From Pollutimonas sp. M17 (GTDB lineage: Bacteria; Pseudomonadota; Gammaproteobacteria; Burkholderiales; Burkholderiaceae_B), in contig NZ_CP107548.1 in the NCBI RefSeq assembly GCF_025836975.1, positions 124,001 through 188,000 on the forward strand: DNA of 64,000 nucleotides. The letters run 5' to 3'. Below are positions 1 through 64,000 of this stretch, in pieces (position 1 is the first letter of the stretch; every line of letters begins with the position of its first letter). Below the pieces are notes generated by a model. The model was not told the origin of the DNA. It saw only the letters and a list, made by a program, of their open reading frames with translations, and did no database searches. Made by a program: the position numbers and the translations under genes.

Positions 1-729
1 CAGCGTGTTCTTCAGGGCATGGCGGAAATTGATCATGCGCTCGGGCAGGCCGCGGGCCCGGGCGAACTTGATGAAGTCCGTTTGCAGGACCTCGAGCATT
101 TCGGCGCGCACCAGCCGCATGATCAGGGTCATCTGGAACAGCGCCAGCGTAAAGGCCGGCATGATCAGCGATTGCCAGCCGCTTTTCGTAAGAAAACCCG
201 TGGACCACCAGCCCAGGTCGACGACGTCGCCCCGGCCGAAACTGGGCAGCCAGCGCAGCATCACCCCGAAGAACAAAATCATGAGTATGCCGATCAGGAA
301 GGTCGGCAGCGAGATTCCGATCAGCGACAGGGTCATGAAGCTGCGCGACAGCACGCCGTCGCGCCGCAGCGCGGTGTAGATGCCCATGGGTATGCCCAGG
401 AACAGCGCGATCACGGCCGACGCGAAGGACAATTCCAGCGTCGCCGGCATGCGGCTCTCGATGAGCTCGCTGACCGGCCGGCGCTGGCGGTAGGACATGC
501 CGAAATCGCCCTGGGCCGCATTGCCGATGAAGCGGAAGTACTGGATCAGGAAGGGATCGTCCAGGCCCAGCTGCCTGCGCAGTTCGGCGCGCTGCTCCAG
601 CGTGGTGTCTTGCCCGACCATGTTGTTGATCGGGTCACCCACGTAGCGGAACATGGCAAACGCAATGAAGCCGACGGCGAGCATCACGAAGATGGACTGG
701 AATACCCGCCGTGCAATGAAGTTGAGCAT
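1..729 (-). CDS. Peptide ABC transporter permease, DppB-like (partial)
   Basis: Inner-membrane permease of a dipeptide/oligopeptide ABC importer. The reading frame opens at an ATG 6 bp after the stop of the substrate-binding protein gene and stays open for 243 codons to the left window edge, so the C-terminus is missing. The protein starts MLNFIARRVFQSIFVML and shows an N-terminal membrane segment, the family motif region DPFLIQYFRFIGNAAQGDFG, further hydrophobic segments, and near the edge the EAA-like loop region FARARGLPERMINFRHALKN, which contacts the ATPase in this family. It is cotranscribed after the argE-like gene and the binding protein. Family membership is clear. The exact substrate (di-, oligopeptide or an acylated amino acid) is inferred only. 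Confidence 0.93.
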   Translation of the reverse strand, partial: MLNFIARRVFQSIFVMLAVGFIAFAMFRYVGDPINNMVGQDTTLEQRAELRRQLGLDDPFLIQYFRFIGNAAQGDFGMSYRQRRPVSELIESRMPATLELSFASAVIALFLGIPMGIYTALRRDGVLSRSFMTLSLIGISLPTFLIGILMILFFGVMLRWLPSFGRGDVVDLGWWSTGFLTKSGWQSLIMPAFTLALFQMTLIMRLVRAEMLEVLQTDFIKFARARGLPERMINFRHALKNTL

Positions 730-735
730 CGGCGT

Positions 736-2340
736 TTACGGCATGACCACGTTGCGGATGTCGAGCACGTCGTCGGCACGCTGCGCCACCTTGATGCCCT
801 TGCGCACGCCCCAGGACATGGGTTGCTGGTGCAGGGGCAGGTAGCCGTAATCGTTGTGGAGCATGGTGAATGCTTCCTTGATCATGGCGTTGCGCTTGGC
901 CTGGTCGGTTTCGACGTCGATCTTGGCGATCAACGCGTCGATCTCTTTGTTGCAATAGCCGCCCAGGTTGAACTGCCCCGCCGCCGTCTTGGAATCGCGG
1001 CAGGCCACCAGGTTGGTCAGCGAATTGGCCGCGTCGATGGAGCTGGGCGTCCAGCCCAGCAGATACATGCTGGTGTTGTTGCCGGCCTGCAGCAGGACCT
1101 TGGCGAAGTACTTGGACTTGGTCTGCGCCAGCAGGTCGATCTTGATGCCTATGCGCGCCAGCATGCTTGCCACCGCCTGGCAGACCTTTTCGTCATTGAC
1201 GTAGCGGTCGTTGGGGCAGTCCAGCTGAACGGTGAAGCCGTCGGGGTAGCCCGCGTCGGCCAGCAGCTTCTTGGCTTTTTCGATGTCGGTCTTGTACGGC
1301 GCGCCGAAGGATTCGTCGTAGCCGTTGATCTTGTCGGCGATGAGCGTGCCCAGCGGCTTGGCCGCGCCGCGCATGATCTTCTGGTTGATGACCTTGGTAT
1401 CGACGGTCAGGTCTATGGCCTGGCGGACGCGCTTGTCCTTGAACGGGTTCTTGCCCTTTATATTGGAGAACAGCAGTTCGTCGCGGTGCTGGTCCATGCC
1501 GATGAAGATGGCGCGGGCTTCGGGTTCGTTCAGGACCTGCACGTTGGGTTCGCTTTCAAGGCGCGGCCAGTCTTGCACGGGAACCGGCATGACCAGATCC
1601 ATCTCGCCCGAGATCAGCGCGGCCACGCGGGTGGATTCCTGCGAGATGGGCTGGAAGGTGATCTCGGTGACGTTGGTGGCGATATCCTTGTTCCAGTAGC
1701 CGTCGAAGCGCTTGAGCGTGGTTTTGACGTCGGGCTGGCGGTCCACGATCATGAAGGGGCCGGTGCCGTTCTCGTGCAGGTTGGCGTAGTTGCTTTCGCC
1801 GCCTTTCACGTTGGTGGCTTCGGTGGTCTTGTTCTTTTCGGCCCATGATTTGCTCATGATGTACAGGAAAGTCCAGTCACGGGGCAGGATGGGGTTGGGC
1901 GTGGGCGTGGTGACTTCCACCGTGTGGTCGTCGATCTTCTTGATGTCGGCGGCTTTCGCGCCATAGCCCTTCATGTCGGAGCCCTGGGTCAGGCTGCGCT
2001 TCCAGGAGAAAATGACGTCATCGGCCGTGAACGGGCTGCCGTCGTGGAACTTCACGCCCTTGCGCAAATGGAATATCCACTTGGTGGGCTCGGGGTTTTC
2101 CCACTTTTCGGCCAGTTGCGGAACCAGCTTCAGGTCTTTGTCGTAGGCGGCCAGGGTTTCATAGAACCAGCCCTGGAAGCCCAAGGTAAAGGTTTCGTTC
2201 AGCGACATGGGGTCCAGCGACATCATGTCGCCCTGGTAGGCCCAGCGCAGCGTCTTGGCATCGACCGATTGGCCAAGGCCTACGCTAAGCGCCAGCGTGG
2301 CGGCTATGGCGGTGTGCTTGAAAAATTTTGATAGCTTCAT
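736..2340 (-). CDS. Peptide ABC transporter substrate-binding protein (SBP family 5, DppA/OppA-like)
   Basis: Periplasmic receptor of 534 residues for a peptide-type ABC importer. It has a Sec signal peptide (MKLSKFFKHTAIAATLALSV, predicted cleavage after SVDA) and then the family-5 hallmarks LRWAYQGDMMSLDP, VPQLAEKWE and LRKGVKFHDGSPFTADDVIF. The length is normal for the family. The start is supported by a purine-rich Shine-Dalgarno (caggag, then aagga) just upstream. It lies between an argE-like deacetylase and the DppB-like permease on the same strand, which suggests uptake of an N-acylated amino acid or small peptide that the deacetylase then processes. That coupling is inference. Confidence 0.95.
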   Translation of the reverse strand: MKLSKFFKHTAIAATLALSVGLGQSVDAKTLRWAYQGDMMSLDPMSLNETFTLGFQGWFYETLAAYDKDLKLVPQLAEKWENPEPTKWIFHLRKGVKFHDGSPFTADDVIFSWKRSLTQGSDMKGYGAKAADIKKIDDHTVEVTTPTPNPILPRDWTFLYIMSKSWAEKNKTTEATNVKGGESNYANLHENGTGPFMIVDRQPDVKTTLKRFDGYWNKDIATNVTEITFQPISQESTRVAALISGEMDLVMPVPVQDWPRLESEPNVQVLNEPEARAIFIGMDQHRDELLFSNIKGKNPFKDKRVRQAIDLTVDTKVINQKIMRGAAKPLGTLIADKINGYDESFGAPYKTDIEKAKKLLADAGYPDGFTVQLDCPNDRYVNDEKVCQAVASMLARIGIKIDLLAQTKSKYFAKVLLQAGNNTSMYLLGWTPSSIDAANSLTNLVACRDSKTAAGQFNLGGYCNKEIDALIAKIDVETDQAKRNAMIKEAFTMLHNDYGYLPLHQQPMSWGVRKGIKVAQRADDVLDIRNVVMP

Positions 2341-2399
2341 TCCTTGTCTCCTGCCCTTGATGATTTACTGTTGGGACACGTAAGTTGTAGCGGCAAGCT

Positions 2400-2421
2400 G
2401 AAGGCCGCCGCGGCGGCCTTC
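2400..2421. repeat. 22-bp perfect palindrome between argE-like and binding-protein genes
   Basis: The stretch gaaggccgccgcggcggcct plus two bases is fully self-complementary. It sits 14 bp after the argE-like stop and about 60 bp before the binding-protein start. As RNA it could fold into a very stable stem. There is no T-run on either side, so it is not a standard intrinsic terminator. It could be an intercistronic processing or stabilising hairpin that sets the high expression usual for binding proteins. Confidence 0.5.
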
Positions 2422-2434
2422 GGGACCGGACGAA

Positions 2435-3583
2435 TCAGCTTGCCAGTTGATCCGTCAGTTTTTCCAGGAAATGCTCGCAAGCGGTCACTTGCGATACATC
2501 GATATATTCATTCGGCTGGTGGGCCTGGTCAATGGAGCCGGGCCCGCAAAGCACGACGGAAAACCCGCGCTCCTGGAACTGGCCGGCTTCGGCGGCGTAG
2601 GGCACGACGTCGCCGTGCGCATGGCCGCAAAGGCCGAACACCAGGTCCTGGGCGATGCCGCCCCGGTCTTGCAGCGGCGGCGCGTCGGCCAGGATTTCAG
2701 TGCTGATCGATGCGGCGGGGGCGATGGCCTTCATGGCCGGCAGCAGGCTGTCGGCATAGGCCTGGAAGCGCTCCAGGTAGCGGCGCCAATCGTCGCCCGG
2801 CAAGCTGCGGATGTCCCACGTGAATGTGCATTCGCGCGAAATGATGTTTAGCGCCGTGCCGCCATGCACCACGCCTACGTGCAAGGTGGTGTAGGGCGGC
2901 TCGAAGCGGCAGGCGGGATCGGTGGCGGCCTTGTTCTCGGCCATCATGCCGTCGATGAAGGCAATCAGCTTGGCCGCGGTCATGACGGCGCTGACGCCGC
3001 GCTGGACTTGGCTGGAATGGGCCTCGTGGCCGATGACGGTGGTGCGCAGGGCGGCGATGCCCTTGTGGGCCACGATGGGCCGCATGCTGGTGGGCTCGCC
3101 CACGATGACGGCGCTGGGTTTGGCGATATCGGTCAGCAGCCTGTCTATCATCGACGGGGCGCCGAAACAGCCGATTTCCTCGTCATAGCTGAGGGCGAAA
3201 TGGATGGGGCGCCTCAAGCCTTTCTTGATCAGGTCCGGGACCATGGCCAGCGCAATGGCGGAAAAGGCCTTCATGTCGCAGGTGCCGCGGCCATACAGCC
3301 GCCCGTCTTTTTGCACCACGGTGAAGGGGTCGGTATCCCAGGGCTGGCCATCGACCGGAACCACGTCGGTGTGTCCGGAGAGGACGATGCCGCCTTCCAC
3401 GTCGGGCCCCACCGTGGCGAACAGATTGGCTTTGGTCTGTTCGGCATTGGCCACCAGGTGGCTTTCCACGCCGTGCCCGGCAAGATAATCGCGAATGTAA
3501 TGGATCAGTTCGAGATTGGAATTGCGCGACACGGTATCAAAACCGATAAGCGCGGTAATCATGTCGAGCGACTGGGGCTTCAC
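2435..3583 (-). CDS. argE: Acetylornithine deacetylase-like M20 metallopeptidase
   Basis: Zinc-dependent amidohydrolase of 382 residues. Family: ArgE hydrolyses N-acetyl-L-ornithine to ornithine plus acetate; M20 relatives cleave other N-acyl amino acids. Visible motifs are the metal His in LSGHTDVVPVDGQPWDTDPF, the bridging Asp in YGRGTCDMKAF, the catalytic Glu pair in SYDEEIGCFGAP, and VGEPTSMRPIVAHKG. The length matches ArgE. It is the first gene of a three-gene operon with a peptide-type ABC binding protein and permease, so the true substrate may be an imported acylated amino acid rather than the biosynthetic intermediate. The gene symbol is by homology only. Confidence 0.88.
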   Translation of the reverse strand: MKPQSLDMITALIGFDTVSRNSNLELIHYIRDYLAGHGVESHLVANAEQTKANLFATVGPDVEGGIVLSGHTDVVPVDGQPWDTDPFTVVQKDGRLYGRGTCDMKAFSAIALAMVPDLIKKGLRRPIHFALSYDEEIGCFGAPSMIDRLLTDIAKPSAVIVGEPTSMRPIVAHKGIAALRTTVIGHEAHSSQVQRGVSAVMTAAKLIAFIDGMMAENKAATDPACRFEPPYTTLHVGVVHGGTALNIISRECTFTWDIRSLPGDDWRRYLERFQAYADSLLPAMKAIAPAASISTEILADAPPLQDRGGIAQDLVFGLCGHAHGDVVPYAAEAGQFQERGFSVVLCGPGSIDQAHQPNEYIDVSQVTACEHFLEKLTDQLAS

Positions 3584-3629
3584 AGCGCGTATTCTCCAGG
3601 TTCAGCGATTCAGGGGCAGCAGCCGACCG

Positions 3630-3659
3630 ATGTTAGCGAAGTCATGCTTTAAACGTCAA
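3630..3659 (-). promoter_or_regulatory. Candidate sigma-70 promoter for the argE-like operon
   Basis: On the minus strand, TTGACG (3654-3659) is followed after 18 bp by TAACAT (3630-3635), giving matches of 5/6 and 4/6 to the -35 and -10 consensus. It lies about 50 bp upstream of the argE-like start and is back to back with the Fur-box promoter on the other strand. Assigned by eye. Confidence 0.45.
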
Positions 3660-3742
3660 TGATTCGGAGCTTGGGGTATGCCCTCACATCGCCGCTTTTG
3701 CGCCGGCTGCCCGGCTGCCTTTACTTGAACTTCGAAATACAT

Positions 3743-3770
3743 TTGATAATCATTCTCATTGTTATAAAAT
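3743..3770 (+). promoter_or_regulatory. Fur box overlapping a sigma-70-like promoter
   Basis: The complement of 3745-3763 reads aacaatgagaatgattatc and matches the 19-bp Fur consensus (GATAATGATAATCATTATC) at 15 of 19 positions. It covers the spacer between TTGATA (3743-3748) and TAAAAT (3765-3770), which are 16 bp apart. Bound Fur would occlude RNA polymerase. The promoter points at the membrane-tethered chelatase gene that starts about 55 bp downstream, so iron-repressed expression is predicted. Confidence 0.8.
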
Positions 3771-3824
3771 GCCGTGCCCGACTCGCTGGCGGCGGGCATC
3801 CCATAATAACGAGGCGTATTGGAA

Positions 3825-6800
3825 ATGAAATCCGGATCAGGGCGCGGCTGGCTCGCGTTATTTATCTTCATGGCGGGCATGCTGGGCCTGCTGCCCGCCG
3901 CGCATGCCGCATCCGCCCTTTTCATTACGACCGGCAACGTTCCGCCGGGAAAGTTCAAGGCGCTGGAAAGCATTGCCTTGAAGCATGGTCTGCAAATCGA
4001 TGTGCGCTATCTGGATGAGCTGCCCGCCGACGTGGATGCGGGCCTGTTCGAGGGGCGCGACATCGTATTTGTGGACACCTACCAGCAAGACGCCGTGCGG
4101 GCCAAGCTGGTGCGCGCCTTGCCCGGCCTGCGCATTCCCCTGGCCTGGGTGTACGACAAGGCGCCCGGCGGCATCAATATGCCCGACGACCTCGCGCGGC
4201 GGCTGGCGTCCTACTATTCGAATGGCGGGCAGGAGAACTTCTCCGGCTTCTTTGCGACCGCCGCCGCCTTCCTGGCGGGCAAGCCCGCCGTCGGCGTGGC
4301 GGATCCGGTGGAGTTTCCCGAGGCCGCCGTCTACCATCCGGACGCGCCGGGCACATTGTTTTCCGACCCCCTGGAATACATGAAATGGAAGGGGGTGGAT
4401 CCGGCGGACCCTCAGCGCCCCCCGGTCATCGGCATCGCATTTCATCAGCAGTACGTGTCGGCCATGCAGACCCGCCTGATCGACGCGCTGATAGAGCGCG
4501 TGGAGAAAGCGGGCGCCGTGCCGCTGGCCTATTACCATTCCACCTCGGACGCCACGGCCAATCTGCGCATGCTGGCGCCGGGCGGATTGCGCCTGGCCGA
4601 TGCAATGATCAACACCCGCATCATGCTGAGCACGGAAGGCCCGCGCAAGGAATTCGAACAGCTGGGCATTCCGGTCGTGCAGGCGACGCCCTACCGCCGA
4701 GGCGACGAAGCCCAGTGGCGCGCGGATCCCCAGGGCGTGCAACTGATGGATGTGCCGTTCTATCTGGCGCAGTCCGAGTTCACCGGCATCATCGATGCGC
4801 AGATCGCATCCGCCTTCGGGAAAGAGGAAGGGCAGCTTCTACCCATCGCCGGGCAGTTGCAGGCAGTGGTCGACAAGGCCCTGCGCCTGGTCGCGCTTCA
4901 GCGCAAGCGCAATGCCGACAAGGCCGTCACGGTCTTCTTCTGGAATTACCCGCCGGGCGAAAAAAACCTGTCGGCGTCCTTTCTGAACGTTCCGGAAAGC
5001 ATGACGGGCGTCCTGCAGGCCATGAAAGAGGCCGGCTACGATACGGACGTGCCGCAAGAGTCGGAGCTGGTTGAAAAATTGCAGCGCCTGCTGGCGCCCC
5101 TATATCGCGATGCCAAGCTGCAGGACCTGCTGGACGACGGCTTGGCCGACCGGCTGCCAGTGGACGACTACCGGAAATGGCTGGAGAGCCAGCCGGATGA
5201 CGTGCGCCGGGCCATGCTGGACCGATGGGGCGATCCGGCCGACTCGTCCATGGCGATACGCGAAGGCGGGCAGGCCTGGTTCGTGATTCCGCGGCTGCTG
5301 CTGGGCAAGGTGGCCATCATGCCGCAGCCGCCGCGCAGCGAGAAGTCGGAAGACCGGGAAAAGGCCCTGTATCACTCCACCACGGCGCTGCCCACCCACT
5401 TCTATCTGGCTGCCTATCTGTGGGCGCGCGAGCGGCGGCATTCGGATGCCTTCATCCATTTCGGCACGCATGGTTCTCAGGAATGGATGCCGGGCAAGGA
5501 GCGCGGCCTGTCCGTGCACGACTACCCCATGCTGGCGGTGGGCGACGTTCCGGTGGTGTACCCCTATATCGCCGACAACATCGGCGAAGCGCAGCAGGCT
5601 CGGCGCAGGGGGCGGGCGGTGATCGTCAGCCACCAGACGCCGCCGTTCCAGCCGGCCGGCATGCACGATGCGCTGACCGCCATGCACGATCTGCTGCACC
5701 AGTGGCTCGCCCAGGGCGAGGGCGCGGTAAAGGAGCAGATCAAGGCCGACCTGCTGGGCCGCGCGCGCACGGAGCGCATCATTCTGGACCTGGGCTGGAC
5801 CGACGAGCGCGCCGCCGCCGAATTTCCGGCCTTCATCGACCTGCTGCACAGCCATCTACACGAACTCGCCCATTTGGCGCAGCCCCTGGGCCTGCATACG
5901 CTGGGCCAGGCGCCCCGGATCGATCACCGCCTGGCCACGGTGCTGCTGATGCTGGGCCAGCCGTTCTGGGATGCGGCCGCCAGCCATGCCGGCGTGGCGC
6001 AGGACCAGCTGGACGAGGTCCTGGCCGTCGATTACGAAAAACTGGACAGCTCCATTCCCTACGAACTGCTCAAGCGCGTGGTGGTGGATGGACAGGATCC
6101 GGGTCCGATGCCCGATGGATTGAAGTCCATGCTGGAGCAGGCGCGTGGCTGGTACGCCGACATCGGCGCGGAGCACGAACTGCCCGCCGTCCTGGATGCG
6201 CTGGCCGGACGCTATATACCGACTTCCTACGGCGGCGACCCCATCAAGAATCCCGACGCCTACCCCACGGGGCGGAATCTTTACGGCTTCGACCCGTCGC
6301 GGGTGCCCACGCAGCAGGCCTGGGCGGCGGGTAAGGAAGCCGCGGAGCAATTGCTGGCGGCGCACAAGGAACAGTCGGGCCAGACTCCCCGCAAGCTGGC
6401 TTTCTCGCTGTGGTCGGTCGAGACCATGAGGCACCAGGGCCTGCTGGAAGCCCAGGCGCTATGGCTGATGGGCGTGGAGCCCGTCTGGGACAAGGGAGGC
6501 CGCGTCGTCGATGTGAAGCGGGTGGAGCGCGAGGCGCTGGGCCGCCCCCGCGTGGACGTGGTGCTGTCCGCCACCGGACTGTACCGCGATCATTTCCCCA
6601 ATGTGTTGAAGCAGCTGGCGCGCGCCGCCCAATTGGCCGCGCAGGCCGAGGAAGCCGACAATCCCGTCGCCGCCAACGCCCAGGCCATCGCCCAGCGTCT
6701 GCTCCAGCAGGGGGCCACCGCCCAAGAGGCGAATCTGGCGGGACAGACGCGCATCTTCTCATCCGCTTCGGGGCAGTACGGCACGGGGCTGGACGATGCC

Positions 6801-7811
6801 ACGCTGGCGACCGACAGCTGGACGGGCAAGGAAGAGGGCGACAGGAAGCTGGCCGCACTGTACTTGTCGAAGATGCAGTTCGCCTATGGACCCGATGAGT
6901 CCAAATGGGGCTCCGCCGGCGCCGCGGGCGGCAGCGCCGTGAACCTGTATGCGGAGCAGTTGAAAGGTACGGAAGGGGCTGTGCTGTCGCGCACGTCCAA
7001 TACCTACGGCATGCTGACCACCGACGATCCCTTCCAGTACCTGGGCGGCCTGAGCCTGGCCGTTCGGGCGCTGGACGGCAAGCCGCCCGAACTCTATATC
7101 TCCAACCTGCGGGGCGGCGGTTCGGGCAAGGTGGAGGGCGCGGCCGGTTTCCTGTCCAAGGAGCTGGCAACGCGCCAGTTCCATCCTGGCTATATCAAGG
7201 CGCTGATGGAAGAGGGCTATTCCGGCACGCTCAGCGTGCTGGACGCCACCAACAACCTGTGGGGCTGGACCGCCGTGGCCCGCGAGATCGTGCGCGACGA
7301 CCAATGGGAGGAAATGGCCAACGTCTATGTGCGCGACAAGTACGAACTGGGCCTGGAGGAGTGGTTCGAGAAGGAAAACCCTCATGCCCTGGCACAGACG
7401 ATAGAGCGGATGCTGGAAGCGGCGCGGCAGGAATACTGGAACGCCGATCCAGCCACGGTCAGCGAGCTGAAGGCCCGCTACCAGGACCTGGCCGCGCGCT
7501 TCGATGTCCATAGCGACAATCCGAAGTTCCTGGAGTATGTGGCCACCGGCACGCCGGCGGCACCCGTCGAACTGCCGCCGGCGCGGCAGGACGCCGCAGC
7601 CGAGCCGAGCGCCGCGCCGCCCAGCCAGGTTCCCGACGCGTCGACGCCGCCGGAGCAGGTCGAGCAGGTGACGGGCATGCAGCTGGAGAAAGTCGAGCCG
7701 GGCCAGGCGCCGGACGATTATTCGCTTCACCTGGTGCTGGCCCTGCTTCTGCTGGTGTTCGCATCGGGCGCCTTGCGCCAGGCCTGGCCGGCGCGGGCAA
7801 GGTATTCATAA
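3825..7811 (+). CDS. Exported CobN/ChlH-type chelatase with C-terminal membrane anchor (HmuS-like)
   Basis: A 1328-residue member of the CobN/magnesium-chelatase H family. Unlike cytoplasmic CobN it begins with a signal peptide (charged N-terminus, hydrophobic core around residues 9-24, AHA cleavage site near 28). It ends with a Pro/Ala/Gln-rich linker (about 1245-1295) and one membrane segment (about 1302-1318), so most of the protein should be periplasmic. Typical family stretches include FIHFGTHGSQEWMPGKERGL, YPYIADNIGEAQQARRRGRA and ISNLRGGGSGKVEGAAGFLS. It leads a trio with an ExbB-like channel and a DUF2149 protein and follows a Fur box. No cobS, cobT or chlI/chlD-type ATPase lies nearby. 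The same trio occurs as hmuS/U/V in Bacteroidetes haem operons, where HmuS is reported to remove iron from haem; that function here is inference. The ATG is preferred over a TTG two codons upstream because it directly precedes the signal peptide. Confidence 0.88.
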   Translation: MKSGSGRGWLALFIFMAGMLGLLPAAHAASALFITTGNVPPGKFKALESIALKHGLQIDVRYLDELPADVDAGLFEGRDIVFVDTYQQDAVRAKLVRALPGLRIPLAWVYDKAPGGINMPDDLARRLASYYSNGGQENFSGFFATAAAFLAGKPAVGVADPVEFPEAAVYHPDAPGTLFSDPLEYMKWKGVDPADPQRPPVIGIAFHQQYVSAMQTRLIDALIERVEKAGAVPLAYYHSTSDATANLRMLAPGGLRLADAMINTRIMLSTEGPRKEFEQLGIPVVQATPYRRGDEAQWRADPQGVQLMDVPFYLAQSEFTGIIDAQIASAFGKEEGQLLPIAGQLQAVVDKALRLVALQRKRNADKAVTVFFWNYPPGEKNLSASFLNVPESMTGVLQAMKEAGYDTDVPQESELVEKLQRLLAPLYRDAKLQDLLDDGLADRLPVDDYRKWLESQPDDVRRAMLDRWGDPADSSMAIREGGQAWFVIPRLLLGKVAIMPQPPRSEKSEDREKALYHSTTALPTHFYLAAYLWARERRHSDAFIHFGTHGSQEWMPGKERGLSVHDYPMLAVGDVPVVYPYIADNIGEAQQARRRGRAVIVSHQTPPFQPAGMHDALTAMHDLLHQWLAQGEGAVKEQIKADLLGRARTERIILDLGWTDERAAAEFPAFIDLLHSHLHELAHLAQPLGLHTLGQAPRIDHRLATVLLMLGQPFWDAAASHAGVAQDQLDEVLAVDYEKLDSSIPYELLKRVVVDGQDPGPMPDGLKSMLEQARGWYADIGAEHELPAVLDALAGRYIPTSYGGDPIKNPDAYPTGRNLYGFDPSRVPTQQAWAAGKEAAEQLLAAHKEQSGQTPRKLAFSLWSVETMRHQGLLEAQALWLMGVEPVWDKGGRVVDVKRVEREALGRPRVDVVLSATGLYRDHFPNVLKQLARAAQLAAQAEEADNPVAANAQAIAQRLLQQGATAQEANLAGQTRIFSSASGQYGTGLDDATLATDSWTGKEEGDRKLAALYLSKMQFAYGPDESKWGSAGAAGGSAVNLYAEQLKGTEGAVLSRTSNTYGMLTTDDPFQYLGGLSLAVRALDGKPPELYISNLRGGGSGKVEGAAGFLSKELATRQFHPGYIKALMEEGYSGTLSVLDATNNLWGWTAVAREIVRDDQWEEMANVYVRDKYELGLEEWFEKENPHALAQTIERMLEAARQEYWNADPATVSELKARYQDLAARFDVHSDNPKFLEYVATGTPAAPVELPPARQDAAAEPSAAPPSQVPDASTPPEQVEQVTGMQLEKVEPGQAPDDYSLHLVLALLLLVFASGALRQAWPARARYS

Positions 7812-7848
7812 CGCAGTCAAACGAAAAAATTGAAAAGGTAAATCAAGC

Positions 7849-8379
7849 ATGAGCCAGTTGTTGGAGCAATTGATGTATCAGGTCGGACAGGTCTTCCTGA
7901 TTCCCACCCTGGTGGCGATCTCGGTCCTGTTTCTGTATTCGCTGTATGCGCTGGGGGCGTTCGCCGTCGCGTACTTCCAGCGCAGGGGGCATGTCATCGG
8001 CGCGCAGTCCCATGCCTTGCGCAGCTACGAACTGCTGCGCTGGGCGCGGGCCCATCCCGGTTCGTCGGACGACGATCTGGATGTCGCGGCCCATCGCCTG
8101 CTTGAAGTGCCCCGCGTGACGACCCGGGTCACGCCCATGCTGGGCCTGGTGGCGACGATGATCCCCATGGGGCCCGCGCTGAAGGCCTTGTCGGATGGCA
8201 ATCTGGCGTCCGTTTCCGAAAACCTGGCCATTGCCTTCTCGGCCGTGATACTGGCCTTGATCGCCGCGTCCATCACCTATTGGATCGTATCCATCAAGCG
8301 CCGCTGGCTGGCCGAGGAACTGGCCTGGCTCCAGGCGGCCCAGGCCGCGGCCGCAGGCCCGGATGGGAAGCTGGCATGA
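7849..8379 (+). CDS. MotA/TolQ/ExbB-like proton channel protein (HmuU-like)
   Basis: A 176-residue inner-membrane protein with three hydrophobic segments (about residues 14-43, 95-118 and 124-150) and the family core TRVTPMLGLVATMIPMGPAL followed by ENLAIAFSAVILALIAASIT. ExbB, TolQ and MotA use such segments to conduct protons and drive a partner. It starts 37 bp after the chelatase gene with a purine-rich ribosome site (gaaaagg). Its stop overlaps the DUF2149 start by four bases (ATGA), so the two are probably translationally coupled as an ExbB/ExbD-like pair. It presumably energises the anchored chelatase or an unlinked TonB receptor. Confidence 0.85.
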   Translation: MSQLLEQLMYQVGQVFLIPTLVAISVLFLYSLYALGAFAVAYFQRRGHVIGAQSHALRSYELLRWARAHPGSSDDDLDVAAHRLLEVPRVTTRVTPMLGLVATMIPMGPALKALSDGNLASVSENLAIAFSAVILALIAASITYWIVSIKRRWLAEELAWLQAAQAAAAGPDGKLA

Positions 8380-8699
8380 AATTCCTGGACGAAACCGAGT
8401 CCGACGATCCCATTCTGTCCGTCGTCAATCTGATCGACATTTTTCTGGTGATCATTGCCGCGCTATTGATCACGATCGCGCAGAATCCGCTGCTGGACCC
8501 TTTCACCAAAAAAGACGTTACGATAATCACCGATCCCGGCCAGGACAGCATGGAGATGATCGTCAAGAAAGGCGAAAAGATCGAACGCTTCAAGGCCAAC
8601 GGCCAAACCGGCCAGGGAGAAGGATCCAAGGCCGGCGTGGCCTATCGCATGAAAGACGGTACCGTGGTGTACGTGCCCGAGCCGGGGGCGGCCGACTAG
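8376..8699 (+). CDS. DUF2149 protein, ExbD-like partner of the proton channel (HmuV-like)
   Basis: A 107-residue protein with a short acidic N-terminus (MKFLDETESDDPILSVVN), one membrane segment (about 18-36, DIFLVIIAALLITIA), and a small C-terminal domain that should face the periplasm. The Asp beside the membrane segment resembles the layout of ExbD/TolR. It overlaps the channel gene by ATGA, which fixes the start. Longer in-frame extensions upstream would lie inside the channel gene and are rejected. DUF2149 has no established biochemical role; its constant partners are CobN-type chelatases and ExbB-like channels. Confidence 0.82.
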   Translation: MKFLDETESDDPILSVVNLIDIFLVIIAALLITIAQNPLLDPFTKKDVTIITDPGQDSMEMIVKKGEKIERFKANGQTGQGEGSKAGVAYRMKDGTVVYVPEPGAAD

Positions 8700-8748
8700 T
8701 TCCGGCGCCGGCGCGGGCCCGCCTCGATGCCGCAGGCAAGGAGCCCAT

Positions 8749-9339
8749 ATGGAGCAAGCCCGGATGGCGGCGCCCCCGGACGCCGAGGCGGACGAGCGCG
8801 CGCCGCAGCGTATTTTTTTCGGCCTGTGGCCTTCCGCCGACGTGGCGGCGCGGATCATGGAATGGGCGCGCGAGGCCCACGCCGTGTGCGGCGGCCGCAT
8901 CATGCGTCCCGAAAACCTGCATCTGACCCTGGCATTCCTGGGCGGCACCCCGGCCGGGCGGGTGGCCGAACTGGTCCGCGCCGCGCCGCACTGGCCGGTA
9001 CGGACGGGAGCCGTGGGCTTGAGCCGCTTCGGGCGCTTTACGGGGCCGCGCATCGTGTGGGCCGGGCCCGACCGCGCGGACGTCCGGCCCGCGGATTGGC
9101 TGGACGCCCTGCACGACGACCTCTGGACCCGCCTGGAAGGCATGGGCTGGACACGCCCCGTCATGGCCTTCCGGCCTCATGTCTCCTTGCTGCGCAAGGC
9201 GGGCGCCGGCGATGTGCAAAGCCTGCGGCGCCCGCCCATCGTCTGGACGCCGGAACGCTGCGTCCTGGTGGCGTCTTCGCCCGGCCCGGAAGGCTCCAGC
9301 TACCGCGAGCTGGCGCGTTTGCCCATGCGCCCGGACTAG
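8749..9339 (+). CDS. thpR: RNA 2',3'-cyclic phosphodiesterase (2H family, ThpR/LigT)
   Basis: A 196-residue 2H phosphoesterase. Both catalytic H-x-[T/S]-h motifs are present: HLTLAFLGG in the N-terminal half and HVSLLRK in the C-terminal half. The family hydrolyses 2',3'-cyclic phosphate RNA ends and can join 2'-5' ends in vitro. The N-terminal 20 residues are an acidic/Ala-rich extension before the usual RIFFGLWPS start. A clear aaggag ribosome site precedes the ATG. It is probably not functionally linked to the chelatase trio that ends 49 bp upstream. Confidence 0.9.
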   Translation: MEQARMAAPPDAEADERAPQRIFFGLWPSADVAARIMEWAREAHAVCGGRIMRPENLHLTLAFLGGTPAGRVAELVRAAPHWPVRTGAVGLSRFGRFTGPRIVWAGPDRADVRPADWLDALHDDLWTRLEGMGWTRPVMAFRPHVSLLRKAGAGDVQSLRRPPIVWTPERCVLVASSPGPEGSSYRELARLPMRPD

Positions 9340-9409
9340 GCCGCCCGGGCCGCCGGCCCGCTAGGCATCAATATTGCTGACCGTCGGCTATTGCTCAGGA
9401 GGCCCAGTC

Positions 9410-9898
9410 ATGCAGCTACAAGGATCTTGCCATTGCGGTGCCGTTCAGTTCACCGTATCCAGCGTCAACCCCTACCCTTATCAACGGTGTTACTGCTCCA
9501 TCTGCCGCAAAACGCAAGGCGGAGGCGGTTACTCCATCAATCTTTCGGCCGATGCGCGGTCCATGAAGGTAAGCGGCGCCGACCAGATAACGGTGTATCA
9601 CGCCATGTTGCCCGGCGCCGGCGACAGCCGCCACGCCAGTGCCGCCGAGCGCCATTTTTGCAGCCGCTGCGGCAGCGGCTTGTGGCTCTTCAGCCCCGAG
9701 TGGCCGGAGCTCATCCATCCCTTCGCCTCGGCCATCGACAGCAATCTTCCGATTCCTCCGGAGCATACGCATTTGTTTCTCGATTCGAAGGCGTCCTGGG
9801 TGGAGATGGAAATGCATCCCGGGGACAAGATGTTTGGCAGCTATCCAGAGGAATCGATAGCGGACTGGCATGAGCGGCTGGGCCTGGGCGCGGGCTGA
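9410..9898 (+). CDS. GFA family zinc protein (Gfa/CENP-V-like)
   Basis: A 162-residue protein with the glutathione-dependent formaldehyde-activating fold. Cysteines fall in the family pattern: GSCHCGAVQFTV, QRCYCSICRKTQGG and HFCSRCGSGLWLF, consistent with two zinc sites. The ATG at 9410 follows an aggagg ribosome site at optimal distance, so the longer in-frame frame starting 36 bp upstream is not used. Members bind glutathione adducts or act in detoxification. The specific role is unknown and nothing in the neighbourhood narrows it. Confidence 0.87.
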   Translation: MQLQGSCHCGAVQFTVSSVNPYPYQRCYCSICRKTQGGGGYSINLSADARSMKVSGADQITVYHAMLPGAGDSRHASAAERHFCSRCGSGLWLFSPEWPELIHPFASAIDSNLPIPPEHTHLFLDSKASWVEMEMHPGDKMFGSYPEESIADWHERLGLGAG

Positions 9899-9939
9899 GC
9901 GCCGGCCGGTACGCCCATTCATTGCACAAGGAGAAAATC

Positions 9940-10254
9940 ATGGCATCGCGCAAAGACGATCCCGACACCCTGCCGTCGACCAGGGATAGAGAGTTTGAAG
10001 AAGAGGCCAGCCTGCTGAAAACCGGCAGGACCGAGCCGGCCCTGGGACCCAGCGATTCGTCGGATTCGGGCAACGACCTGCCGGCCAGCATGCCCGATAC
10101 CGACAGCGACCGCCAGAATACGGGCGAGCGGCCTCAGGTGGAGAACACGGGAGAAGGGCCGCTGGAAGAAGATGTGGAGCCCGACAAGATCGTTCCCGCG
10201 GACGCTGCGGGATTGGCCACGTCGCCGCCGGATCCGGAGCGCAACGGAGGCTAG
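9940..10254 (+). CDS. Small acidic, probably disordered protein of unknown function
   Basis: A 104-residue hydrophilic protein with no hydrophobic segment and no recognised domain. It is rich in Asp, Glu, Ser, Pro and Gly, and contains related short segments (SDSSDSGNDLP, PDTDSDRQNTGERP, ENTGEGPLEED), which suggests intrinsic disorder. Translation is supported by aaggag about 8 bp before the ATG and by codon use like its neighbours. It stands alone between the GFA gene and a convergent operon. Function is not recognised. Confidence 0.65.
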   Translation: MASRKDDPDTLPSTRDREFEEEASLLKTGRTEPALGPSDSSDSGNDLPASMPDTDSDRQNTGERPQVENTGEGPLEEDVEPDKIVPADAAGLATSPPDPERNGG

Positions 10255-10278
10255 CCCCAGCGGGTTTCGGAAGGCATG

Positions 10279-10312
10279 AAAAAAGCCGGCGCCTGCAGAG
10301 GCAGGCGCCGGC
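10279..10312 (-). terminator. Intrinsic terminator of the CoA-transferase/lyase/Bug operon
   Basis: A 12-bp perfect stem (10285-10296 with 10301-10312, loop agag), all but one base pair G:C, is followed on the minus strand by six T. It lies about 60 bp past the stop of the Bug receptor gene and ends that operon. It also separates it from the convergent small acidic protein gene. Confidence 0.9.
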
Positions 10313-10370
10313 CGCGTCGCGAAGGCCGATCGGCAAAGGCGGCTTGCCGCCTTTGCCGGCCCAGGCGAGC

Positions 10371-11339
10371 TTACTCGATCTTGATGCCGGCGTCGTCGAC
10401 GACTTTCTGAATCGAAATCGTGTCTTCGCGGATCTGCTTGGCGAAGTCGGCGGGGGATCCGCCGCCTGCTTCGGCGCCCTTGTCGGCCAGGACTTTCTTG
10501 ACCTCCGGAATCTGCAGGATCTGGTTGATGTTTTCATTCAGCTTCTGGGCGATCTCGGGCGGCATACCCTTGGGGCCCACGACACCGAACCATTGCCCCA
10601 TGGTGACATCCGGATAGCCCGATTCTTTCATTGTGGGCACGTCGGGCAGCAGGGGAATGCGTTTGGGGCTGACGACGGCGATGCCCACCAGCTTGCCGGC
10701 CTTGATATTGGGCACCATCAGCGGCGGGGAGTCGACGTTCATGTCCACTTCACCCGAGAGCAGGTCGTTCAGTGCCTGGGCGCTGCCCTTGTAGGGAATA
10801 TGCAGCAGCTCGATGTTGGCGGCCTTGCCGAATTGCGCGGCGGCCAGGTGCTGAGAGCTGCCGACGCCCGACGATGCATAACGCAAGCTTTTCTTCTTGG
10901 CCAATGTCATGAACTCGTCCATGTTCTTCACGCCCAGCTTGGGCGTGACCGTCAGGATCAGGGGCGTGCTGGCGACCATGGCCACCGGCGTGAAGTCCTT
11001 GTTCACGTCGTAGGGCAGGTCTTTGTACAGGGCCGGCGCGGTGGCATTCGAATTGGAGTGCGCCAACAGCAGGGTATAGCCGTCGGGTGCCGACTTGGCG
11101 ACCATGTTCGCGGCAATGGTACCCGCGGCGCCCGGTTTGTTCTCGACCACGAAAGTCTGGCCCAGGCGCTGTTCCAGGTGCCGGGAAAGCAGGCGCGCAA
11201 CCACGTCGGTGAAGCCGCCGGGGCTGAAGCCCACGATCACGGTGACGGGTTTGTCCGGATAGGCGGCTGCCTGGGCGGTGGCGCCCACTGTTGCCATCAG
11301 GGCAACGGCAAGTGCGCCGGCAATACGATTTTTGATCAT
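10371..11339 (-). CDS. Bug family solute receptor (tripartite tricarboxylate transporter receptor)
   Basis: A 322-residue periplasmic binding protein. It has a signal peptide ending near AQAAA and the Bug core YPDKPVTVIVGFSPGGFTDV, ENKPGAAGTIAANMVAKSAP and DGYTLLLAHSNSNATAP. Bug proteins usually bind small carboxylates or their amides. It is the third gene after a CaiB-type CoA-transferase and an HMG-CoA-lyase-like gene, only 37 bp after the latter, and is followed by a terminator. It therefore probably captures the organic acid that those enzymes degrade. No TctA/TctB membrane genes are in the window. Confidence 0.93.
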   Translation of the reverse strand: MIKNRIAGALAVALMATVGATAQAAAYPDKPVTVIVGFSPGGFTDVVARLLSRHLEQRLGQTFVVENKPGAAGTIAANMVAKSAPDGYTLLLAHSNSNATAPALYKDLPYDVNKDFTPVAMVASTPLILTVTPKLGVKNMDEFMTLAKKKSLRYASSGVGSSQHLAAAQFGKAANIELLHIPYKGSAQALNDLLSGEVDMNVDSPPLMVPNIKAGKLVGIAVVSPKRIPLLPDVPTMKESGYPDVTMGQWFGVVGPKGMPPEIAQKLNENINQILQIPEVKKVLADKGAEAGGGSPADFAKQIREDTISIQKVVDDAGIKIE

Positions 11340-11376
11340 GTCTTCTCCTTATGTTTTTGAACTACGGGTAATGAAA

Positions 11377-12384
11377 CTATAAGTCAGTGCGGGCCAGCGC
11401 GCGCTCACGGGTTTGGTCCAGGTCGGGCGGCGGCGGGAATCGCCGGTCCCACTTGCCTGCCTTCATGACCTGGCCGGGCACGTCGTGCCCCACCATGTCC
11501 GCCATCTGGCGGGCGCAGGCGATAAGCCTGTCCAGGTCGGTTCCGGTATTCAGGCCCATGCTGTGCAGCATGTGGACCAGGTCTTCAGTGCTGATGTTGC
11601 CGGTCGCGCCGGGCGCATACGGACAGCCGCCCAGGCCCGCCAGCGAGCTGTCGTAGCGGTCTATGCCGGTGGCCAGGCCCGCCAGCACATTGGCCAGGCC
11701 CATGCCGCGCGTATTGTGAAAATGCAGTGTCAGTTCCAGCATGCTCCAGCGCTGCGCCAACCCTCGGCACAGCGATTCGACCTGCGCGGGATTGGCCATG
11801 CCGGTCGTGTCGCAGATGGTGATGCCCTGCGCACCGCGCTCGGCGAAGAAGTCGCCCAGGCGCAGGACTTCGTCGGCCGGAACATCGCCCTCCATGGGAC
11901 AGCCGAAGGCCGTGGAGATGGAGATGTTGACGTCGACCTGGCCCGACATCTCGTCGATGATCTGCGCCAGCACCGCCGCCGACTGCTTGCGCGTCATGCG
12001 GGTATTGGCAAGGTTGTGGGTCTCGCTGGCGGACATGACCAGGTTGATTTCATCGACGCCGCATTCCAGCGCCCGCTGCGCGCCGCGCATATTGGGCGCG
12101 AGGCATACATACTTGACCCCGGCCGTGCGCTCTATGCCTTGCATCACCAGTTCGGCATCGCGCAGCGCGGGGATCGCCTTGGGCGACGTGAAGGAAGTGG
12201 CCTCGATCTTGGACACTCCGCTGCGGCTGATCGCATTGAGCATCGCGATCTTTTCTTCCGTGGGAACGAAGACCGGCTCGATCTGAAGGCCGTCGCGCAT
12301 CGATACGTCATGGATGTGGATGCGGCGTGGCGCGTTTTCCAGGATGGACGCGCCGTTCTGAGCGTTGGCGTGCAGCGTCGTCAT
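11377..12384 (-). CDS. Hydroxymethylglutaryl-CoA lyase-like enzyme
   Basis: A 335-residue DRE-TIM metallolyase of the HMG-CoA lyase family, which cleaves a 3-hydroxy-3-methyl acyl-CoA to acetyl-CoA and a keto acid. Visible motifs are VSMRDGLQIEPVFVPTEEK (metal and catalytic Asp-Arg), LHFHNTRGMGLANVLAGL (metal HxH) and GLGGCPYAPGATGN (loop with the conserved Cys). The start overlaps the CoA-transferase stop as TGATG, so the two are translationally coupled. Pairing with a CoA-transferase and a Bug receptor suggests degradation of an imported hydroxy-dicarboxylate such as 3-hydroxy-3-methylglutarate or citramalate. The substrate is inference. Confidence 0.88.
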   Translation of the reverse strand: MTTLHANAQNGASILENAPRRIHIHDVSMRDGLQIEPVFVPTEEKIAMLNAISRSGVSKIEATSFTSPKAIPALRDAELVMQGIERTAGVKYVCLAPNMRGAQRALECGVDEINLVMSASETHNLANTRMTRKQSAAVLAQIIDEMSGQVDVNISISTAFGCPMEGDVPADEVLRLGDFFAERGAQGITICDTTGMANPAQVESLCRGLAQRWSMLELTLHFHNTRGMGLANVLAGLATGIDRYDSSLAGLGGCPYAPGATGNISTEDLVHMLHSMGLNTGTDLDRLIACARQMADMVGHDVPGQVMKAGKWDRRFPPPPDLDQTRERALARTDL

Positions 12385-13577
12385 CAGATGACCTCCAATT
12401 GCTTGAGTTGCGCGATCTGGTCTTCGCTGAAGCCCGATTCCCGCAGCACCTGTTCGGTGTGCTGGCCGAGCTGGGGTCCGCCCCCTTCGAATCGGCCCGG
12501 CGTGGCGCTCAATTTCGGCACGACGCCCGGTACCTTCAGGGCCGAGCCGTCGTCCAGCGTCACCTCGCGGATCATTTCGCGGGCCAGGTAGTGCTCGTCT
12601 TCGACGATATCCTTGATGGTGAATATCCGGCCCGCGGGAACACCGGCCCTGGCCAGGTCGTCGAGCGCCTCGTCGATGCTTCGCTGGCTGCTCCATTGCC
12701 CGATGGCCTCGTCGATCCGGGCCATGTTGGCCACCCGTCCGGGGTTCCGGGCCAGGGCGGGTTCCTTGGCCAGGTCTTCACGCCCGATCAAGTCCATGAG
12801 CCTGGGGAAGATGCTGTCGCCGTTGCCGGCGATAAGGAAATAGCTGCCGTCCTTGCTGGGGTAGGCGTTGGTGGGGGCGATGCCCTGCAGGGCGCTGCCG
12901 GCCGGCTCGCGCGTGACGCCCAGCCGGTCGTATTCGGGCACGGCGCCCTCCATCATGTTGAAAACCGATTCATACAGGGCCACGTCGATGACCTGGCCCT
13001 TGCCGGAATTGGCCAGGCGGTTGTACAGCGCCATCATGATGCCGATGACCCCATGCAGCGCCGAGAGCGAATCGCCGATGCTGATGCCCGGACGCACCGG
13101 CCGCTGGCCCGGCTCGCCCGTGATGTAGCGGAATCCGCCCATGGCTTCGGCGACGACGCCGTAGCCGGTGCGGTCGCGCAAGGGGCCGGTCTGGCCGTAG
13201 CCCGAGATGCGCAGCATGATCAGGCCGGGGTTCTCGCGGGAAAGCGACTCGTAGCCCAGGCCCCATTTCTCCATGGTGCCCGGCCGGAAGTTTTCGATGA
13301 CGACGTCGGCTTCCAGGATCAGTTTGCGGACGATTTCCTGGCCTTCCTTCTGGCGCAGGTCGATCGCCACGGATTTCTTGTTCCGGGCCTGCACATGCCA
13401 CCACATCGAGGTCTTGCCGTCCTCGGTGCGCCATGAGCGCAAGGGATCGCCCTGGCGGGGCGGCTCTATCTTGATGACGTCGGCGCCGAAGTCGCCCAGT
13501 GTTTTTCCCGCAAAAGGGCCGGCAATGAGGCTCCCCATTTCGATGACGCGTATGCCATCCAGAGGTCGTTGATTCAT
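12384..13577 (-). CDS. CaiB/BaiF family (class III) CoA-transferase
   Basis: A 397-residue family III CoA-transferase, which moves CoA between carboxylic acids. It opens with MNQRPLDGIRVIEMGSLIAG and shows PFAGKTLGDFGADVIKIEPP, RNKKSVAIDLRQKEGQEIV, ADVVIENFRPGTMEKWGLGY and PGLIMLRISGYGQTGPL, all typical. The longer frame upstream (34 extra residues) is rejected because it runs into the regulatory region. It is first in an operon with a lyase and a Bug receptor. An LTTR box lies about 100 bp upstream, and the neighbouring LysR gene probably activates it. Confidence 0.92.
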   Translation of the reverse strand: MNQRPLDGIRVIEMGSLIAGPFAGKTLGDFGADVIKIEPPRQGDPLRSWRTEDGKTSMWWHVQARNKKSVAIDLRQKEGQEIVRKLILEADVVIENFRPGTMEKWGLGYESLSRENPGLIMLRISGYGQTGPLRDRTGYGVVAEAMGGFRYITGEPGQRPVRPGISIGDSLSALHGVIGIMMALYNRLANSGKGQVIDVALYESVFNMMEGAVPEYDRLGVTREPAGSALQGIAPTNAYPSKDGSYFLIAGNGDSIFPRLMDLIGREDLAKEPALARNPGRVANMARIDEAIGQWSSQRSIDEALDDLARAGVPAGRIFTIKDIVEDEHYLAREMIREVTLDDGSALKVPGVVPKLSATPGRFEGGGPQLGQHTEQVLRESGFSEDQIAQLKQLEVI

Positions 13578-13626
13578 GCTGTGTGTTCCGCAAACTTGAT
13601 GGATCTGGTGAAGAGGGATGCGTCCC

Positions 13627-13696
13627 ATCATAAGAAGCGCCGCCCGCCCTGTGAAGCGATACTTTATCAAGTCAGCCATCTCTTGTGGAGATGGCT
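13627..13696 (-). promoter_or_regulatory. LysR-type box and activator-dependent promoter of the CoA-transferase operon
   Basis: AGCCATCTC (13674-13682) and GAGATGGCT (13688-13696) are perfect 9-bp arms around 5 bp and contain the LTTR signature T-N11-A. On the minus strand, TATGAT (13627-13632, 5/6 to the -10 consensus) lies downstream without a good -35. A start near 13620 puts the palindrome centre at about -65, the standard recognition site of LysR-type activators. A second AT-rich patch (ttgataaagtatc on the minus strand) sits where the activation site would be. Confidence 0.65.
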
Positions 13697-13751
13697 AAAG
13701 CATTCTTCCAGAGGGAAGCAGGCTGGCGGGCCGGCATGCAAGGCGATCAGA

Positions 13752-14654
13752 TTAGGGTTTTCCGCGATGGCTGGCGCCGGCCAGATGCTCGCGCAGCAGG
13801 CGGGCCAGCAAGGGCAGGAACTCGACCGGTTTGCTGATCAGCGTCAGGCGTCGGCGCGCCCAGGGCTCGGCCAACGGGCGGGCCACCAGCCCTTCGGTGT
13901 GCAGAAAGGGATCCACGCTGCCTTTGGGCAGTATGCCGATACCCAGGTTTTGCGCCACCATGCGGCGCAGGCCGTCGAAGCTGGTCGCCTGTATGCGCAG
14001 GCGCAAGGGCATGTCCGACTGCTTTGCCGAAGCGACCAGCGTTTCGCACAGGGACGAGCCGCGCGGCAAGGCCACGTGGTCGTACTCCAGGGTTTCCGAA
14101 AACCGTACGCTGTCCTTGAGCGCCAGCGGGTGGCCCGGGGGCATGATGAGCATGAGCTCATCGATGCGATACAGGCAGGTGTCCAGTCCTTCCAGCGGGC
14201 GCTGCGGGACGAGGATGCCCAGGTCCGCCTCGCCGCCGGCCACCAGTTTGTGGACGGTCTCGCTGGTGTGTTCTTCCAGGTCTATCTTGACGGTGGGGTG
14301 CATCTTCAGGAAATCGGACAGGTCCTGGGGAAGGAACTGGACGATGGTCGACGTATTGGCCACCAGCCTGACCTGGCCCTTGACGCCGTTTGAATAATTG
14401 CTCATGGCGCTGTCCATGGCGCTCAGGTCCGCCAGCACGCGGCTGGCATGCTGCAACAGCTCCACCCCCGCCTGGGTCAGCTTCACCCCGCGGCGGTGGC
14501 GATAGAACAGGTCGGCGCCTATGGATTTTTCCAGTTCCGATATCCGTTTGCTGATGGCCGATGCCACGGTGTGCTCCTTCGCCGCCGCCTTGGCGATGGA
14601 TCCCTCCTGGGAAACCGTCACGAATACCTTGAGCGTCTGGATGTCGTATTTCAT
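13752..14654 (-). CDS. LysR family transcriptional regulator
   Basis: A 300-residue LysR-type regulator with an N-terminal winged helix-turn-helix (MKYDIQTLKVFVTVSQEGSI, then ASAISKRISELEKSIGADLF) and a C-terminal effector domain. It lies upstream of the CoA-transferase/lyase/Bug operon on the same strand, 174 bp away. The gap carries a textbook T-N11-A palindrome, so it probably activates that operon in response to the imported acid or its CoA ester. It is divergent from a second LysR gene across a 258-bp intergenic region. Confidence 0.92.
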   Translation of the reverse strand: MKYDIQTLKVFVTVSQEGSIAKAAAKEHTVASAISKRISELEKSIGADLFYRHRRGVKLTQAGVELLQHASRVLADLSAMDSAMSNYSNGVKGQVRLVANTSTIVQFLPQDLSDFLKMHPTVKIDLEEHTSETVHKLVAGGEADLGILVPQRPLEGLDTCLYRIDELMLIMPPGHPLALKDSVRFSETLEYDHVALPRGSSLCETLVASAKQSDMPLRLRIQATSFDGLRRMVAQNLGIGILPKGSVDPFLHTEGLVARPLAEPWARRRLTLISKPVEFLPLLARLLREHLAGASHRGKP

Positions 14655-14912
14655 AGGGCGGAAGGGGGCGGCAGGGATGGCGCTGTTTTGGGTTGGCTGG
14701 TTGCGGCCGGAAGGCCGGTGAGCGGTGGCAACAGCCGATTTTACCGGCCATTGCGGTTCTGGCCGGCAGAGGCGGCGCGCGTTCGCCGGAAATCCGTTTT
14801 CAACAAAATACGATTTCTGTTAGATTGGCTCGTTTGCCATAGACATGCATTGGGCGCGGCCCGGGGCGCGAAGCCTTGGGCGCCGACATGCAGTCAGCGC
14901 TGGAGCCCCGTT

Positions 14913-15827
14913 TTGGACATAAAGGAACTAAAAAGTTTTTGCATGGTGGTCAAGCTGGGAAGCTTCTCGAAAGCATCCAAAGCCCTGGTCCTTGGGCAGC
15001 CGGCGGTTTCCAAGCACATCCAGCGGCTCGAGGCCGAACTGGGCCGGCCGCTGCTGGAAAGGGGCGCGCGGCCCCTCAAGCTGACCGCGGCGGGCAGCAA
15101 TCTGTACCGGATGGCCGAACCGTTCGTGGAAGGCCTTGCCACCCTGGACAGCCGCTCGCCGCTGGCCATGTCCTCGCCCATTACCGTTGCCGTGCCGCAT
15201 GGCTTCATTGGCTATGTATTGCCGGAGGCGGCCCGCGATTTGCGCGATACGGTCCCGTCGGCCAGGATACGCGTCCTGTCCGGCACCAAGGAAGAGGTCT
15301 TTGAGCTGGTGCAGACCGGCGGCGCCGACTTTGCCGTCGCTCCGGACCCGGGCGCATCGCGACGCTTTGACTTTACGCCGCTGTACCCTTCCGAACGCGT
15401 ACTCATCACGCCGGGCGATCATCCTCTTCTTGCGCAGCGGCCCACCTCTTTGAAGGACGTCGCCAAGTATCCGCTCATTCTGCCCCGTTTCCAGACGCAG
15501 ACCCGGGCCTTGCTCGAAAGCGAATTCCGCAGGCTCCGGATTTCCTACGATATTGCCGTGGAATTGGACAGCATCGAGCTGCTCGAACGCTACGTGGAGC
15601 TGGGATTGGGTCTGGGAGTCGGCTTGCGCGGCGCGGCCGGCATGGAGTCCTGGGTCCGCCTGGGCATCGTCAGCCTCGCTCCCTTTCTGCCCTCCGAGAT
15701 GATAGGCGTGGTGCGCAGCCGGGCGTTGCCGCTTTCGCAGCCCGCCACCGCGCTGATTGCCCGGATCCAGGACCTGGCCCGCGCCATGCCGGCCGCCACC
15801 CCGGCGTCTCGAGGGCGCCGCCGCTAG
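14913..15827 (+). CDS. LysR family transcriptional regulator
   Basis: A 304-residue LysR-type regulator: helix-turn-helix in KELKSFCMVVKLGSFSKASK and QPAVSKHIQRLEAELGRPLL, followed by a substrate-binding domain. The best start is TTG at 14913, since the family's first residues (DIKELKSF) follow at once and ggag lies 7 bp upstream. No in-frame ATG or GTG fits as well. It sits upstream of the amidase operon on the same strand and could regulate that operon, although the palindrome at the amidase promoter looks like a repressor site rather than an LTTR box. Confidence 0.88.
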   Translation: MDIKELKSFCMVVKLGSFSKASKALVLGQPAVSKHIQRLEAELGRPLLERGARPLKLTAAGSNLYRMAEPFVEGLATLDSRSPLAMSSPITVAVPHGFIGYVLPEAARDLRDTVPSARIRVLSGTKEEVFELVQTGGADFAVAPDPGASRRFDFTPLYPSERVLITPGDHPLLAQRPTSLKDVAKYPLILPRFQTQTRALLESEFRRLRISYDIAVELDSIELLERYVELGLGLGVGLRGAAGMESWVRLGIVSLAPFLPSEMIGVVRSRALPLSQPATALIARIQDLARAMPAATPASRGRRR

Positions 15828-15928
15828 ATCGCCCGCCGATCGGCCTGAAGGCCTTGCAAGCCGGCGGGCGCCGCCGGGGGATGGGCCGCGCCTGTAATCC
15901 TCCCTTATCATGCCGGGCGGTTTTGGAT

Positions 15929-15969
15929 TGGAATATTTGTTGACATTTAATTCCAGTATGGAATAGGAT
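15929..15969 (+). promoter_or_regulatory. Promoter with embedded palindromic operator for the amidase operon
   Basis: TTGACA (15940-15945, perfect -35) and TAGGAT (15964-15969, 4/6) are 18 bp apart. The spacer is largely filled by the palindrome ATTCCA-GTA-TGGAAT (15950-15964). A third copy, TGGAAT, lies at 15929-15934 just before the -35. A protein bound here would block RNA polymerase. The site looks more like an IclR- or GntR-type repressor operator than a LysR box. Confidence 0.65.
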
Positions 15970-16002
15970 GGGCTTGCTTCCACTTCCAAGTCGAGTCTTG
16001 CA

Positions 16003-17406
16003 ATGGCTGACCTCTCCGGTCTCTCGCTAGCGTGCGCCGCGATGCTGCTGCGGACGAAAAAACTGTCGCCGCTCGAGTACGCCGCTGCTTGCCTGGACCG
16101 CATCCACCGATACGATGCGGGCCTGAATGCGTTTATCGGCACCGACGATGAAGGCGCGTTGCAGGCGGCGCGGGAAGCCGAGAGCGAGATCGCCCGGGGA
16201 AACTGGCGCGGCCCGCTGCACGGCATTCCTGTTGCGCTGAAGGACTTGTTCGACGTGGCCGGGCAGCGCACTTCGGCGCACTCCAGGCTGCGCATGGACC
16301 ATGTCGCGAGCGCCGACGCCTCGGTGGTGGCCCGGCTACGCGCCGCGGGCGCCATCATCATCGGCAAGACGGCCCTGCATGAATTCGCGACGGGCGGGCC
16401 TTCCTTCGACCTGCCATGGCCGCCTGCGCGCAACCCCTGGAAGCGCACGCATCATCCCGGGGGATCCTCGAGCGGTTCCGGCGTGGCGGTTGCGGCGGGG
16501 TTTGTTCCCGTGGCGATCGGCACCGATACGGGCGGATCGGTGCGCAATCCCGCCACAGCCTGCGGCATAAGCGGAATGAAGCCCACCTATGGCGCCGTAA
16601 GCCGGACTGGCGTCTTCCCTTTGGCGTTCTCGCTCGATCATGTGGGTGTGCTGTCCCGCAATGTCCGGGACAACGCCCTTGTGCTGGAGGCGCTGCTGGG
16701 ACGCGACCCAGGCGATCCTTCCAGCGTCGAACACCCGGCGCCCAAGGTTGGTGCCTCGCTGGACGGCGGCGTCAAGGGATTGCGTATCGGCGTCATCGAC
16801 GAGTTCTGCGCCAACGCCAATAAAGAGATCCTGGACGCCTTTGCGCAAGCATGCCGGGTGCTCGAGCAACTGGGCGCCGAGCTGGTGCCGCTGCGTCTTT
16901 CGCCGCTCGCTGATTATGTGGACTGCGGCCGCCTGATTCTTCAGGCCGAGGCATTCGCCGTGCATGAGGCCTGGCTCCGGACGCGGATCGGCGATTACAG
17001 CCAGCGCGGGCGGACCCGCCTTTTGCCCGGCGCGTTCCTGAGTGCCGGCGACTATATCCGCGCCCAGCAGCTGCGCACCGTCCTCGTCCGGGAATACGCC
17101 GCGGCCATGGCGACTGTCGATGCGGCCGTGTGCGTTTCCAGCCTGGAACTGCCCTGCGCCATCGATGACGAAGCCGAGGTCGATCGAACCTACGATCGCC
17201 AGGCACGCACACCCTTCAACCTGACCGGAACGCCGGCCATTTCGGTGCCAATGGGGTTTGCGCAAAACGGGCTCCCCATCGGCCTCCAGGTGCTGGGCAA
17301 GGGATTCGACGAGGCCATGGTTTATCGGGTCGCCCAATCGTATGAGGCGGCCACCGATTGGCATTTGCGCCGTCCCGACCTGGACGCCGCGGCGCCGGCC
17401 GCATGA
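16003..17406 (+). CDS. Amidase signature family hydrolase
   Basis: A 467-residue amidase of the GatA/AtzE/FAAH type. The Ser-cisSer-Lys triad can be placed at K80 (HGIPVALKDLFDVAG), S155 (in HPGGSSSGSG) and S179 (GTDTGGSVRNPA); the 99-residue K-to-S and 24-residue S-to-S distances fit the family. It is first in a plus-strand operon with a deacetylase-like protein, two Bug receptors, a small AtzG-like protein and a VOC protein. No gatB is present, so it is unlikely to be a tRNA amidotransferase. The substrate is unknown; an imported amide, ureide or carbamoyl compound is plausible. Confidence 0.92.
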   Translation: MADLSGLSLACAAMLLRTKKLSPLEYAAACLDRIHRYDAGLNAFIGTDDEGALQAAREAESEIARGNWRGPLHGIPVALKDLFDVAGQRTSAHSRLRMDHVASADASVVARLRAAGAIIIGKTALHEFATGGPSFDLPWPPARNPWKRTHHPGGSSSGSGVAVAAGFVPVAIGTDTGGSVRNPATACGISGMKPTYGAVSRTGVFPLAFSLDHVGVLSRNVRDNALVLEALLGRDPGDPSSVEHPAPKVGASLDGGVKGLRIGVIDEFCANANKEILDAFAQACRVLEQLGAELVPLRLSPLADYVDCGRLILQAEAFAVHEAWLRTRIGDYSQRGRTRLLPGAFLSAGDYIRAQQLRTVLVREYAAAMATVDAAVCVSSLELPCAIDDEAEVDRTYDRQARTPFNLTGTPAISVPMGFAQNGLPIGLQVLGKGFDEAMVYRVAQSYEAATDWHLRRPDLDAAAPAA

Positions 17407-17474
17407 GTCCGGCGGGCTCCGCGCACCGGATGCGCCGATCCCAAAGTTTTATTGCTTCATAAAGAGAGTTCCCC

Positions 17475-18350
17475 ATGCACCCACGTCAACGTATCGAATA
17501 CAGCTCCCCCTTTAACAGGCCATCACTGAAGACAGATGATGGAACCAGGCTGATCATCTGGCCAGTGGTCAATATCGAGGAATGGGAAATCGAACGGCCC
17601 ATGCCGCGCCATGCTTCACCCCCGCCCGGTGGCATTTCTTCCGACGTTCCCGACATGCCCAATTGGACATGGCACGAGTACGGCATGCGCGTCGGCTTCT
17701 GGCGCTTGCTGGAGGCTTTCCAGCAACGGGGGATACGGCCGACGATGTCGATCAATGCCAAGGTGTGCGAGACCAGCCCCGAGGTGGCCATGGCGGCGCG
17801 CGACGCGCAATGGGAGTTCATGGCGCATTGCTACGTGCAGATGTCCATACACAAGGTCCAGGACCAGGCAGCCATGATCGGCCAGTCGCTCGACGCGCTG
17901 GAGAAATTTCTTGGCCATCGGCCGCGCGGCTGGCTCGGACCCGGACGAACGCAGAAGCTCGATACGCTGGACCATATAGCGGCCGCGGGTTGCGACTGGT
18001 TCGGAGACTGGATACTGGACGATCAGCCGCTTTGGGTGAAGACCCAGTCGCGGCCTCTGGTCTCCATTCCCTACACCGTCGAAATCAACGACATCACCGT
18101 CATGGTCAGCGGCCAGCACGAGTCCGATGCCTTGCTGCGCCGGGCCAGCGACGCGTTTGAGCGTCTTTATGCCGAAAGCGAGGATTCCGTCCGCATCATG
18201 GCCTTTGGCGTGCATCCCTACGTCTCGGGCGCCGCGCACCGGATCCGCTACTTTGAAGAAATGCTGGATCTCTTTGCCGGGCGTGAAGGCGTTGCTTTCT
18301 GGAACGGCAACCAGATTTGCGACTGGTTCAAGGCGCAACAGCCGCTTTGA
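17475..18350 (+). CDS. Polysaccharide deacetylase/PuuE-like family hydrolase
   Basis: A 291-residue NodB-homology protein resembling cofactor-independent allantoinase (PuuE) and related amide hydrolases. Seen: LIIWPVVNIEEWE near the N-terminus, WHEYGMRVGFWRLLEAFQQR, WEFMAHCYVQMSIHK (His pair expected to bind metal) and GWLGPGRTQKLDTLDHIAAA. It starts 68 bp after the amidase stop with aaagag before the ATG. No signal peptide is seen, so it is cytoplasmic and not a cell-wall deacetylase. With an amidase as neighbour, a C-N hydrolase step on a ureide or cyclic amide is a reasonable guess. Confidence 0.85.
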   Translation: MHPRQRIEYSSPFNRPSLKTDDGTRLIIWPVVNIEEWEIERPMPRHASPPPGGISSDVPDMPNWTWHEYGMRVGFWRLLEAFQQRGIRPTMSINAKVCETSPEVAMAARDAQWEFMAHCYVQMSIHKVQDQAAMIGQSLDALEKFLGHRPRGWLGPGRTQKLDTLDHIAAAGCDWFGDWILDDQPLWVKTQSRPLVSIPYTVEINDITVMVSGQHESDALLRRASDAFERLYAESEDSVRIMAFGVHPYVSGAAHRIRYFEEMLDLFAGREGVAFWNGNQICDWFKAQQPL

Positions 18351-18431
18351 GGCGCTGGCTTGAGCTCAGGCCGGCATCCAAGCGTTTAGAAATCACTGAT
18401 GTTTCGCTCACCCACCTCAAGGATACACACC

Positions 18432-19418
18432 ATGAAAGAATACCTGCACACCATCCTGAAGGGCGCTTGCGCTTTTTCCATTTCCGTCCTTGCCGTCGGC
18501 GCCGCATATGCCCAGGAATATCCCAATCGTCCGATAAACATGATCGTGCCCTTCCCCGCCGGAAGCGCCACAGACACCGTCGCCCGCCTGATCGGGGGCA
18601 AGATGGCCGACAGCCTGAAGCAGACCGTGGTGATGGAGAACATCCCGGGCGCCAGCGGCACCATTGCGGCCGCTCGTGCGGCCCGTGCGAAGCCCGACGG
18701 CTACACCATCATGATCCATACCACCATCGCGCTATCGGCCTCGCTCTACAAGAACCTGTCCTACGATACGGCGACGGCCTTCGAGCCGATAGGCCTGGTG
18801 AATTCGGGACCCTATGTGATTGCGGCGAATGCGGACTATCCCGTCAAGGACGCCAAAGAGCTGATCGCCACGCTCAAGAAGGACGGCGATAAAGTCACAG
18901 TGTCCAACGCGGGCGTGGGCACCGGCTCCCACTTGTGCGCCATCATGTTGTCGCAAGCGCTTGACGTCAAGCCGACACTGGTCCCATACAAGAGCACCAA
19001 CCTGGCTCTGCAGGATGTGATGGCCGGCCACGTCGACCTGCTGTGCGATCAGACCACCAACGCGTTCCCGCATCTGAACGGTGGCAAGATCAAGGCCTAT
19101 GCCATTACCTCGCCGCAGCGCCATGAAAGCATCCCCGACATACCGACCACGCGTGAATTGGGCATCCCGGAGGTGGATATCTCGGTCTGGCACGGCGTCT
19201 ATGCGCCCAAGGGTACGCCTGCTGAAATCGTCGACAAGCTGAACGCCGCGCTGCAAGTCGCGCTAGGCGACGCAGAGGTGCAAAAGCGGCTGGACTCCAT
19301 GGGAACCTATCTGTTTCCCGCCGACCAGCGCAGCCCCCAGGCACATGGCAAACACTTGGCCAACGAACTCGATCGCTTCGGCAAGCTGGTCAAAGACGCG
19401 GATCTCCAATTGAATTGA
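18432..19418 (+). CDS. Bug family solute receptor
   Basis: A 328-residue periplasmic receptor with signal peptide MKEYLHTILKGACAFSISVL, cleavage near AYA|QEYP, then the Bug motifs NRPINMIVPFPAGSATDTVA, ENIPGASGTIAAARAARAKP and DGYTIMIHTTIALSASLYKN. The ATG at 18432 is preferred over an upstream in-frame TTG because it begins the signal peptide. It lies 81 bp after the deacetylase gene in the amidase operon and should capture the substrate of that pathway. Confidence 0.93.
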   Translation: MKEYLHTILKGACAFSISVLAVGAAYAQEYPNRPINMIVPFPAGSATDTVARLIGGKMADSLKQTVVMENIPGASGTIAAARAARAKPDGYTIMIHTTIALSASLYKNLSYDTATAFEPIGLVNSGPYVIAANADYPVKDAKELIATLKKDGDKVTVSNAGVGTGSHLCAIMLSQALDVKPTLVPYKSTNLALQDVMAGHVDLLCDQTTNAFPHLNGGKIKAYAITSPQRHESIPDIPTTRELGIPEVDISVWHGVYAPKGTPAEIVDKLNAALQVALGDAEVQKRLDSMGTYLFPADQRSPQAHGKHLANELDRFGKLVKDADLQLN

Positions 19419-19531
19419 TGAGGAATCGCGCCGCGGATAGCCGGATCCCGCGGCGCGGCCGCCACAGGCGCCAAGCTGGCAATGCCGGCAAGGCGCCCGT
19501 TTGATCCGGCCCGGAATCAGGAGGTACGGCC

Positions 19532-19717
19532 ATGACATCGGAATCCACAAACGAGGATATGGAAGCCAAGTTGCGGCAATTGGGCATTGCCGTTGTCCGG
19601 GAAGACATCCCATTCTTGCAGCGCTCATTCCTGCGGCAGCGGGAGCTTCTGCGCCGCCATGCAGAGCGGCTCAGCCCTGAAACAGAGCCCGCGCATGTCT
19701 TCAGGCCTTCGCCCTGA
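19532..19717 (+). CDS. Small AtzG/GatC-like (DUF4089-type) amidase partner
   Basis: A 61-residue protein preceded by a strong ribosome site (aggagg, 7 bp before ATG). It is helical and charged. It ends with ETEPAHVFRPSP, which closely resembles the EPAxVFRP tail of DUF4089/AtzG-type proteins as I remember that family. AtzG is a GatC-like small subunit that stabilises the amidase AtzE. Here an amidase gene lies at the head of the same operon, which fits a two-subunit amidase. The link is inferred from a short C-terminal match and context. Confidence 0.6.
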   Translation: MTSESTNEDMEAKLRQLGIAVVREDIPFLQRSFLRQRELLRRHAERLSPETEPAHVFRPSP

Positions 19718-19939
19718 GGGTGGCCGGGCCATCCAGTGGCGCTCTTGGCATGCTGATGTATACGGTTTGATCTGCTGCGGCAGTGCAAGCCGGTTGGGTT
19801 GCGATGCATCCTTGGCGGCACCCCTCCTTTCGCAATACACTTTCCCCTATCCAAAGTCATTTTTCGACGCGCTGAGCGTCCGACCCGGCGCCGGCCGGGC
19901 GTCGCGCATGCCGACGCCGCCGAATATCCTGGAGTGCCG

Positions 19940-20698
19940 ATGAACGCCTCGCTGCCGTTTGATCACCTGGTTCTGATGCTGCGCGATCGGCTGGTGGAGC
20001 AAGCGCCCGCCTTCGAAGCCGACGGCTATACGCTGACTGAATTATCCGTGCACAACCTTGGCTCGATGAATCGTCTGATAACGCTCGATAGCGCTTACAT
20101 CGAATTGCTTGGCTGGCCGGCAGGGCAGCCGCCCGCCCGCAAGGAAATCGCCGACTCTCCAATGGGTCCCGAAGCGCTTGTGTTCCGGACGCCGGATGCA
20201 CACGCAACGCATCGCCGGCTTCAGGAACTGGGCTTCAAGGTGAATCCGGTCGTCAGCCTCCAGCGGCCCATCAACGTCAACGGGCAGGCTCATACCGCTC
20301 GCTTCGAAACCGTCCGCTTTGCCGAACAGCCGATTGAAGGGTTTCGAGTATATTTTTGCCAGCACCTGACACCTGAACTGGTCTGGAATCCGGAATCGAC
20401 CCGGCACGCGAACGGCGCCGTGGCGCTCGACAGGATCGTGCTGTGTTCCGCTCATGCCGGCCAGGCAGCGGGAGTCCTGGCTCGACTGGTCGACGCACCG
20501 CTGTCCGGAGCCGGGCCGGCTGCGTTCAAGATCACTTTGGATAATGTGGTTTTGGAAGTACGGCAACGCGTCGGCGCCACGGTGGCCACCATAGAGAGTG
20601 TTGCCCTGCGGCGACATGATGGCGAGGTCTGCGCTTTCGAAACCCATGTGCGGCCGCCTGAATCGGTGCTTGAATCGGTGAAAACGGCCCCGCTGTAG
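19940..20698 (+). CDS. VOC family (glyoxalase-like domain) protein
   Basis: A 252-residue protein of the glyoxalase-like/VOC superfamily: FDHLVLMLRDRLVEQAPAFE at the N-terminus, the repeat-like MNRLITLDSAYIELLGWP, and a second half beginning ALDRIVLCSA. VOC proteins use paired beta-alpha-beta modules for metal-dependent isomerase, lyase or dioxygenase chemistry. The ATG at 19940 follows ggag; the longer in-frame frame upstream is unlikely. It is part of the amidase operon region, 222 bp after the small AtzG-like gene and 115 bp before a second Bug gene. The reaction is unknown. Confidence 0.82.
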   Translation: MNASLPFDHLVLMLRDRLVEQAPAFEADGYTLTELSVHNLGSMNRLITLDSAYIELLGWPAGQPPARKEIADSPMGPEALVFRTPDAHATHRRLQELGFKVNPVVSLQRPINVNGQAHTARFETVRFAEQPIEGFRVYFCQHLTPELVWNPESTRHANGAVALDRIVLCSAHAGQAAGVLARLVDAPLSGAGPAAFKITLDNVVLEVRQRVGATVATIESVALRRHDGEVCAFETHVRPPESVLESVKTAPL

Positions 20699-20747
20699 TC
20701 CCTCCCGCCCTTCATCCGATCAGGCGGCCGCATTTGCTTATGAAAAA

Positions 20748-20778
20748 TATTTATTAAGTGCTTTCCGCTTATTAAATA
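20748..20778. promoter_or_regulatory. AT-rich inverted repeat upstream of the second Bug gene
   Basis: TATTTATTAAG (20748-20758) and CTTATTAAATA (20768-20778) are 11-bp arms with one mismatch and a 9-bp spacer. They lie 36-66 bp before the Bug start in an unusually AT-rich gap. It may be an operator or promoter element letting this receptor be expressed separately from the amidase operon. There is no G:C stem or T-run, so it is not a terminator. Confidence 0.4.
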
Positions 20779-20813
20779 AACTTTAAGCAACAATCGATAT
20801 AAGGGAAACAGAA

Positions 20814-21803
20814 ATGCGCAAATTTCATAATAAGTGGCTCTCTGCATTGGGCGCGGTCTGCGCCGCCGGCATGGTCGCTTTGTCCATGGGCGGCACCGCA
20901 GCCGCGGCAGACGACCATCCGCTGCGCCTGGTGCTTCCTTTCCCGCCTGGCGGCAGTACCGATATCGCGTCACGCATCATTCAGCCGAAACTGGCCGAGA
21001 TTCTGGGGCTAACGGTTATTGTCGATAACCGGCCCGGCGCGGCCAGCCAGGTAGCGACGCAGCATGTTGCACGTTCGCGGCCCGATGGCAACACCTTGTT
21101 GATCAGTTTTGACAACCACTCCATCAATCCGATCATCAAGAAAGAGCTGCCCTACGATACCTTCAAGGACTTCCGGGGAATCACGTTCGCGCTTCGCTTC
21201 CCGCTCGTGATCGTGGCTTCCAAGAAAACCCCCGGCGACAACCTGAAGGAATTCATCTCCGCGGTCAAGAAAGACCCGCAGAAGTACAGTTATGCCTCGA
21301 CCGGCTTGGGGTCATTGAACCACCTGGCGCCTGAAGACTTGAAGCGCAGGGCGGGCATCGAGAGCTTGCTCCACGTCCCGTATAGCGGCGGTGGACCGGC
21401 CGTTCAGTCATTGCTCAGCGAAATCAGCAGCGTGACCTTCCTTAGCTACGCCGCGCTGAAGTCGCACATCGCGGCCGGCACCTTGAAGGCGTTGGCCGTC
21501 ACGGGCGAGAAGCGCCTGCCCGAGCTGCCCAATACGCCGACAGTCGCGGAATCGGGTTTCCCCGGCTTTGAGGCCTATTCCTGGATCGGCGTCTTCGCGC
21601 CCGCCGGAACGCCCGACGACGTGGCGAACAAATTGACCGACGCATTTCAAAAAGCGCTGAACGATCCGGGCGTCAAGAAGCAGCTGACCGGCCTGGGTTT
21701 CGAGGTCATGGCCACCGATGGTCCCACCGTTGAAAAATACGCGGTACAACAATACGAGCGGTGGGCGCAATTTGTGAAAGAGACCGGTCTGAAGCTGGAG
21801 TAA
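20814..21803 (+). CDS. Bug family solute receptor
   Basis: A 329-residue periplasmic binding protein with a signal peptide (MRKFHNKWLSALGAVCAAGM, cleavage near TAAAADD) and Bug hallmarks PLRLVLPFPPGGSTDIASRI, DNRPGAASQVATQHVARSRP and DGNTLLISFDNHSINPIIKK. It is the second Bug receptor in the amidase region, preceded by its own AT-rich upstream sequence and followed by a hairpin terminator. It may serve the same pathway with different ligand specificity. No cognate membrane subunits are nearby. Confidence 0.93.
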   Translation: MRKFHNKWLSALGAVCAAGMVALSMGGTAAAADDHPLRLVLPFPPGGSTDIASRIIQPKLAEILGLTVIVDNRPGAASQVATQHVARSRPDGNTLLISFDNHSINPIIKKELPYDTFKDFRGITFALRFPLVIVASKKTPGDNLKEFISAVKKDPQKYSYASTGLGSLNHLAPEDLKRRAGIESLLHVPYSGGGPAVQSLLSEISSVTFLSYAALKSHIAAGTLKALAVTGEKRLPELPNTPTVAESGFPGFEAYSWIGVFAPAGTPDDVANKLTDAFQKALNDPGVKKQLTGLGFEVMATDGPTVEKYAVQQYERWAQFVKETGLKLE

Positions 21804-21883
21804 GAGGCCTGGCCCGTGGCCGATTGAAGCGGCTCTGTGTAGCGGGCTTGATGAATGCAGCATCCCCCGAAATGGGGGACTGC

Positions 21884-21918
21884 AAAAAAAATGGCCTCCG
21901 ATGCAGGAGGCCATTTTT
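21884..21918. terminator. Bidirectional terminator between Bug gene and tRNA-Thr
   Basis: ATGGCCTCC (21891-21899) pairs with GGAGGCCAT (21906-21914) around a 6-nt loop. The stem is flanked by a run of seven A on the left and five T on the right, so it can stop transcription in both directions: the Bug gene from the left and the tRNA gene from the right. Confidence 0.88.
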
Positions 21919-21939
21919 GCGGAAGTCCGCAGGAAAATC

Positions 21940-22015
21940 TGGTGCCGGTTAGAAGAGTCGAACTCCTGACCTTCGCATTACAAGTGCGCTGCTCTACCAA
22001 CTGAGCTAAACCGGC
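21940..22015 (-). tRNA. tRNA-Thr (anticodon UGU)
   Basis: A 76-nt cloverleaf including an encoded CCA end. Acceptor GCCGGTT/AACCGGC, D-arm GCTC...GAGC, anticodon loop CTTGTAA giving anticodon TGT (reads ACA threonine codons), variable loop AGGTC, and T-arm AGGAG-TTCGACT-CTTCT with one G-T pair. The top anticodon-stem pair is G-A, while the other four pairs are canonical. A possible -10 (TAGAAT on the minus strand, 22025-22030) lies just upstream. Confidence 0.97.
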
Positions 22016-22311
22016 GAACGCATAATTCTACAGGAATTTCATCGCGGCGTTTTCATTTCAGATCGAGGCCGGGGCGCCGGCCAGGGCGCGACGGAAGCGG
22101 CCGCTGTGCGTGGCCCCCGAAATGGGCTTGGCCCGCAACGAGGCCGGCCGCGCGATCTTCGTGGCCGATGGTAAGATCGTCGGGCAGGCGCCGCCCGAGC
22201 AATCTTTCAGCAAACCACGGCAAGAAAAAACCCGCAACCTCATGGGCCGGATTCCAGCGTCCTGAACCGGCTCCGATGGGCGCGGGGCCGTCTCTACAGG
22301 AAAACAGATCT

Positions 22312-23076
22312 ATGAAGGTTCCCGTCAATCGCTTCAAGCAGGCCATCCGCGCGGGGCAGCACCAGCTGGGCCTATGGGTGTCGCTGGCGCATCCCTACAG
22401 CGCCGAGGTGGTCGCCGGCGCCGGATTCGACTGGCTGGTGTTCGACACCGAGCATTCGCCCAACGACGTGCAGACGGTGCTGGGGCAGTTGCAGGCCGCG
22501 GCGCCTTATCCCGTTTCCACCATGGTGCGGCCCAGCTGGAACGATCCCATTCAGCAGAAGCGCTATCTGGACATCGGCGCGCAGACCTTGCTGCTTCCCT
22601 ACGTGCAAAATGCCCAGGAGGCCGAGCAGGCGGTGGCCGGCATGCGCTACCCCCCAGGGGGAATGCGGGGCGTGGGCGGTACCATGCGTGCCAGCGCATT
22701 CGGACGCAACGCCGATTACGTCCGCGAATGCCATGACGAACTCTGTCTTCTCGTGCAGGTCGAGACACAAGAAGGCCTGGACAATCTGGAAGCCATCGCT
22801 TCGGTCGACGGGGTGGATGGCGTGTTCATCGGCCCGGCCGATTTGTCGGCCAGCATGGGCTACCCCGGCGAACTGGCCCATCCCGAAGTGAAATCGGCGA
22901 TCGAAGACGCCATACGCCGCGTCAGAGCCTGCGGCAAAGCGCCGGGCGTGCTGACCATCGACGAGGCCCTGGCGCGGCGCTATATGGATGCGGGCTCGCT
23001 GTTCACCGCGGTGGGCATGGATTTGTCCATACTTGCGCGCGAGGCGGACAAGCTGGCCGCCCGCTTCAGAACCTGA
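22312..23076 (+). CDS. hpaI: HpcH/HpaI family aldolase
   Basis: A 254-residue class II pyruvate aldolase of the HpaI/GarL/RhmA family, which cleaves 4-hydroxy-2-oxo acids to pyruvate plus an aldehyde. Motifs: [20 protein letters not shown] (metal and catalytic region), [23 protein letters not shown]-containing [37 protein letters not shown] (metal Glu) and [15 protein letters not shown] (metal Asp). The ATG at 22312 matches the family N-terminus; 48 upstream in-frame codons are not conserved-looking. It is monocistronic between the tRNA and a terminator. The symbol is by family; the physiological substrate is not shown. Confidence 0.88.
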
Positions 23077-23093
23077 CGCGGCTTGCGGCCAAA

Positions 23094-23129
23094 GCAAAAA
23101 TCCCGTTGCGATGGCAACGGGATTTTTGC
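23094..23129. terminator. Bidirectional terminator between hpaI-like gene and sspB
   Basis: GCAAAAATCCCGTTGC pairs perfectly with GCAACGGGATTTTTGC around the loop gatg, giving a 16-bp stem whose ends supply A- and T-runs. It serves the aldolase gene on the plus strand and sspB on the minus strand, which converge here. Confidence 0.92.
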
Positions 23130-23171
23130 GTGGCAATGCCGGCTGGCTTGCCTACTGACGGCAGGAGCCCT

Positions 23172-23615
23172 CTATTTGACGATGGTCAGCCGCGGCGGTT
23201 TGGGATCGCCGGGCGCCGGGCCCGGTTTGCCTTCTGTGGCCTCGCTGTCGACAACCGCCTTGGGCGCGGCGCCGGATGGCTCTCCCGCCGGATGCGGCTG
23301 CGATTCCACGACGTCGAACCCCATGCCCGCACCGGTTTCGCGCGCATAGATGGCGGACACGGCGGCCACGGGCACATAGATCTGTTCGGTGACGCCGCCG
23401 AAGCGGGTCTGGAACTCGATGTAGTCATTGCCCAGCGTCAGGCGGTTGGTGGCCAGAGTGCCGATATTCAGCGTGATCTGGCCATCGTGGATATGCGCCG
23501 GGGGCACGACGGTATTGGCGTCGACCGTAACGACGATGTGAGGGGTGTAGCCGTTATCGGTGCACCACTCGTGCAGCGCGCGTATCAGGTAGGGCTTGGT
23601 AGAGGACTCTTGCAT
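23172..23615 (-). CDS. sspB: ClpXP protease specificity-enhancing factor SspB
   Basis: A 147-residue adaptor that delivers ssrA-tagged proteins to ClpXP. The folded domain (KPYLIRALHEWCTDNGYTPH, then DYIEFQTRFGGV and IYVPVAAVSAIYARETGAGM) is followed by a long Pro/Gly/Ala-rich linker. The extreme C-terminus PPRLTIVK matches the ClpX-binding tail (xLxVVK) of the family. It lies 6 bp after sspA, the conserved sspAB arrangement. Confidence 0.95.
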   Translation of the reverse strand: MQESSTKPYLIRALHEWCTDNGYTPHIVVTVDANTVVPPAHIHDGQITLNIGTLATNRLTLGNDYIEFQTRFGGVTEQIYVPVAAVSAIYARETGAGMGFDVVESQPHPAGEPSGAAPKAVVDSEATEGKPGPAPGDPKPPRLTIVK

Positions 23616-23621
23616 GGCTTG

Positions 23622-24230
23622 TCAGCGGCGCATGACCTTTTCGGAAGGCGTCAGCGCTTCAATATAGGCCGGGCGCGAGAAGATACGCTCGGCGTACTTC
23701 TGGATGGGGGCCGCGTTCTTGGGCAGTTCGATGCCGTAGTGGTCCAGGCGCCAAAGCAAAGGCGCGACGGCCACGTCCAGCATGGAAAATTCCTCGCCCA
23801 GCATGTACTTGTTTTTTAACAGCAGCGGAGCCAGTTGCGCAAGACGGTCGCGGATGTTCTGGCGGGCGACGTCCTGGGCGCGGGTGTCGGTGGAGCTGCG
23901 GTCTTCGAGCACGGAAACGTGTACGAACAGCTCTTTCTCGAAGTTGTACAGGAACAGGCGGGTGCGGGCGCGCATGACCGGATCGGCCGGCATGAGCTGC
24001 GGGTGCGGGAAGCGCTCGTCGATGTACTCGTTGATGATGTTGGACTCGTACAGGACCAGGTCGCGCTCGACCAGGATGGGCACCTGGCCGTAGGGATTCA
24101 TGACCGCGATGTCTTCGGGCTTGTTGTACAGGTCGATGTCGCGGATTTCAAAATCCATGCCTTTTTCAAACAGCACAAAGCGGCAGCGTTGGGAGAACGG
24201 GCAAGTCGTTCCGGAATAGAGCACCATCAT
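23622..24230 (-). CDS. sspA: Stringent starvation protein A (GST-fold)
   Basis: A 202-residue glutathione-S-transferase-like protein that associates with RNA polymerase during starvation. It starts MMVLYSGTTCPFSQRCRFVL and contains NPYGQVPILVERDLVLYESN, with the cis-Pro typical of the thioredoxin-fold half, followed by the helical domain. In-frame upstream codons (14 residues) are not part of the family. It lies downstream of petABC and just upstream of sspB, as in many beta- and gamma-proteobacteria. Confidence 0.95.
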   Translation of the reverse strand: MMVLYSGTTCPFSQRCRFVLFEKGMDFEIRDIDLYNKPEDIAVMNPYGQVPILVERDLVLYESNIINEYIDERFPHPQLMPADPVMRARTRLFLYNFEKELFVHVSVLEDRSSTDTRAQDVARQNIRDRLAQLAPLLLKNKYMLGEEFSMLDVAVAPLLWRLDHYGIELPKNAAPIQKYAERIFSRPAYIEALTPSEKVMRR

Positions 24231-24293
24231 GTCGCGGATTCCAATCGTAGAAATAAGAACAAGAGCACGCACCGGAATGCGGCTCCGAAAAGG

Positions 24294-24323
24294 GAAATAG
24301 GCGTATCAAACTACGCCTATTTC
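24294..24323. terminator. 12-bp hairpin in the petC-sspA gap
   Basis: GAAATAGGCGTA (24294-24305) and TACGCCTATTTC (24312-24323) form a perfect stem with a 6-nt loop. On the minus strand the stem is followed by ccctttt, a weak T-tract, so it may partly terminate petABC transcription before sspA or act as a processing hairpin. Confidence 0.5.
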
Positions 24324-24373
24324 TTGACCGGTAGCTGACACGCGGCGCCTGCCGGCGCTACCGGCTGTCAGCT

Positions 24374-25222
24374 TTACTTGACGTTCTTCCAGTAGGCGGC
24401 GTTCAGGCGCCAGGCCACCAGCAGGAAGAAGGACAGGAACAACAGGATCCAGACACCCATTTGCTTGCGTTGCAGCTGCATGGGTTCGGCCATCCAGCCC
24501 AGGAAGTTGCTGAGGTCGGCCACATTATTGTCGAAGGCGGCGATCTGCTTGGGGTCGGGCGAGGACAGCACCGCCTTGTCGACGCTCGAGCCTTCGTAAT
24601 CCTTCAGGACTTCGGTCTTGATTTCGGAAAAACCCTGGGCATCGTACTTGGCGGTGTGGCGTTCCCATTGCGAGCTGCCATCGGCCTGGGCGACGTCATG
24701 GACGGTGACGTGTTCCAGCGAACGGGGGCCCTGCAGCTGCCACAGCACATTGGGCATGCCCACGCTGGGGAAGACCAGATTGTTCCAGCCCGTGGCCTTG
24801 GAGGTATCGCGGTAGAAGGTGCGCAGGAAGGTGTAGACGTAGTCGACGCCCGAGGGGCCCATGGTGGTGGACTTGGCGCGTGCAATGACCGACAGGTCGG
24901 GGGGGGCGGCGCCGAACCACTTCTTGGCGTCTTGGGGCGTCATGGCGATATGCATCAGGTCGCCCACCTTTTCGCCGGTGAACAGCAGGTTCTTCTTGAT
25001 CTGTTCGTCGGTCAGGCCGATTTCGGCAAGCTTGTTGTAGCGCATGGACGAGGCGCTATGGCAGCCCAGGCAATAGTTGACGAACAGCTTGGCGCCGTTC
25101 TGCAGCGACGCCATGTCGTTGATGCGATCCGGCGCGTGATCGAGCTTGTAACCACCCCCTGCGGCGACCGAGACCCCGCAGACCAGTGATAACGCGATGG
25201 TACCTAGCAGCTTTTTAATCAT
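24374..25222 (-). CDS. petC: Ubiquinol-cytochrome c reductase, cytochrome c1
   Basis: A 282-residue c-type cytochrome of the bc1 complex. It has an N-terminal signal sequence (MIKKLLGTIALSLVCGVSVA), haem motif C51-LGC-H55 (NYCLGCHSAS), the PPDLSVIARA region, and a C-terminal membrane anchor (MGVWILLFLSFFLLVAWRLN). It passes electrons from the Rieske centre to soluble cytochrome c on the periplasmic side. It is last in petABC. Confidence 0.96.
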   Translation of the reverse strand: MIKKLLGTIALSLVCGVSVAAGGGYKLDHAPDRINDMASLQNGAKLFVNYCLGCHSASSMRYNKLAEIGLTDEQIKKNLLFTGEKVGDLMHIAMTPQDAKKWFGAAPPDLSVIARAKSTTMGPSGVDYVYTFLRTFYRDTSKATGWNNLVFPSVGMPNVLWQLQGPRSLEHVTVHDVAQADGSSQWERHTAKYDAQGFSEIKTEVLKDYEGSSVDKAVLSSPDPKQIAAFDNNVADLSNFLGWMAEPMQLQRKQMGVWILLFLSFFLLVAWRLNAAYWKNVK

Positions 25223-25248
25223 GATTGTTCCGTAACGTATTGGTGGCC

Positions 25249-26637
25249 TTAGTGAGCATGAAACGTGACGCGGTCGGGTACTTGCTTGAAGGTACCCAGA
25301 CGGCTCCAGATGGGCATCAGGAAGAAGAAGCCCAGGTAGATCACGGTTCCGATTTGGCTCATGAGGTTGAAGGTTGGATTAGGCGCTTGCGTGCCCAAAT
25401 AACCCAACACCAGGAAGTTGACGATGAAAATAGCGTACAGGTACTTGTGCCAGGTGGGACGATAGCGGATCGACTTGACAGGCGAGTGGTCCAGCCATGG
25501 CAGGAAGAACAGGATGACCACGGCGCCGCCCATGGCGACCACGCCCCAGAACTTGGCGTCGATGGCGCGCAGCAGCACGGCGACCAGCAGCAGGACGACG
25601 GGCACCGCAATGCGCATGATGCCCTTCAGGTTGCCCTTCAGGAACAGCGCGATGGCCGCGATGACGGCGCCGGCGACCAGCACCCAGGTGAAGTCGGCCG
25701 TGGTGGCGCGCAGCATGGAATAGAAGGGCGTGAAGTACCAGACCGGCGCGATGTGCGGAGGCGTCTTCAGCGGATCGGCGGGAATGAAGTTGTTGTACTC
25801 CAGGAAGTATCCGCCCATTTCGGGGCCGAAGAAGATGATGGCGGCAAAGACGATGAGGAAGCCGGCCACGCCCATGATGTCATGCACCGAATAGTAGGGG
25901 TGGAACGGAATGCCGTCCACGGGATGGCCGTTGCGATCTTTGGGGCCTTGCTTGATTTCGACGCCGTCGGGGTTGTTGGAGCCCACTTCATGCAATGCAA
26001 TGATGTGCGCGACCACCAGGCCGATGAGAACCAGCGGGATGGCGATGACGTGGAAGGCGAAGAAGCGGTTCAGCGTGGCATCGGATACCACGTAGTCGCC
26101 GCGGATCCAGATGGCCAGTTCGGGGCCGATGAACGGAATGGCCGAGAACAGGTTCACGATGACCTGGGCGCCCCAGTAGGACATCTGGCCCCAGGGCAGC
26201 AGGTAGCCGAAGAAGGCTTCGCCCATGAGACAGAGGAAGATGGCGACGCCGAAGATCCAGACCAGTTCGCGAGGCTTGCGGTACGAGCCGTAGAACAGGC
26301 CGCGCAGCATGTGCAGGTAGACGACCACGAAGAACATGGAGGCGCCGGTGGAGTGCATGTAGCGTATCAGCCAGCCCCATGGCACTTCGCGCATGATGTA
26401 CTCGACCGATTCGAACGCCAGCTTGGCATCGGGCTTGTAGTTCATGACCAGGAAAATGCCGGTCACGATCTGGATGACCAGCACCAGCATTGCCAGCGAC
26501 CCAAAGAAATACCAGAAATTGAAATTCTTGGGCGCATAGTATTCCGACATATGGTCTTTGAACAGACTGGTAAGCGGAAAACGCCTATCTATCCAGCCTA
26601 AAAGTCCTGTCGTCTCGACGGTTTTCTCGCCAGCCAT
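25249..26637 (-). CDS. petB: Ubiquinol-cytochrome c reductase, cytochrome b
   Basis: A 462-residue integral membrane subunit of complex III that binds haems bL and bH and both quinone sites. Typical stretches: GWLIRYMHSTGASMFFVVVY with haem histidines, RGDYVVSDATLNRFFAFHVI, PPHIAPVWYFTPFYSMLRAT (PEWY-like motif, here PVWY), plus eight or more hydrophobic segments. It lies between petA and petC. The last ~60 residues extend past the core as in other betaproteobacteria. Confidence 0.96.
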   Translation of the reverse strand: MAGEKTVETTGLLGWIDRRFPLTSLFKDHMSEYYAPKNFNFWYFFGSLAMLVLVIQIVTGIFLVMNYKPDAKLAFESVEYIMREVPWGWLIRYMHSTGASMFFVVVYLHMLRGLFYGSYRKPRELVWIFGVAIFLCLMGEAFFGYLLPWGQMSYWGAQVIVNLFSAIPFIGPELAIWIRGDYVVSDATLNRFFAFHVIAIPLVLIGLVVAHIIALHEVGSNNPDGVEIKQGPKDRNGHPVDGIPFHPYYSVHDIMGVAGFLIVFAAIIFFGPEMGGYFLEYNNFIPADPLKTPPHIAPVWYFTPFYSMLRATTADFTWVLVAGAVIAAIALFLKGNLKGIMRIAVPVVLLLVAVLLRAIDAKFWGVVAMGGAVVILFFLPWLDHSPVKSIRYRPTWHKYLYAIFIVNFLVLGYLGTQAPNPTFNLMSQIGTVIYLGFFFLMPIWSRLGTFKQVPDRVTFHAH

Positions 26638-26717
26638 GAAACGGCTCCTTATCTTATCTTACGGCGTATAACGGATTTCGGTTCGCGGGGCGCCCGGCAG
26701 GCGCCCGGTTCGGTGCA

Positions 26718-27362
26718 TCAGGCCTTGTTGTTCTCGTCGACACCGATGGTGATATGGGTGCCATCGGCCGAGAACGTGTAGGGCGGCACTTCGAGGTTGT
26801 CGGGTGCGGGCTTGTTGCTGAACACCCGGCCGGCCAGGTCGAAGGTGGAGCCGTGGCAAGGGCAGTTGAAGCCGCCTTCCCAGTTGGCGGGAAGGCCTGG
26901 CTGGGGGCCGGGGGTGAAAGCCGGCGAGGGCGAGCAGCCCAGGTGCGTGCAGATGCCCACGCAGACGAAGAGCTCGGGCTTGCGCGAACGATACTCGTTT
27001 TTGGCGTATTCGGGAGTGAAGCCGGGGCGGTCGGAATTGGGATCGGCCAGTTCGGGGTCGTTGTCTTTCAGGTGCTCGAGCTGGCTGGGAGTGCGGTGCA
27101 TGATCCAGACCGGCTTGCCCCGCCATTCGACCGTGATCATCTGGCCGGGTGCAATATTGGACACATCGACTTCGACCGGCGCTCCGGCGGCGCGCGCCTT
27201 CTCGGACGGCGCAAAGGAGCCCACGAAGGGAACGGCGGTGGCAACACCGGCCACACCGCCCACGGCACAGGCCGAAGCCACCCAGAAACGGCGTGAAGGA
27301 TCGGGTGGAAGGTTGGGATCAACCGCGGCGGAATCGTCGAGCTGTGTCGTAATCTGGCTCAT
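26718..27362 (-). CDS. petA: Ubiquinol-cytochrome c reductase, Rieske iron-sulfur subunit
   Basis: A 214-residue Rieske protein. The N-terminus has a twin-arginine signal-anchor (DPSRRFWVASACAVGGVAG), and the 2Fe-2S ligands are in CTHLGC and CPCHGS. The chosen ATG (MSQITTQ) has aagga 6 bp upstream; two further in-frame Met codons upstream are less likely. It needs the Tat pathway, whose genes lie about 3 kb away in this window. First gene of petABC. Confidence 0.95.
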   Translation of the reverse strand: MSQITTQLDDSAAVDPNLPPDPSRRFWVASACAVGGVAGVATAVPFVGSFAPSEKARAAGAPVEVDVSNIAPGQMITVEWRGKPVWIMHRTPSQLEHLKDNDPELADPNSDRPGFTPEYAKNEYRSRKPELFVCVGICTHLGCSPSPAFTPGPQPGLPANWEGGFNCPCHGSTFDLAGRVFSNKPAPDNLEVPPYTFSADGTHITIGVDENNKA

Positions 27363-27440
27363 TCTAGTATCCTTATTCATGCCCGGGCGGGGCATACCAA
27401 TTCACTGTTTTTTGGCTATGTACTATCTTATCAACCGCGT

Positions 27441-27446
27441 ATTATA
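27441..27446 (-). promoter_or_regulatory. Candidate -10 element for petABC
   Basis: A perfect TATAAT on the minus strand in the gap between divergent petA and mscL, about 80 bp before the petA start. No convincing -35 was found 16-18 bp upstream, so the call rests on the -10 alone. Confidence 0.35.
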
Positions 27447-27487
27447 GCGTTAGCCCGCAGCCGGGTGTAACGGGAAAGGAAGAAGAC

Positions 27488-27949
27488 ATGAGCAAAGCAC
27501 GGGGTTTCCTGCAAGAATTCCAAGAGTTCGCCGTCAGGGGCAACATGATCGATCTGGCTGTCGGCGTCATAATCGGCGCGGCATTCGGGAAAATCATCGA
27601 TTCGCTGGTCAAAGACATCATCATGCCGCTCGTTGCCTTCATCGTGGGCGGCGAGGTCGATTTCACCAATCAGTTCTGGATATTGCGCGCGCCCGAAAAC
27701 TATTCCGGTCCTGAAACCTACGATGCATTGACCAAGGCGGGGGCCGTCGTGCTGTCGTGGGGCAATTTCCTGACCATTTTCATCAATTTCATCTTGCTGG
27801 CCTTCGTGGTGTTCTGCCTGGTCAAGCTGGTGAATGCCGCGCGCAAGCGGGTGGCGCATCAGGAAGAGGCCGCCGTCGAAGCCGCTCCCGCTCCGCCTCC
27901 CGAAGATGTCGCGCTGCTGCGCGAGATCCGCGACCTGCTTAAAAAATAG
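27488..27949 (+). CDS. mscL: Large-conductance mechanosensitive channel MscL
   Basis: A 153-residue channel that opens under membrane tension during osmotic downshock. The N-terminal helix and first pore helix ([20 protein letters not shown]) and the second membrane segment ([20 protein letters not shown]) are clear, followed by the charged C-terminal bundle ([18 protein letters not shown]). A ggaaaggaag ribosome site precedes the ATG. It is divergent from petA and convergent with the Nif3-like gene. Confidence 0.97.
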
Positions 27950-27957
27950 CCGTCCGT

Positions 27958-28734
27958 TCAGATCGGGTTGTCGATGTCCACGAATTCCACCTTGATGCCG
28001 AACTCGTCGGCAACGGCCTGGCCAAGCGCCTGCACGCCATAGCGTTCGGTCGCATGGTGGCCCGCCCCGATGAAGGCCGTGCCCGTTTCCCGGGCAAGGT
28101 GGAAAGTGGGCTCGGAGGCCTCGCCGGTCAGATAGGCGTCGGCGCCCGCGTCCACCGCGGCTTGCATCATGCTTTGCGCGCCGCCCGTGCACCAGGCGAT
28201 GCGGCGTATGGCCTGTTGTGTATTTCCCACAAGCAAGGGCCGGCGTTGTAAGGCATTGCAAATGCTGTTTCCAAGTTCATCCAGCGTCTTCGCCGGTTCG
28301 CAGCGGCCCAGCCACACCAGGCCGTCGGGTCCGCAGGTCACGGGATTTCCGTGTTCGTCGCGCTCGGGCTGAAAGCCCAGAACGCGCGCCAGCTGTGCGT
28401 TATTGCCCAGTACGGGGTGGGCATCCAGGGGCAGGTGGTAGGCGAAAATGTTCAGGTCGTGGCGCAGCGCAAGCGACAGCCGCTTGCGCTTGGGACCGCG
28501 CACACAAGGGTCCTCGTTCTTCCAAAACCAGCCGTGATGCACCAGGATCGCATCCGCCCCGCGCTCGATCGCGGTTTCCAGTAACGCCTGCGTAGCCGTA
28601 ACTCCGGTGATAATGTGACGGACGGCGGACTTGCCTTCGACCTGCAATCCATTGGGGCAGTAATCCCTGAAACGCTGGGCTTGCAGGGTGGCATCGAGCC
28701 AGTCGGCCAATTGTTGCGTAGATACCTGATTCAT
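27958..28734 (-). CDS. Nif3-like dinuclear metal-centre hexameric protein
   Basis: A 258-residue member of the Nif3/YbgI family (annotated elsewhere as GTP cyclohydrolase 1 type 2). Metal-binding His pair in ADAILVHHGWFWKNE, plus AYHLPLDAHPVLGNNAQLAR and, near the C-terminus, GTAFIGAGHHATERYGVQAL with further ligands. Members form a toroidal hexamer with two metals per subunit; the reaction is unsettled. It is divergent from the DegS-like gene with 24 bp between starts, so the promoters overlap the coding ends. Confidence 0.92.
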   Translation of the reverse strand: MNQVSTQQLADWLDATLQAQRFRDYCPNGLQVEGKSAVRHIITGVTATQALLETAIERGADAILVHHGWFWKNEDPCVRGPKRKRLSLALRHDLNIFAYHLPLDAHPVLGNNAQLARVLGFQPERDEHGNPVTCGPDGLVWLGRCEPAKTLDELGNSICNALQRRPLLVGNTQQAIRRIAWCTGGAQSMMQAAVDAGADAYLTGEASEPTFHLARETGTAFIGAGHHATERYGVQALGQAVADEFGIKVEFVDIDNPI

Positions 28735-28758
28735 CGCTGTCTTTTCCCTTATTGCCTT

Positions 28759-29886
<1,128 letters not shown>

Positions 29887-29927
29887 CGGGGTACGGGCAG
29901 CGCGGAACCCGGCATCGAGCCGGTTCC

Positions 29928-29971
29928 AAAAAACGGCAAGGCCCCGGGGTAAGCGGGGCCTTGCCGTTTTT
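29928..29971. terminator. Bidirectional terminator between the protease gene and tatC
   Basis: A long stem (aaaaaacggcaaggccccg with its complement, loop gggtaag) with A-run and T-run on opposite ends. It serves the convergent DegS-like gene (plus) and tatC (minus). Confidence 0.93.
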
Positions 29972-30000
29972 GGCCGGACCGGAAGGTTCCGGGCCAGGCG

Positions 30001-30801
30001 TCAGTCGTTGCGCGGCGCGATTTCGTCGGTATCCAGGTCTTCGTCGGATTCGTCGTCGTCCCGCGCCTGTGCTTCCTGCTTCTTGAGGCTGCTGGCCACC
30101 AGCACGCCCAGCTCGAACAGCAGGCACAGGGGCACGGCCAGCATGAACTGGCTGACCACGTCGGGCGGCGTCACGACCGCGGCGATGATGAAGGCGCCGA
30201 CGATGACGTAGCCGCGCGCGGACCGCAGCTTCTGCACGGTGACGATGCCGCTTTTCACCAGCAGGATGACCGCGATGGGCACTTCGAAGGTCACGCCGAA
30301 GGCAATGAACATGGTCATGACGAAGCTGAGATAGGCTTCGATGTCCGGCGCGGGGGTAATCGATTCGGGCGCGAAGTTGGCAATGAAGTGAAAGACCGTG
30401 CCGAACACCACGAAATAGCAGAACGCCATGCCCATCAGGAAGAGCAGCGTGCTGGATGCGATCAGCGGCAGCGCCAGCCTTTGCTCGTGCCGGTACAGGC
30501 CGGGCGCGACGAAGGCCCAGGCCTGGTACAGGACCACGGGCAGCGCCAGCACGAAGGATGCCAGCAGGGTGACCTTGACGGGCACCATGAACGGGGTGAT
30601 CACGCCGGTGGCGATCATGCGCGTGCCCTCGGGAAGCGAGGCCAGCATGGGCTGGGCCAGCATGTCGTAGATGGCGGACGGCCCGGGGTAGATGAACAGG
30701 ACCACGAAAACGGCCAGCACGGCCACCACGGCCCGCAGCAGGCGGGTGCGCAGTTCGACAAGGTGGGAAATGAACGTGTCTTGGGAAGCGTCTTGTGTCA
30801 C
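30001..30801 (-). CDS. tatC: Sec-independent protein translocase TatC
   Basis: A 266-residue polytopic membrane protein that recognises twin-arginine signal peptides. Motifs: SHLVELRTRLLRAVVAVLAV at the N-terminus, VLALPVVLYQAWAFVAPGLY, FGVTFEVPIAVILLVKSGIV and the sixth-helix region. The start overlaps the tatB stop by four bases. The C-terminus carries an acidic tail (DDDESDEDLDTDEIAPRND) longer than that of E. coli TatC. Last gene of tatABC and of the whole his-tat block. Confidence 0.96.
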   Translation of the reverse strand: MTQDASQDTFISHLVELRTRLLRAVVAVLAVFVVLFIYPGPSAIYDMLAQPMLASLPEGTRMIATGVITPFMVPVKVTLLASFVLALPVVLYQAWAFVAPGLYRHEQRLALPLIASSTLLFLMGMAFCYFVVFGTVFHFIANFAPESITPAPDIEAYLSFVMTMFIAFGVTFEVPIAVILLVKSGIVTVQKLRSARGYVIVGAFIIAAVVTPPDVVSQFMLAVPLCLLFELGVLVASSLKKQEAQARDDDESDEDLDTDEIAPRND

Positions 30802-31268
30802 GTGGGCGCCCCTGGTTTGGTCTTGCCGGTGTCGGTGCTGTCGGTGTTTTCGGTGAAGCCGGGCAGGGGAAGCGACGTAGCCGCCTCGTCCCGCGGCTGG
30901 TCGGCGCCGGCGGGCGCGGGCGCCTGGTCCGTTTCCGCCTTGGCGGTGTCGACCAGGGTTTCGACCGACGCCGAGGCGTCCTTGAGCGCCTGCTGGGCTT
31001 CGTCCAGCGGCTTGCGCAGGCTGTCGGTGGCGTCGCGCATGGAAGACTTGACCGAATTGGCGGCTTCTTCCATCTGGCCCTTCAGGTTGTTCAGCTCGTC
31101 CAGATCCATTTCGCGCTGGATGTCGGTCTTGACGTCGCTGACGTAGCGCTGGGCGCGCCCGACCAGGTGCCCGATGGTGCGGGCGACCTTGGGCAGGCGC
31201 TGGGGCCCGATGACGATCAGCGCGATGACGCCGATCAGCATAAGCTCACTAAAGCTGACGTCGAACAT
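30798..31268 (-). CDS. tatB: Sec-independent protein translocase TatB
   Basis: A 156-residue protein with one N-terminal membrane helix (MFDVSFSELMLIGVIALIVI), the G-P hinge (GPQRLPKVARTIG), an amphipathic helix, and a long Pro/Ala/Asp-rich tail. It forms the substrate receptor with TatC. The Glu in the membrane helix (SELML) is the feature that separates TatB from TatA. Confidence 0.95.
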   Translation of the reverse strand: MFDVSFSELMLIGVIALIVIGPQRLPKVARTIGHLVGRAQRYVSDVKTDIQREMDLDELNNLKGQMEEAANSVKSSMRDATDSLRKPLDEAQQALKDASASVETLVDTAKAETDQAPAPAGADQPRDEAATSLPLPGFTENTDSTDTGKTKPGAPT

Positions 31269-31322
31269 GAGTAAGGAATCCGATTAAAGAGAAGAGGTCA
31301 TGGGGAAATGCAGCCCTCTTTC

Positions 31323-31550
31323 TCAGACGTCGGTCTTCTCTTTGGCCTGGACGTCGATTGTTTCGTCGTCTTGAACGCGCTGGGTGACGGATTCGGGCTT
31401 CTTTTCCTCGGATGCGTCGCGCATGCCTTTCTTGAAGCCCTTCACGGCGCCGCCCAGGTCTTCACCCATGTTGCGGATTTTCTTGGTGCCGAACACCAAA
31501 GCGACAATGACCAGGACGATAAGCCAGTGCCAAATGCTGAAACTACCCAT
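31323..31550 (-). CDS. tatA: Sec-independent protein translocase TatA
   Basis: A 75-residue pore-forming subunit: short membrane helix ([20 protein letters not shown]), the [20 protein letters not shown] hinge and amphipathic helix, then a charged tail. It starts the tatABC genes 13 bp after hinT on the same strand, so it is probably read from the his operon as well as any local promoter. Confidence 0.96.
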
Positions 31551-31563
31551 GATACGGTCTCCG

Positions 31564-31932
31564 TTAGGCGGCGGGTGCCGCGCGTTTGTCCCAGGGGCGC
31601 GGGCCCCCGATAATATGAAAATGCAGGTGGGCGATTTCCTGCCCGCCTTCGACGCCTGTATTGACGACTAGCCTGAAACCGCCATCCGGCCCCGGTGTGC
31701 AGCCATTATCGTGCGCCAATTTGGGTGCCAGGGCCATCATTCTACCCAACCATTGGGCATCTTGCGGGCCAATATCCTGCATGGATACAACATGGCGTTT
31801 CGGTATCAATAGCAAGTGTACGGGAGCGGCGGGGTTTATGTCGTGAAAAGCGAAGAAATCCTCGTCTTCGTACACTTTCTTCGAGGGTATCTCGCCCTTG
31901 GCTATTTTGCAGAACAGGCAGTTGTCGCTCAT
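31564..31932 (-). CDS. hinT: HIT family purine nucleoside phosphoramidase (HinT-like)
   Basis: A 122-residue HIT protein. N-terminal Cys pair [30 protein letters not shown] and the catalytic triad HLHFHIIGG. The family hydrolyses AMP-lysine and related phosphoramidates. Its place just after hisE is conserved in betaproteobacteria, but a direct role in histidine synthesis is not established. Confidence 0.94.
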
Positions 31933-31953
31933 GAAAGCCTCGTCAATGGTGTT

Positions 31954-32298
31954 TCAGGATTCGGACCGGCTGGCTTTCTCGGCCAGGCCGGACACGCCTT
32001 CGCGGCGCGCCAGTTCCGCCAGCACCTGCTCGGGCCGCAGCCCGTAATGGGCCAGCGCCACCATGCAGTGGAACCAGAGATCGGCGGTTTCCGCCACGAT
32101 GCGCTCGGGCGTGTTGTCCTTGGCGGCCATGACCAGTTCCGTGGCCTCTTCGCCGATCTTCTTCAGGAAGGCGTCGGGGCCGCGCGCCAGCAGCTTGGCG
32201 GTGTATGAACCTGCAGGGTCGCCGCCGTTCGCCGGCAGGCGCGATTCCAGCGTATCGGCCAGCCGGGCCAGGATGGTGCACGTGTCTTGCGGATTCAT
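31954..32298 (-). CDS. hisE: Phosphoribosyl-ATP pyrophosphatase
   Basis: A 114-residue MazG-fold enzyme for the second step of histidine synthesis (PR-ATP to PR-AMP). Acidic metal motif [17 protein letters not shown] and [17 protein letters not shown]. The start overlaps the hisI stop by ATGA, so the longer in-frame version is rejected. It is a separate gene from hisI, unlike the hisIE fusion of enterobacteria. Confidence 0.95.
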
Positions 32299-32699
32299 TT
32301 GTATATCAGCTCGGGGTCTTTCAGGACGGGGTCGACGGCCGTCCATACGGCCTCCCCGGCCGCCCCGTCCAGGCGCCGGAAGAAGCAGCTTGCGCGGCCG
32401 GTATGGCAGGCGATGCCGCCCTCTTGCCTGACCTTGAGCAGGATGACGTCGCCGTCGCAGTCCAGGCGTATTTCATGCACCACCTGCACATGGCCGGACT
32501 CTTCGCCCTTGCGCCACAGGCGCCCGCGCGAACGCGACCAGTACACGGCGCGCCCGGTGGCGATGGTCTCTTCCAGCGACTCGGCGTTCATCCAGGCCAC
32601 CATGAGGATGTTGCCCGTATCGTAGTCCTGGGCGATGGCCGGCAGCAGGCCGCTTTCGTCGAAATGGATGGCGTCCAGCCAGGTGGTTTCTTGCGTCAT
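32295..32699 (-). CDS. hisI: Phosphoribosyl-AMP cyclohydrolase
   Basis: A 134-residue zinc enzyme for step three of histidine synthesis. Motifs: [40 protein letters not shown], the metal Asp cluster [11 protein letters not shown] and the zinc Cys region [15 protein letters not shown]. It overlaps hisF by four bases and hisE by four bases. Confidence 0.96.
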
Positions 32700-33505
32700 G
32701 CCGTCAATCGTACCTTAATGCCCTGGCCCGCCATGAATTCCTTGGCCTGCCGGACCGTGTACTCGCCGTAATGGAAGATGCTGGCCGCCAGGACCGCGCT
32801 GGCGCGGCCGGTCGTGACGCCGTCGGCCAGGTGCTGAAGATTGCCCACGCCGCCCGAGGCGATGACAGGAACCGCGACGGCGTCGGACACCGCGCGCGTC
32901 AGCTCAAGGTCGAAGCCCGACTTGGTGCCGTCGCGGTCCATGCTGGTCAGCAGCAGTTCGCCGGCGCCGTATTCGGCCATCCTGCGGGCCCATTCCACGG
33001 CGTCGATGCCGGTGGCCTTGCGCCCGCCATGGGTGAAGATCTCCCACCGGGCGGGTTCGCCCGCTACGGACACGCGGCGCGCGTCGATGGCCACGACGAT
33101 GCATTGCGAACCGTGGTAGTCGGCTGCCTGGCGAACCAGATCGGGGTTGGCCACGGCCGCGCTGTTCATGGAAACCTTGTCGGCGCCGGCGTTGAGCAGG
33201 CGCTGCACGTCGGATACCTGGCGCACGCCTCCGCCCACGGTCAGCGGGATGAAGACCTGCCTGGCCACCGATTCGATGATGGGCAGGATCAGGTCGCGCT
33301 CGTCGCTGGTGGCCGTGATGTCCAGAAAGGTGAGCTCGTCGGCGCCTTGTTCGTTGTAGCGCTGGGCGATCTCGACCGGATCGCCGGCATCGACCAGGTC
33401 GACGAAGTTGATGCCCTTGACCACACGGCCGGCCGTGACATCCAGGCAGGGGATGATGCGGCGCGTCAGTTCGGTGTCGGCCAGTGCCGCGGGGTTTTGC
33501 GTCAT
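32696..33505 (-). CDS. hisF: Imidazole glycerol phosphate synthase, cyclase subunit
   Basis: A 269-residue (beta/alpha)8 barrel. Catalytic aspartates are in [16 protein letters not shown] and in [16 protein letters not shown]. Phosphate-binding loops GGGVRQVSD and [11 protein letters not shown]. It works with HisH, which supplies ammonia. The start overlaps the hisA stop by four bases. Confidence 0.97.
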
Positions 33506-34245
33506 GTCGTTCCGAGCTCGTCGGCCATGTCTTGCGCGGCGGCGAAGTCCAGGGTGCCTTCATACAGGCTGCGGCCCAGGATGGCGCCTTCAACGCCTTC
33601 GTCCTCGACGGCGCACAGCGCTTCGATGTCGCGCAGGTCGGTCACGCCGCCCGAGGCGATGATGGGGATGTTGACGTGCTGCGCCAGCTTGACGGTGGCT
33701 TCTATGTTGACGCCGGACAGCATGCCGTCGCGGCCGATGTCGGTATAGACGATGGCTTCGCAGCCGTAATCCTCGAATTTGCGGGCCAGGTCCAGCACAT
33801 CGTGGCGCGTGAGTTTGCTCCAGCCGTCGGTGGCGACCTTGCCGTCGCGCGCGTCCAGGCCGACGATGATGTTGCCGGGAAAGGCGCTGCAGGCGTCGCG
33901 CAGGAAACCGGGATCCTTGACCGCCGCCGTGCCGATGATGACATAGGATATGCCTGCGTCCAGATAGCGTTCGATGGTGTCCAGATCGCGTATGCCGCCG
34001 CCTATCTGTACCGGGATGTCGTCGGCCACCGCCTTGATGATGGACTTGATGGCCGCTTCGTTCTTGGGTTTGCCGGCTACGGCGCCATTCAGGTCGACCA
34101 GGTGCAGGCGCCGGGCTCCCTGTTCGAGCCACTGCGTGGCCATGGCCGCGGGGTCGTCGGAAAAAATGGTGGCGTCGTCCAGATCGCCCTGGCGCAGGCG
34201 CACGCAACGCCCGTCTTTGAGATCGATGGCGGGGATGAGTAGCAT
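33502..34245 (-). CDS. hisA: ProFAR isomerase (HisA)
   Basis: A 247-residue barrel enzyme that isomerises the aminoimidazole ribotide. Catalytic Asp residues in [17 protein letters not shown] and [14 protein letters not shown]; substrate phosphate loops [11 protein letters not shown] and [14 protein letters not shown]. The ATG at 34245 starts right at the conserved N-terminus, 4 bp after the hisH stop. The 36-residue upstream extension in frame lies inside hisH and is rejected. Confidence 0.97.
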
Positions 34246-34249
34246 GATG

Positions 34250-34906
34250 TTATGGATTCCAATCAACAAAATTCCGATACAGTCGCAAACCATGGTCGGC
34301 GCTTTTCTCGGGATGGAACTGTACTGCGAAAATGTTAGCCGCTGCCACGGCACAGGTAAAGCTCGCTCCGTAGTGGCTTACCCCAACAGTGAGCGCCGGA
34401 TCGGCCGGTTCGGCATAGTAGCTGTGCACAAAGTAGAAATGCGCCTGATCGGGTATGCCTTGCCATAATGCGTGGCTGCGCGTCTGTTGCACGCGGTTCC
34501 AGCCCATGTGGGGAACCTTCAGCCGCTCCTGTCCGGCGATGTCCTGCGCGGCGCTGCCCGCATACTGCGGGCCCGCGAAGCGCTTCACGCGGCCGGGGAA
34601 GATGTCCAGGCAGGGCACATGGCCTTCTTCGCTTTCGGTAAACAGCATCTGTTCGCCCACGCAAACGCCCAGCAGGGGCTTGTTGCGGGCGGCACGGACA
34701 ACGGCTTCGCGCAGTCCCGACTTGTTCAGCGTGCGCATGCAGTCGGGCATGGCGCCCTGCCCGGGAAACACCACGCGCGAGGCGCGGTCGACGTCTTGCG
34801 CCTCGCGGCAGATTCGGATGTCGGCGTCGGGCGCGGCCGCTTGCAGCGCGCGCGCCACGGAATGGAAATTGCCCATGCCGTAGTCAACGATGGCGATAGT
34901 ATTCAC
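34250..34906 (-). CDS. hisH: Imidazole glycerol phosphate synthase, glutaminase subunit
   Basis: A 218-residue class I glutamine amidotransferase. Nucleophile C82 in [12 protein letters not shown], and His-Glu in [14 protein letters not shown] near the C-terminus. N-terminus [20 protein letters not shown] is typical. It feeds ammonia to HisF. Confidence 0.97.
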
Positions 34907-34942
34907 GGTAATCAGCCGTTGAGGGTTGTGTGGATATGCGGT

Positions 34943-35530
34943 TTAAAGCACGCCTTTGGTCGATGGCACGACGCCGGCATTGCGCGGATCGTGTTCGGTG
35001 GCCATGCGCAGCGCTCGGCCGAAGGCCTTGAAGACGGTCTCGCACTGGTGGTGCGAGTTCTCGCCGCGCAGGTTGTCGATGTGCAGCGTGACCAGGGCAT
35101 GGTTGACGAAGCCCTGGAAAAACTCGCGCGCCAGGTCGACGTCGAAGCGGCCGATGTGCGAGCGCGTGAAGGGAATGTGATAGTACAGCCCCGGGCGCCC
35201 TGAGAAATCGACGACGACGCGCGACAGCGCTTCGTCCAGCGGCACGTAGGAATGGCCGTAGCGGCGCAGGCCGGCCTTGTCGCCCACGGCGGCGGCAAAG
35301 GCCTGGCCCAGGGTTATGCCCACGTCTTCGACGGTGTGGTGGTCATCGATGTGCGTGTCGCCATCGCACTGGATGTCCAGGTCGATCAGGCCGTGGCGCG
35401 CAATCTGGTCCAGCATGTGGTCCAGGAACGGCACGCCGGTGTTGATGGACTGGCGGCCCGTGCCGTCCAGATTGATGGAAACGCGCACGCGGGTTTCGTT
35501 GGTGTTTCGGGTGATGTCGGCAGTACGCAT
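34943..35530 (-). CDS. hisB: Imidazoleglycerol-phosphate dehydratase (monofunctional HisB)
   Basis: A 195-residue manganese enzyme for step six. Metal ligands in [32 protein letters not shown] and the C-terminal [20 protein letters not shown]. It lacks the histidinol-phosphatase domain of the enterobacterial fusion, so that step needs a separate enzyme outside this window. It lies two bases after the hisD stop. Confidence 0.97.
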
Positions 35531-35532
35531 GA

Positions 35533-36849
35533 TCAGGACTTGGAATCGGTAGGGTTCAGTCGGTATTCGGCGCTGGCGGCATGGGCCTGCAGGCCTTCGC
35601 CGTAGGCCAGCTTGGCTGCAATGCGCCCCAGGAATTGCGCCCCTTCTTGCGAAACCTGGATGAGGCTGGAACGCTTCTGGAAATCATACACGCCCAGGGG
35701 CGAGGAAAACCGCGCGGTGCGCGAGGTGGGCAATACATGATTGGGTCCGGCGCAGTAATCGCCCAGGGCTTCGGAGCTGTAGCGGCCCAGGAAGATGGCG
35801 CCGGCATGGCGGATCTTATCGGCCCACGACTGCGGGTTCTCGGTGGAAATCTCGAGATGTTCGGGCGCGATGTCGTTGGCGATGGCGCAGGCCTCGTCCA
35901 GGTCGGCCACCTGGATCAACGCGCCGCGCTGGCCCAGGCTGGCGCGGATGATGTCGGCGCGCGGCATGGCGGGCAGCAGGCGCTCGATGGCGGCTTCGAC
36001 CTGGTCCAGGTAGGCGGCGTCGGGACAGAGCAGGATGGCCTGGGCGAGTTCGTCGTGCTCGGCCTGCGAGAACAGGTCCATGGCGATCCAGTCGGCCGGC
36101 GTGCTGCCGTCGCCGATGATGAGGATCTCGCTGGGCCCGGCGATCATGTCGATGCCGACGGTGCCGAACACGCGGCGCTTGGCGGCCGCCACGTAGGCGT
36201 TGCCCGGCCCGACGATCTTGTCGACCGCGGCAATGGTTTGCGTGCCGTAGGCCAGCGCGCCCACAGCCTGGGCGCCGCCCATGCCCCAGACGCGGTCCAC
36301 GCCGCCCAGGGCGGCCGCGGCCAGCACGATGGGGTTGCGCGCGCCGTCGGGCGTGGGCGTCACCATGACGACTTCGGGCACGCCGGCCACCTTGGCCGGG
36401 ATGGCATTCATCAGCACCGATGAGGGATAGGCGGCCTTGCCGCCGGGCACGTAAAGGCCCACGCGGTCCAGCGGGGTGACCTTCTGGCCCAGCACCGTGC
36501 CGTCGGCCTCGGTGTAGGTCCAGGTCTGGGACCGCTGGTGCTCGTGGTAGCGCCGCACCCGATCGGCGGCCGATTCCAGCGCGGCGCGCTGATCCGCCGG
36601 AAGCGCGTCCAGCGCGGACAGCCATTCGCGGCGTTCGATCTCCAGCGCCGCGACCGAGGCGGCGGGATGGCGGTCGAATTGCCGCGTGTAATCCAGCACG
36701 GCGCTGTCGCCGTGTTCCCGGACGTTCTTGAGGATCTCGGCCGCCGCGCGTTCGATGGATTCATCCTGGGACGCATCGAAGGCCAGCAGGGTGCGCAGGC
36801 TTTTCCCGAACTGGTCGGACTGGGTGCTAAGGCGTTTGATCAATGACAT
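35533..36849 (-). CDS. hisD: Histidinol dehydrogenase
   Basis: A 438-residue NAD-dependent zinc enzyme for the last two steps (histidinol to histidine). Typical parts: [74 protein letters not shown], and [17 protein letters not shown] with the catalytic region. hisC (the aminotransferase), usually downstream of hisD in Burkholderiales, is absent between hisD and hisB here. The ATG at 36849 lies 22 bp after a perfect 24-bp palindrome, suggesting separate control from hisG. Confidence 0.97.
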
Positions 36850-36870
36850 GATGGAAGGGACAGCAATGGC

Positions 36871-36894
36871 GGTATACACCAATGAGTGTATACC
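36871..36894. promoter_or_regulatory. Perfect palindrome upstream of hisD, candidate operator
   Basis: GGTATACAC (36871-36879) and GTGTATACC (36886-36894) are exact 9-bp complements around caatga. It lies in the 93-bp hisG-hisD gap, 22 bp before the hisD start. There is no T-run after it in either direction, so it reads as a protein-binding site. The GTATAC core resembles GntR-type operators, but the binding protein is unknown. Confidence 0.6.
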
Positions 36895-36942
36895 GTAACC
36901 GGATATTGATTCAGGCGCGGCGCCGGGCGGCTGGGCAAAGGG

Positions 36943-37632
36943 TCAGCGGGCTCCTCCGCCATCTTGCGCCGAGGCCCGGGCAAAGGCGTCGATCAGTGGC
37001 TGCAGCTTGGCCGATCGGGTCTTCAACGAGGCCTGGTTGACGATCAGGCGCGATGAAATCTGGGCGACTTCCTCGACGGCGACCAGATTGTTGGCCTTCA
37101 GTGTTCCGCCCGTGGAGACCAGGTCGACGATGGCGTCGGCCAGGCCCACCAGGGGGGCGAGCTCCATGGAGCCGTACAGCTTGATCAGGTCCACGTAGAC
37201 CCCCTTGCCGGCAAAGTGCTCGCGGGCGGCCTGCACGTATTTGGTGGCCACGCGCAGGCGCGATCCCTGGCGCACGGCGGCCTCGTAGTCGAAGCCCTGT
37301 CGCACGGCCACGCACAGGCGGCATCGGGCGATGTTCAGGTCGATGGGCTGGTACAGGCCGCCCGGATGGGTGGCGGCATGCTCATACAGCACGTCCTTGC
37401 CGGCAATGCCGAAGTCGGCGGCGCCGTACTGCACATAGGTGGGCACGTCGGAGGCGCGCACGATGATCAATTGCAGATCGGGGCTGCTGGTGGGCAGGAT
37501 CAGCTTGCGCGAGGTTTCGGGATTCTCGCCGACCTGCACGCCCGCCGCCGCGAGCAGCGGCATGGTTTCATCGAAAATGCGCCCTTTGGACAGGGCGAGC
37601 GTCAGGGGTTTATCAAGGCTGGCAGGGCTCAT
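36943..37632 (-). CDS. hisG: ATP phosphoribosyltransferase, short form
   Basis: A 229-residue enzyme for the first step of histidine synthesis. N-terminus [24 protein letters not shown] loop region [20 protein letters not shown]. It is the short HisG type without the C-terminal regulatory domain (long forms are about 300 residues). Such enzymes need HisZ for activity and feedback control, and hisZ is not in this window. It overlaps the murA stop by four bases. Confidence 0.96.
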
Positions 37633-38894
37633 GCGGCTTCCCGTTTCACGCGTTGAATATGGGCGCCGACCGAGCGCAGCTTCTCTTCCATGCGCTCATA
37701 GCCGCGGTCCAGGTGGTAGATGCGTTCGACGGTGGTTTCGCCAAAGGCGGCCAGGCCGGCGATGACCAGGCTGGCCGAGGCGCGCAGGTCGGTGGCCATG
37801 ACGGTGGCGCCCGACAGCTGGGGCACGCCCGTGACGACGGCGGTGTGTCCGTCGATGTCGATCTGGGCGCCCATGCGGCCCAGCTCCTGGACGTGCATGT
37901 AGCGGTTCTCGAAGATGTTTTCCACGATGACGGCCGTGCCGTCGGCGATGGTGTTCAGCGCCATCAGCTGGGCCTGCATGTCGGTGGGGAAGCCGGGGTA
38001 CTCGCGCGTGCGGAAACCAGTGGCGCGCGGGCGCTTGTTCATGGAGCAGCGTATCCAGTCGTCGCCGCATTCGATGGACAACCCCGCTTCCTGGAGCTTG
38101 TCCAGGGTGGCGCCCATGGTGCCCGGAGCCGCCTGGCGCAGCACGATCTCGCCGCCCGCGGCGCCTACCGCGCACAGAAAGGTGCCCGCTTCGATGCGGT
38201 CCGCCACCACGCGGTGGCGGGCGCCATGCAGGCTGTCCACGCCGTCGATCACGATGCGGTCGCCGCCGTGGCCCTGGATGCGCGCGCCCATCTTGATCAG
38301 CAGCTCGGCCAGATCCACGATTTCGGGTTCGCGCGCGGCGTTCTCCAGCGTGGTGCGCCCTTCGGCCAGCACGGCGGCCATCATCAGGTTCTCGGTGCCG
38401 GTCACGGTGACCATGTCGGTGCGTATCGACGCGCCCTTCAGGCGTTTGGCCTTGGCGACCACGAAGCCGTGCTCGATCCTGATTTCGGCGCCCATGGCCT
38501 CCAGGCCCTTGATGTGCTGGTCGACGGGGCGCTGGCCGATGGCGCAGCCGCCGGGCAGGCTGACGCGGGCCTCGCCGAAGCGCGACAGCAGCGGACCCAG
38601 CACCAGTATGGACGCGCGCATGGTCTTGACCAGTTCGTAGGGGGCTTCCAGGCTGTGGATCTGCGCGGCGCTCAGCTGCACGGCGCCGTCGCGGCTGCGC
38701 TCGGAGCGGACGCCCATGCGGTCGAGCAGCTTCAGTGTCGTCCCGATGTCGTTCAGGTCGGGCACGTTTTCCAGCAGGATGCTGTCGGCCGTGAGCAGGC
38801 TGGCGCACAGGATGGGCAGCGCCGCATTCTTGGCGCCCGACACGGTGATTTCGCCGCTCAGGCGGTTGCCGCCGACGATCTGGAGTTTATCCAT
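37629..38894 (-). CDS. murA: UDP-N-acetylglucosamine 1-carboxyvinyltransferase
   Basis: A 421-residue enzyme for the first committed step of peptidoglycan synthesis. Substrate Lys K22 in [12 protein letters not shown] and the PEP-binding/fosfomycin target Cys C117 in [19 protein letters not shown]. Cytoplasmic. Its start overlaps ibaG by 8 bp, and its stop overlaps hisG by 4 bp, linking cell-wall and histidine genes in one transcript. Confidence 0.98.
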
Positions 38895-39135
38895 TCGGGT
38901 TCGCCTTGTACTCGGCCGGCGTCAGGGTGCGCATGGACAGTGCGTGGATCTCGGCCTTCATGCGCTCGCCCAGCGCGCTGTACACCAGCTGGTGGCGGGC
39001 GATAAGGCGCTTGCCCTCGAAGGCGGGGCTGACGATCAGTGCTTCGAAGTGGGAGCCGTCGCCCTGAACCTCAAGATGCTCGCAGGCAAGATGGTCGGCG
39101 ATGTACTGGCGTACTTGTTCGGGGGTGGGCAGCAT
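38887..39135 (-). CDS. ibaG: BolA/IbaG family protein
   Basis: An 82-residue BolA-like protein: [20 protein letters not shown] and [22 protein letters not shown], with the conserved His used for iron-sulfur binding with monothiol glutaredoxins. The neighbouring murA and mla genes give the ibaG-murA order seen in many proteobacteria. Confidence 0.93.
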
Positions 39136-39140
39136 AAGGA

Positions 39141-39935
39141 TCAGTTCCGAAGTTTATAGCCGCTGGCCAGCAGGCGCAGGGCGAAAAGACAAAGCGCGGC
39201 GAACACGGCCGCCACGACGGCCAGGCTTTGCCACGGCGATACGTCCGATACCGAGAAGAAGCCGTAGCGGAATCCGTCTATGGTGTAGAAGACCGGGTTC
39301 CAGCGCGAAACGGCCTGCCAGAACGGCGGCAGGCTGTGTATGGAGTAGAACACGCCGGACAGGAAGGTGGCGGGCATGATCAGGAAGTTCTGGAAGGCGG
39401 CCAGCTGGTCGAACTTTTCGGACCACAGGCCGGCGACGATGCCCAATGTGCCCATGATGCCGCAGGAAAGCACGGCGAAGGCCAGCACCCACAGCGCATT
39501 GCTGACGGGCAGCGGCACGAAGAACAGCGCCACTAGCCAAACACAGGCGCCCACGCATAGGCCGCGGGCGATGGAGGCCAGTATGTAGGCGCTGAAGATT
39601 TCCCGGTGCGACAGCGGCGGCAGCAGGATGAACACCAGGTTGCCGGTGATGCGGCTCTGGATGAGCGACGACGAGGGGTTGGCAAAGGAGTTCTGCAGCA
39701 TGCTCATCATCATGAGCCCCGGGATCAGGAAGGAGGTATAGGGCACGGTGCCGTACACCTGTACCCGGCCTTCCAGCACATGGGCGAAGATCAGCAGATA
39801 GAGCAGGGCGGTCAGGACCGGGGCGGCGATGGTCTGGAAGGCGACCTTCCAGAAACGCAGCAGCTCCTTGCGCAGCAGGGTCGGGAAACCGGAGCCCAGG
39901 TCGTCGCGCGGCGTGATCAGCGGTGTGGAGCTCAT
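39141..39935 (-). CDS. ABC-2 type exporter permease (YadH/NodJ-like)
   Basis: A 264-residue inner-membrane protein with six hydrophobic segments and the ABC-2 hallmark regions YTSFLIPGLMMMSMLQNSFA and FLSGVFYSIHSLPPFWQAVS. It overlaps the ATPase gene by four bases, forming a transporter pair. The substrate is unknown; the pair sits between mla and ibaG-murA genes, so an envelope-related export is possible. Confidence 0.93.
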   Translation of the reverse strand: MSSTPLITPRDDLGSGFPTLLRKELLRFWKVAFQTIAAPVLTALLYLLIFAHVLEGRVQVYGTVPYTSFLIPGLMMMSMLQNSFANPSSSLIQSRITGNLVFILLPPLSHREIFSAYILASIARGLCVGACVWLVALFFVPLPVSNALWVLAFAVLSCGIMGTLGIVAGLWSEKFDQLAAFQNFLIMPATFLSGVFYSIHSLPPFWQAVSRWNPVFYTIDGFRYGFFSVSDVSPWQSLAVVAAVFAALCLFALRLLASGYKLRN

Positions 39936-40723
39936 GCCGTTACCCCCAGGAACTCATCGTTGTGCATGATGCGCACGAAGGCGTCCTCCAGGTCGGTGCC
40001 GCCAACCCGCGCCAGCAGCGCCTGCGTGGTGTCCAGGGCGACCACCTGGCCGCTTTTCAGCATGGCGATGCGGCCGCACAGGGCCTCGGCCTCTTCCAGA
40101 TAGTGGGTCGTCAGCAATATGGTGTGGCCCGCCTTGTTGAGCCGCGCGATGAAATCCCACAGCGTGCGGCGCAGGTCGACGTCGACCCCCGCGGTGGGTT
40201 CGTCCAGGATGATGACCGGGGGGCGGTGCACCAGCGCCTGGGCCACCAGCACCCGGCGCTTCATGCCGCCGGACAAGGCGCGCATATTGGTGTCGGCCTT
40301 GTCCGCCAGGCCCAGGTTGCTCAGGACCTCGTCTATCCAGTCGTCATTGTTGCGCAGGCCGAAATAGCCCGACTGCAGGCGCAGGGTCTCGCGCACGGTG
40401 AAGAAGGGGTCGTACACGATTTCCTGGGGCACCACACCCAGCATGCGGCGCGATTGCTTGAAATCGGCGACCACGTCGTGGCCGCAGACGCGGGCCGTGC
40501 CCGAGGAGGCCCGGGCCAGGCCGGCCAGTATGGAAATCAACGTGGTCTTGCCCGCGCCGTTGGGTCCCAGCAAGCCGAAGAACTCGCCGTACTCGACGGT
40601 GAGGCTGACGTTGTTCAGCGCCTGAAAGCCTTGTGCGGCGGGCGAGGACGAAAGCCAGCGTTTCCAGCCGCCGCCGGGCGGCGCGTATATTTTCGAGACG
40701 TTTTCTAGAATAAGGGCGGACAT
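39932..40723 (-). CDS. ABC-2 type exporter ATPase (YadG-like)
   Basis: A 263-residue ATPase with Walker A GPNGAGKTTL, signature LSGGMKRRV and Walker B VIILDEPTAGVD. It pairs with the ABC-2 permease. The start codon lies only 8 bp after the T-run of a strong hairpin, and no standard Shine-Dalgarno is visible (the bases before ATG are attgcctc), so translation start or leader control may be unusual. Confidence 0.94.
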   Translation of the reverse strand: MSALILENVSKIYAPPGGGWKRWLSSSPAAQGFQALNNVSLTVEYGEFFGLLGPNGAGKTTLISILAGLARASSGTARVCGHDVVADFKQSRRMLGVVPQEIVYDPFFTVRETLRLQSGYFGLRNNDDWIDEVLSNLGLADKADTNMRALSGGMKRRVLVAQALVHRPPVIILDEPTAGVDVDLRRTLWDFIARLNKAGHTILLTTHYLEEAEALCGRIAMLKSGQVVALDTTQALLARVGGTDLEDAFVRIMHNDEFLGVTA

Positions 40724-40731
40724 GAGGCAAT

Positions 40732-40771
40732 AAAAAAAGCTCGGCCCGAATGAGCCAAGCTTTGCATTATA
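40732..40771 (-). terminator. Terminator-like hairpin and -10 element before the ABC exporter ATPase gene
   Basis: On the minus strand an 11-bp stem with two G-T pairs (40752-40762 with 40737-40747, loop attc) is followed by seven T (40732-40738), a good intrinsic terminator for mlaC. It abuts the ATG at 40723. A perfect TATAAT (40766-40771, minus strand) sits immediately upstream of the stem, so transcription could also start at the hairpin and make it a leader structure. Confidence 0.75.
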
Positions 40772-40817
40772 GTAGGTCGGCGCAGGCCCGGGACGGCCGT
40801 GCGCCGCGCGAGCCGGG

Positions 40818-41474
40818 TCAGCGATTGTTCTGGTTCAGGGCGGCGATAAGGCCGTCGATGCCGTTTTGCGTTATTTGCTGCGCAAATTGATTGCGGTAGT
40901 TCTGGATCAGCCAGATTCCTTCCACGTTCAGGTCGTATATCTTCCAGCCTTGCGCGGTTTTTTCCAGGCGGTAATCGATGCCGACCGACGGCCCGTTGCC
41001 CTGGGAAAGCGTGGAGCGCACGACGACGTCGTCCGCCTTGGCATCGCCCCGGAAAGGCAGCATGGTGAAGGCCGACTTCTGATCCACGCGGGTAAAGGCG
41101 CCGCTATAGGTGCGGATGAGCGTGCCCTTGAACGCCTCGACCAGGTCGCGCTGCTGCTGCGGCGTGGCCTGGCGCCAGTAGCGGCCGGCCGCCAGGCGCG
41201 TGGTCTTCTCGAAGTTCACATAAGGCAGCACGTACTCGTTGATGACCTTGTTGATGCTGGCCATGTCGCCGGATTTCACGGCCCGGTCCTTCTTGACGGC
41301 TTCCAGGGCGTTGTCGGCGACGGCCTGGACGAAATCGTTGGGCGCGCTGCTGGCGTCGACCCGGCTTTCAGCCAGCGCCGCGCCGCTTGCCAGCCAGGAC
41401 AGGCTCAGGAAGCCGGCCGCGGCAAGACGCAAGATGCCGGACAATGGAAATACGGAACGGATGAAACTGTACAT
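40818..41474 (-). CDS. mlaC: Phospholipid-transport periplasmic protein MlaC
   Basis: A 218-residue protein with a signal peptide (cleavage near AALA|ES) and the MlaC/Ttg2 core: VINEYVLPYVNFEKTTRLAA, RYWRQATPQQQRDLVEAFKG and GWKIYDLNVEGIWLIQNYRN. It shuttles phospholipids between MlaA in the outer membrane and the MlaFED complex. It follows mlaA by 11 bp. Confidence 0.95.
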   Translation of the reverse strand: MYSFIRSVFPLSGILRLAAAGFLSLSWLASGAALAESRVDASSAPNDFVQAVADNALEAVKKDRAVKSGDMASINKVINEYVLPYVNFEKTTRLAAGRYWRQATPQQQRDLVEAFKGTLIRTYSGAFTRVDQKSAFTMLPFRGDAKADDVVVRSTLSQGNGPSVGIDYRLEKTAQGWKIYDLNVEGIWLIQNYRNQFAQQITQNGIDGLIAALNQNNR

Positions 41475-41485
41475 AAAGACTCCTG

Positions 41486-42334
41486 TTACTGGGCCGCCTT
41501 GCTTGCACCCGCGTCAGGCGAGGCGCCTGTATCGGCGGCATCGACGTCGTCCGAGTAGTCGGGCAGGCTGCCGTCATCGGAGTAGTCGGGTGGGGCGGCG
41601 CCGTCGCGTCGGCTGTTCACCTGAGCGTTGCGCCGCTGTATGTAAGCGTCGCGAATAAAGCTGTAGCGGTCAAGCGCCACCTCGTTAACAAGTTTATCGG
41701 CATCGAGCAGGCTTGCACGGGTATCGACCGCATACAGGCCGATGATGGAATTGCGCAGGGGCACGTTGTCGATTTCAAACACGGGGGTGACCGGCGACAC
41801 GCCGGCGGCGAAGGTGCCCAGCGTGGCGGTGCCGTCGCGCACCGAACTGGATCCGAGGATGGGCAGCACGACATAAGGGCCGGAATCGAAGCCCCAGACA
41901 CCCAGCGTGACGCCGAAGTCGTTGGGGATGCGCTTGGCGCCATTCATGGATGCGACGTCGATGCAGCCGCCCAGGCCCATGGTGGAATTGAACAGCACCC
42001 GGCCCAGGGTATTGAAGAAGTCATGCCCCCGGCCTTGCAGGAAGCTGTTGATGGCCGACCAGACATCGCCCAGGTTGCTGAAAACGTTGTGGATACAGGT
42101 TTGCGCCGGGTCGGGCATGAGCTGGTCGTAGCCCATGGCGATGGGCTTCAGCAGGGCGCGGTCGACGGTGTCGTTGAACGCGAACATGCTGCGGTTGTAG
42201 CTTTCCCAGGGATCGTCCGGGTTGGGATGGGCAACGGTTGCGCAGCCGGTGGCGAGCACCGTTGCGCCCAGCAGGCTGCCCAGGCGGACGAGCCGCTTTG
42301 CGTTGGAAAGGGACGGAGTATCGGGTATCTTCAT
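41486..42334 (-). CDS. mlaA: Outer-membrane lipoprotein MlaA (VacJ)
   Basis: A 282-residue lipoprotein with lipobox LATGC31, followed by DPWESYNRSMFAFNDTVDRA and IDVASMNGAKRIPNDFGVTL, typical of VacJ. The C-terminus has a low-complexity acidic tail with two PDYSDD repeats. In E. coli mlaA is unlinked; here it is inside the mla operon between mlaD and mlaC. Confidence 0.95.
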   Translation of the reverse strand: MKIPDTPSLSNAKRLVRLGSLLGATVLATGCATVAHPNPDDPWESYNRSMFAFNDTVDRALLKPIAMGYDQLMPDPAQTCIHNVFSNLGDVWSAINSFLQGRGHDFFNTLGRVLFNSTMGLGGCIDVASMNGAKRIPNDFGVTLGVWGFDSGPYVVLPILGSSSVRDGTATLGTFAAGVSPVTPVFEIDNVPLRNSIIGLYAVDTRASLLDADKLVNEVALDRYSFIRDAYIQRRNAQVNSRRDGAAPPDYSDDGSLPDYSDDVDAADTGASPDAGASKAAQ

Positions 42335-42386
42335 TTTTGTATTCGCGAGGCAACGGACTGGGAATTGTAAACCGCTGTTTCAGATT

Positions 42387-42884
42387 TCAAGGTTTGGATG
42401 CCGGGGAGGCGTTTGAATCGGCGCCGCCTTCCTTGCTTGCCGAACTGTACAGGAATTTGCTGATCAACTCTTCCAGCACGACCGCGCTTTGCGTGTACTG
42501 GATTTCGCTGTCCTGCTTCAGCATCTTTTCTTCGCCCCCCGGAGTGATGCCGATGTACTGTTCGCCCAGCAGGCCCGACGTCAGGATGGAGGCCGACGAA
42601 TCGCTGGGAAATTCGTACTGCTGCTCCAGATCCAGCGTGGCGACGGCCTGGTAGCGCTGATTGTCGAAGCCTATGCTGGCCACCCGTCCCACCACGACGC
42701 CGCTGCTTTTCACCGGCGCGCGCACCTTGAGGCCGCCCAGATTGTCGAAATGGGCCTGCACCTGATAGGTGGGGGCGAACGAGAACGAGCTCATGTTGCC
42801 GGCCCGCAAGGCCAGGAATACCAGGGCGATGGCGCCCAGCAGTACGAACAGGCCAACCCAGAAATCGGTTTTTTCACGCGTCAT
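42387..42884 (-). CDS. mlaD: MCE-domain phospholipid-transport protein MlaD
   Basis: A 165-residue protein with one N-terminal membrane helix (FWVGLFVLLGAIALVFLALR) and an MCE domain (VQAHFDNLGGLKVRAPVKSS, GLLGEQYIGITPGGEEKML). MlaD hexamers sit on the MlaFE transporter in the periplasm. A Ser/Ala-rich tail follows. Confidence 0.96.
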   Translation of the reverse strand: MTREKTDFWVGLFVLLGAIALVFLALRAGNMSSFSFAPTYQVQAHFDNLGGLKVRAPVKSSGVVVGRVASIGFDNQRYQAVATLDLEQQYEFPSDSSASILTSGLLGEQYIGITPGGEEKMLKQDSEIQYTQSAVVLEELISKFLYSSASKEGGADSNASPASKP

Positions 42885-42903
42885 GATTAATCCATGTATG
42901 TCG

Positions 42904-43692
42904 TTAATTGCTGAACATCAGCGCGGTCAGTACAAAATCCAGCCCCAGCACCAGCAGCGAACCGGTGACGACGGTGCGCGTGGTGGCGCGCGACACCCCT
43001 TCGGGCGTGGGCTTGGCCGTCCAGCCGGCGTGCAGGGCGACCAGCGTGACCGCTATGCCGAACACCACGCTCTTGATCACGCCGTTCAGGATGTCGTTGA
43101 AGATGTCCACGCCGTTCTGCATTTGCGACCAGAAAGCGCCGGGATCGATGCCGATGAGCAGCACGCCCACGATCCATCCGCCGATGATGCCCACCATGGA
43201 AAACACGGCGGCCAGCACCGGCATGGCGATGACGCCGCCCCAGAAGCGAGGCGCCAGCACCCGCCGTATCGGGTCCACGGCCATGACTTCCATGGCGGCA
43301 ATCTGCTCGCCGGCTTTCATCAGGCCGATCTCCGCGGTCAGCGAAGTGCCGGCGCGGCCGGCAAACAGCAGCGCCGTCACCACCGGCCCCAATTCGCGCG
43401 TCAGCGAAAGCGCCACCAGCAGGCCCAGGGCTTCCTCGGAGCCGTAGCGATTCAGCGTGTAATAGCCTTGCAGGCCCAGCACGAAGCCTACGAATAGGCC
43501 CGATACCGCAATGATGAGCAGGGAATAGTTGCCGATGAAATGGATTTGTTGCGTGACCAGCCCGGGGCGCCGGAGCGCCACGCCGCTGCGAATCAGGATG
43601 GCGCCGGTCAGCCGCATGAAGGCGCCCAGCCCGGTGATGCCCCGGCGCACCCGACCGCCTAGCGTCGCAATGGATTGGACGGGAGATATCAT
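42904..43692 (-). CDS. mlaE: Phospholipid ABC transporter permease MlaE
   Basis: A 262-residue permease with the MlaE/YrbE signature [20 protein letters not shown] and [20 protein letters not shown]. The ATG at 43692 overlaps the mlaF stop by four bases; an in-frame extension inside mlaF is rejected. Confidence 0.96.
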
Positions 43693-44516
43693 GGACGTCC
43701 TGTGTGTTGGCCCAGCCACTTCGTGAACGCGGGCGTGGCGGGGTAATGAAAGGCGATGGGCCCGTCGGGCTCGCCGTTCAGGAACTGGCGCACATAAGGA
43801 TCCTGCGAGCCGGAAAGCGCTTGCGGCGTTCCGCTGGCGATCAGCTTGCCCTGGCCCACCATATACACCTGGTCGGCGATGGCGAAGGATTCGGCCACGT
43901 CATGGGTGATCAGGATGGAGGCGCAGTGCAGGCGGTCGGTCAGGCTGCGTATCAGCTGCGCGGTAATGCCCAGCGAGATCGGGTCCAGTCCGGCAAAGGG
44001 CTCGTCGTACAGAACCAGCTCGGGTTCCAGGACCACGGCGCGGGCCAGCGCCACGCGCCGGGCCATGCCGCCGGAGATCTCCGAGATATTGAGATGGGCC
44101 GCGGCGCGCAGGCCGACCGCATCCAGCTTGTCGAGCACGCGCTCGACGATCTGGCTTTCCGACACCTGGGTGTGCTCGCGCAGGGGGAAGGCCACATTCT
44201 CGAATACGTTCAGGTCGGTGAACAGGGCGCCTTGCTGGAACAGCACCCCCATGCGCTGCCGCACTTCGCGCAGGCCTTCGCCCGTCAGCGCGGCGATGTC
44301 CTGGCCGAATACCCGTATGGATCCCTTTTGCGCCGTGATCTGGCCAGTGGCCGCGCGCAGCAGCGTGGTCTTGCCCGAGCCCGAGCCGCCCATCATGGCC
44401 ACGACCTGTCCGCGCCGGACCTCCAGGCCGATGCCCTGCAGCACCGTGAAGTCGCCATAGCCCAGCGACACATCGGTGAACGTTACGAGAGGGTCAGAGA
44501 CGGTTTGCGAATTCAT
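43689..44516 (-). CDS. mlaF: Phospholipid ABC transporter ATPase MlaF
   Basis: A 275-residue ATPase with Walker [12 protein letters not shown], signature [14 protein letters not shown] and Walker [14 protein letters not shown]. The start at MNSQTVSDP is chosen because the 42 upstream in-frame residues are not family-like. First gene of mlaFEDAC. No mlaB (STAS domain) gene is found downstream; only 94 bp separate mlaC from the next gene. Confidence 0.95.
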
Positions 44517-44619
44517 GGGCGTTTGCCTGATGATAAGCCCTGCATTGTATCCTTTTACCGTGTTTTGCCTTGTTTGCGGATATTTCTGTTTCACCCGTGC
44601 TATATACGGCCATGCATCG

Positions 44620-45147
44620 TCAGGCCGGCTGCACCAGCACAAACAGCAGCCCGCCCAATCCCAATAGAAGAAAAGGGCTGACGCGGGTGTAAAGCAGCGC
44701 CACCGTCGACGCCGCTGCGACGCCCCAGGCCCAGATGCCGCCCTCCGCTGCCTGAAGAATGGTCCCGGTGGCAGCCAGGATCATGCCGGCTGCCACCGGA
44801 ACCAGGCCGCGCTCGATGGCGATGATCATGGGGCGGCCCTCATAGCGCGCCCACAGCTTGGCCAGGTAATACACCAGCACGGCTGATGGCACGAAGATGG
44901 CGAAGGAGGCGACCAGCGCCCCGGCCAGGCCGGCCGCCTGCCATCCCACCAGTGTGACCAGCAGAGTTTTAGGCCCGGGCGCCAGGCGGGACAAGGCGAA
45001 CATATCCAGGAATTCAGTATTCGTGATCCATTGATGCACGACCACCGACTGCTGGTGTATGGCCGGAATGATGCTTTGCCCGCCGCCTATGGTCAGGAAA
45101 GACAGGGGGGCAAAAACGCGTACGAATTGAATCAGTATTTCGGCCAT
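44620..45147 (-). CDS. Chromate transporter, ChrA C-terminal-type half
   Basis: A 175-residue CHR-domain membrane protein: FLTIGGGQSIIPAIHQQSVV and LSRLAPGPKTLLVTLVGWQA. It pairs with the gene 39 bp upstream, the other half of a short-chain (two-gene) ChrA system. CHR proteins export chromate by proton exchange; some move other anions. Each half has its own start and about the normal half length, so it is not a broken chrA. Confidence 0.9.
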   Translation of the reverse strand: MAEILIQFVRVFAPLSFLTIGGGQSIIPAIHQQSVVVHQWITNTEFLDMFALSRLAPGPKTLLVTLVGWQAAGLAGALVASFAIFVPSAVLVYYLAKLWARYEGRPMIIAIERGLVPVAAGMILAATGTILQAAEGGIWAWGVAAASTVALLYTRVSPFLLLGLGGLLFVLVQPA

Positions 45148-45186
45148 GGGGAGGATCTGGAAATCGAAAGAATTGAGCGGGACGGT

Positions 45187-45768
45187 TTACAGAGGCTTGC
45201 CCGGGCGGTGTCGCCGCCGAATTCTCAGCCAGGCCACGGCGACAGAGCAGGGCGCCGCGATGGCGATGACGCCGACCAGGTTGAGCCGGAAGACGAATAT
45301 GGCGGCAAAAGTGCCCGCCATGATCATGATGGGGGCCAGTCCATCCATCGCGTGCTTGGCGGTGCGCAGTCCCATTTCCAAGGATAGGCCGATTGCGGCG
45401 GCGGCGATGCCGGCCAGGGCCAGATGGGCGGTCTTTGAGTGCGCGACCTGGGAAAATGCCACGGCCATGAGAATAGCGACGCCCATGGCGGGTACGACCA
45501 TGCCCAGCGCGGCGACCAGCGCGCCTTGGCCGCCCCGCAGGCGGTAGCCGATCCAGATGGCCAGGTTGACGACGTTGATGCCGGGAAAGGCTTGCGAGAG
45601 CGCCAGTCCGCTGACGAATTCCTTTTCCGAAATCCATTTTCGGCTGTGCACGAACTCGCGCATGATCCAGCCGCTAAGACCGCCTCCGAAGCTGGTAACG
45701 CCCAGGCGCGAGAAGGCCAGGAACAGGGTGATCAAAGAGGGCGGGGAATGTAGCGGCGGCGTCTTCAT
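45187..45768 (-). CDS. Chromate transporter, ChrA N-terminal-type half
   Basis: A 193-residue CHR-domain membrane protein: FSRLGVTSFGGGLSGWIMRE, ALSQAFPGINVVNLAIWIGY and several hydrophobic helices. The start is the ATG before KTPPLHSPPS; a further 14 in-frame residues upstream are rejected. It forms a two-gene pair with the following CHR gene. No chrB regulator is nearby. Confidence 0.9.
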   Translation of the reverse strand: MKTPPLHSPPSLITLFLAFSRLGVTSFGGGLSGWIMREFVHSRKWISEKEFVSGLALSQAFPGINVVNLAIWIGYRLRGGQGALVAALGMVVPAMGVAILMAVAFSQVAHSKTAHLALAGIAAAAIGLSLEMGLRTAKHAMDGLAPIMIMAGTFAAIFVFRLNLVGVIAIAAPCSVAVAWLRIRRRHRPGKPL

Positions 45769-45914
45769 AATGCGTGTATTGGAACCTCCGAACAAGTCGC
45801 CGCGTGGCACGCATCTGCCTGCCTACCGCTTGACCTTTTCGGAAATCCCCTGCTTGCGGGCACCCATTTTCGCGTGATATGGGCGCCGCCACAAGCGCCG
45901 CGAGGCCGGACGCC

Positions 45915-46733
45915 TTACTGTCCGCTGAATCGGGCCGGCCGACGCTCCATGAAGTGCGCTACGCCTTCCTTGAAATCCTCGCTTTGTATGCTTTGGAACA
46001 TCTCCTGGTTCGCCAGGGAGACCGCTTCGGAAAGCGTCTGGAATGGCGCTTCGGTCAGCTGCCGCTTCATGATCTTGATGGAGCGCGGCGATGCCTGCGT
46101 TGCCAGAGCGTCGGCATAGGAGATCGTCTCCTCAATCAGTCTGTCGGCCGGTACCACTCGGTCGACCAATCGCATCTGCTGCGCTTCCTCTATGCCTATC
46201 TTGCGGGCTGAAAACAGCAAATCCGCTGCGTGGCCCGGACCGACAACGCGAGGCAATATCCAGGCTATGCCGTGCTCGGCGATGAGGCCGCGCTTGGCGA
46301 AGGCGGTTGCGAACACCGCCTTATCGCTGGCAAAGCGCATGTCGCTGTACAGTGCGAACACCAATCCCAAGCCTGCGGCTGCCCCATTAATGGCACAAAT
46401 TATCGGCTTGCGTATCGCGGGAAAATAAGCGTAGCGGGCCTGGTAATCGGGCCTGCGGCTCATGTCGTACGGGCGCATCCATTCCGCCGCCCGGATGTCC
46501 TCCGGAGGCAGGACTTCGAGCTCATTCATGTCCATGCCTGCGCAGAATGCGCGTCCTTTTCCGGTCAGGACAATGACCCGCACATTGTCGTCGGCATCCA
46601 GCTGCTCGAACACCTTGCGCAGTTCCGATTCCATGACCTTGGTCAGGGCATTCATTTGGTCGGGCCGTGACAGGGTAACGATAGCGACGTGCCCGTCAGT
46701 GCCCGCATATTCCAGTTCTACTTGAGTAAACAT
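45915..46733 (-). CDS. Enoyl-CoA hydratase/isomerase family protein
   Basis: A 272-residue crotonase. Oxyanion-hole regions RAFCAGMDMNELEVL and AINGAAAGLGLVFALYSDMR, and an expected catalytic Glu in KRGLIAEHGIAWILPR. Last gene of an operon with an aldehyde dehydrogenase, a second crotonase, an ADP-forming acyl-CoA synthetase and a Bug receptor. In such a set it may hydrate or cleave an aryl- or alkenyl-CoA. Specificity cannot be read from the sequence. Confidence 0.9.
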   Translation of the reverse strand: MFTQVELEYAGTDGHVAIVTLSRPDQMNALTKVMESELRKVFEQLDADDNVRVIVLTGKGRAFCAGMDMNELEVLPPEDIRAAEWMRPYDMSRRPDYQARYAYFPAIRKPIICAINGAAAGLGLVFALYSDMRFASDKAVFATAFAKRGLIAEHGIAWILPRVVGPGHAADLLFSARKIGIEEAQQMRLVDRVVPADRLIEETISYADALATQASPRSIKIMKRQLTEAPFQTLSEAVSLANQEMFQSIQSEDFKEGVAHFMERRPARFSGQ

Positions 46734-46745
46734 ACTTCCTCTTTG

Positions 46746-48170
46746 TCAGGATTTCGTTGTCGGTGGTGTCTGGATGGCGCGGAGTTCCGTGAATTCGGCG
46801 ATGCCATGGATACCGCCTTCACGTCCCATGCCGGATGCGCCGAATCCTCCGAAAGGCGCCAGCGGATTGAATGGGGCTCCGTTGACGTCCACTTGGCCCG
46901 CCCGCATTCGCTGTGCGATGGCCATTGCCCGGCTCTCGTCGCCCCATACCGCAGCGGCCAGCCCGTATTCGGTATCGTTGGCAATACGCAGCGCCTCGTC
47001 TTCGCTGGTGTAGGTCAGCACGGCGAGCGCGGGTCCGAAGACCTCTTCCCTGGCGATCCGGGCGTGCACGGGGACTCGGCCGAATATGGTCGGCGCAACA
47101 AAATAGCCCAGGCCAGGCACGGGAGCGTCGGGGCCGCCGCTGATCAGGTCCAGGCCCGAGGCGGCCGCTTCGGACAGGAACGACCGAACGCGTTCGCGGT
47201 GCTCATGGGACACCAGAGGACCCATGCGGGTTGTTTCATCGCGCGGATCGCCCAGCGTCATTTTCTCTGCTGCAACTTTCAAGAGATCGCGATACTGCTC
47301 GTATTGATCTTCGGGGACCAGCAGCCGTGTGATGGCATTGCAGGTCTGGCCCGAATTCAGGAAGCATGAACCAACGGCATGCCGGGCAACCAGTGTCGGA
47401 TCGGCTTCGGGCAAGGCGATGCTGGCGGATTTTCCTCCAAGTTCCAGCGCCACCCGCTTCAAGGCATGGCCGGCAACGCTCGCGATATGCCGGCCCACTG
47501 ATGTGGAGCCCGTGAACGACACCATATCGACCTGAGGATGGGTAATCAAGGATTCGCCGGTTGAGCCGTCTCCGAAAACGATATTCACCACGCCGCTGGG
47601 TAAGGCGGCTTCTTCGATGGCGAGGCCTAGAACATGTGCCGCAGTCGGCGCCAGTTCCGACGGCTTCAATACAACGGTGCATCCCGCCATCAGCGCAGCG
47701 GCAAGCTTGCCGGTGATTTGATGCAAGGGGTAATTCCATGGCGTGATCGCAGCGACCACACCCACAGGAACCCGCGCAATGCAGGAGTGGCCTGTTTGCG
47801 TTTCTGCCAGGGCTCTTGCGGCTGCATCGGCGGTACTCCGCCATGCCGAGATCGGCGCCTGAACCTGAATGCGGCGGACGAGCTTGATTGGCATTCCTGT
47901 TTCGGCGCTGATCCCGGAGCTAAGTGTTTCAGCATGGCTTTCCAGGCGATCAGCGATGGCCCTGACGTATGCCGCCCGTGCTTCCAGCGGTAATTGCGAC
48001 CAGCCGGCGTAGGCTGACCTTGCTGCTGCCACGGCCGTGTCGACCTCCGGCTCCGTTGCATGCACCACCTTGCCGATCGCCTGCTCGGTCGCAGAGTCGT
48101 GCACTGTGGTTTCGTTCCAGCCCAGGGCTTCCGCCCATGCCCCATTGATGAAATGTTGTCGGTGAATCAC
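46746..48170 (-). CDS. NAD(P)-dependent aldehyde dehydrogenase
   Basis: A 474-residue ALDH: cofactor region ITPWNYPLHQITGKLAAALM, GSTSVGRHI, catalytic Glu in ALELGGKSASI and nucleophile Cys in NSGQTCNAITRLL. The start is GTG at 48170, overlapping the preceding crotonase stop as GTGA; the longer in-frame ATG start would lie inside that gene. It may oxidise the aldehyde released by a hydratase/lyase in the same operon, for example a vanillin-like product. Confidence 0.9.
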   Translation of the reverse strand: MIHRQHFINGAWAEALGWNETTVHDSATEQAIGKVVHATEPEVDTAVAAARSAYAGWSQLPLEARAAYVRAIADRLESHAETLSSGISAETGMPIKLVRRIQVQAPISAWRSTADAAARALAETQTGHSCIARVPVGVVAAITPWNYPLHQITGKLAAALMAGCTVVLKPSELAPTAAHVLGLAIEEAALPSGVVNIVFGDGSTGESLITHPQVDMVSFTGSTSVGRHIASVAGHALKRVALELGGKSASIALPEADPTLVARHAVGSCFLNSGQTCNAITRLLVPEDQYEQYRDLLKVAAEKMTLGDPRDETTRMGPLVSHEHRERVRSFLSEAAASGLDLISGGPDAPVPGLGYFVAPTIFGRVPVHARIAREEVFGPALAVLTYTSEDEALRIANDTEYGLAAAVWGDESRAMAIAQRMRAGQVDVNGAPFNPLAPFGGFGASGMGREGGIHGIAEFTELRAIQTPPTTKS

Positions 48171-48937
48171 GTCGTTGTTCCTTTTTTCTGGCGCGCTTGC
48201 AGGAAGGCATTCATGGCCGATTGAGGATCGCCATTGGCGTAGCATTCGAGCTGCGCCCGTATGCCGGCAGTGCATGCTTCGTCGAAGCCTGCTTGCGTCA
48301 TATCGCGCAAGCGCTGCTTGCTAAGGCGGACCGCCGTCGAGGGAAGCAGGGCGAGACGCCGTGCCGTTGCCAGGGCAACCGCCAGTGCATCGTCCGCCAG
48401 TTGATTGACCAGCCCTATTTCATAAGCGCGCCGGTTTTCGATCAAGTCGCCCTGCAGCGAAAGCTGGGCGTTATGCCCCATGCCGATATGCAAGGTCATC
48501 AGGTATGAGCCCACTATGCTGGCCAGGCCGGCCTTGACCTCGGGCTGGCCCAGCCTGGATTCCGGGTGGGCGACGCGTATGTCCGCACAAAGTGCAATCT
48601 GGAAGCCGGCTCCCGCGGCGACGCCATTCAGGGCGGCAATGCAGGGCTTGTCCAGGTTTCTGACGGCCTGGTACATATCGCGCTGCGCCTGCAGCCACGG
48701 TACAAGGTCTTGCCAGGTGGCCCTGGATGCCTCCTCCAGATCCTGGCCGGCACAGAATGCACGATCTCCGGAGCCCGTGATGACAACGGCGCGGACGGTT
48801 GGATCCCCGTTCAGCCGATTCAGGGTCTGTATGAATGCTTGGCGCAACTCGCTGTTAACGGCGTTCATGGCATGCGGACGGTTCAGGGTTACCGTCGCAA
48901 CGCCATCCTGGCTTTGTGTCAGTACAGTCTCGTTCAT
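48167..48937 (-). CDS. Enoyl-CoA hydratase/isomerase family protein
   Basis: A 256-residue crotonase with RAFCAGQDLEEASRATWQDL and AALNGVAAGAGFQIALCADI forming the oxyanion hole, and an expected catalytic Glu in RLGQPEVKAGLASIVGSYL. It overlaps the upstream synthetase gene and the downstream ALDH gene by four bases each, so the set is tightly coupled. Two crotonases in one operon suggest either sequential hydration/lyase steps or a branched substrate. Confidence 0.9.
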   Translation of the reverse strand: MNETVLTQSQDGVATVTLNRPHAMNAVNSELRQAFIQTLNRLNGDPTVRAVVITGSGDRAFCAGQDLEEASRATWQDLVPWLQAQRDMYQAVRNLDKPCIAALNGVAAGAGFQIALCADIRVAHPESRLGQPEVKAGLASIVGSYLMTLHIGMGHNAQLSLQGDLIENRRAYEIGLVNQLADDALAVALATARRLALLPSTAVRLSKQRLRDMTQAGFDEACTAGIRAQLECYANGDPQSAMNAFLQARQKKGTTT

Positions 48938-51057
48938 ACCTCTTCCTTGAATTCGATGACGGCGTCCACGACGCTAACGCCATGCCCCTCTTGCAAGACC
49001 ATGACGGGATTCAGGTCGGCGGATTGCAATACGTTCCGGTGGGCGATGGCAAAGCGGCCGAGCGCCACCGCAGCCCTGGCCAAAGCCCTGGCGTCCAAAG
49101 GAGGCGCATGGCGGTAACCTCGCAGGATCGGTGCTATACGCAGTTTCATGATGGCGCTCAGCGCCTCTTCTTCGCTGAAGGGAGCCAGGATCGACACGAC
49201 ATCCCTACGGATCTCCACCAGGATTCCACCTTCGCCTATCGTTACGGCCGGGCCGAATAACGGGTCCACGGTTACGCCCAGCATGAATTCATGCTGGGCT
49301 TTGACCATGCGCGCGACCAGCACCCTGGGCTCTTCAATGCCCAGCGCGCTGAGTTTGTCCAGGCAGTCCTGGGCAGCGACTCGCGCCTGCTCTTCGCCTG
49401 ACACGTGCAAATGGACCAAGCTGTGTTCGGTTTTATGCGGAACCTGCGCAGCACATCCCTTGACGACCAGCGGGCCGCCCCATCGGCTGGCGGCGCGGCT
49501 GGCGGTCTCTGCATCGCCGCAAACGACATGGTCGACCACCGGTAGCCCATACTTCGCCAGCCGATCCAGGCTCTCGGCTTCATCGAGCAGGCCTTGGCCG
49601 TGACCTGCGTCTGGATCCGCTTGGGAAGACGTTGCGGGCTTCCAATTCGCCTGTAGCCGGCTATGCCGGAAGTACTGGCTCAAGGCTTGAACCGCATCGG
49701 TCTCGCTTGCAAAGGTGGGGATGCCGCGCTCCTGAAACTCCTTCCTGACCGATAACTGCGGAGCGGTCACGGCGACGGGTTTGCGACGTTGCAAGGCGAA
49801 CGCAGCCGTGGCATCTGCCAGCGCCGGTATGTCGTAACCAGGTCCCGCTACGGGAATGCCGATGAGCAACATATCTGCTTCCCGGCAGCTTCCCAGCCCT
49901 TCCAGTACTCGAGGAAACATATCATCGTTACCGAGCAGCGCGGCCGTCAGGTCCAAGGGGTTGGCTGCCGTCGCGAACCCTGGCAATAGATTCCGCAGCG
50001 TGTCCCGGGTTGCGGCATCAAGCTCTGTCAGCGGCAGACCGGCTCGCTCCGCCGCGTCCGCGCAGAGCACCCCCACGGCTCCGCTGTGGCTCATGACCAC
50101 GGTACGGCCTGATTGAGACGGAAAGCCGTCGAGGTACAGGGCGGCAGCATTGACCAGCCCGTGAACGTCTTGTGCCCGCCATATTCCGTTCTGTGCCAAG
50201 AAGGCGTCCAGCGCCCCGTCCTGGCCTACCAATGCTCCGGTGTGGGATGCAGCGGCGGCGGCACCCTTCTGGCTGCTCCCGCCTTTCAACAGGATGATGC
50301 GGATTCCTCGCTGGAAGGCGAGATGTGCCGCTTCGGCCAACAGGTCCGGACGAGTGATCGCTTCCACGTAGATCAGAATGAGGCGTATATCGGGGTCGCA
50401 GGTAACGCTGCGCACCAGTTCAGACACGCCAAGGTCCGCGTCGTTGCCGGTGGAGGCCAGATAGCGCACCCCGAGCCCCTTTTCGCGCAGCAGGGCGTAA
50501 GGCATGACGCTGGCGGCTCCGCTCTGGCTTATGATCGCGATCGGCCCGTCTTGCGGCGCGACTTCCGTAAACATCGTGCTGAAGTTCAGGATCGCGCCGC
50601 TGGCGAAATTGGCGATGCCCTGAGCGTTGGGCCCCACCAGGCGCATTCCATGTTCCTGAGCTCCGGCAAGCAGCTCTTCCTGCAATTTTCGGCCTGCCGC
50701 GCCGATCTCCGCGAAGCCTGAAGACATCACCACCGCGGTCGATACGCCGCGCTTGGCGCAGCGGTGTACCGCTTCGACCGCGTCCTCGCCCGATACAGCG
50801 ATAATCGCCGCGTCAGGCACTTCTTCGCCTATGTCTTCCAGGCTTGCGTAGCACGCCATCCCCTGTATGGTCTGCCTTGCAGGGTTGACCGGAAAGATGC
50901 GGCCGCAGTACCCGAATTTGCGCATGTAGTGGATAGCGCGCCCACCCACCTTGTTGGGGTTGTCCGAGGCGCCGATGATCGCAACGGATGTGGGGTTGAA
51001 TACGCTGGCAACGCTCATCATGCGATCTTCAAACGTAGCTTGTGGCAGGGGCTTCAC
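48934..51057 (-). CDS. ADP-forming acyl-CoA synthetase (CoA-binding plus ATP-grasp)
   Basis: A 707-residue NDP-forming acyl-CoA synthetase. N-terminal CoA-binding domain (NPTSVAIIGASDNPNKVGGR), succinyl-CoA-ligase-like middle domain (GPIAIISQSGAASVMPYALL, ASHTGALVGQDGALDAFLAQ) and C-terminal ATP-grasp domain (YGLPVVDHVVCGDAETASRA, ITIGEGG-like VTIGEGGILVEIRRDV). The start is GTG at 51057, 2 bp after the Bug stop with aaggtg upstream. The same superfamily includes feruloyl-CoA synthetase FerA of Sphingobium and acetyl-CoA synthetase (Acd). It probably activates the acid captured by the preceding Bug receptor. Confidence 0.9.
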   Translation of the reverse strand: MKPLPQATFEDRMMSVASVFNPTSVAIIGASDNPNKVGGRAIHYMRKFGYCGRIFPVNPARQTIQGMACYASLEDIGEEVPDAAIIAVSGEDAVEAVHRCAKRGVSTAVVMSSGFAEIGAAGRKLQEELLAGAQEHGMRLVGPNAQGIANFASGAILNFSTMFTEVAPQDGPIAIISQSGAASVMPYALLREKGLGVRYLASTGNDADLGVSELVRSVTCDPDIRLILIYVEAITRPDLLAEAAHLAFQRGIRIILLKGGSSQKGAAAAASHTGALVGQDGALDAFLAQNGIWRAQDVHGLVNAAALYLDGFPSQSGRTVVMSHSGAVGVLCADAAERAGLPLTELDAATRDTLRNLLPGFATAANPLDLTAALLGNDDMFPRVLEGLGSCREADMLLIGIPVAGPGYDIPALADATAAFALQRRKPVAVTAPQLSVRKEFQERGIPTFASETDAVQALSQYFRHSRLQANWKPATSSQADPDAGHGQGLLDEAESLDRLAKYGLPVVDHVVCGDAETASRAASRWGGPLVVKGCAAQVPHKTEHSLVHLHVSGEEQARVAAQDCLDKLSALGIEEPRVLVARMVKAQHEFMLGVTVDPLFGPAVTIGEGGILVEIRRDVVSILAPFSEEEALSAIMKLRIAPILRGYRHAPPLDARALARAAVALGRFAIAHRNVLQSADLNPVMVLQEGHGVSVVDAVIEFKEEV

Positions 51058-51059
51058 GT

Positions 51060-52046
51060 TCAGTTCACCTTCATGCCGGACGTCTTGATCAGCCTGCTCC
51101 ACTTTGCCTCGTCCTGGTTCATCTGGCTTGCGAAGACTTCGGGCGAGCCCGGTGTGGGTGTCGCGCCGAATGATTGCAGTTTGGCCTGAACATCGGACTC
51201 GGCAAGGATCTTGTTCAGTGATGCATTGAGGGTCTTGATCGCGTCGGATGGTGTTCCATGGGGAGCGACCAAGCCGAACCAGATGCTTACCTGGAAGCCC
51301 GGCAGTCCGGCATCGGCGATAGTGGGGACCGCTGGCAGCGCCGGCGACTTGGCCGTTCCCGTCACGCCCAGCGGAACGACTTTACCTGCCTGGATATTGG
51401 GCAGCGCATTCGATATGGTGTCGAACATCATGGAAATCCGTCCGCCAAGAAGATCAGTCAGCGCGGCGGCCGATCCTTTGTAGGGTACGTGCAGGATATC
51501 TATGCCGGCCATGTCCTTGAGCAGCTCTCCCGACAAGTGATTGGAGCTTCCCACGCCGGCCGAGCCGAAGGTAAAGGTACCGGGTTCGCTCTTGGCCTGC
51601 GCGACAAGATCTTGCACCGTATCGATCTTCAGCGAAGGTGCGACGACCAGGACATTCTCGGTGCTGGCCACCATGCCAATGGGATCGAAGGCCTTGAGCG
51701 GTTTGACTCCCATGCTGGGATAGATGCTCGGGTTGATTGTCATGGTGCCGGTGGTGGCAAAGAATAGCGTGTAGCCGTTGGCTGCACTGGCTGCCGCCGC
51801 TTCCGTGGCTATGACGCCGCCTGCGCCGCCGCGGTTTTCGACAATGACGGTCTGCCCCAGGGATTGAGTCATTTTTTCGCTGACGATGCGCGCCATGGCG
51901 TCGGTAGGTCCTCCTGCGGGGAAGGGCACAATCAGCTTTATGGGCTTCTCGGGATAGGCGGCGTGTGCAACGCCGGCGTGGCCGCCGGCAAGCAGCGCAG
52001 CCATCATCAATACCGGGGCCATTCCGGCCAGGCGGGAAGTTCTCAT
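51060..52046 (-). CDS. Bug family solute receptor
   Basis: A 328-residue periplasmic receptor with a signal peptide (MRTSRLAGMAPVLMMAALLA, cleavage near AHA|AYPE) and Bug motifs EKPIKLIVPFPAGGPTDAMA, ENRGGAGGVIATEAAAASAA and NGYTLFFATTGTMTINPSIY. The ATG at 52046 follows gaggag. First gene of the acyl-CoA operon and divergent from a LysR gene 125 bp away, so it likely binds the inducer/substrate acid. Confidence 0.94.
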   Translation of the reverse strand: MRTSRLAGMAPVLMMAALLAGGHAGVAHAAYPEKPIKLIVPFPAGGPTDAMARIVSEKMTQSLGQTVIVENRGGAGGVIATEAAAASAANGYTLFFATTGTMTINPSIYPSMGVKPLKAFDPIGMVASTENVLVVAPSLKIDTVQDLVAQAKSEPGTFTFGSAGVGSSNHLSGELLKDMAGIDILHVPYKGSAAALTDLLGGRISMMFDTISNALPNIQAGKVVPLGVTGTAKSPALPAVPTIADAGLPGFQVSIWFGLVAPHGTPSDAIKTLNASLNKILAESDVQAKLQSFGATPTPGSPEVFASQMNQDEAKWSRLIKTSGMKVN

Positions 52047-52171
52047 GGTGTCTCCTCTATATATGTTTGGATTCTTTCTTGTGTGGAAAGAGGCTTTCAA
52101 GTCTAGGCACGCCGTTGGGTATCCACAAGAGTAATATGCTATATATCAGATTTCCATTTTTGCGATACCTT

Positions 52172-53074
52172 ATGAACCTGAAGCAGCTGGAGACCTTTGC
52201 GCTCATTGCCGAACTCGGTTCGCTCTCCCGGGTTGCTACGGCGACCGGCACGGCACAGTCGCTCATCAGTCGACAACTGGCCCTCCTGGAATCAGAGTGG
52301 GGTGATCGGCTGTTCGAACGAACAGGCCGTGGCATGGCGCTCTCGGAGTTCGGGAGGCGTGTGCGTCCAGAGGTTGAGCTCGTGCTGAATCAGCTCGTCA
52401 GGCTTGAGAGCACGGTGAAGGATGCATCAGGGATGCTTACGGGTACGGTGCATTTTGGAGTGCTCCCCTCCATGAGCCGCGAGTTGCTGCCCATGCTCTT
52501 TTCCGACCTTCGTGTCCTGGCCCCAATGGTGCGCCTGCACGTCACGGAAGGTTTTAGCGGCGACCTGGACGAACAGCTTGGCTCGGGCCGCCTGGATATG
52601 ATCATCGTCAACCGTTATGGGGCTTCGGCGGGCCGGGGCGAAGATGTACTCGGCAAATTGGATACTTACCTGATAGGAAAGCCGCAAGCCATGTCCGCCC
52701 TGGGGTTGGGGCCGGCTGTGGCCTTTCGCGGATTGGTCGATTTGCCGCTGGTGCTTCCGTCCGCACCGAATGGGCTGCGCAGCACCCTCGACATGCTCCA
52801 GCGGCAGCGCAATGTCAGTCTCGATATTGTCATGGAGGTCGATACGCTGACGGCCATGAAAGACGTTGCAATGAGCGGGCATGCGTTTACCCTGCTGCCC
52901 ATGCAGGCGATCAAGGAAGAAGTCGAGTCGGGCCGCCTTGCGGCCGCGCGACTCGAAAAGCCGGTGATCCGGCGGACGGTGGCACTTAGCTTCACACGCC
53001 AGAGGCCGCTGTCCCGGGCCGCCAGACTGGTGGGATCCCGGGCACGGGAGCTGGTGTCGGAGTTGCTGGCCTAG
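52172..53074 (+). CDS. LysR family transcriptional regulator
   Basis: A 300-residue LysR-type regulator: helix-turn-helix [20 protein letters not shown] and [20 protein letters not shown], then an effector-binding domain. It is divergent from the Bug/acyl-CoA operon and probably controls it. The intergenic region is AT-rich (atatgctatatatcaga) and could hold the LTTR site, but no perfect T-N11-A palindrome was seen. Its stop overlaps the convergent gltD stop by four bases. Confidence 0.92.
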
Positions 53075-54534
53075 CGCGGCAGCGTGCTCGACCCCATCAA
53101 GAACTGATCCACCGAACGGGCGCACTGCCGGCCCTCGCGTATGGCCCAGACCACCAGCGACTGCCCGCGCCGCATGTCGCCGGCGGCGAAGACTTTATCG
53201 ACGCTGGTGACATAGTCGTCGGTGCCGGCACGCGCGTTGCCGCGCGCGTCCTGGTCCACGCCGAAGGCGTCCAGCACATTCTTGACCGGCGCCGTGAAGC
53301 CCATGGCAAGCAGCACCAGGTCCGCTGGCAGCTCGAACTGCGAGCCCTCCACTTCGCGCATTTTCATTTGTCCGGTGGCCTTGTCCCTGAACCATTCAAG
53401 GCGGGCGGCGATCAGCTTCTCGATCTTGCCGTTCTTGCCTTCGAACGATTTGGTGGCCACGGCCCAATCGCGCTCGCAGCCCTCTTCATGCGAAGAGGAC
53501 GTACGCAGCTTGAGGGGCCAATACGGCCAGGTGAGCGCCTTGTCTTCCACGTCGGGCGCCTTGGGCATCAGTTCGAACTGCGTGACCGAGGCCGCGCCCT
53601 GGCGGTTGCTGGTGCCGACGCAATCCGAGCCGGTGTCGCCGCCGCCGATGACGATGACATGCTTGCCCTTGGCGGAGATCTGCTTGCTCAGGCGATCGCC
53701 GTTGGTGGCCTTGTTCTGCTGGCGCAGGAAATCCATGGCGAAATGCACGCCGCGCAACTCGCGCCCCGGCACGGGCAGATCGCGTGGGGTTTCCGAGCCG
53801 CCGGTCAGTACGACCGCGTCGAATTCCTCTTTCAGCGATTCGGGCGTGCGCACGTTCAGGCCGTCTTCGGCATGCTCCTGCGCGCCCACATAGGTGGACG
53901 GGCAGAACTCGACGCCCTCGGCTTCCATCTGGGCCAGGCGGCGGTCGATATGCGTCTTCTCAAGCTTGAAGTCGGGAATGCCATAACGCAGCAGCCCGCC
54001 GATGCGATTGCTTTTCTCGAACACGGTCACGGAATGCCCCGCGCGCGCGAGCTGCTGCGCGCAGGCCAGACCCGCGGGGCCGGAGCCGACCACGGCGACC
54101 TTCTTGCCGGTCTTTCTGTCGGGAGGCTGGGGCACGACCCAGCCTTCCGACCAGCCCTTGTCGATGATGGCATGTTCGATCGACTTGATGCCGACGGGAT
54201 CGTTGTTGATGTTCAGTGTACAGGCGGCTTCGCAGGGCGCCGGGCAGACGCGGCCGGTGAACTCGGGAAAGTTGTTGGTCGAGTGCAGCACGTCCAGCGC
54301 GCGGCGCCAGTCCTGTCTGTACACCAGGTCGTTCCAGTCGGGAATGATGTTGTTGACGGGGCAGCCGCTGGTGCAGAACGGTATGCCGCAATCCATGCAG
54401 CGCGCGCCCTGCTGCTTGGCTTCGTCGTCGGTCAGGGTGTCGACGAACTCGCTCCAGTGCTTCAGGCGCACGAGCGGCGCTTCATAGGTTTCTTTGACGC
54501 GTTGAAATTCAAGAAAGCCGGTGATCTTGCCCAT
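53071..54534 (-). CDS. gltD: Glutamate synthase [NADPH] small subunit
   Basis: A 487-residue flavoprotein that passes NADPH electrons to GltB. Iron-sulfur Cys motifs [17 protein letters not shown] and [16 protein letters not shown] near the N-terminus; FAD site [25 protein letters not shown] site [21 protein letters not shown]-terminal [20 protein letters not shown]. It lies 9 bp after gltB. Confidence 0.97.
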
Positions 54535-54543
54535 TCTTCTTCC

Positions 54544-57500
54544 TCAGGCAGCAATTTGTTGTGGGTTGACCGCGCGCCAGAGTTCGCCCAAGGCGCGGCG
54601 GTACTCGACGGGCATGACCTTGACGAAGGCCTTGCGCGACTGCTCCCAGTCGTCCAGCACGTCGCGCGAACGGAAGCTGCCGGTGTAGCGGTAGTGGTTC
54701 TCGATCAGGCGCCGCAGAATGGCCTCGTCGGTTTCCCGTTCGCCGCCGCGCATCGCGCTGTGCCAGGTGTCGACCTGGTTCAGCTCGCTTTGCTCGGCAT
54801 GCGGCGCCACGCGCTCCAGCTCCACCATGGACAGATTGCAGCGTTGGCGGAAGGTGTTTTCCGGATCCCAGACATACGCCACGCCGCCCGACATGCCGGC
54901 GGCGAAGTTGCGCCCGGTGGACCCCAGCACCACGACGGTGCCGCCGGTCATGTATTCGCAGCCATGGTCTCCGGTGCCTTCGACGACGGTCGCCGCGCCC
55001 GAGTTGCGCACGGCGAATCGCTCTCCGGCCACGCCGTTGAAATAGGCCTCGCCCGAAAGCGCGCCATAAAGCACGGTGTTGCCCGCAATGATGTGGTCCG
55101 GACCGAAGCCGCGGAAGTCGTTGGGCGAGCGCACGACGATGCGGCCGCCCGACAGGCCCTTGCCGACGTAGTCGTTGGCTTCGCCGACCAGGTCCAGGGT
55201 AATGCCGTGGGCCAGGAAGGCGCCGAAGCTCTGTCCGGCCGAACCGTTGCACTGGATGTGTATGGTGTCGTCGGGCAGGCCGTCATGCCCATGGCGCGCG
55301 GCCACGACGCCCGACAGCATGGCGCCTATGGTGCGGTTGCGGTTGCGCACGGGCGTGATGAACGAAACCTTTTCGCTGCGCTCGATGGCCGCCTTGCTGC
55401 GTTCGATCAGTTGATGGTCCAGCGCATGATCCAGCGCATGGTCCTGATCTTCGGTCTGATGCAGCGGGGTCGAAACCGGCACGGCGTGGAAGACCCGGCT
55501 GAAGTCCAGGCCCTGCGCCTTCCAGTGTTCGACACCCGGGCGCATGTTGAGCAGTTCCACGCGGCCTATCATCTCGTCGAAGCGGCGTATGCCCAGTTGC
55601 GCCATGATCTCCCGGACTTCCTCGGCGACGAAGAAGAAGTAGTTCACCACATGCTCGGGCTTGCCCTGGAATTTCTTGCGCAGGACGGGATCCTGCGTGG
55701 CGACGCCGACCGGACAGGTATTCAGGTGGCACTTGCGCATCATGATGCAGCCTTCCACGACCAGCGGGGCGGTGGCGAAGCCGAACTCGTCGGCGCCCAG
55801 CAGGGCGCCTATGGCGACGTCGCGTCCCGTCTTCATCTGGCCGTCGGCCTGGACGCGGATGCGGTTGCGCAGATTGTTCAGCAGCAGCGTCTGCTGGGTT
55901 TCGGCCAGACCCAGTTCCCACGGCGTGCCGGCATGCTTGATGGACGACACGGGCGAGGCGCCGGTGCCGCCGTCATGGCCGGCGATCACGACGTGATCGG
56001 CCTTGGCCTTGGCCACGCCGGTCGCGACCGTGCCCACGCCCACTTCGGACACCAGCTTGACCGAGATCGAGGCGCGCGGGTTCACGTTCTTCAAATCGTG
56101 TATCAGTTGCGCCAGGTCTTCGATGGAATAGATGTCATGGTGCGGAGGGGGCGAAATGAGGCCCACGCCGGGCACCGAATAGCGCAGCTTGGCGATGTAT
56201 TCCGACACCTTGTGGCCGGGCAGCTGGCCGCCTTCGCCGGGCTTGGCGCCCTGCGCCATCTTGATCTGGATCTGATCGGCGCTGGACAGGTATTCGGCCG
56301 AGACCCCGAAGCGGCCCGAAGCCACCTGCTTGATGCGCGAACGCAGCGAGTCGCCGGCGGCCAGATGTACATCGGCTTCGATGCGGTCGGACCCCAGGAA
56401 GGACGCCAGTGTGTCGCCTTTCCTGACCGTGGGCTTGCCTGCGCGCATTTCGGCGCGGTAGCGCAATTCGTCTTCGCCGCCTTCGCCGGTGTTGGACTTG
56501 CCGCCGATGCGGTTCATGGCCACGGCCAGCGTCGCATGCGCTTCGGTCGAAATCGAGCCCAGCGACATGGCGCCGGTGGCGAAGCGCTTGACGATTTCCT
56601 TGGCCGGCTCGACCTCGCTCAGGGGAATGGCGCGGGCCGGATCGACCTTGAATTCGAACAGGCCGCGCAGCGTCATGTGGCGGCGCGACTGGTCGTTGAT
56701 GAGCTGGGCGTATTCCTTGTAGGTGCTGTAGTTGTTGGCGCGCGCCGCATGCTGCAGCTTGGCGATGGAATCGGGCGTCCACATGTGGTCTTCGCCCCGG
56801 ACGCGCCAGGCGTAGTCGCCGCCGGCATCCAGCGCATTGGCCAGCACGGGATCGTTGCTGAACGCGGCGCGGTGCGCGCGCAGCGCTTCCTCGGCCACTT
56901 CGAAGATGCCTATGCCTTCGATATTGCTGGGGGTGCCGGTGAAATACTTTTCGATGAGGCTGGAATTCAGGCCGACGGCCTCGAAGATCTGCGCGCCGGT
57001 GTACGACATATAGGTCGAGATGCCCATCTTGGACATGACCTTGTTCAGGCCCTTGCCGATGGCCTTGATGTAGTTCTTGACCGCGACTTCGGGCTGCGGA
57101 AGCGTTCCCAGCGATTCCAGCGCCAGGTAGGGGTGTATGGCCTCGGCGCCGTAGCCGCCCAGCAGCGCGAAATGGTGAACCTCGCGGGCCGAGCCCGTTT
57201 CCACCACCAGGCCGGTATTGGTGCGCAGGCCCGCGCGTATCAGGTGCAGGTGTATGGCCGACGTCGCCAGCAGGGCCGGGATGGCCACGTGTTCGCCATC
57301 GACCTTGCGGTCGGTGATCAGCAGGATGTTGTAGCCGCTGAGCACCGCATCGGCCGCATTCGAGCACAAGGCGGCGATACAGGCCTCGATGCCGTCCGGG
57401 CCCCAGGCGACCGGGTAGGTGATGTCCAGTTCGAAACTGCGGAACTTGTTGGAGGTGATGTGCGCGATATTGCGGATCTGCGCCATCGCGGCGCCGTCCA

Positions 57501-59292
57501 GCACCGGCTGCGAGACTTCCAGGCGCAGCGGTGGGTTCACGTTGTTGATGTCCAGCAGGTTCGGCTTGGGGCCGATGAAGGACACCAGCGACATCACCAG
57601 CTGTTCGCGTATGGGATCGATGGGCGGATTCGTGACCTGCGCGAAAAGCTGGCGGAAGTAATTGTAGAAAGGCTTGGAGCGGTTCGACAGCACGGCCAGC
57701 GGGGCGTCGTTGCCCATCGAGCCCGTGGCTTCCTCGCCATTGGCGGCCATGGGCTGCAGGACGAACTTGAAGTCCTCCTGGGTCCAGCCGAAGGCCTGCT
57801 GGCGATCCAGCAGCGACGCGGCCTTGCCGGGCGTGTCGTCCAGCTTCTGGGCGGGCAGCGATTCCAGCTTCAGGCGCAGGCGCTCGATCCACTGGCGGTA
57901 TGGCCGCATGTTGGCCAGCTGCGACTTGATTTCGGAGTCATCGATAATGCGGCCTTGCTGCAGATCGATCAGGAACATCTTGCCCGGCTGCAGGCGCCAT
58001 TTCTTGATGATGCGGTGTTCCGGAATGGACAGGGTGCCGGCCTCGGAGGCCATGATCACCATGTCGTCGTCCGTGACCAGGTAGCGTGCCGGGCGCAGGC
58101 CGTTGCGGTCCAGCGTGGCGCCGATCTGGCGGCCGTCCGTGAAGGCGACGGCGGCGGGGCCGTCCCACGGCTCCATCATGGCGGCATGGTATTCATAGAA
58201 GGCGCGCCGGTTCTCATCCATGTCGGTGTGCTGCTCCCAGGCTTCCGGGATCATCATCATCATGGCATGCGCCAGCGAGTAGCCGGACATCACCAGCAGC
58301 TCCAGGCAGTTGTCGAAGGTGGCCGTGTCGGACTGGCCTTCGTAGACGATGGGGTAGAGTTTGGGCAGGTCGGCGCCCAGCACCGCCGATTGCATCATGC
58401 CTTCGCGCGCCCGCAGCCAGTTGAAATTGCCCTTCACCGTATTGATTTCGCCGTTGTGGGCGATCATGCGGTAGGGGTGGGCCAAAGGCCAGGCGGGGAA
58501 GGTGTTGGTGGAAAAGCGCTGGTGCACCATGGCCAGGGCCGAGACGGCGCGGGTGTCGGCCAGGTCGCGGTAATAGCTGCCCACCTGGTTGGCCAGCAGC
58601 AGGCCCTTGTAGACCACCGTGCGCACGGAGATCGACGGCACGAAATATTCCTGTCCATGGGCCAGCCGCATGTGCTGGATGGCGTGGCTGGCCGTCTTGC
58701 GTATCACGTACAGCTTGCGCTCCAGCGCGTCGGGCACCATGATGTCGGCCCCGCGCCCGATGAACAATTGCCGGATCACCGGTTCGCAGGCGCGCACCGT
58801 CGGCGACATGGGCATGTCGGAATCGATGGGCACATCGCGCCAGCCCAGCACCACCTGGCCTTCGTCGCGCACGGCGCGCTCCAGTTCCTGCTGACAGGCC
58901 AGCCGCGAGGCGGTTTCCTTGGGCAGGAAAACCATGGCTACGCCGTACTCATCGGGGGGCGGCAACTCGATGCCCTGGGCCGCCAGATCCGCGCGGTACA
59001 GGGCGTCGGGAATCTGTATGAGTATCCCCGCGCCGTCGCCCATGAGCTCGTCGGCGCCGACCGCGCCGCGATGATCCAGGTTTTCCAGGATCTTCAGCCC
59101 TTGCTGGATGATGGCGTGGCTTTTGCGCCCCTTGATATGGGCGACGAAGCCCACGCCACAGGCGTCGTGCTCGTTATGGGGGCTGTACAGGCCTTGCGCC
59201 AGCGGAGCGCTGCCGCGGATTTCAGGGCCGGCGTGGCCGGGGGACGATGCGTCGATCGCGACCGTCGAGGCGGAGGAGGGCAATAAGGACAT
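54544..59292 (-). CDS. gltB: Glutamate synthase [NADPH] large subunit
   Basis: A 1582-residue GOGAT alpha subunit that makes two glutamate from glutamine and 2-oxoglutarate. A 44-residue propeptide precedes the nucleophile C45 ([12 protein letters not shown]), close to the 42-residue propeptide of E. coli. The glutaminase domain is followed by the FMN domain ([40 protein letters not shown]), the 3Fe-4S motif [20 protein letters not shown], and the C-terminal beta-helix GXGXG repeats. The start MSLLPSS is chosen over an in-frame one 17 codons upstream. Its predicted promoter overlaps an inverted repeat. Confidence 0.97.
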
Positions 59293-59363
59293 GGTGGACT
59301 CACGAAATGCTGCGGTGCAAGAAAACAACAATACCGCCAACATGGCCTGTGCGCAATAAAAAT

Positions 59364-59391
59364 AATATAGGGTGCGTCCCTAATTTAACAA
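59364..59391 (-). promoter_or_regulatory. Candidate gltB promoter
   Basis: On the minus strand, TTGTTA (59386-59391, 4/6) and TATATT (59364-59369, 5/6) are separated by 16 bp. The spacer is almost exactly the left arm of the inverted repeat at 59370-59386. It lies about 75 bp before the gltB start. Confidence 0.5.
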
Positions 59392-59428
59392 GCGCTAAAT
59401 ATCTGATCATTAAATAAGGGACGCACCT
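59370..59428. repeat. REP-like inverted repeat between gltB and the RAYT-like gene
   Basis: Arms GGGTGCGTCCCTAATTT (59370-59386) and AAATAAGGGACGCACCT (59412-59428) match as inverted repeats with three mismatches over 17 bp around a 25-bp spacer. The position beside a REP-associated tyrosine transposase homologue suggests a REP/REPIN-type element. The left arm also sits inside the predicted gltB promoter. Confidence 0.7.
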
Positions 59429-59627
59429 ACTTAACTGAAAATAAAACAATTTATCGAATTAAAAATGGCGAGGAAAGCCATTGATACGGCTGCGCAGGAT
59501 TTTTCCGCATGAAAAAATGTCCGAAAAAAGTATCGGGGAAGCCACGTTACAGAGCTGCGGAAGCGGCGGCCAGGCTGCGGGAAGCGCGATGGGCTGCGGC
59601 CGTCGAACGAAGATTCGATATGGGGAG

Positions 59628-60332
59628 TCAGGACGGATGGGCGGGCGCCGGCTTGCGGGGGCGGCCCCGAGGCGCGGGAGCGATGCGCCGCGACGCGCGG
59701 CTTTCGATCTGGGCGAGGAAGTCGGGCTCGCCCAGCACCCACTGCCCGAACAAGGCCTCGTGTATGCGGCGGCTTTGCTGGGCGGACAGGCCTTGGGCCA
59801 CGCGCTGGCCATAGCGAGCCTGGCGGGCAAAAGGCGTGTTGCCATCCTGCCAGTAGTCGGGGTGGTCGGTCAGCAGCGCGTCGTGCCGCGAGCCGACACC
59901 CATGTGGCCGGCGGCCGAAGACCAGGGCCAGCGCTGCGCCGCATCGACGTAGTGCAGCTGCACCGGCAGCGATTCCAGCCAGATCAGCGCGGGCAGCACC
60001 CAATGGCCGGGTTGAACCAGGGCGCTGCGATACCTGCCTGAAAACACACGTCCGTGCCGCATGCCGGCCGCCATGCGGCGCCCCAGCGCCTGGATCAGGC
60101 GGGATGTGCCATGCGCATCGGACGGTGTGCACAGCAGGGCGATGCGGTCGTTCAGCAGCAGCCAGCCGTGCACGGCCACCTTGTATTCGCGGGCGTCGCG
60201 CTGCAGCCATTCCAGTAAGCGATCCAATTGCGCGGCGGGCGTGGGATCCTGGGCGGCGGCCAGCGGCTGAACGAACTGCGCCTGTACCAGCTGGGGAATC
60301 TGCGGTGCATAAAGGCGTGGCAATCGAGCCAT
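59628..60332 (-). CDS. REP-associated tyrosine transposase (RAYT) homologue lacking the HUH motif
   Basis: A 234-residue Y1-transposase-like protein. It aligns with RAYTs through MARLPRLYAP, the VAVHGWLLLNDRIALLCTPS core strand, HGRVFSGRYRSALVQ, AQRWPWSSAAGHMG and the Arg-rich tail PRGRPRKP. The HUH metal motif (NHxHLL in active RAYTs) is replaced by N61-D62-R63-I64-A65-L66, and the usual YTQxFNRRH Tyr helix is missing (RRMAAGMRHGRV), so transposase chemistry is not expected. It is intact, with no frameshift, and so may be domesticated. No terminal repeats mark it as mobile. Confidence 0.75.
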   Translation of the reverse strand: MARLPRLYAPQIPQLVQAQFVQPLAAAQDPTPAAQLDRLLEWLQRDAREYKVAVHGWLLLNDRIALLCTPSDAHGTSRLIQALGRRMAAGMRHGRVFSGRYRSALVQPGHWVLPALIWLESLPVQLHYVDAAQRWPWSSAAGHMGVGSRHDALLTDHPDYWQDGNTPFARQARYGQRVAQGLSAQQSRRIHEALFGQWVLGEPDFLAQIESRASRRIAPAPRGRPRKPAPAHPS

Positions 60333-60392
60333 TTAGGGCGTGTTCTGAAACGTTCTGAAGCTGAATATTCTAACGCGTGCACGCCCCATAAT

Positions 60393-60428
60393 AATGAACT
60401 AACCTAATGAACAGGCCTATTGTTCATT
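60393..60428. promoter_or_regulatory. Palindromic operator upstream of the fad operon
   Basis: AATGAACA (60406-60413) and TGTTCATT (60421-60428) are perfect 8-bp arms around ggcctat. A further half-site AATGAAC lies at 60393-60399, 13 bp away. It ends 13 bp before the ATG of the fadN-like gene, a position where a repressor would block initiation or elongation. TetR-type regulators of fatty-acid genes use sites of this kind; the actual regulator is unknown. Confidence 0.6.
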
Positions 60429-60441
60429 GGGGGATACGCTC

Positions 60442-62850
60442 ATGCAGTCCAATCGTTTTCATATACGCAAGGTCGCCGTTTGCGGCGCGGGCGTGATGGG
60501 CGCGCAAATCGCCGCGCACTGCGTGAACGCCGGTGTTCCGGTGGTGCTGTTCGATCTGGCTGCGAAAGAGGGCGATAAGAACGCCATCGCCAAACAGGCT
60601 ATCGCGCAGCTGAAGAAACTGAACCCCGCGCCGCTGGGCACGCCTGAGTTGGCCGATCTCATCGTGCCCGCCAATTACGACGACGATCTGCACCGGCTGT
60701 CCGAGTGCGATCTGGTCATCGAAGCGATCGCCGAGCGCATGGATTGGAAGACGGATCTCTACCACAGGCTCGCGCCGGCCATAAAGCCCGATGCCATCAT
60801 CGCCAGCAACACGTCGGGGCTGTCGATCACCCGGCTTTCGCAGGCCCTGCCCGAGGCGCTGCGTCGGCGCTTCTGCGGCGTGCATTTCTTCAACCCGCCG
60901 CGCTACATGACCCTGGTCGAGCTGATTCCCACGGCCGACACCGAACCGGGCCTGCTCGACGTGCTGGAGACATTCCTGGTGTCGCAGCTGGGCAAGGGCG
61001 TGCTCCGGGCCAAGGATACGCCCAATTTCATCGGCAACCGCATCGGCGTTTTCGGCATATTGTCGGTATTCGCGCAGGCGCAGAAATTCGGCCTGTCCTA
61101 CGAGCAGGTCGACGAATTGACGGGCACGCGCCTGGGCCGGGCCAAATCGGGCACCTATCGCACGGCCGATGTCGTCGGCCTGGATACGCTGGCCCATGTC
61201 ATCCGCACCATGCAGGAGCAATTGCCCGACGATCCCTTCCATGCCCATTTCGGCGTGCCGCCCGTGCTGGCCGGCCTGATCGAGCAGGGCGCCCTGGGCC
61301 AGAAGACCGGCGCCGGCTTTTATCGCAAGCAGGGCAAGGCGATCTTGCGGCTGGACCCCGCCAAAAAGGAATACGTGCCGGCCGACGCCGTCATCGATCC
61401 GGCCGTGGCCGAAATCCTGGCATTGCGCGACCCGGCCAGGAAGCTGAAAGCCCTGCATGACTCCGACCATCCGCAGGCGCAATTCCTGTGGGCCATACTG
61501 CGCGACAGCTTCCACTACAGCGCGGTCCACCTGGCCGATATCGCCGACACGGCGCGCCAGCTGGACCTGGCCATGAAGTGGGGGTTCGGCCATGCGCAAG
61601 GCCCCTTCGAGATATGGCAGGCGGCCGGCTGGCACGATGTCGCCAACTGGATCACCAAAGACATCAATGCCGGCAAGACCCTGTCCAGCACGCCCTTGCC
61701 CGAATGGGCCACGTGCGGGCCGGTATGGGAGGCCAAGGGCGTGCATACGCAGGCGGGGTCATGGAATCCGCGCCAGAAGCGCTACGAAGGGCGCAGCACC
61801 CTGCCGGTGTACGAACGCCAGGTGGGGGCGCCGCGCCTGGTGGGCGAGGCCTCCGCCCTGGAGCCGGTCATCGTCCACGAAGACGAAGCCGTGCGCTGCT
61901 GGACCTTGCCGGCGCCCCATCCGCGCGACGTGCTGATCGTATCGTTCAAGACCAAGATGCACACGCTCAGCCCGGGCGTGGTGCGCGGCATCGTGCATGC
62001 GGTCGATCTGGCCGAGTCCTCCTTCCGGGCGCTGGTCATCGGCCAACTGGACGATCCGTTTTCCGCGGGCGCCGACCTGAAGGCCATGCTGCCCGCTTTC
62101 GAGCAGGGCGGCGCCCAGGCGGTCGAGCCCATACAGCGCGAAATGCAGGATATGGTCCGGCGATTGCGCTATGCGCAGGTTCCCGTCGTGGCGGCCCTGG
62201 CCGGAATGGCGCTGGGAGGCGGCTGCGAACTCTCCGTGCATTGCGCCAAGCGGGTGGCGCATTTCGAAACCTACATCGGCCTGGTCGAGGCCGGGATCGG
62301 CCTGGTTCCCGGCGCAGGGGGGCTGAGCTATTGCGCCCGGCGCGCGGCCGAGCAGCAGGCGCAGGATGCGCCCGACGCTCCCTTGCTGGCTTTCGTTAAG
62401 AAGTTCGCGCTGTCGGTGGCGACCGCCCAGGTATCGAAGTCGGCGCTGGATGCCCGCAAGATAGGCTACCTGCTGCCGTCCGACACCATCGTCATGAATC
62501 GCCACGAGCTTCTGTATGTGGCGCTGCGCGAAGCCCTGGCCATGGCGGAATCGGGCTGGCGGGCGCCGCTGCCCGCGCTTTTCCCGGTAGCCGGGCGCGA
62601 CGGCGCCGCCACCCTCGAGGCCCAGCTGGTCAACATGAAGGTTGGCGGTTTCATTTCCGATTACGACTTCACGGTAGCCAAAAAGGTGGCGCAGGCGATA
62701 TGCGGGGGCGACGTGGATCCGGGATCCATGGTCGACGAGGCCTGGATGCTCAGGCAGGAACGCAAGGCTTTTCTTCACCTGCTGGTCCAGCCACAGACCC
62801 AGGAACGCATCGCCGGCCTGCTCAAGACCGGCAAGCCGGTACGCAACTGA
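60442..62850 (+). CDS. 3-hydroxyacyl-CoA dehydrogenase/enoyl-CoA hydratase (FadN-like)
   Basis: An 802-residue bifunctional beta-oxidation enzyme. The NAD-binding dehydrogenase comes first (VAVCGAGVMGAQIAAHCVNA; HFFNPPRYMTLVELIPTADT with the catalytic His; VLRAKDTPNFIGNRIGVFG). The crotonase domain is C-terminal (DDPFSAGADLKAMLPAFEQG, AGMALGGGCELSVHCAKRVA, VEAGIGLVPGAGG). This order is opposite to FadB/FadJ and like Bacillus FadN. The ATG at 60442 is preferred over a TTG that lies in the operator palindrome. A thiolase gene follows after 17 bp. Confidence 0.93.
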   Translation: MQSNRFHIRKVAVCGAGVMGAQIAAHCVNAGVPVVLFDLAAKEGDKNAIAKQAIAQLKKLNPAPLGTPELADLIVPANYDDDLHRLSECDLVIEAIAERMDWKTDLYHRLAPAIKPDAIIASNTSGLSITRLSQALPEALRRRFCGVHFFNPPRYMTLVELIPTADTEPGLLDVLETFLVSQLGKGVLRAKDTPNFIGNRIGVFGILSVFAQAQKFGLSYEQVDELTGTRLGRAKSGTYRTADVVGLDTLAHVIRTMQEQLPDDPFHAHFGVPPVLAGLIEQGALGQKTGAGFYRKQGKAILRLDPAKKEYVPADAVIDPAVAEILALRDPARKLKALHDSDHPQAQFLWAILRDSFHYSAVHLADIADTARQLDLAMKWGFGHAQGPFEIWQAAGWHDVANWITKDINAGKTLSSTPLPEWATCGPVWEAKGVHTQAGSWNPRQKRYEGRSTLPVYERQVGAPRLVGEASALEPVIVHEDEAVRCWTLPAPHPRDVLIVSFKTKMHTLSPGVVRGIVHAVDLAESSFRALVIGQLDDPFSAGADLKAMLPAFEQGGAQAVEPIQREMQDMVRRLRYAQVPVVAALAGMALGGGCELSVHCAKRVAHFETYIGLVEAGIGLVPGAGGLSYCARRAAEQQAQDAPDAPLLAFVKKFALSVATAQVSKSALDARKIGYLLPSDTIVMNRHELLYVALREALAMAESGWRAPLPALFPVAGRDGAATLEAQLVNMKVGGFISDYDFTVAKKVAQAICGGDVDPGSMVDEAWMLRQERKAFLHLLVQPQTQERIAGLLKTGKPVRN

Positions 62851-62867
62851 TCAATACGGGAGTCACC

Positions 62868-64000
62868 ATGGCCACATTGCAACAGGCATACATTGCCGCC
62901 GCCACCCGCAGCTCCATCGGCAAGGCGCCGCGCGGCGTCTTTTCGCACACCCGTCCCGACGACCTGCTGGCGACCGTCATACGGGGCTTGCTGGCCCAGG
63001 TTCCCAGCCTGGACCCCGCCGCTGTCGAAGACGCCATCGTCGGCTGCGCGATTCCAGAAGGCCCGCAGGGGCTGAACGTGGCGCGCATCGGCGCGCTGCT
63101 CTCTGGCCTGCCCACATCGGTCGCGGGCGTGACGGTCAACCGCTTCTGCGCGTCGGGCCTGACCGCCGTCGCCATGGCGGCCGACCGCATACGCGTGGGC
63201 GAGGCCGATGTGATCATTGCCGGCGGCACCGAGTCCATGAGCCTGGTGCCGACCATGGGCGTCAGCACCTCGTTCAGTCCGGAGATCTTCCAGCGCGACG
63301 AGAACCTGGGCATCGCCTACGGCATGGGGCTGACGGCCGAGCAAGTGGCCGCGCGATGGAAGGTGTCGCGCGAAGACCAGGATGCCTTCGCCCTGCGTTC
63401 GCACCAGCGCGCCCTGGCGGCCCAGAAGGCGGGCGAATTCGCCGATGAAATCCTGCCCATCGATGTCGTGCGCCGCAAGCCGGATCTGCAAGCCAGCGGC
63501 GGCGTGCTGGATGGTTCGGCGGACGACGACGTCATCGTCAGCCATAAGACGGTGTCGCTGGACGAGGGCCCGCGCCCCGACACCAGCCTGGAGGCCCTGG
63601 CCCGGCTGCGGCCCGCGTTTGCGGCGCGCGGCAGCGTAACGGCGGGCAACAGTTCGCAGGTGTCCGATGGCGCCGGCGCGCTGCTGGTGGTGTCCGAGCG
63701 CGCGCTCAAGACGCATGGACTGACGCCCATCGCCCGCTTCGTTTCCTTCGCCGTCAAAGGCGTGCCGCCCGAAATCATGGGCATAGGCCCTAAAGAGGCC
63801 ATCCCGCATGCACTGAAGCTGGCCGGCCTGAGCCTCGACCAGATCGGCTGGATAGAATTGAACGAAGCCTTTGCCGCGCAATCGCTGGCGGTCATCCGCG
63901 ACCTGGGTTTGAATCCGGACATCGTCAATCCCATGGGCGGCGCCATTGCCCTGGGCCACCCATTGGGCGCCACCGGCGCGATACGGGCGGCCACCGTCAT
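62868..64000 (+). CDS. Acetyl-CoA acyltransferase (thiolase; partial)
   Basis: The first 377 codons of a thiolase, cut by the right edge. Nucleophile C94 in VNRFCASGLTAVAMAADRIR, NEAFAAQSLAVI with the active-site His region, and GGAIALGHPLGATGA. The final CxG motif lies beyond the window. It follows the FadN-like gene by 17 bp (cgggag ribosome site) and completes the last beta-oxidation step. Confidence 0.95.
   Translation, partial: MATLQQAYIAAATRSSIGKAPRGVFSHTRPDDLLATVIRGLLAQVPSLDPAAVEDAIVGCAIPEGPQGLNVARIGALLSGLPTSVAGVTVNRFCASGLTAVAMAADRIRVGEADVIIAGGTESMSLVPTMGVSTSFSPEIFQRDENLGIAYGMGLTAEQVAARWKVSREDQDAFALRSHQRALAAQKAGEFADEILPIDVVRRKPDLQASGGVLDGSADDDVIVSHKTVSLDEGPRPDTSLEALARLRPAFAARGSVTAGNSSQVSDGAGALLVVSERALKTHGLTPIARFVSFAVKGVPPEIMGIGPKEAIPHALKLAGLSLDQIGWIELNEAFAAQSLAVIRDLGLNPDIVNPMGGAIALGHPLGATGAIRAATV

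Follow-up and report, generated by a model that had tools for sequence, protein, structure and literature searches.

Three genes on the same strand form a tight operon in the window, which is the whole 64-kb stretch of DNA that was analysed. These genes and the predicted control elements ahead of them are as follows:

3743-3770, plus strand: sigma-70-like promoter TTGATA-16-TAAAAT, from a consensus scan and a pattern match only
3745-3760, read on the minus strand: Fur box AATGAGAATGATTATC, overlapping the -35 element and spacer of the promoter-like site
3825-7811, plus strand: CobN/ChlH-superfamily gene, with its ATG at 3825, encoding 1328 amino acids
7849-8379, plus strand: gene for an ExbB/MotA/TolQ-like membrane protein (HmuU-like) of 176 amino acids
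8376-8699, plus strand: gene for a DUF2149 protein (HmuV-like) of 107 amino acids

The close packing of a CobN-like, an ExbB-like, and a DUF2149 gene, as described in the first-pass annotation, is confirmed by the open reading frames and by Pfam. The gap between the first two genes is 37 bp, and the ATG of the DUF2149 gene overlaps the stop codon of its neighbor as ATGA. The largest protein matches CobN-Mg_chel (PF02514) with 1003 bits, the smallest matches DUF2149 with 101.6 bits, and the 176-residue protein reaches 26.8 bits for MotA_ExbB, barely above the cut-off of 22.9. Of the six genes that make up the hmu operon (hmuYRSTUV), this locus has counterparts of S, U, and V alone; neither the list of open reading frames nor Pfam revealed HmuY, HmuT, or a TonB receptor adjoining the trio. 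A contig scan yielded at least 80 loci of betaproteobacterial relatives that are 52-77% identical; a few of the records name gammaproteobacteria or go no further than the phylum. The clade is larger than this set. Almost all of the complete loci among these relatives keep the trio together.

The Fur box is the sole match of at least 15/16 in the 64-kb window, and none of 1000 dinucleotide shuffles reached 16/16. Against an independent E. coli consensus it scores 15/19. The earlier proposal that the operon lies under a Fur box is borne out by this predicted box, which is unique in the window and overlaps the promoter-like site. Among the matches listed, Fur-like boxes lie ahead of 30 of 76 clade operons versus 59 of 737 control upstream regions (p=4e-12), a comparison that uses a consensus partly shaped on the same loci. 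With the unbiased E. coli consensus at a threshold of at least 14/19, the corresponding counts are 10/81 and 21/742, again among the matches listed. The best Zur-pattern score in the window is 12/15 (two positions free) versus 14/15 for the Zur-box copy of the system carried by the same genome at L010. Of the two FUR-family genes in the genome, one is strong (155 bits) and the other scores lower (57 bits), as would be the case if the first encoded Fur and the second Zur, or the reverse. These sequence patterns support control of the operon by a Fur-type regulator.

The NCBIfam model NF004644 assigns the 1328-residue protein the name “cobaltochelatase subunit CobN” with 1368 bits, which is the misannotation that had been anticipated. 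However, the protein has a signal peptide ending in AHA and one C-terminal transmembrane helix (residues 1299-1317), and its body is therefore predicted to lie on the periplasmic side. In a tree of 52 proteins (LG+G4, quick search), the 19 rows of the window group form one clade with a support of 100. Biosynthetic CobN (100) and BchH (100) are separate, and the HmuS clade, which includes the L010 protein of the same genome, also has a support of 100. A clade that joins the window group with biosynthetic CobN is rejected (AU p=1.7e-10), as is one that joins it with HmuS (AU p=7e-5). By this tree, neither HmuS nor CobN is the sister group of the branch to which the window protein belongs.

The whole genome (3.85 Mb, one contig) contains only two PF02514 genes and no match to CobT (TIGR01651). 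No cob genes lie near the window operon, and positions 1-12000 of the window have no match to a cobalamin riboswitch or other Rfam family; cobalamin riboswitches sought in the relatives were absent except in a Trichlorobacter locus (L121). The first-pass annotation had noted that B12 and chlorophyll genes are missing from the neighborhood and had argued against a biosynthetic cobaltochelatase. Both points stand, the latter on the tree, the export and anchor topology, and the genome-wide search for CobT. A ChlH/BchH magnesium chelatase was likewise rejected, given the separate BchH branch and the lack of bch genes nearby.

A different outcome was obtained for the suggestion that the protein is HmuS. 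The known features of HmuS are the haem ligands Met79 and His254, His538, His1209 with Glu1212, and a Met-rich insertion, and the His538 residue of its HFG(T/A)HG motif is essential for activity (PMC12583661). The window protein is excluded from this family both by the tree and by the lack of Met79, His254, His1209, Glu1212, and the insertion. Among the matches listed, with the window included, none of 79 clade members has Met in the Met79 column or His in the His254 column, and all 79 have Asp in place of His1209 and Gln in place of Glu1212. The window motif at the latter two positions, TTDDPFQYLGG, is closer to that of CobN (DSDDYYQFEGG) than to that of HmuS (SLDHVYEFMGG, in general form LSLDHxxEFMGG). 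The window protein also carries HFGTHG, whose His549 corresponds to HmuS His538 and is kept in 78 of 78 readable clade members among the matches listed. This residue is not diagnostic of HmuS because it is conserved superfamily-wide. The domain IV segment spans 98-112 residues with at most four Met in the clade versus 160-265 residues with 9-31 Met in Bacteroidales HmuS, but the insertion is a soft criterion because Aureibacter HmuS is itself Met-poor. An AF2 model of residues 28-1227 (pLDDT 82.7, pTM 0.78) superposes on CobN 7c6o and HmuS 9d26 with a TM score of 0.77 each and on ChlH with 0.66. Asp1068 (replacing HmuS His1209) and His549 occupy the HmuS metal-site positions.

By sequence, the real HmuS orthologue of this genome is a gene of a second locus at about 2.78-2.79 Mb rather than the window gene:

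2779.4-2788.2 kb of the genome (L010 5427-14202): second CobN-like/ExbB-like/DUF2149 system, with a Zur-like box, a divergent TonB-hemin receptor, and znuA

The L010 CobN-like protein aligns end to end with 9d26 (553 + 626 bits), is about 44% identical to Bacteroidota HmuS, carries the exact SLDHVYEFMGG motif together with HGR, and falls in the HmuS clade. Its operon includes an ExbB-like gene, a DUF2149 gene, and a membrane protein at the place of HmuT. This last protein has the position and size of HmuT, but no similarity to the Aureibacter protein emerged from BLASTP, and it can be called HmuT-like by place only. On the hemin model, the divergent TonB receptor reaches 357.6 bits, above the cut-off; the Zur-like palindrome GTGATGTTATAACATATC lies between the divergent genes, and znuA follows the operon. 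Because this orthologue sits under a Zur-like box beside znuA, an HmuS orthologue need not mean haem iron. Zur-like boxes also precede loci L017, L012, and L015. At L017 (4324-11287), the CobN-like protein is divergent and has PIFTQI in place of the catalytic HFGTHG; two Zur-like palindromes lie upstream and a znuA-like gene is divergent.

The trio is also found in settings other than haem. In P. aeruginosa, PA1922-PA1925 (TonB receptor, CobN-like, ExbD/ExbB-type, and DUF2149 proteins) belong to the Zur regulon (PMC4542158, PMC8531726, PMC9431628). In Trichlorobacter (L121), the trio sits behind two cobalamin riboswitches beside bzaF. The riboswitches are in tandem at 1200-1666, and a TonB receptor, DUF2162, ExbB-like, DUF2149, and CobN-like proteins are encoded at 5187-9609, in what appears to be a corrinoid version of the module. 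On a Runella plasmid (L122 1-12100), a hyp gene cluster includes the trio, a TonB receptor, and a protein of the urease-accessory type, and may represent a nickel version. HmuV/DUF2149 has been stated to be diagnostic of haem (PMC10100974), but its presence in Zur-controlled and cobalamin-riboswitch operons contradicts this. For the same reason, the earlier argument from a trio shared with hmu operons is right about the genes and weak on its own as a case for haem.

A class I chelatase normally depends on a partner driven by ATP, CobST or ChlID, which is unable to work in the periplasm. Because the CobN-like protein is predicted to be exported and anchored, ATP motors would have no access to it. 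The other two proteins of the operon are therefore of interest as a possible motor. When compared with the PDB at E<0.5, the ExbB-like profile matches only the stator proteins MotA, PomA, and TolQ, and these weakly (best E 0.009). Its third transmembrane helix reads FSAVILAL in the window type versus FATTVVGL in Bacteroidota HmuU, and because the Thr pair is replaced, proton conduction by this protein is not certain. The DUF2149 protein has a single transmembrane helix with an Asp (NLIDIFLV) that is invariant in 46 of 46 relatives and recalls that of ExbD, plus a small periplasmic beta domain; its AF2 model, of low confidence, shows one helix and five strands. Beyond this, the likeness of DUF2149 to ExbD is weak in both profile and fold, with an hhalign probability of 8% and the low-confidence model. 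In L121, and probably in L137, the ExbB-like/DUF2149 pair has a full canonical ExbB-ExbD-TonB set next to it, which makes it unlikely that the special pair is a mere TonB energiser.

Evidence for the link to haem proposed in the first-pass annotation comes from the clade as a whole. The first counts of neighboring genes were lower bounds, owing to crude gene calling on GC-rich DNA, and were repeated with tblastn. Among the matches listed, 25 of 49 operonic TonB receptors pass haem/haemoglobin receptor cut-offs, and 61 complete loci divide into 36 with haem-like receptors, 19 with CirA-like receptors, and six in which the receptor is absent or weak. The haem-binding protein ChaN is encoded in 17 of these 61 loci, all with a haem-type receptor, and clustering places bacterioferritin in five clade loci, one of which is confirmed above the bfr cut-off (both among the matches listed). 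HmuY (PF14064) lies beside a receptor, an ExbB-like gene, and DUF2149 in three gammaproteobacterial genomes (L130 7353-8519, L131 7336-8514, and L132 11477-12679), and the full-length CobN-like proteins of L130 and L131 have the same Asp/Gln motif, SSDDPFQYMGG. From these contexts, an iron and haem role for the window branch is likely.

Other neighbors recur in parts of the clade. At L116, L022-L027, L044, L096, and L072, many of which are from Comamonadaceae, the operon is accompanied by genes for NnrS, an ABC importer of the SsuA-like type, and another TonB receptor. L116 also encodes a cupin and a Crp/Fnr regulator. These neighbors hint at a nitrosative or low-oxygen setting. In 17 loci among the matches listed, a DUF2325 protein (PF10087) is encoded no more than a few genes away from the operon (for example L028, L033, L034, L053, L064, L065, and L092).

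Several other explanations must be weighed against a role in removing iron from haem. The one with the best remaining prospects, albeit an improbable one, is that the proteins release iron from a non-haem chelate, such as a ferric siderophore, that is imported by the CirA-like receptors of the window subclade. Such receptors are found at the nearest relatives of the window locus (L020, L029, and L057) among the matches listed, the L020 receptor scores 307 bits on the CirA model versus 215 bits on the hemin model, and Fur control would suit any iron source. However, the fold is that of a macrocyclic tetrapyrrole chelatase, orthologues with the identical motif adjoin haem receptors and ChaN, and receptor type says little about the ligand. 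Somewhat less probable still is that the protein binds haem on the periplasmic face as a relay, sensor, or store, aiding the use of haem iron while leaving the metal in place. The replacement of the presumed axial His by Asp throughout the clade would fit such a role, as would the report that a B. fragilis btuS1 btuS2 double mutant grows poorly on haem and still makes protoporphyrin (PMC6460266). Against it, the HFGTHG His that is essential in HmuS is retained across the clade, and Asp at this place does not prevent CobN enzymes from being active chelatases.

A zinc or cobalt tetrapyrrole or metallophore system resembling PA1922-PA1925 has a small chance of being correct. The Zur control of that trio and the Zur-like boxes ahead of L010, L017, L012, and L015 speak for it, but Fur boxes are found in the window and its clade, with lower Zur scores, a Zur-box copy exists separately in the genome, and the diagnostic residue of the Zur-type sister clade is His rather than Asp. 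There is practically no prospect that the database annotation is correct and that the protein is a true cobaltochelatase subunit of B12 synthesis. Its high NF004644 score and CobN-like Asp-Asp-x-x-Gln motif are outweighed by the rejected CobN clade, the signal peptide and anchor, and the lack of CobT in the genome and of cobalamin genes nearby.

We favor, with a probability of roughly 0.48, the reading that the operon encodes an iron-starvation-induced periplasmic iron-tetrapyrrole dechelatase, anchored in the inner membrane and assisted by the proton-motive force. At low iron, Fur would leave the box at 3745-3760 and the trio would be made. An iron tetrapyrrole, most likely haem, might then reach the periplasm by way of a TonB receptor whose gene lies elsewhere in the genome and bind the central cavity of the CobN-like body. 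There, His549 and Asp1068 would hold and protonate the ring, and iron would be released with the ring intact. The ExbB-like/DUF2149 pair, with its intramembrane Asp, may cycle the body by means of the proton-motive force and so replace CobST or ChlID. The substrate, the direction of the reaction, and the parts given to Asp1068 and to the motor are proposals of this scheme. Counting against it are the missing HmuS residues M79, H254, H1209, and E1212, the missing insertion, a locus that has no receptor of its own and whose nearest relatives have CirA-like ones, the weak ExbD likeness of DUF2149, the protoporphyrin still made by the B. fragilis btuS1 btuS2 mutant, and a classical haem receptor with a HemS system that the genome already encodes at 2.69 Mb. 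A search of the genome for a copy of the Pollutimonas receptor elsewhere found only distant receptors (best 76 bits). In favor of the scheme, no PF01126 haem oxygenase was found in the genome. The genome has no convincing FeoB (best PF02421 match 54.9 bits) and has an FTR1 homologue at 2546 kb, so that the exit route of iron released in the periplasm would differ from the Bacteroides model.

A broader possibility, which we consider doubtful, is that CobN-like, ExbB-like, and DUF2149 proteins constitute a general family of periplasmic metal-tetrapyrrole dechelatases driven by the proton-motive force, with branches that differ in the metal to which they are suited and in whether they answer to Fur, Zur, or a cobalamin riboswitch. 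This genome would then hold an iron version with a His/Asp site in addition to the zinc-controlled HmuS orthologue at L010 with a His/His site. To our knowledge, ring-sparing iron removal from haem has been shown in this superfamily only for Bacteroidota HmuS, and no paper on a Fur-controlled CobN-like dechelatase from proteobacteria was found in the open-licence literature searched. If the Fur-box betaproteobacterial branch does remove iron, ring-sparing iron removal would be extended to aerobes and denitrifiers, and many false “cobaltochelatase” annotations would be explained. The Fur-box and Zur-box copies in one genome offer a natural comparison for the choice of metal and substrate. The occurrence of the trio also corrects the assumption that DUF2149/HmuV is diagnostic of haem.

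Among known systems, HmuS (PDB 9d26, PMC12583661) shares with the window protein the superfamily fold, an export signal, a C-terminal anchor, and the HFGTHG His, and in Bacteroidota hmu operons it likewise has ExbB-like and DUF2149 partner genes and iron-type regulation. The window protein differs in its separate clade, its missing HmuS residues and insertion, and the lack of HmuT and HmuY, and its identity to the HmuS orthologue in the same genome is about 30%. CobN (PDB 7c6o) has the same fold and the same Asp-Asp-x-x-Gln motif at the metal site, but it is cytoplasmic, is partnered by CobST, and is encoded among cob genes, whereas the window protein is predicted to be exported and anchored, belongs to a separate clade, and comes from a genome in which CobT was not found. 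BtuS1 and BtuS2 of B. fragilis are periplasmic anchored CobN-like proteins required for growth on haem iron (PMC6460266). Both are from Bacteroidota, BtuS2 being HmuS and BtuS1 belonging to another Bacteroidetes branch. The PA1922-PA1925 operon has the same three inner-membrane partners in identical gene order, but it is controlled by Zur, whereas the window operon has a Fur box. The Zur-box betaproteobacterial relatives, taken as proxies for PA1923 in place of its own sequence, have His where the window protein has Asp.
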